Of a stretch of DNA of 19,562 nt, positions 1 to 19,562 are shown piece by piece. Each line of letters begins with the position of its first letter. The first letter of the stretch is position 1. The notes under the pieces are model-generated. The model was not told the origin of the DNA and did no database searches. It worked only from the letters and a program-made list of their open reading frames with translations. Made by a program: the position numbers and the translations under genes. The stretch comes from Acholeplasmataceae bacterium (GTDB lineage Bacteria > Bacillota_I > Bacilli_A > Acholeplasmatales > Acholeplasmataceae), in assembly GCA_023230825.1 (NCBI GenBank), contig JALNWO010000016.1, forward strand, positions 1 to 19,562. Direction: 5' to 3'.

Positions 1-21
1 GAGGTTGAAATTGGTTTATGA
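1..21 (+). CDS. feoA: C-terminal end of probable FeoA (partial)
   Basis: The first seven codons in frame 1 read EVEIGL followed by TGA at 19-21, and this stop overlaps the feoB ATG (18-20) as ATGA. FeoA proteins are small SH3-like partners of FeoB, usually encoded just upstream and often ending in a short beta strand of the type I-x-V-E. The overlap and position suggest FeoA. Six residues cannot prove it, so the call rests mainly on gene order. Confidence 0.4.
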   Translation, partial: EVEIGL

Positions 22-2000
22 AGATTGCATTAATTGGCAATCAAAACTCGGGCAAGTCAACACTTTTTAATTTATTGACCGGCAGTCACCAAAAAATAGG
101 AAACTGGCCTGGTGTGACAGTGGAAAGAAAAGTCGGACAACTTAGAACAACAACCGATGAACTTATTGACTTACCTGGGATATACTCGTTATCGCCATAT
201 ACATTAGAAGAAGAAATAACGAGAAACTACTTGTTAAATGAACAAGTGGATTTGATTTTAAATATTATTGATACGACTCAACTTGAACGATCACTTTATT
301 TAACGACACAACTACTTGAGTTAGACATCCCCGTGTTAATTGCTTTAAACATGGAAGATGTCGCGATTAAAAGTGGACTTCAAATTGATTATCAATATTT
401 AGAAGAGAAATTAGATACGACGATGATTCGGATTTCTGCTTTAAAGAAAACAGGTATTTTTGAACTTATTCAAACAATTAAGCAGAAAAATTATCGTCAA
501 AATCAATATAAACCATTTTTTGATCACTTTCTTGAGAAAAATTTAGGCGAAACAGAAAAAGAACTTTCTGGCAATCATCGCCGGTTTTATAGTGTGAAGC
601 TATACGAAGAAGATCCTGTTTATGAAGGTTACTTATCAGATCAAATTAAAGCTCAAGTTAAAACGGTTAAAAGTGAGTACCAACTCGATTTAGTTCAAGT
701 GATTGCGGATGAGCGGTATCGTTTCATTGAAATGATGCGCGATGATGCGATTCAATCGAAAAAAGATAAAATGACGATGACCGATAAAATTGACCGCGTC
801 ATTTTAAACCGCTTTTTCGCGATTCCTATCTTTATGGTCATTATGTTTACTGTTTATTATTTAGCTGCTGGACCGGTAGGACAATTTTTAACGGAGTTTG
901 TTGAAGGTGGAGTTGAATCATTTTCAGGATGGTTTGATCAAATCTTACTGAATGCAGGGGCTTCATCATGGTCGAGAAGCCTCGTCATTCAAGGGATCGT
1001 CACGGGTGTTGGCGCCATCCTTGCCTTTTTACCACAACTCATTATTTTACTAATCTTAATCGCGCTCTTAGAAACAACAGGTTATATGAACCGGATTTCC
1101 TTCTTTTTAGACCGTGTATTTCAAAAAGCAGGGTTGTCAGGAAAATCACTCATCCCCTTTATTATCGGAAGTGGGTGTACAGTTCCAGCGATTGTGTCAA
1201 CACGAACGATTAAGGATGAGTCAGAACGACAAATGACGATTTTATTAACGCCTTTTGTACCTTGTAGTGCAAAACTACCGATTATTACTTTGTTTGCAGG
1301 CTATTTTTTTCCAAGTCAAGCTGGTTGGATTAGTGCATCTTTGTATTTTCTTGCGATTGTTGTCATTATCTTTTCAGCCTTTATGATTAAAAAACTTTTT
1401 TATCAAAGTAAGAGTTCGAGTTTCATTTTAGAGTTACCCCCCTATAAACTTCCCCATTTTGGTTATTTAACAAAAGATGTCGGGCGTAAGGTGTGGGCCT
1501 TCATCCAGCAAGCAGGTTCAATTATTTTATTAGCCTCCGTTGTTGTTTGGCTCTTCATTAGTTTTTCTTTCCGTCTTGAATATGGGGTTCCCATTGACCA
1601 ATCGATTTTAGCTGGGATTGGTAAACTCTTTTCCTGGATTTTTTATCCCTTCTTAGGGACAATGAGTTGGGAAGCTACGGTTTCCGCTCTTCAAGGGTTA
1701 GTCGCGAAAGAACAAGTGGTAGCTTCAATGGCAATTATTGGTGGGTATTCAGGAGAAGTGTCATCAGGTAATTTTATTTTCTCCTCACAAGCCTTTCAGT
1801 TTTTCACACCCGCATCAGCGTATGCCTTCATGGTCTTTAATTTATTTAGTGCGCCTTGTTTTGGGGCAATTGGCGCGATGCGAAAAGAATTAGGGAATGC
1901 GAAGAAAATGTGGACAGCGGTCTTCTTCCAAACAGGGATTGCTTGGGTCTTCGCAACCATTATGTTTCAGTTAATCCGTTTAATAGGAGTGATCATATGA
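18..2000 (+). CDS. feoB: Ferrous iron transport protein B
   Basis: FeoB is the membrane permease for Fe(II) uptake, with an N-terminal G domain that regulates transport. The protein has 660 residues, within the usual 650-770 range. G1 is GNQNSGKST (7-15), the G2 threonine lies in GVTVERK (32-38), G3 is DLPG (51-54), G4 is NMED (111-114) and G5 is ISAL (139-142). A helical linker follows, then hydrophobic membrane segments from about residue 266 to the C terminus. The family-typical gate motifs GSGCTVPAIVSTRTI and PFVPCSAKLPII, with their conserved cysteines, are both present. The start ATG overlaps the upstream stop as ATGA, and the stop overlaps the next small gene the same way, so feoA-feoB-small gene form one translationally coupled operon. 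No truncation or frameshift was seen. Confidence 0.95.
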   Translation: MKIALIGNQNSGKSTLFNLLTGSHQKIGNWPGVTVERKVGQLRTTTDELIDLPGIYSLSPYTLEEEITRNYLLNEQVDLILNIIDTTQLERSLYLTTQLLELDIPVLIALNMEDVAIKSGLQIDYQYLEEKLDTTMIRISALKKTGIFELIQTIKQKNYRQNQYKPFFDHFLEKNLGETEKELSGNHRRFYSVKLYEEDPVYEGYLSDQIKAQVKTVKSEYQLDLVQVIADERYRFIEMMRDDAIQSKKDKMTMTDKIDRVILNRFFAIPIFMVIMFTVYYLAAGPVGQFLTEFVEGGVESFSGWFDQILLNAGASSWSRSLVIQGIVTGVGAILAFLPQLIILLILIALLETTGYMNRISFFLDRVFQKAGLSGKSLIPFIIGSGCTVPAIVSTRTIKDESERQMTILLTPFVPCSAKLPIITLFAGYFFPSQAGWISASLYFLAIVVIIFSAFMIKKLFYQSKSSSFILELPPYKLPHFGYLTKDVGRKVWAFIQQAGSIILLASVVVWLFISFSFRLEYGVPIDQSILAGIGKLFSWIFYPFLGTMSWEATVSALQGLVAKEQVVASMAIIGGYSGEVSSGNFIFSSQAFQFFTPASAYAFMVFNLFSAPCFGAIGAMRKELGNAKKMWTAVFFQTGIAWVFATIMFQLIRLIGVII

Positions 2001-2113
2001 CGTTGATGGATATTATTATTTTAGGAAGCGTTGGCTTAATTGTCGGTGCTATCGTGTTTTCCCTCATTAAAAACCGGGCAAAATCATCGTGTGATGTTTG
2101 TCCCTATCGCTAA
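1997..2113 (+). CDS. FeoB-associated Cys-rich membrane protein
   Basis: This 38-residue protein begins at an ATG overlapping the feoB stop (ATGA), with AGGAG at 1985-1989 seven bases upstream. It has one hydrophobic helix (about residues 5-23), a basic patch (KNRAK) and a terminal CDVCPYR with two cysteines. The layout matches the small FeoB-associated Cys-rich membrane proteins that follow feoB in many Firmicutes. Their exact role is unclear; they are thought to help FeoB or bind metal. A longer reading from 1856 would start inside feoB without a ribosome site and is unlikely. A terminator follows directly. Confidence 0.8.
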   Translation: MTLMDIIILGSVGLIVGAIVFSLIKNRAKSSCDVCPYR

Positions 2114-2120
2114 TAAAAAG

Positions 2121-2154
2121 AAGCTCAGTGCGTGTCGCTGAGCTTTCTTTTTTT
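2121..2154 (+). terminator. Rho-independent terminator of the feo operon
   Basis: The arms AAGCTCAG (2121-2128) and CTGAGCTT (2138-2145) form an 8-bp stem with a 9-nt loop, followed by a run of T to 2154. It lies 7 nt after the stop of the last feo gene. Confidence 0.9.
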
Positions 2155-2175
2155 AAATTCGAAACGAACAAATTA

Positions 2176-2205
2176 TTTATAATTAGGATAGTTTATAATT
2201 AGGAT
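2176..2205. repeat. Tandem 14-bp direct repeat, 16-bp period
   Basis: TTTATAATTAGGAT occurs at 2176-2189 and again, identically, at 2192-2205. It lies between the feo terminator and the pdh promoter. Each unit contains TATAAT, and a third TATAAT follows at 2209-2214. It could be a regulator site or simply AT-rich spacer; no function can be assigned. Confidence 0.6.
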
Positions 2206-2288
2206 TTGTATAATAAAGAACTGTCTTTCTTTTCTTTAAAAACTTCTTAGATTGATTATAAACAAGCCTGATAAGTGGTGCATAACTT

Positions 2289-2317
2289 TTGTAATAAAAG
2301 GGGGGCTCACGTATAAT
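2289..2317 (+). promoter_or_regulatory. Promoter of the pyruvate dehydrogenase operon
   Basis: A perfect -10 TATAAT (2312-2317) is preceded at a 17-bp spacing by TTGTAA (2289-2294), four of six matches to the -35 consensus. Transcription would begin near 2324, just before the AAGGAGGG ribosome site at 2328-2335, giving a very short leader. Confidence 0.75.
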
Positions 2318-2342
2318 AAGCATGGATAAGGAGGGCGATGAC

Positions 2343-3428
2343 ATGTTATTTAGCAAATATGATCCGCTGAAGAAAAAACAACTACAAATTCTCAATGAAA
2401 AAGGCGAAATTGTCAATAAAGAATTAGAGCCTAAGTTAGATAAAGAGACCCTGGTTAAAATGTATAAACAGGCTGTTTTAGGTCGTGTCGCAGATATTAA
2501 AGCGTTACAATATCAAAGACAAGGAAGAATGTTGACCTATGCGCCAAACCGTGGTCACGAAGCTGCTCAAATAGGGACGGCTGCAGCGATGGCAGAACAG
2601 GATTGGTATATTCCTGGATTTAGAGATTTCTACGCGATGTTATATCGTGGTGTAACACTCGAACAAATTTATTTATACTGGTATGGTAATGAATGGGGCA
2701 GCCATTTTGACGAAGGTGTCAGAGTTACCCCAGTGAACGTCATTATTGGTTCACAAATTAACCATGCATCAGGGATTGCTTATGCATCTAAATTAATGAA
2801 AAAGAATGAAGTTGCGGTAACCGCCATCGGTGATGGGGGAACCTCGCATGGTGAATTTTACGAAGGGATGAACTTCGCAGGTGTCTTTAACTTGCCACTT
2901 GTTACGCTCGTTCAAAATAACCAATATGCAATTTCAACACCAAGAGCAAAAGCAACCAAAGCTGAAACACTTGCCCAAAAAGCAGTGGCTTTTGGAATTC
3001 CAGGAATTCAAGTCGATGGCAATGATATTTTAGCTGTTTACGTCGCTATGAAAGAAGCGATGGAACATGCACGTAGTGGGAAAGGTCCGGTTTTAGTTGA
3101 AGCTGTTACTTACCGCTTAGGGCCCCACACGACATCTGACGACCCAACCCTTTATCGTGAAGATAGCGAAGTCGAAATTTGGGAGAAAAAAGACCCCATG
3201 ATTCGCTTTAAGAAATATATGATTGATAAAGGTTATTGGACTGAAGAAGAACAAAAAGCGTATGAAGAAGAAAGCGATAACTATGTTGGTGAAGTCTTTA
3301 GAAAAGTAGAAGCAACCGGTGAAGCTGAATTGTTAGACGTCTTTAAATACACATATGAAGAAATGACCCCTCAATTAATTGAACAATATGAAACACATAA
3401 GAAATTTCTTGAAAAAGGAGGCAAATAA
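2343..3428 (+). CDS. pdhA: Pyruvate dehydrogenase E1 component, alpha subunit
   Basis: E1alpha and E1beta together decarboxylate pyruvate with thiamine diphosphate and reductively acetylate the lipoyl group of E2. The ThDP/Mg motif runs from GDGGTSHGEF (163-172) to QNNQYAIS (191-198). The N-terminal RGHEAAQIG (70-78) and the late RLGPHTTSDDPTLYR are typical of bacterial E1alpha. The chosen ATG at 2343 sits 7 nt after AAGGAGGG, giving 361 residues. An in-frame ATG at 2322 lies upstream of that ribosome site and within the expected transcription start region, so it is rejected. The E1alpha-E1beta-E2-E3 gene order is the classic pdh operon. A branched-chain 2-oxoacid or acetoin complex is a less likely alternative. 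Confidence 0.92.
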   Translation: MLFSKYDPLKKKQLQILNEKGEIVNKELEPKLDKETLVKMYKQAVLGRVADIKALQYQRQGRMLTYAPNRGHEAAQIGTAAAMAEQDWYIPGFRDFYAMLYRGVTLEQIYLYWYGNEWGSHFDEGVRVTPVNVIIGSQINHASGIAYASKLMKKNEVAVTAIGDGGTSHGEFYEGMNFAGVFNLPLVTLVQNNQYAISTPRAKATKAETLAQKAVAFGIPGIQVDGNDILAVYVAMKEAMEHARSGKGPVLVEAVTYRLGPHTTSDDPTLYREDSEVEIWEKKDPMIRFKKYMIDKGYWTEEEQKAYEEESDNYVGEVFRKVEATGEAELLDVFKYTYEEMTPQLIEQYETHKKFLEKGGK

Positions 3429-3430
3429 AA

Positions 3431-4408
3431 ATGGCAGTTATTAACTTATTAACCGCGATAAACCAAGCACTAGACCAAAAAATGGCTGAAGATCCAACCG
3501 TTATCGTTTATGGTGAGGATGCTGGTTATGAAGGTGGCGTTTTCCGCGTGACCGCTGGTCTCCAAAAGAAATACGGTGAAGAACGTGTCTTTGATACCCC
3601 CATCTCTGAAGCTGCGATTACTGGTAACGCAGTCGGGATGGCAATCAATGGACTTCGTCCTGTTGCCGAAATTCAGTTTGATGGTTTCGTTTTCGCTGGC
3701 TACACCGAAATCGTAACCCATATGGCAAGATATCGTAACCGCTCTCGTGGCCGTTATGGTTTGCCGATTGTTGTTCGTTTTCCTGTTGGTGGTGGGATTC
3801 GTGCTTTAGAACACCACAGTGAATCATTAGAAACTTTCATGGGCCATATTCCTGGGTTAAAAGTTGTGATTCCTTCAACACCTTATGATGCGAAGGGATT
3901 ACTCATTTCTGCAATTGAAGATCCAGATCCAGTCATTTATATGGAACCAAAACGAATTTATCGTTCTGGTAAACAAGAAGTACCTGAAGAAATTTACCGA
4001 ATTCCGATTGGAAAAGCTAAAGTTGTTCAACCAGGCTCTGACATTACTGTCGTTGCTTGGGGTGCGATGGTTCGGGAAGCTGAAAAAGCAATTAAATTAT
4101 TAGAAAATGAAAACATCAGTGTTGAGTTAATCGATCTTCGGACGATTAATCCAATCGATGAGGAAGCGATTATTCAATCCGTCCAAAAGACAGGCCGTTT
4201 CTTGGTTGTCCAAGAAGCTGTTAAAACTTATGGACCAGGAGCTGAACTCATGTCACTGGTAAACGAAAAGGCGTTCTTATACTTAGAAGCACCACCTACA
4301 AGAGTTACAGGATTTGATATTACTGTTCCTCTAGCACGTGGCGAAATGCATCATTTCGTTCAACCAGAAAGAATTGCGGCGGAAATTAAAAAAGTCGTTC
4401 GCTTTTAA
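3431..4408 (+). CDS. pdhB: Pyruvate dehydrogenase E1 component, beta subunit
   Basis: This is the partner of the upstream alpha subunit in the alpha2beta2 E1 enzyme. The 325-residue length is standard. Family signatures include [14 protein letters not shown] near residues 28-41, [17 protein letters not shown], and [17 protein letters not shown] with the conserved double histidine. The C-terminal transketolase-like half has [11 protein letters not shown] and [13 protein letters not shown]. The gene starts 2 nt after the pdhA stop. Its AAAGGAGG ribosome site (3415-3422) lies inside the end of pdhA, so the two subunits should be made in step. Confidence 0.93.
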
Positions 4409-4422
4409 GGAGGTTTACCTAT

Positions 4423-5676
4423 ATGTATGATCATAAATTTACGGATATTGGTGAAGGTCTTCACGAAGGCGTCATTTTAAAATGGAATGTTAAAGTCGGC
4501 GATAAAGTGAAAGAAGGCGACACCGTTGTCGTTGTTGAAACAGATAAAGTAAACGCTGAAATTCCCGCACCAGTGACTGGTGTTGTCGCGAAATTAGGCG
4601 TTGAAGAAGGTGAAACAATCCACGTTGGCGAAACGCTCATTATTATCGATGATGGTAGTGGTGGTGAGTTACCAAAAGAAGAAGAAAAAGCAACTGTTGC
4701 TGAAGATGAACCCCAAGGTGTTATCGGTGAAATCGAAGTATCTTCTGAAGTCATGGCTTCATCAACAGAAGTTCATGAAACAGCTCAACCTGAACAACCC
4801 CGCCGAGCACTTGCGACTCCTGTCGCAAGAAAACTTGCGAAAGATTTAGGCGTTGATATTCAAACGGTTAAAGGAACAGGCGAAAATGGTCGTGTTTTAA
4901 AAGATGACATTCGTCAAGCAGCTGAGTCTTCACAAGCTCCAAGCTTTGTCGCACCTAAGGTGAAAGTTTCAACTCAAGGCGATGTTGAACTTGTTAAGAT
5001 TACGAAACTAAGACAAGCCATCGTTCGCGGCATGACTGTTTCTAAACAAATCATTCCTCATACGGTATTAATGGATGAAGTTGTTGTTGATAAACTTGTT
5101 GATTTAAGAACAAGATTAAAAGAACAAGCTGCAGCTCAAAATATTAAGTTAACTTATATGGCCTTTATTTATAAGGCAACACTCATTGCTCTTAAAAAAT
5201 ATCCTTGGTTTAACGCAAGTTTTGACCAAGAAAATGAACAAATGGTCTTAAAGAATTACTACAATATTGGGATGGCTGTGGATACCCCTGATGGTTTGAT
5301 TGTTCCTAATATTAAAGATGTTGACCATAAGAGCATTTTAGAGTTGGCTCGAGAAATCCGCGAAGTCGCTGACTTAACGATTGAACGAAAAATTCAACTC
5401 GCACAACTTCAAGATACAACCTTTACCATTACGAACTTTGGTGCTGCCAATGTAGCATACGGTACCCCAATTATTAATCATCCAGAAGTGGGTATTTTAG
5501 GAATTGGAAAGATTGCTCAAAAGGCAGTTGTTGAAGACAATGAAATTAAAATTAGATATGTGTTACCCCTCTCACTCGCAGTCGATCACCGTGTGATTGA
5601 TGGAGCAGATGCAGGCCGCTTCTTAAATGAAATTAAGGCTTTATTATCTGAACCAATGATGTTATTATTAAATTGA
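4423..5676 (+). CDS. pdhC: Dihydrolipoamide acetyltransferase E2
   Basis: E2 is the core of the complex and transfers acetyl from its lipoyl arm to CoA. There is a single lipoyl domain (about 1-77) with the lipoylated lysine in ETDKVN (Lys42), and an acidic, Ala/Glu-rich linker. The peripheral-subunit-binding domain (about 127-167) contains [19 protein letters not shown]. The catalytic domain (about 185-417) ends with [11 protein letters not shown], giving catalytic His389 and Asp393. The 417-residue length fits a one-lipoyl-domain E2. AAGGAGG at 4407-4413 is fused to the pdhB stop and 9 nt from the start. The gene ends in TGA, directly followed by the lpdA ribosome site, which supports TGA as a true stop. 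Confidence 0.93.
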
Positions 5677-5685
5677 GGTGGAAAC

Positions 5686-7056
5686 ATGAAAAATTATGAT
5701 GTCGTTATTGTCGGCGGTGGACCCGGTGGTTATGTCGCTGCGATTAAGGCTGGTCAAAAGCAATTAAAGGTTGCGTTAATCGAAGCTGAAGTCGTCGGTG
5801 GAGTTTGTTTAAACCACGGGTGTATCCCAACAAAAACACTATTAAAAAGTGCGAAAGTGTATCAAACCATCAAACAAGCCAAAGCGTTTGGAATTACCGT
5901 TGATGGTGAAATCAGCTATAACTGGGCTGAAATGATGAAAAGAAAGAATGGCGTTGTTAGACGATTAACAACGGGTGTTGCAGGACTTTTAAAAAAGAAT
6001 GGTGTCGATGTTTACCAAGGTTTTGGTGAAGTCATCGATCCAGAAACTGTTAAAGTTGGCAACGAAACCCTTAAGGCTAAACATTTGATTATCGCAACGG
6101 GTGCATCACCCATTGTACCTCCAATTATGGGGCTGAAAGAAGCATATGAAAAAGGGTTTGCGAAAACCTCAAGAGAGATGCTTCAAATTGAAGAAGTTCC
6201 TCAAGAATTAGTCATTATTGGTGGTGGTGTCATTGGTGTTGAATTCGCAACCATTTTTAACCAACTGGGATCGAATGTAACGATTATTGAAATGCAAGAC
6301 GGTGTCTTACCAATGATGGATGAAGACGTTCGGGTTGCATATGCGAAGATTTTAAAACGCGATGGTATTGTTGTTCATGCAAAGGCCGAAGTAAAAGCTG
6401 TTAAAGGCGATAAGGTTGTTTATCATATCGACGGTAAAGATGTCGAGATTAAAGCTGATAGTATTTTAGTCAGTGTCGGCATGCGTGCCAACACAAAAGG
6501 CCTAGAAAAACTTGAACTCAAACTTGAGCGTGGTGCTGTAGTGACTGATGATCAATTGCGAACAAATATCAAAAATGTTTATGCGATTGGTGATGTGAAC
6601 GGCAAATATATGCTTGCCCACGTTGCTTCACACGAAGGCATTGTTGCTATTGAAAACATTTTAGGCAACGAAAAGAAAATGCATTATGACCGGATGCCAA
6701 GTGCTGTTTACGGTTCACCAGAAATTGGTGCTGTTGGTAAAACAGAAAAAGAATTAAAAGAACAAGGTATTCCTTATAAAGTTTCAACCTTCCCACTCAT
6801 GGCAAGCGGTAAAGCGTTAGCCGATAATGAGAAAGACGGATTCGTTAAACTCTTAGTGGGTGAGAAATATCAAGAGATCTTAGGCGCACATATATTATCA
6901 TATAACGCGTCTGACTTAATTGCCGAACTCGGTGTCACAATGGAACTTGAAGGAACAACCGCAGAAATTGCGAATACCGTTCATGCTCACCCGACCCTTT
7001 CTGAAATTATTATGGAAGCGGCATTGGGCGCCATTGACAAACCCATTCACTTATAA
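5686..7056 (+). CDS. lpdA: Dihydrolipoamide dehydrogenase E3
   Basis: E3 is a flavoprotein that reoxidises the dihydrolipoyl group of E2 and reduces NAD+. The FAD-binding motif VGGGPGGYVAA (9-19) and the redox-active disulfide CLNHGC (Cys41, Cys46) are present. The NAD-binding GGGVIGVEFA lies mid-protein, the second FAD motif appears as YAIGDVNG, and the C-terminal HAHPTLSE carries the catalytic His-Glu pair. The 456-residue length is normal. There is no fused lipoyl domain, which some mycoplasma-related E3 proteins have. It is the last gene of the operon, with the pdhC stop overlapping its GAGGTGG ribosome site, and a strong terminator follows. Confidence 0.95.
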   Translation: MKNYDVVIVGGGPGGYVAAIKAGQKQLKVALIEAEVVGGVCLNHGCIPTKTLLKSAKVYQTIKQAKAFGITVDGEISYNWAEMMKRKNGVVRRLTTGVAGLLKKNGVDVYQGFGEVIDPETVKVGNETLKAKHLIIATGASPIVPPIMGLKEAYEKGFAKTSREMLQIEEVPQELVIIGGGVIGVEFATIFNQLGSNVTIIEMQDGVLPMMDEDVRVAYAKILKRDGIVVHAKAEVKAVKGDKVVYHIDGKDVEIKADSILVSVGMRANTKGLEKLELKLERGAVVTDDQLRTNIKNVYAIGDVNGKYMLAHVASHEGIVAIENILGNEKKMHYDRMPSAVYGSPEIGAVGKTEKELKEQGIPYKVSTFPLMASGKALADNEKDGFVKLLVGEKYQEILGAHILSYNASDLIAELGVTMELEGTTAEIANTVHAHPTLSEIIMEAALGAIDKPIHL

Positions 7057-7070
7057 AAAATTAAAGAGAA

Positions 7071-7104
7071 AAAGAATTCATTCGCGGTAATGAATTCTTT
7101 TTTT
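7071..7104 (+). terminator. Rho-independent terminator of the pdh operon
   Basis: AAAGAATTCATT (7071-7082) pairs perfectly with AATGAATTCTTT (7089-7100) around a 6-nt loop, and the T run extends to 7104. It begins 15 nt after the lpdA stop. Confidence 0.93.
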
Positions 7105-7120
7105 GTTGTAAATGGTTCTA

Positions 7121-7149
7121 TTGCAAAAAAAGGCTTTTCTATGTAAAAT
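7121..7149 (+). promoter_or_regulatory. Promoter of the lipid kinase / tRNA-Thr unit
   Basis: TTGCAA (7121-7126) and TAAAAT (7144-7149) are separated by exactly 17 bp, immediately downstream of the pdh terminator. No other promoter-like pair was seen before the tRNA, so this one probably serves both the kinase gene and the tRNA. Confidence 0.6.
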
Positions 7150-7209
7150 AGGACTATACAAAATGCCGATTCATTTCTGAATGACTAAATTCAAAAAGGA
7201 GTGTTAAAA

Positions 7210-8109
7210 GTGAAGTATTTGTTGATGTATAATCCTGTTAGCGGGAAAGCTAAATTTCATCAAAAACTTGAACTGATCAAAACTTTTTTTAATGAGCATC
7301 ATTTAGAACTGGACATTTATGAATCTAAAAGACCACGTGACTTAGAGCAAGTCGCTTTTGAGCGTGCCAAGATGTATGATGTCTTTTTAGTTGCGGGTGG
7401 TGATGGCACGATTAATGAAGTTGTAAATGGGATGATGAAATCCAATATCAGACCTAAATTAGGTGTATTACCAACAGGGACAGCAAATGATATCGCCGCT
7501 ATTTTTGGGATGTCGAAAAACATTCGGAAAGCCCTAAAAAGAATCATTGAATTAGAACCAGTAAAAATAGATGTGAATCAAGTAAATGACACGTATTTCA
7601 TTTATACCACTTCATGTGGCATGTTATCAAAAATCAGCTATGATGTCTCAAGAAGAAGAATTCGTAAATATGGTTACTTAGCCTATGTATTTGCGGGTAT
7701 GAGAGATTTAATTGTTGATTACAATTTTCCATTAAAAATTTATTATAATAACACCCTTTTAGAAACAGATGCCATGATGGTTTTAGGGCTATCAACGAAT
7801 CGTGTTGGCGGCATTCGTTTATTTAACTTCTCTAAAAATAAACTAAATGATGGTCTTTTTGAACTTCGAATTTTTACGAGAGTCCGTCTTTTTAGACGTT
7901 TGCGGATTTTATCATCGTTTATCCGCGGCGGGATAAAACTGAAAGAAGACTATCATTTAGCAAGTGGTCATTTTAAGATTGAAACCAATCCTGATGTGAT
8001 GTGGAATGCAGATGGCGAATCAGCAACCAAAGGGAATGTCGTTATTCAAACACATCAAGAAGCACTGAACGTTTTTATGACATCAAAAAATAGAAAAAAA
8101 TATTTATAA
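7210..8109 (+). CDS. Diacylglycerol kinase family lipid kinase
   Basis: This soluble, membrane-associated lipid kinase of the DagK/YegS type phosphorylates diacylglycerol or a related lipid, recycling it to phosphatidic acid. Near the N terminus YNPVSGKAKF (7-16) is the family opening motif. The nucleotide-binding GGDGTINEVVNG (63-74) and LPTGTANDIA (87-96) are intact. The C-terminal half is a beta-rich domain with NADGE near residue 270. The start is taken as GTG 7210, 8 nt after GGAG (7198-7201). An upstream in-frame GTG at 7201 overlaps that ribosome site and is unlikely. The protein has 299 residues, a normal length. The substrate is not defined by the sequence. The gene runs to within 3 nt of a tRNA. 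Confidence 0.88.
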   Translation: MKYLLMYNPVSGKAKFHQKLELIKTFFNEHHLELDIYESKRPRDLEQVAFERAKMYDVFLVAGGDGTINEVVNGMMKSNIRPKLGVLPTGTANDIAAIFGMSKNIRKALKRIIELEPVKIDVNQVNDTYFIYTTSCGMLSKISYDVSRRRIRKYGYLAYVFAGMRDLIVDYNFPLKIYYNNTLLETDAMMVLGLSTNRVGGIRLFNFSKNKLNDGLFELRIFTRVRLFRRLRILSSFIRGGIKLKEDYHLASGHFKIETNPDVMWNADGESATKGNVVIQTHQEALNVFMTSKNRKKYL

Positions 8110-8112
8110 GAA

Positions 8113-8188
8113 GCCGAAATAGCTCAGTTGGTAGAGCAGCTGTCTCGTAATCAGCAGGTCGCAGGTTCGAGTCCTGTTTTCAGCACCA
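8113..8188 (+). tRNA. tRNA-Thr (anticodon CGU)
   Basis: The 76 nt fold as a full cloverleaf with an encoded 3' CCA (8186-8188). There is a 7-bp acceptor stem, a GCTC/GAGC D stem, anticodon loop CTCGTAA giving anticodon CGT, a 5-nt variable loop and a GCAGG/CCTGT T stem with loop TTCGAGT. It reads ACG codons. G1-C72, C2-G71 and the GU at anticodon positions 35-36 fit threonine identity. Two non-pairs stand out: C3 opposite A70 in the acceptor stem and U31 opposite U39 closing the anticodon loop, plus a G-U pair at the end of the T stem. The gene lies 3 nt after the kinase stop, with no promoter of its own visible. Confidence 0.9.
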
Positions 8189-8195
8189 AATTAGA

Positions 8196-8276
8196 TTGAA
8201 CTTACCCCCAAAACTTGGATTTATAATACAAAAAAGTATTATTAAGATGAGTACGGGGGTATTTTTATAAGTTTAA
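8196..8276. repeat. Nested inverted-repeat element, possible insertion remnant or terminator
   Basis: TTGAACTTA (8196-8204) and TAAGTTTAA (8268-8276) are imperfect inverted ends, pairing at nine positions with one G-T. Inside them CCCCC (8205-8209) faces GGGGG (8255-8259), and a central hairpin ATAATAC/GTATTAT (8223-8229, 8236-8242) has an A6 loop. The left side, with ACCCCCAAAACTTGG, recalls the ends of IS3-family elements, but no transposase is present. GGGGGTATTTTTA could also act as the end of a long-loop terminator for the kinase/tRNA transcript. The element itself is visible in the sequence; its origin is inference. Confidence 0.45.
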
Positions 8277-8313
8277 CTCCAAAAACAGTGGACAAAGCCA
8301 GTGTTTTTGGAGT
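8276..8313. promoter_or_regulatory. Palindromic 38-bp element over the ATPase promoter (copy 1)
   Basis: ACTCCAAAAACA (8276-8287) and TGTTTTTGGAGT (8302-8313) are perfect 12-bp inverted arms. After one mismatch three further pairs form (TGG/CCA), leaving a 6-nt loop. The candidate -35 box lies in the centre and the last base of the right arm is the first base of the -10 TATAAT. A protein bound here would control the promoter directly, so an autoregulatory operator is the simplest reading. A related 38-bp copy occurs at 9594-9631. Confidence 0.65.
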
Positions 8314-8318
8314 ATAAT
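8289..8318 (+). promoter_or_regulatory. Promoter of the AAA_14 ATPase gene
   Basis: TGGACA (8289-8294) and a perfect TATAAT (8313-8318) are separated by 18 bp. Transcription should begin around 8325, right at the GGAGG ribosome site (8325-8329), leaving almost no leader. Confidence 0.65.
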
Positions 8319-8337
8319 ATATTTGGAGGCGAATAAA

Positions 8338-9594
8338 GTGAGAATAAAAAGAGATAAATACTTAAATATGTTAATAGATGCCAAATGGAATGGGCTAATT
8401 AAAATTGTTACAGGAATTAGAAGATGTGGCAAATCGTACTTGTTAGGGGAGCTGTTTTATGAGCATTTAATAAATAGTGGCATTTGTTCTGACCATATTA
8501 TTAAAATAGCTCTTGATGATGAGGAAAATAAAGATTTAAGAGATGCTAGTGCGCTTTCTTTAGCTATAAATAAACAAACAAGCAATAAGGAAGTCAAATA
8601 TTATTTAATAATAGATGAAATTCAAAAATGTATTGGTTTTGAAGACGTCTTAAACGGAATCCTTTATAAAAAACATATTGATATTTATGTGACTGGAAGT
8701 AACTCTAAGTTTTTGTCTAAAGATGTAATTACTGAGTTTAGAGGACGAGGGCTTGAAATAAACCTTTTGCCATTATCTTTTTCAGAAATATTGCCATTAT
8801 ATGATAACCCAAGTAAAGCACTAGCTAATTATTTACTTTATGGTGGCATGCCTATTATGTTAACATTTAATGATGATCAAGGAAAAAGAAATTATTTATC
8901 TAACTTATTTAAAACCGTATATTTAAGTGATATAATCGAACGCTATAATATCGAGCATGCTGATGCCTTGGAGAGAATAATTGACTTACTGTCATCTTCA
9001 ATAGGTTCATTAACAAACCCAAACAAAATAACTAATACTCTAAGTAGTAAAGGGCAAAAGGGAATTGATTATAAAACTGTAAAAAATTATTTAGATTATA
9101 TTACTGATGCATATCTATTTGAAAAAGTGGATAGATATGATGTTAAAGGAAAAAAGTATTTTGAAACTATTAGTAAATACTACGCTACTGATTTAGGTTT
9201 AAGAAACGCAAGATTAAATTTTAGGCAATATGAAGAAAATCATTTAATGGAAAATGCTATATATTTAGAACTTTTAAATAGAGGATTTAGTGTTGATGTT
9301 GGAATAGTAGAAATAAGAGAAGTAGTTGAAGGCAAAAGAGTATCAAAACAATTAGAAATAGATTTCATTGCTAATAAATCTGATAAAAGATACTACATTC
9401 AATCTGCTTATCAAATGCCGACTGAAGAAAAACGAAATCAAGAAATAAGGCCATTTAGAGCAGTAGATGACTCTTTCAAAAAAATCTTAATTGTTAGAAA
9501 TGATTTTGCGCCTATTTTTAATGATGAAAATGGCATTTTACATATTGGCTTATTAGATTTTTTAAGTGACCCTAATAGTCTAAATAGAAGTTAA
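8338..9594 (+). CDS. AAA_14 / DUF4143 family ATP-binding protein
   Basis: This is a stand-alone AAA+ ATPase of the large family found in many copies in anaerobe and archaeal genomes; its cellular function is not established. Walker A is GIRRCGKS (26-33), Walker B is YYLIIDEIQ (88-96) with Asp93-Glu94, the sensor-like TGSNSK is at 119-124 and a likely arginine finger lies in EFRGRG (133-138). The C-terminal DUF4143 part ends in a PD-(D/E)XK-like segment. That segment keeps E-I-D-F, but has YIQSAY where active nucleases have E-x-K, so it is probably not a nuclease. Start GTG 8338 is 8 nt after GGAGG (8325-8329). The TTG at 8323 overlaps that site and is rejected. The result is 418 residues. Codon use (many ATA, AGA) is more AT-rich than in the neighbours, suggesting transfer. 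Confidence 0.88.
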   Translation: MRIKRDKYLNMLIDAKWNGLIKIVTGIRRCGKSYLLGELFYEHLINSGICSDHIIKIALDDEENKDLRDASALSLAINKQTSNKEVKYYLIIDEIQKCIGFEDVLNGILYKKHIDIYVTGSNSKFLSKDVITEFRGRGLEINLLPLSFSEILPLYDNPSKALANYLLYGGMPIMLTFNDDQGKRNYLSNLFKTVYLSDIIERYNIEHADALERIIDLLSSSIGSLTNPNKITNTLSSKGQKGIDYKTVKNYLDYITDAYLFEKVDRYDVKGKKYFETISKYYATDLGLRNARLNFRQYEENHLMENAIYLELLNRGFSVDVGIVEIREVVEGKRVSKQLEIDFIANKSDKRYYIQSAYQMPTEEKRNQEIRPFRAVDDSFKKILIVRNDFAPIFNDENGILHIGLLDFLSDPNSLNRS

Positions 9595-9631
9595 TTCCAA
9601 AAACAGTGGATTAAGGCAGTAATCTTGGAGT
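9594..9631. repeat. Palindromic 38-bp element, degenerate copy 2
   Basis: This copy matches the element at 8276-8313 at 31 of 38 positions with no gap. The first 17 bases differ at only one position, and the ends TTCCAA and TTGGAG are kept, but the right inner arm has decayed. It begins at the last base of the ATPase stop codon. The positions equivalent to -35 and -10 read TGGATT and TTTATA, so it is at best a weak promoter. It is followed by GAGAGG, like the GGAGG after copy 1. It may be the promoter of a lost second ATPase gene, or of the pseudogene downstream. Confidence 0.6.
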
Positions 9632-9685
9632 TTATATAAATATGAGAGGCTAAAGAAAAATAATGAAAAACGTAAGGTGACAAAT

Positions 9686-9982
9686 ATGGATGAGACATTA
9701 TGCCTAATCAGCGAAGAATATCAAATAACGTATTTTGGAAATGTGTGTCCCGTATGTGGCTGGGAGCACACCTCAATAGCATTTATTGATGAGGATTTTT
9801 AAGGGGGCGCTAATCCTTTAACGTCAAATGAATACAGAAAATATTTTAAGCAAAAACAAAAAGAAATCCTAATTACAGATGGGAAAACGATCCTAAAAAA
9901 TATGATAGATTTTCAAAAAAATAAAAAGTTTATTAGTTGTTTTCAGAGCTATAATTTTAAATTTGGCTTAACAAAGACATAA
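9686..9982 (+). pseudogene. CPCC-family cysteine-rich protein, broken by an in-frame stop
   Basis: AAGGTG (9675-9680) precedes ATG 9686. The first 38 codons contain FGNVCPVCGWEHTS, then TAA at 9800-9802. Reading on in the same frame gives GGANPLTSNEYRKYF and 59 codons in all before the next stop, TAA 9980-9982. Cys-rich CPCC-type proteins carry exactly this order: a C-P-x-C-G-W-E motif, a short acidic stretch, then GGAN and a region rich in Arg/Lys and Phe. The match on both sides of the stop shows one gene with a single nonsense change rather than two genes. The 38-residue front part could still be made. The family is small, probably zinc-binding, and of unknown role. A sequencing error at 9800 is the main alternative. 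Confidence 0.75.
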
Positions 9983-9985
9983 CTT

Positions 9986-10039
9986 AGGGGTGCGTAAAAT
10001 TTGATAAGGATGCGCAATAGTATTGTGCCGTAACCCCCT
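9986..10039 (+). other. Fold-prone stretch, candidate structured RNA
   Basis: An outer pairing AGGGG (9986-9990) with CCCCT (10035-10039) encloses a near-perfect palindrome at 10012-10028, centred on CAATAGTATTG, with eight-base arms that include one G-T pair. A terminator follows at 10060. It might be a small RNA, the 3' end of the pseudogene transcript, or the end of an old insertion. No known RNA family was recognised. The rest of the gene-free 9983-10267 interval shows only this stretch, the terminator and an AT-rich leader. Confidence 0.3.
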
Positions 10040-10059
10040 TCGCAGATTGGATGAATAGG

Positions 10060-10088
10060 TTTGACACTTAGATGTCAAATCTTTTTTT
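10060..10088 (+). terminator. Rho-independent terminator
   Basis: TTTGACA (10060-10066) pairs perfectly with TGTCAAA (10073-10079) around a 6-nt loop, followed by TCTTTTTTT. It closes the accessory patch before the lipoprotein gene. Confidence 0.88.
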
Positions 10089-10267
10089 AACCTCTTGACA
10101 AAGCTAAAAAAAGATGAAAACCAATGTTATTCAATGAAAATTTCAAACTCAAACTTTTTGTATCTTATCACCTGTTTAGCGTAACTTATCACAATTCAAA
10201 TTAAAAATACAATATATAAGGTAAAATAAGAGAAAGATCGACTACTCTACGATACAAGGAGGGAATC

Positions 10268-11701
10268 ATGAGAAAAATCTTCTTAACAACATTTTTAATT
10301 ATGTTATCATTTCTTTTATTTGCATGCATTGCCGATCCTGATAATAATAAAGATAACCCAGACCATACTTACGCAACCGTCCGCATGCTCTTTTTCTATC
10401 AAGAAAGCACAATCGATGATTGGAAAGACGATTATCATAAAAAGAAATCGTGGTCTTACGACGAACTAAAAAGTTATACATTTACTAATTCAGTCGTTAT
10501 TACATACAAAAACAAAGATAACCTAATTAAAGATTATCCGAAAATAGTTGAGAGCTTAAGCTACACATCAGAAATTTATCTTGAACTATATTCACTTGCA
10601 GAGGAAATTAAAGTATCAGATGTATTAACGAAAGAAGCATTGATAACGATTACGAGTAAATATGATCAAACAGAAATCTATTTTGACCCTCTTGAATACG
10701 AAGAACTCTATGTCTCCATGGATGAATCATACATCATTGGAACACTTGTTATCGATAGCAATGAACAACTTGCAACCCTTTATGAAGAACTTCCAATTAC
10801 CGTAGAGCCAAACTTCTTTGATACGAAAGCACTCATTATTATTGGCGGATACCGAAGTGGCAGCCTAATGGTTTATGGGGTTGACTCTGTCTTTTATTTA
10901 AATGAAACAACGCTTGAGGTTGCGATTAACGGGGAATTAGCCAGCAATGTCGCAACATCAGATGAAAGATATTACACCCTTATTTTAAGTGTTGATCAAA
11001 CGATTCTAAACCCAATTAATCGAGTAATTCAACATTTCCATATAACACATTTAGACGGGTTTAGAAGAGACGTTCCTTTTCATAACACTCTCAATCCATG
11101 GCCCAATCAAAACTATAAAGAAATGGGATTATATCTTCCTGGCCAACGGATTTATCTTCAAGGTGATGAACTCAATTTTTGGGATTTAGAAATCTATATT
11201 AAAACAGATGAAAATGAATTTCTTCATCCAGGAAAGTATTACTATAAAACACCTGTTGATACAAATAAAGTAGGAACCCACACCATCTATGTTTTATATA
11301 ACGGTTTTATGGTATCATTTACCATTGAAGTTCTTCCATATATTGAAGACGTTAAACTGCTTTATTCTAACAGACCAACAGTTGTTGATGAGACCATGAG
11401 TGATGGTTTCATCGAAGACTATGAAACCTATTTAGCTCTCAATGTTGATTTAGAGTTAGAAGCATCCTTTTTTGAAGATTCTGTTTTATACTTAAAACGA
11501 TTTGATAGTTCAAATACCAATCTCTTTCGCATTTTAACTCAAGCAGAAGTTTCTAATAATGAACTGATCCTTCATCTTCATAAACCACCCTATTTAGCTG
11601 GAGCGGCTATTACACCTGGACAACTCATCTTTTCTATTGCAAAAGAAGTGAGAAATCAAGTCGATGATGTAACCTTTGTTTTTACTAGAAGCCTAATCTA
11701 A
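10268..11701 (+). CDS. Surface lipoprotein with a bacterial Ig-like segment
   Basis: The protein begins MRKIFLTTFL, continues as a hydrophobic stretch and ends in the lipobox LFAC, so Cys20 should be lipidated after signal peptidase II cleavage. It would be anchored on the outer face of the membrane. AAGGAGGG at 10256-10263 precedes the ATG. Most of the 477 residues match nothing I recognise. Residues about 287-357 look like a bacterial Ig-like (Big_3 type) domain ending PVDTNKVGTHTIYVLYNG and a beta strand, as in many Firmicutes adhesins and cell-surface proteins. The mature part has no further cysteines and is mostly beta-strand-like. It is flanked by terminators on both sides, so it is a single-gene unit. 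It lies next to the c-di-GMP genes, but no riboswitch precedes it. Confidence 0.75.
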   Translation: MRKIFLTTFLIMLSFLLFACIADPDNNKDNPDHTYATVRMLFFYQESTIDDWKDDYHKKKSWSYDELKSYTFTNSVVITYKNKDNLIKDYPKIVESLSYTSEIYLELYSLAEEIKVSDVLTKEALITITSKYDQTEIYFDPLEYEELYVSMDESYIIGTLVIDSNEQLATLYEELPITVEPNFFDTKALIIIGGYRSGSLMVYGVDSVFYLNETTLEVAINGELASNVATSDERYYTLILSVDQTILNPINRVIQHFHITHLDGFRRDVPFHNTLNPWPNQNYKEMGLYLPGQRIYLQGDELNFWDLEIYIKTDENEFLHPGKYYYKTPVDTNKVGTHTIYVLYNGFMVSFTIEVLPYIEDVKLLYSNRPTVVDETMSDGFIEDYETYLALNVDLELEASFFEDSVLYLKRFDSSNTNLFRILTQAEVSNNELILHLHKPPYLAGAAITPGQLIFSIAKEVRNQVDDVTFVFTRSLI

Positions 11702-11738
11702 AAAACTGAAAGATTAAAAAAAGAAAAAGGAAATGAAG

Positions 11739-11765
11739 AAGCGATGCGAATCGCTTTTTCTTTTT
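11739..11765 (+). terminator. Rho-independent terminator of the lipoprotein gene
   Basis: AAGCGAT (11739-11745) pairs with ATCGCTT (11750-11756) around the loop GCGA, followed by a T-rich tract to 11765. Confidence 0.9.
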
Positions 11766-11841
11766 CAAGAATATGATCAGCCATGAATTGCACCAAATAA
11801 AGTGTGTTACAATAAAAATTGGAGAACATTTTTTAATTTAA

Positions 11842-11870
11842 TTGGTATTTTTGCATTTAAAATATATAAT
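11842..11870 (+). promoter_or_regulatory. Promoter of the c-di-GMP signalling operon
   Basis: TTGGTA (11842-11847) and a perfect TATAAT (11865-11870) are separated by exactly 17 bp. Transcription would begin near 11877, just before the ribosome-site region. The TTG at 11842 that would open the longest reading frame is therefore the -35 box, not a start codon. Confidence 0.75.
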
Positions 11871-11901
11871 AGACTTAATCAAAGGAGAAGAAGGTGAGCT
11901 T

Positions 11902-14169
11902 TTGAGTAAATATACTATTCGTGAAATTATTGTCATGGGCATCTTTTTACTTGCGATTTTAGTCGTCGGTCTTTTAATCCTTAACAAACAAGATATTGAT
12001 GAAGTGAATCTATTGGTTTCTGCGAGCAACGAAGAAATCGTTGATCATATTTTTTATCAAGCAAACGCAAAGAAAACACTTCTTGAAGAAAACAGATTGA
12101 CCTTAACAACCTACGACCTCCCCTTTGATGCAGGCCTCTTTACTGATATTCAAGTAGGGATACCATCTGAGTATAACTTATCTATTCCTGATGAAGTGTT
12201 TGTAGTGATTTACTATGTCAATAACAAACTTTATTATGAGCCGATTATCCCTTACTTACAGATCCATGATCGTGATGAAAACCATTTTGCGATTGTAGAT
12301 GAAATCGGCACTGTTCTTCTCGCAAATAAACTTGCAGTCGGTTCTAAAATAGCTTCTTATGTAAAACAAGTAAGTATTTTTGATGATTTATTTCAAACAC
12401 ACGAACCTTTTTCTTTCTTAGATAACCGTGAATTTATTGCCTCAACACCGATTGTTGCTGGTGAATATTATTTCATTTACTTTACCGCACGAACCATTTA
12501 CTTTCCCAACAACTTTAAAACAGTCGTTACTCAAGGTTTAATTGTTTTAGCTTTCGTCATGATGTATGTTCTTATTGTTTTCATTAACAACATCAGTGAC
12601 GCCCGGATGCAGGCGAGCCTCAACCACATGATGATCCAAAACTTACCTCTTTTATATGTCGTTGAAGTTGATAAAAAAGGCAAAATCTTAAGTAAAAATA
12701 AACTTTTTGAGAATTTAGTTCACCGCGAAAACGTAAAAAATATCCATGAGCTTTTAGACGATGGTATTTTCATCGATGAACACCCAGAAATTTTAATTCA
12801 TATTCACGATGAAGATATGATCTTTACGCGTTACTCATATAAAAACCGTTATTTACTAATCGCTGAAAAAGTAACCGCAGTCATCAAAGACTACGAACAA
12901 GCTGTTTACTTTGATGCAGATACTAAGCTCGCGAACAAGGCATCGTTTATTAAATATATGGAAGAGCTGGATCGTCATACAGCGATGACGATTTTAGTCT
13001 TCGATATTAAAGAGTTCCGTAAGATTCGTAACTTATATGGTCTAAACTATGTTAATCAACTCGTTATGTTTATTGCCGGCTATTTCGAACATATTTTAGA
13101 TGTGGGTCTTTCGCGTGTATTTTTAATTAAAGACGATACTTTCGCGATTGTTTCCCAACGCGAATATAAAATTAATACACGCGCATGGATTTTTGAAACC
13201 ATTCAAAAACTCAATGAATTACTTGCAGAAAACAAATATTTAACGATTTCTTTTAGTGTTGCGATTTCTCCCGTTACCCCAGAAATTCTTGAAAATCCAG
13301 AAACCATTCCGCTTTATTTAATGACAGCACTAGACCAAGCTAAAGAAAACGAAGAAAACGATGTTGCCTTTTATGATGAAGACTTACGAACATTCTTAAA
13401 CGAAAGAGAAAAAATTATTAGTGATATTGAAAAAGGCATTAAACAAAATGAATTTGAAATTTACTTACAGCCCACGGTCGACTTAAAGTCAAAAGCAATC
13501 ACATCATATGAAGCTTTGATGCGGTGGAATAACCCAGCGTACTTTTATATTTCTCCAGAAAAATACTTTTCTCTTGCAGAAGAGACAAAACTCATATATG
13601 ATTTAACAAGTATCACTGTGAATCAAACAGCGAAACTCATTAGTGAACTTGATAATCCAAAAGCTGTGATTTCTTTTAACGCATCTCCCATGCAATTGTT
13701 AGAACAAGGCTTCATCCATAAAATCACCCAAGCTGTTAAGAAAGAAAAAATTAACCTTGACCAGCTTGCGGTTGAAATTACAGAAACCTCGTTTAGTAAA
13801 TCATTTAGTAAAGTCATTGAAAAGATTAATGCGATAAAGAAATTAGGTCTTAAAATTTATATCGATGACTTTGGAACAGGCTACAGTTCCTTAAAATATT
13901 TAAGTGACTTAGACTTAGACGTCTTAAAGATTGATAAATCGTTCGTTGAAAAGATGGTCGAAGATAATCGCGTCGAAGCGATTGTCAAAACAATTATTCA
14001 TCTTGCCCATAACTTAAAACTAAAAGTCATCGCCGAAGGGGTTGAAACGAAAGCCCAGTTGGCACTACTACAAAAACTAAATTGTGATCACATTCAAGGT
14101 TACTTAGTCTCTAAAGCAATTCCGAGTCAAGAAGCCGTTAAGCTTTTCCACCGAAAAGTTAACATTTAA
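11902..14169 (+). CDS. Membrane c-di-GMP phosphodiesterase (degenerate GGDEF + intact EAL)
   Basis: This protein should hydrolyse c-di-GMP to pGpG. Transmembrane helices lie at about 6-27 and 207-229, enclosing an extracellular sensor region of about 180 residues. A PAS-like or linker segment (about 245-330) follows, then GGDEF (about 335-490) and EAL (about 505-750). The GGDEF signature is replaced by LIKDDTF (408-414), so cyclase activity is unlikely. The EAL domain is intact: EALMRW (537-542), FNASP (592-596), EITE (625-628), DDFGTG (655-660), K677 in LKID, AEGVE (711-715) and QGY (732-734). Start TTG 11902 follows AAGGTGAG (11891-11898) and gives 755 residues; AAAGGAG at 11881 is a more distant second ribosome site. 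The stop is 12 nt from the next gene. Confidence 0.88.
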   Translation: MSKYTIREIIVMGIFLLAILVVGLLILNKQDIDEVNLLVSASNEEIVDHIFYQANAKKTLLEENRLTLTTYDLPFDAGLFTDIQVGIPSEYNLSIPDEVFVVIYYVNNKLYYEPIIPYLQIHDRDENHFAIVDEIGTVLLANKLAVGSKIASYVKQVSIFDDLFQTHEPFSFLDNREFIASTPIVAGEYYFIYFTARTIYFPNNFKTVVTQGLIVLAFVMMYVLIVFINNISDARMQASLNHMMIQNLPLLYVVEVDKKGKILSKNKLFENLVHRENVKNIHELLDDGIFIDEHPEILIHIHDEDMIFTRYSYKNRYLLIAEKVTAVIKDYEQAVYFDADTKLANKASFIKYMEELDRHTAMTILVFDIKEFRKIRNLYGLNYVNQLVMFIAGYFEHILDVGLSRVFLIKDDTFAIVSQREYKINTRAWIFETIQKLNELLAENKYLTISFSVAISPVTPEILENPETIPLYLMTALDQAKENEENDVAFYDEDLRTFLNEREKIISDIEKGIKQNEFEIYLQPTVDLKSKAITSYEALMRWNNPAYFYISPEKYFSLAEETKLIYDLTSITVNQTAKLISELDNPKAVISFNASPMQLLEQGFIHKITQAVKKEKINLDQLAVEITETSFSKSFSKVIEKINAIKKLGLKIYIDDFGTGYSSLKYLSDLDLDVLKIDKSFVEKMVEDNRVEAIVKTIIHLAHNLKLKVIAEGVETKAQLALLQKLNCDHIQGYLVSKAIPSQEAVKLFHRKVNI

Positions 14170-14181
14170 AGGAGGACCCTA

Positions 14182-15564
14182 ATGGAAACTTTTATTGTCA
14201 TTCTCTTAATCTTAGCAATGCTCGCCGCCATTTATGGTTTTTTCAAACTGATTAAATTTGAAAGCGTCCGCTTTCGCGAAGACCAACTCTTGGCCAGTGG
14301 TGAAGTGATTGACTATCCTTTATTTAAAAAGTTTATTACAAGAAAAATTAAAGAAGGCGAAACCAAAGGTGTCTTCTCTTTAGTCTTAGTGACAATCGGC
14401 CATTTTGACCAATTGGTTGATACATACGGGATTGTTGATGCAAAACTCATTTTAAAACAAACAAAAGATTTAGTTAGAGGGGTTTTACCAACAATGTCAA
14501 TTGTCGCTAATAGTAGTGAACTGGGTTCCATCCTTATATATTTACCGAAACTGTATCATGACAATGAAATGAAGGCACTGGCTCGATCAATGAAACGAGC
14601 GGCTGAAACTAAAATTAAAGTCTTTGAAGAAATCTTTGTTCAAAATAATGCTATTATTACGTATGTCACCTATCCTTTAAATGGAAAAACCTTTGATTCC
14701 TTATTCGCGAACTTAAACTTAGGTATTTATTTAGGTCAAAAATCAGGTGGCGAAACCATCATTAGTTACTCCAACGAGATGCAAAAAGACAAAGCCTTTA
14801 TTGATTTCTATTATGAAATTAAAGAAGCGATTCGAAAAAAAGAGTTTGTCTTGTTTTATCATCCGATTATCGATGCGAAACGAAAAGAGATTTACGGATT
14901 TGAATCACTCATTCGTTGGAACCACCCCAAACAAGGATTATTATTACCAAAAGATTTTTTAGCGAAAGTCCAAAGTTCTGGTGATTTAGACTGGATCGGA
15001 TTTTGGAGTTTAGATAGTATCGTACGCTTTAGCTATAAAGCTTACAAAGAAGCTGAAAAGATTCCTTATCGTTGGCATTTAAATATTAGTCATCAACAAC
15101 TTCTTAATAATGAGATCGTCAATGAGTTTCAAGAAACGATTAACCGCTACCGGATTGATCCAGAGTTAATTACGTTAGAAATTGTTGACTTCGCTAAAGT
15201 GGTCAATCATCAAAATGCGATTAAAACATTAATTAAGCTCTCTAATATTGGTTTTAAAATTGCAGTATCGATACATGAAACCGATTATCAGCTTTTGGCT
15301 GATATTGAAAAATATGAAATCGATATTATTAAACTCAGCACAAACATTTTAAAACGAATGGATCAAACAGTAAATAAGAATTTCGTTGAAACGATTTATG
15401 AACTACAAAGAAAAGGAAAAGCCGTTGTGATCGTTGAAAACATCGAATCTGATGAAGACAGTGAACTTGCACTAAACAGTAAGTTTAACTTACAACAAGG
15501 CTACTATTTTTCAGAACCATTTTCTGAATCAAAGTTAAACGAATTTGTTCAAAAGTTTTATTAA
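14182..15564 (+). CDS. Membrane protein with degenerate GGDEF and EAL domains
   Basis: One N-terminal helix (about 3-24) is followed directly by a GGDEF-like fold (about 40-200) and an EAL-like fold (about 205-458). Where GGDEF should be, the sequence reads SSELG (111-115). In the EAL part several landmarks survive: FESLIRWNHP (240-249), NIS (301-303), VEN (418-420) and QGY (439-441). The metal-binding DDFGTG is replaced by SIHETD (363-368), E-I-T-E has become E-I-V-D, and K-I-D-K has become K-L-S-T. It is therefore very unlikely to be an active phosphodiesterase or cyclase. Such dead relatives often bind c-di-GMP or a protein partner and act as receptors or regulators. AAAGGAGG precedes the ATG, and the gene is in an operon with the active enzyme upstream. 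Confidence 0.85.
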   Translation: METFIVILLILAMLAAIYGFFKLIKFESVRFREDQLLASGEVIDYPLFKKFITRKIKEGETKGVFSLVLVTIGHFDQLVDTYGIVDAKLILKQTKDLVRGVLPTMSIVANSSELGSILIYLPKLYHDNEMKALARSMKRAAETKIKVFEEIFVQNNAIITYVTYPLNGKTFDSLFANLNLGIYLGQKSGGETIISYSNEMQKDKAFIDFYYEIKEAIRKKEFVLFYHPIIDAKRKEIYGFESLIRWNHPKQGLLLPKDFLAKVQSSGDLDWIGFWSLDSIVRFSYKAYKEAEKIPYRWHLNISHQQLLNNEIVNEFQETINRYRIDPELITLEIVDFAKVVNHQNAIKTLIKLSNIGFKIAVSIHETDYQLLADIEKYEIDIIKLSTNILKRMDQTVNKNFVETIYELQRKGKAVVIVENIESDEDSELALNSKFNLQQGYYFSEPFSESKLNEFVQKFY

Positions 15565-15576
15565 AGATAAAATCTG

Positions 15577-15605
15577 TTGACAAAAAAAAAGAAGTATGAT
15601 ATTTT
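15577..15605 (+). promoter_or_regulatory. Promoter upstream of riboswitch 1
   Basis: A perfect -35 TTGACA (15577-15582) is followed by an A-run and an AT-rich -10 region. The best -10 candidates are TATTTT at 15600 (17-bp spacing) or GATATT at 15598 (15-bp). The same arrangement, TTGACA then GTATGATA, precedes riboswitch 2. No terminator separates this promoter from the signalling operon, so read-through into the riboswitch is possible. Confidence 0.6.
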
Positions 15606-15623
15606 TAAGATACATTCGCAAGA

Positions 15624-15698
15624 TATGTAAAAGGCAAAGCTAGGGGAACCTAGTGACGCAAAGCTATAGGGTCCATTAAAAGGATAGCCAGTTGTCAT
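15624..15698 (+). promoter_or_regulatory. c-di-GMP-I (GEMM-I) riboswitch aptamer, copy 1
   Basis: The conserved GEMM-I core is present: GGCAAA (15633-15638), a P2 hairpin CTAGG-GGAA-CCTAG with a GNRA tetraloop, the invariant GACGCAAAGC (15654-15663), then a P3 arm from TATAGGGTCC to GGATAGCC. The base just before CAAA is G (15634). It corresponds to G20 in the well-studied Vc2 aptamer, which favours c-di-GMP over cGAMP. The 3' end of the aptamer is also the 5' arm of a terminator, so ligand binding should prevent termination (ON switch). The genes downstream are the surface-protein operon. The 75-nt block is identical to copy 2. Confidence 0.93.
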
Positions 15699-15719
15699 AG
15701 TATTTGACACTGGCTTTTT
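15686..15719 (+). terminator. Riboswitch 1 expression-platform terminator
   Basis: AGCCAGTTGTCA (15686-15697) pairs with TGACACTGGCT (15705-15715) with one bulged T, followed by TTTTT. The 5' arm overlaps the aptamer's P3/P1 3' strands, so the two folds exclude each other. It lies 26 nt upstream of the next start codon. Confidence 0.88.
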
Positions 15720-15745
15720 GATTTCTTTTTAAAGGAGGTGGACGC

Positions 15746-16453
15746 ATGAATCCAGTGATGACATATCGAAGAACGAGAAGAAGAACGAATCAACTAATCT
15801 TACTCATCTTGTTATTACTCGCCATGATTTCAGCAGCCATCATCTTCCTAACGTTTTACGGACTGAATACCGGTAACTTCATTATCGGGATTGAACAAGA
15901 TGCTTATAATAAAAACATTTCGATTGCGGAAACACCGGATGCGACCGACAATCAAAAAACGTTGTTTATCCAAACGATGCCAATTTATCCTTTCGATTTC
16001 GCTATTATTCATGCCAATTTAGATCAATTTACAGAAGTCGATGGGGTTGTTGAAGAGTTTAAACGAAACTCAGTCGCTGTAACCTTTTATATTAAAAACG
16101 AATTATCAAACCTTTCTTATGATTTAAACTACTATATTAACTTAAAAGAAGTACGCCACGATAGTAACGAACTGCAAAACGTAAAAATCTTAATGGTCGT
16201 TGATGGTGAGAAAAGACTGTATCATCAAGAAGAGCATAACCTTGTCAATTATGGTAGTGATTACATCGTCACCAACTTTAGAGAAGGAAGCCGGATTGTA
16301 ACAGGTAAAATAAATGAACTTGAAGCCGGTGGTGTCAAAAAGATAACAATCATCTTATGGTATGAAGGTCGTCAAATCGATGAAGAAGATGTCTTGGAAG
16401 CTTTAAAACTTCAAGTTGTCTTTGAGATTGATGAACCAGGTGAAGGCGTATGA
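15746..16453 (+). CDS. Membrane-anchored surface protein, first gene of riboswitch 1 operon
   Basis: The protein has 235 residues, with an Arg-rich N terminus (YRRTRRRTNQ, 7-16), one strong hydrophobic helix (about 17-40) and an extracellular beta-rich region. No SipW-type A-W cleavage motif follows the helix, so it probably stays in the membrane as an anchor. The C terminus, ILWYEGRQIDEEDVLEALKL, is a variant of the W-x-E-G-W-D signature of the two following surface proteins, ending like them in a hydrophobic strand with Phe226. This suggests the same beta-sandwich fold and an accessory role, perhaps like TapA in Bacillus fibres, though no TapA similarity is visible. AAAGGAGGTG (15731-15740) is a very strong ribosome site. 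The stop overlaps the next start (ATGA). Confidence 0.7.
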   Translation: MNPVMTYRRTRRRTNQLILLILLLLAMISAAIIFLTFYGLNTGNFIIGIEQDAYNKNISIAETPDATDNQKTLFIQTMPIYPFDFAIIHANLDQFTEVDGVVEEFKRNSVAVTFYIKNELSNLSYDLNYYINLKEVRHDSNELQNVKILMVVDGEKRLYHQEEHNLVNYGSDYIVTNFREGSRIVTGKINELEAGGVKKITIILWYEGRQIDEEDVLEALKLQVVFEIDEPGEGV

Positions 16454-17373
16454 CAAAGTTAAAGTGGTTAATGGTCGCACTCCTCGCAACCCTTACAACC
16501 TTATTTACAAGCGTCTTTGCATGGCTTCAAGTGAGTAACATTAACATCTTAGAAGATTTATCGTTAGAAGTTGGTGTCGGTGATACTTTAGAAATCTCAT
16601 TAGACGGGATTAACTTCGGTAAATCAATTGATAAAGCAATGACTCATGAGTTATTAAAAAATTTAGTGTTTACTGATATTACAACAAATGATAACATCAA
16701 CTTTTATAAAGGTCCTAACTTAAAAGGGAAAGTCGCTGAAAGAAATGTGGATTACATTGGTTTAGATATTTGGTTTCGAGTGGCTTTAGAACCAGGTGTT
16801 CCTGAAGAAGATGTTTTTAAAGAAATTTATTTAGTCAATCATTTAGATATCACCTATCAAGATGCCAAGTCATCTCCATCAAGAGGAACGTATATTACAT
16901 CAGAAGGACGCATGTGGCAAGCAGACTTTACGTTTGATAACGGGCATCAGATCGTTGAAAAAGGAAAGATTGCCAAGTATTATGCTAAAGACGCGATGCG
17001 TATCGGCGTCACAAGTCTTCATAACACGTTCATTTATGATACGAGTGAAAATGAAGAAAGAGGGTTTGGAAGAGAGTACGGTGCTTTTGAATATTACAAT
17101 ATGAAGACGACCCAGAAGAACTTAGAACTTCCTGACGTCTACCCAGAAACGATTTATCAACTGTCCAGAGAATATCCCAATACAGGGATTATGGATGGCA
17201 CAAGATCTTTAGTTGTCATCTTAGAAAAAGCAGGCGATTACTGGCAAGGCAAAGCCACCATTAATATATGGATTGAAGGTTGGGATGCCGATGCATTTGA
17301 TGCCATCTTAAAGGATCATATCTTAATTCAACTTGAATTCCAAGCTGCTTGGCACTTAGATAATGAAGGATAA
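16450..17373 (+). CDS. TasA/camelysin-like secreted surface protein
   Basis: The N-terminal signal segment (about 1-24) ends in SVFAWLQ, like the A-W junction of SipW-processed proteins such as TasA and camelysin; cleavage is expected near Ala24. The mature 280 residues are beta-rich and cysteine-free. The C terminus has IWIEGWDADAFDAIL (273-287) followed by a strand ending LEFQ, the same signature as the protein at 17694. Its start overlaps the upstream stop (ATGA), so the two are translationally coupled and share riboswitch 1. I infer an extracellular fibre or surface-layer subunit. A plain secreted protein that needs SipW but forms no fibre cannot be excluded. No terminator is visible before riboswitch 2. 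Confidence 0.72.
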   Translation: MTKLKWLMVALLATLTTLFTSVFAWLQVSNINILEDLSLEVGVGDTLEISLDGINFGKSIDKAMTHELLKNLVFTDITTNDNINFYKGPNLKGKVAERNVDYIGLDIWFRVALEPGVPEEDVFKEIYLVNHLDITYQDAKSSPSRGTYITSEGRMWQADFTFDNGHQIVEKGKIAKYYAKDAMRIGVTSLHNTFIYDTSENEERGFGREYGAFEYYNMKTTQKNLELPDVYPETIYQLSREYPNTGIMDGTRSLVVILEKAGDYWQGKATINIWIEGWDADAFDAILKDHILIQLEFQAAWHLDNEG

Positions 17374-17449
17374 TAAATAAAAATAAAGCCTTCATAAAGC
17401 CAAGAACAGTACAAAATGCATAAAAAATGCAAAAATGAGTTTAATTTTG

Positions 17450-17478
17450 TTGACAAATATAAAAAAGTATGATAATTT
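17450..17478 (+). promoter_or_regulatory. Promoter upstream of riboswitch 2
   Basis: TTGACA (17450-17455) is followed by an AT-rich -10 region, with TAATTT at 17473 (17-bp spacing) or GATAAT at 17471 (15-bp). It shares the TTGACA ... AAAAAAGTATGATA pattern with the promoter of riboswitch 1. The preceding 17374-17449 holds no gene or terminator that I can see. Confidence 0.6.
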
Positions 17479-17498
17479 TATAGTACATCGTGAATAAC

Positions 17499-17573
17499 TA
17501 TGTAAAAGGCAAAGCTAGGGGAACCTAGTGACGCAAAGCTATAGGGTCCATTAAAAGGATAGCCAGTTGTCAT
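17499..17573 (+). promoter_or_regulatory. c-di-GMP-I (GEMM-I) riboswitch aptamer, copy 2
   Basis: All 75 bases are identical to copy 1 (15624-15698), including the variable P3 loop ATTAAAA. The key G before CAAA is at 17509. It controls the gene at 17694. The remainder of the interval 17374-17693 holds the promoter, the terminator arm and an AT-rich leader with a strong ribosome site. Confidence 0.93.
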
Positions 17574-17595
17574 TCCATTTGACATCTGGCTTTTT
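17561..17595 (+). terminator. Riboswitch 2 expression-platform terminator
   Basis: AGCCAGTTGTCA (17561-17572) pairs with TGACATCTGGCT (17580-17591) with one T-T mismatch, followed by TTTTT. The 5' arm is shared with the aptamer as in copy 1. The 3' arm and loop differ from copy 1, yet the pairing is kept. Confidence 0.88.
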
Positions 17596-17693
17596 GTTTT
17601 CTTAAATAAAAAAGAAGAAAACACTGAAATTAGGTTAAGATAGCGAAAGCTAATTAAAAAAAATATATATATTATATAAGGAGAGAATAGAAA

Positions 17694-18671
17694 ATGAGAA
17701 ACTTTTCAAAAAAGATTATTACTTCAGTCTTAACATTAGTACTTACAGTGGTCGCATTGGGTACGGGAGTGTTTGCTTGGTTTTCAATGAATACTAAAAC
17801 CGAGGCAACTGGCTTGAATGGTTCTGCAGAGGCAGCTACAGGTGGTTTTTATATCTCAATGACTGGCGCTAAAGGAAGTTGGGGAAACGTAGTTGAATTA
17901 AATACACTTCCAAATAAAGGTTTTAGAGTCCTTAATGATGTATTTACAGATTTAACATCAACAGATGGCATCATTATTAATAAAATTGATTTTGAACACT
18001 CAGATAATGCTATGATTGGTGGAGGAGCAAGTGCTGCTTCTGGTTACATGGAATTTCCTCTTTACTTTTTGACAGGCAATGATTATTTTCATGTTTATCT
18101 AACAAAACTTGAATTTGTTTCCCAAGGACTAACATCATGGAGTGCTGAAAAAGATGTAGACAACGGTGCAGGTCGTGTAGTAACTGTAGGTGACCTAATG
18201 GAATCTGATATTATTAATGCAATTAGAGTTTCTTTCCAAGAAGTTGGCTGGGCAGAACAAAATGCACCTACAAATGATGCTTCCACCGCATTTATTTTTG
18301 AACAAGAGGCGAGCGGTGATAACATGGGTGCTAATCCAAAATTATTTGGAAATACAACAGGATTTGGAGGAATTGGAACTAACTTTGCATTATTATATTA
18401 TAACGCAGTTAATCCAGGAACATTGTTAACTCTTCCCAACGCTAGAGGCGATATCGTAGTTGGAAATGATGGCGTTGTAAGTCAAAAATTACTTGAAACA
18501 ACAGCTTTAGGTGATGCTTCAGAAGTTGCCGATGGTTTGGATGAAACATTTACTCACGGTGGTAAAGTTATGGTTCGTGTTTGGCTAGAAGGCTGGGACC
18601 AAGAAGCATTTAACGCATTATTCGGTGGCGAAGTAACTATTAATATGACATTTGAAGTTGATAATCAATAA
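17694..18671 (+). CDS. TasA-like secreted surface protein, probable major subunit
   Basis: The signal segment (about 1-28) ends GTGVFAWFSMN (23-33), a textbook SipW-type processing region with cleavage expected after Ala28. The mature part is about 297 residues, rich in Gly, Ala, Asn and Thr, without cysteine, and beta-strand-rich. The C terminus has WLEGWDQEAFNALF (297-310) and a last strand TINMTFEV, the signature shared with the protein at 16450. AAGGAGAG (17678-17685) lies 8 nt before the ATG. It has its own promoter and c-di-GMP riboswitch, and the following hairpin separates it from the peptidase gene, so it may be the most abundant product of the locus. The partial gene at the window end is a close paralogue. 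Fibre formation is inferred from TasA and not shown here. Confidence 0.78.
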   Translation: MRNFSKKIITSVLTLVLTVVALGTGVFAWFSMNTKTEATGLNGSAEAATGGFYISMTGAKGSWGNVVELNTLPNKGFRVLNDVFTDLTSTDGIIINKIDFEHSDNAMIGGGASAASGYMEFPLYFLTGNDYFHVYLTKLEFVSQGLTSWSAEKDVDNGAGRVVTVGDLMESDIINAIRVSFQEVGWAEQNAPTNDASTAFIFEQEASGDNMGANPKLFGNTTGFGGIGTNFALLYYNAVNPGTLLTLPNARGDIVVGNDGVVSQKLLETTALGDASEVADGLDETFTHGGKVMVRVWLEGWDQEAFNALFGGEVTINMTFEVDNQ

Positions 18672-18695
18672 TTGATTATAGAGCTAGTTATTTTT

Positions 18696-18715
18696 AAGGG
18701 GGCCTTTGCCCCCTT
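18696..18715 (+). other. GC-rich hairpin without U-run between subunit and peptidase genes
   Basis: AAGGGGGC (18696-18703) pairs perfectly with GCCCCCTT (18708-18715) around the loop CTTT. No T run follows, so full termination is unlikely. It may protect the upstream mRNA end or partly stop transcription, letting the subunit exceed the peptidase. Confidence 0.7.
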
Positions 18716-18742
18716 GGCTCATTGCCAGGTTAAGGAGATAAA

Positions 18743-19438
18743 GTGGAAATAATGGAAAAAAACAAAAAAACATCTATGAAAGTCTTAAGTATCATCGGTA
18801 ATGTCGTTTTCTATGTTCTGATTGCTGTTTTATTACTGTTTTCAATTAGTAATATTTCTAGTAAAAGAGAAGATGATATTCCAGCAGTCTTTAGCCGTGG
18901 ATTTGTCAATGTCTTGTCAAGCTCCATGGATGGTAATGAAACAAACTATCGGGTCAATTCGTTTAAAAAAGATGCCTTAATTTTTGTAAAGATCTTAAAC
19001 GACGAAAGTAAAGCACAACTTCAAGTGGGTGATGTTGTTGTCTTTTGGGGTCAGTTGAGCCCAACAGATCCGACTGTTAAAGCCTTTGTAATTCACCGGA
19101 TCATCGAGATTGATGGTAACCAAATTACAACACAAGGGGATAACCCCATTACAAATGCAACCATCACTGAAACTCACGACTTAAGAGCCATTAAGGCTGT
19201 TGCTACTAGCAAAGTTGAAGGTATCGGTGGTGCCATTGGTTATTTACAAAGTCCTACAGGCTTTTTAATCTTTGTTGTTGTACCTTTGATCTTATTAGTT
19301 GTCTTTGAGACAGTGATTTTGATTCGATTTATTTTACAAAGAAACAAAGTGAAATTAGAAGCAGAATATGCATTAGAAAAAGAAAGACTCAAAGCTGAGT
19401 TAATGGAAGAAATTAAGAAGCGGGAAAAAGAAGAATGA
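18743..19438 (+). CDS. sipW: SipW-type (ER-type, S26B) signal peptidase I
   Basis: This is a dedicated membrane peptidase that removes signal peptides of TasA/camelysin-type proteins. Helices lie at about 15-37 and 173-195. The catalytic serine is in LSSSMDG (Ser61) and the base is histidine in VIHR (His118), the Ser-His dyad of the ER/archaeal type rather than Ser-Lys. GDVVVFWG (96-103) and QGDNP (131-135) are the conserved companion motifs. Residues 196-231 form a highly charged, coiled-coil-like cytoplasmic tail rich in Glu and Lys. GTG 18743 lies 5 nt after AAGGAG (18732-18737) and is preferred to ATG 18752, which is 14 nt away. The stop overlaps the next start (ATGA). Its neighbours are its likely substrates. 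Confidence 0.9.
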   Translation: MEIMEKNKKTSMKVLSIIGNVVFYVLIAVLLLFSISNISSKREDDIPAVFSRGFVNVLSSSMDGNETNYRVNSFKKDALIFVKILNDESKAQLQVGDVVVFWGQLSPTDPTVKAFVIHRIIEIDGNQITTQGDNPITNATITETHDLRAIKAVATSKVEGIGGAIGYLQSPTGFLIFVVVPLILLVVFETVILIRFILQRNKVKLEAEYALEKERLKAELMEEIKKREKEE

Positions 19439-19562
19439 AAACAAGCCAAAGAGCTATCAAGTTAATCGTTACACTGACATTAACCCTTGTCGCTCTTGGT
19501 ACAGGCGTCCTTGCGTGGTTCTCAATGAACACAAGAGCAATCGCTTCTGGATTAGAAGGGTA
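19435..19562 (+). CDS. TasA-like secreted surface protein (partial, cut by window end)
   Basis: The 42 visible codons give a signal segment with VALGTGVLAWFSMNTRAIAS, close to the N terminus of the protein at 17694 (VALGTGVFAWFSMNTKTEAT), with cleavage expected after Ala27. It starts inside the sipW stop (ATGA), so it is translationally coupled to the peptidase. It is a further probable SipW substrate; its length and C terminus are outside the window. Confidence 0.8.
   Translation, partial: MKTSQRAIKLIVTLTLTLVALGTGVLAWFSMNTRAIASGLEG

What the first reader, a model, noticed from the sequence alone, without database searches (positions are those of the whole stretch)
15577..19562. c-di-GMP-gated, SipW-processed surface-fibre locus
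Two c-di-GMP-I riboswitches stand in front of operons encoding a membrane anchor-like protein, at least three TasA/camelysin-like secreted proteins and their own SipW-type peptidase. In Bacillus the tapA-sipW-tasA operon is known to be under SinR control, not a c-di-GMP riboswitch. Here the second messenger would gate matrix subunits directly at the RNA level. The riboswitches, the peptidase motifs and the A-W signal junctions are seen in the sequence. Fibre formation is inferred. In a possibly wall-less lineage the anchoring mode would also be new.
Basis: partly seen in the sequence, partly recalled or inferred. Interest (0 to 1): 0.85.

Follow-up and report, generated by a model that had tools for sequence, protein, structure and literature searches.

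The report
c-di-GMP-switched surface-fibre gene cluster
A bacterium from a group without cell walls appears to switch on a set of TasA-like surface-fibre genes, with their own processing enzyme, through RNA switches that sense the signal molecule cyclic di-GMP, and many relatives carry the same arrangement.

Summary
Two c-di-GMP-I aptamers (61.5 and 60.4 bits, cut-off 35) lie at 15623-15699 and 17498-17574. Each runs into a terminator whose 5' arm uses aptamer bases, so c-di-GMP should switch the genes ON. They precede a membrane-anchored protein A, secreted proteins B, C and C' (cut by the window end) and a Ser-His SipW-type peptidase. B and C are one family. C's best PDB match is the TasA fibre (E 6e-4, but TM only 0.23-0.30), B's match is weaker, and neither is a camelysin by Pfam. 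Fibre assembly is inferred.

The larger result is comparative. The cluster recurs across Acholeplasmatales with arrays of one to four riboswitches. Of 88 aptamers in the window and 59 related loci, all lie on the operon strand and precede A, an A-W-type secreted protein or SipW. A likely c-di-GMP phosphodiesterase and a degenerate EAL protein often sit upstream. In relatives the operon goes on with a membrane AAA+ protein nearest McrB, a DUF2357 protein and a second SipW. Eight of eight relatives lack transpeptidase and sortase. Parts are known; I found no report of the combination. Verdict: real, a new variant.

The parts
11842..14169 (+). EAL1: GGDEF-EAL protein, GGDEF motif lost, EAL catalytic motifs (EALMRW, DDFGTG) kept: likely c-di-GMP phosphodiesterase
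   Evidence: Pfam EAL E 2.1e-68, GGDEF 1.5e-8; survey: DDFGxG in 29 of 32 distal EAL proteins, GGDEF in 0 of 32, the AEGVE-type motif in only 17 of 32 by my pattern
14182..15564 (+). EAL2: degenerate GGDEF plus degenerate EAL (ESLIRW, no DDFG): likely c-di-GMP-binding or regulatory partner, not an enzyme
   Evidence: Pfam EAL E 1e-41; DDFGxG in 0 of 33 proximal proteins
15577..15605 (+). promoter-like P1: TTGACA-17-TATTTT
   Evidence: consensus match only
15623..15699 (+). c-di-GMP-I riboswitch aptamer 1
   Evidence: RF01051 61.5 bits; model R1, which was built with it, 90.0 bits
15686..15720 (+). intrinsic terminator 1; its 5' arm (AGCCAG...) is the 3' strand of the aptamer
   Evidence: coordinates indices
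15746..16453 (+). protein A, 235 aa: apparently uncleaved membrane-anchored member, C-terminal part homologous to B
   Evidence: alignment A4; hhalign A vs B 95.5%, E 1.4e-8 over 94 columns
16450..17373 (+). protein B, 307 aa, secreted TasA-like candidate, VFA|WLQ junction; start overlaps stop of A (ATGA)
17450..17478 (+). promoter-like P2: TTGACA-17-TAATTT
   Evidence: sequence, script score 9 of 12; not listed
17498..17574 (+). c-di-GMP-I riboswitch aptamer 2 (2 of 77 differences from aptamer 1)
   Evidence: RF01051 60.4 bits
17561..17596 (+). intrinsic terminator 2 overlapping aptamer 2
17694..18671 (+). protein C, 325 aa, secreted TasA-like candidate, VFA|WFS junction
18743..19438 (+). SipW-type signal peptidase, Ser61 and His118
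   Evidence: NF046067 45.5 bits and TIGR02228 45.7 bits, both below cut-off; Ser/His invariant in 13 of 13 aligned; profile hits SEC11A E 4e-14; the single sequence finds nothing in the PDB
19435..19562 (+). C': third secreted subunit, truncated by the window end (ATGA overlap with SipW)
   Evidence: 42 of 42 residues identical to the 305-aa P0004, itself a relative of C

Best explanation
This is the front part of a surface-fibre cluster that recurs in Acholeplasmatales and is switched on by c-di-GMP at the RNA level. At low c-di-GMP each leader folds into a terminator and transcription stops before A-B and before C-SipW-C'. When c-di-GMP binds, the aptamer keeps its 3' strand, the terminator cannot form and the operons are read. 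A stays in the membrane by its uncleaved N-terminal helix and serves as base or initiator. B, C and C' are exported, cut at A|W by the co-encoded Ser-His SipW peptidase, and polymerise by passing the freed N-terminal strand into the next subunit, as in TasA. The EAL protein pair just upstream lowers or senses c-di-GMP near the locus. Shown: aptamers, terminator overlap, gene content, homology of A, B and C, Ser-His motif, conservation. Inferred: ligand response, cleavage, donor-strand polymerisation, role of A, and local feedback.
For: Rfam matches. In 32 aligned aptamers 99.0% of pair cells are paired and 62 cells change on both sides, with 0 of 500 shuffles reaching either (related sequences can beat shuffles without structure, as the tool warns). 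A terminator overlapping the aptamer tail scores >=6 in 76 of 88 aptamers versus 123 of 1520 random positions. All 88 R1 hits in the window plus 59 loci (986 kb; one hit, in L031, is cut by the contig end) lie on the strand of the operon. By script the next gene is A in 52, A-W-type secreted in 33; of the other 3 one is a SipW and two (L012, L028) are A genes whose start was called too early (read). In 88 genomes of one family 39 of 40 genomes with B have RF01051 against 7 of 48 without B (overlap counted by me). Fold: C best hit is the TasA fibre, the only PDB chain with E <= 1e-3; VIA rows for B and C are headed mostly by TasA and donor-strand pilins. B-C hhalign 100%, E 6e-44. Ser/His invariant 13 of 13. 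An intact GG[DE]E[FY] in 24 of 30 GGDEF loci fetched, of 89 matches in 6 relatives. Precedents: Bc2 ON switch for an adhesin (PMC4933901, passages); TasA donor-strand assembly (PMC9674648, passages).
Confidence: 0.7

Rival explanations
1. The regulation is as described but the proteins do not polymerise: B, C and C' are monomeric or shed beta-sandwich surface adhesins or a surface coat, with A as a membrane-bound relative.
For: Fold matches are weak or local; camelysin-like CalY can act as a surface adhesin as well as a fibre (PMC13082335 passages); no sequence profile links them to TasA.
Against: C's best PDB match is the TasA fibre form; several homologous subunits plus a dedicated SipW in one operon is the pattern of polymerising systems; many other top structural rows are donor-strand pilins.
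Confidence: 0.22
2. The switch works the other way or at another level: c-di-GMP turns the genes OFF or acts on translation or mRNA stability.
For: Some c-di-GMP-I switches elsewhere are OFF switches (recalled); no response was measured here.
Against: The terminator 5' arm is built from aptamer bases, so both cannot form together; 76 of 88 aptamers have such a hairpin at score >=6, random positions 123 of 1520; Bc2 works as ON with an antiterminator (PMC4933901 passages).
Confidence: 0.05
3. The aptamers bind c-AMP-GMP rather than c-di-GMP.
For: The same RNA fold includes c-AMP-GMP binders, told apart by one base (PMC9481103 passages).
Against: The GG of AAAAGGCAAA, which by recalled Vc2 numbering holds the discriminating base, is G in all 32 aligned aptamers; six relatives carry diguanylate-cyclase-type GGDEF loci.
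Confidence: 0.03

Closest known systems
Bacillus subtilis tapA-sipW-tasA fibre operon
   Same: Co-encoded SipW-type peptidase, secreted beta-sandwich subunits with an A-aromatic junction, a minor partner encoded first (A in the place of TapA), TasA fibre among the best structural matches.
   Different: Three or more A-W-type subunits, A keeps its membrane helix, no sequence family membership, c-di-GMP riboswitch leaders, no sortase or transpeptidase in 8 of 8 relatives, added AAA+ and DUF2357 genes in relatives.
Bacillus thuringiensis Bc2 riboswitch - collagen adhesion protein; Bc3-5 triple-tandem riboswitch (PMC4933901 passages, PMC4759541 abstract)
   Same: c-di-GMP-I ON switch by terminator/antiterminator and a surface-adhesin target for Bc2; tandem complete riboswitches for Bc3-5.
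   Different: Targets here are TasA-like candidates and a SipW; up to four riboswitches in a row (L021). The 2022 review passage lists 347 doublets and 12 triplets of c-di-GMP-I (PMC9481103); a 2025 survey finds c-di-GMP riboswitches prone to tandem arrangement (PMC12452182 passages).
Clostridium perfringens sipW-bsaA operon (PMC7395162)
   Same: SipW-dependent polymerising secreted protein outside Bacillus (passages).
   Different: Controlled by the BsaRS two-component system and temperature; the one 'riboswitch' and one 'c-di-GMP' in the text are in reference titles.
McrBC-type AAA+ and DUF2357 pairs
   Same: Locus protein D of relatives: best PDB profile hit is McrB (E 0.0017), AAA_5 just below Pfam's cut-off (19.5 against 22). 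E: DUF2357 in 5 of 7 members. That DUF2357 is typical of McrC-like proteins is recalled.
   Different: D has an N-terminal membrane segment (seen by eye) and lies in a surface-fibre operon; no nuclease domain was found in E by Pfam. Neither lies in the window.

Membership tests
c-di-GMP-I riboswitch (RF01051) | score above the family's gathering threshold with the conserved fold | tested here: met
   61.5 and 60.4 bits against 35; covariation in 32 aptamers
c-di-GMP-I riboswitch (RF01051) | binds c-di-GMP and changes gene expression | not testable with these tools
   needs in-line probing and transcription assays
TasA/camelysin (Pfam PF12389) | profile score above gathering cut-off | tested here: not met
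   C 14.6 bits against 22.5, B no hit; P0004, whose start equals C', no hit
TasA-like fold | jelly-roll/Ig-like sandwich matching TasA by structure | tested here: inconclusive
TasA-type fibre | polymerisation by N-terminal donor strand | not testable with these tools
   inferred from junction and fold only
SipW-type (ER-type) signal peptidase | Ser-His catalytic pair instead of Ser-Lys | tested here: met
   S61 and H118 invariant in 13 of 13 aligned proteins picked by hand; profile aligns with SEC11A
SipW equivalog NF046067 / TIGR02228 | score above curated cut-off | tested here: not met
   window protein 45.5 against 190 and 45.7 against 51.85; relative L021 SipW1 passes TIGR02228 with 58.1
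Wall-less Acholeplasmatales lineage | no peptidoglycan transpeptidase or sortase | tested here: inconclusive
   PF00905 and PF04203 in 0 of 8 relatives while 10 and 3 of 14 controls ring; the window's own genome is not held
EAL phosphodiesterase (EAL1) | EAL and DDFG metal-site motifs | tested here: met
   window protein has EALMRW, DDFG and the AEGVE-type motif; among 32 distal proteins DDFGxG in 29, AEGVE-type in 17 by my pattern; activity untested

The most novel reading that the evidence does not exclude
The full cluster is a new kind of surface-fibre machine for wall-less bacteria: c-di-GMP-gated TasA-like subunits on an uncleaved membrane base (A), processed by two SipW-type peptidases, with assembly or release powered from the cytoplasmic side by a membrane McrB-like AAA+ protein (D) and, in the riboswitch-controlled version only, its DUF2357 partner (E), and with a giant surface protein as cargo or tip.
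Probability: 0.25. Interest if true: 0.88.

Novelty: new variant of a known kind. Interest (0 to 1): 0.72.

Why it matters
The TasA-type fibres I know of are from walled Firmicutes; how a wall-less bacterium would build and anchor one is open. Here the second messenger appears to gate the subunits directly at the RNA level, in repeated arrays that should give a sharp on/off response, in named species (Acholeplasma granularum L013, Acholeplasma oculi L003, Peloplasma aerotolerans L008, Paracholeplasma vituli L050). That makes c-di-GMP signalling in this group, with 5 to 20 GGDEF matches in each of six relatives, directly testable, and supplies a clear target set for it.

Tried and rejected
Chance or artefact: rejected by Rfam scores, covariation and conservation.

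Camelysin/TasA membership by sequence: looked for with Pfam, NCBIfam and PDB sequence profiles; not found above cut-off. A short N-terminal scan against NCBIfam also gave only chance hits. The peptidase sequence alone finds nothing in the PDB; its profile does.

Promoter and terminator scan on the window alone: promoters no better than shuffles, and the two riboswitch terminators are not listed, probably because of a bulge or internal loop; folds were used instead. My ungapped terminator script scores window terminator 1 only 5 for the same reason.

Array sizes: the script printed 19 single, 9 double, 3 triple, 1 quadruple; it missed one aptamer each in L012 and L028, whose A start was called inside it. 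Counting gives 18, 9, 4, 1 (32 loci), which I use.

c-di-GMP-II riboswitches: none in 8 relatives, but nothing rang in controls either, so this shows nothing. Plasmid search: no match. A pattern search written too strictly found nothing in the one genome tried.

Papers: no paper holds both 'c-di-GMP riboswitch' and 'camelysin', 'GEMM riboswitch' and 'Acholeplasma', or all of 'Acholeplasma', 'c-di-GMP', 'riboswitch'. Broader searches listed 20 of 44, 36, 36 and 38 papers and 15 of 15; no listing reports this. Of the 11 papers with 'Acholeplasma' and 'riboswitch' I read passages of three; none concerns this. Subscription journals are mostly not held.

Drift caution: the iterated family profiles merge B and C, and small A-W proteins score low; 'A-W-type secreted' is a loose label (profile score over 15 or a motif in the first 55 residues). 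The motif check looked anywhere in long frames of each locus, not only in the matched domain. VIA lists are dominated by beta-sandwiches, so presence or absence there is weak evidence.

Full report
What is in the window. Two c-di-GMP-I aptamers, both on +, score 61.5 and 60.4 bits against a gathering score of 35 and differ at 2 of 77 bases. Promoter-like sites of the same type lie at 15577-15605 and 17450-17478. Each aptamer runs into a hairpin with a U-run; the hairpin's 5' arm AGCCAGUUGUCA is the 3' strand of the aptamer. Transcript 1 would carry A and B, which overlap by ATGA; transcript 2 would carry C, a signal peptidase and C', whose start also overlaps the peptidase stop. C' is cut by the window end; its 42 visible residues equal the start of a 305-aa relative of C.

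Conservation. A scan with the B alignment gave 59 loci, all mapped. A covariance model from 32 aptamers, the window's two included, found 88 aptamers in the window plus those loci, all on the operon strand, one of them cut by a contig end. By script the gene that follows is A in 52 and A-W-type secreted in 33; of 3 others one precedes a SipW and two are A genes whose start was placed too early (read). Separately, of the 30 riboswitch loci fetched from genomes (partly the same sites), 15 precede A, 12 a B-like or other A-W/A-Y-W/A-F-W-type secreted protein, one (L078) nothing related, and two run off the contig (sorted by me). Of 49 A genes with at least 450 nt visible upstream, 32 have riboswitches: 18 single, 9 double, 4 triple, 1 quadruple (see Tried and rejected for the recount). 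Terminators overlapping the aptamer score >=6 in 76 of 88 against 123 of 1520 random positions, so most units look like complete switches. At genome level 40 of 41 genomes searched by handle carry RF01051. In the 88 held genomes of one family B is in 40 and RF01051 in 46; the overlap is 39, with 7 of 48 B-negative genomes positive (two B matches, G053 and G090, are weak or broken). Many negatives are 0.3-0.9 Mb genomes, so this association is partly phylogeny. B-type matches occur in 80 of 160 genomes of the order and 84 of 395 of the class, many of the extra ones short and weak.

The wider locus. In relatives the usual order is EAL1-EAL2-[riboswitch 1-4]-A-B-C-SipW1-D-E-(small A-W)-SipW2-[riboswitch]-small A-W proteins-giant protein, with variation. 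A shorter paralogous version, often adjacent, lacks riboswitch and E. Riboswitch and E go together without exception in the 39 A loci with enough flank on both sides (25 with both, 14 with neither). D has Walker A GISGTGKT in 48 of 48, a membrane segment by eye, and is nearest to McrB in the PDB (E 0.0017). E has DUF2357 in 5 of 7. The window ends before D.

The signal. An EAL protein lies within 900 nt upstream of 33 of the 49 A genes with at least 1500 nt visible. Distal EAL proteins keep DDFGxG in 29 of 32 and show GGDEF in none; my pattern for the AEGVE-type motif finds it in 17 of 32. Proximal ones show DDFGxG in 0 of 33. So a probable phosphodiesterase and a probable c-di-GMP-binding partner sit at the head of many of these loci. 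Six relatives hold 5 to 20 GGDEF matches each, 89 in all; of 30 loci fetched from among them, 24 show an intact motif. Eight of eight relatives lack transpeptidase and sortase while 10 and 3 of 14 controls ring, which fits a wall-less cell that cannot use wall anchoring.

Reading. c-di-GMP-gated, SipW-processed, TasA-like surface fibres on a membrane-anchored base is the best explanation (0.70 for the whole; the presence of the riboswitches is near certain). ON polarity follows from shared bases and from the Bc2 precedent (PMC4933901, passages). In B. subtilis TapA is thought to give the first donor strand (PMC9674648 passages; PMC10151520 abstract); A sits in the same operon position but stays in the membrane, so it may start the fibre and hold it. 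That is inference. Novelty: each part is of a known kind; the combination, its breadth in Acholeplasmatales, the quadruple array and the D/E genes were not found in the papers searched.

Noticed in passing
L021:12869-14410 and L021:14420-16279 (also L001, L003, L008 and others): A membrane AAA+ protein nearest McrB and a DUF2357-type protein with a long charged coiled coil (by eye) sit inside the fibre operon of relatives; PADLOC PDC-M26A matches the AAA+ protein in 4 of 4 tested (E 1e-38 to 1e-42) and the partner in 0 of 4. Their role in a surface operon is unexplained.
   Followed up: partly
L002/L021, L029/L035, L014/L008 and other pairs: Two paralogous versions of the locus often lie next to each other; only the one with riboswitches has the DUF2357-type gene (25 with both, 14 with neither).
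   Followed up: partly
L065, L067, L069, L070, L073, L076, L083, L087, L089: Away from the main locus, c-di-GMP-I riboswitches precede small (~190 aa) secreted proteins with an A-Y-W junction (..AYWQDV.. or ..AYWNDV..), a second riboswitch-linked set.
   Followed up: partly
L021:8773-9224: Four c-di-GMP-I riboswitches in a row before one operon, each with its own overlapping hairpin; the 2022 survey passage lists doublets and triplets only.
   Followed up: partly
L021:1690-8661 and equivalents: A giant protein of about 2300 aa without any Pfam hit closes the cluster in many relatives.
   Followed up: no
window 8323-9594: AAA_14 plus DUF4143 ATPase downstream of a tRNA gene at 8113-8185.
   Followed up: no
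window 10268-11701: Putative lipoprotein (by eye) with a weak bacterial Ig-like domain just upstream of the EAL pair (Big_3, 20.4 bits against cut-off 21.2).
   Followed up: no
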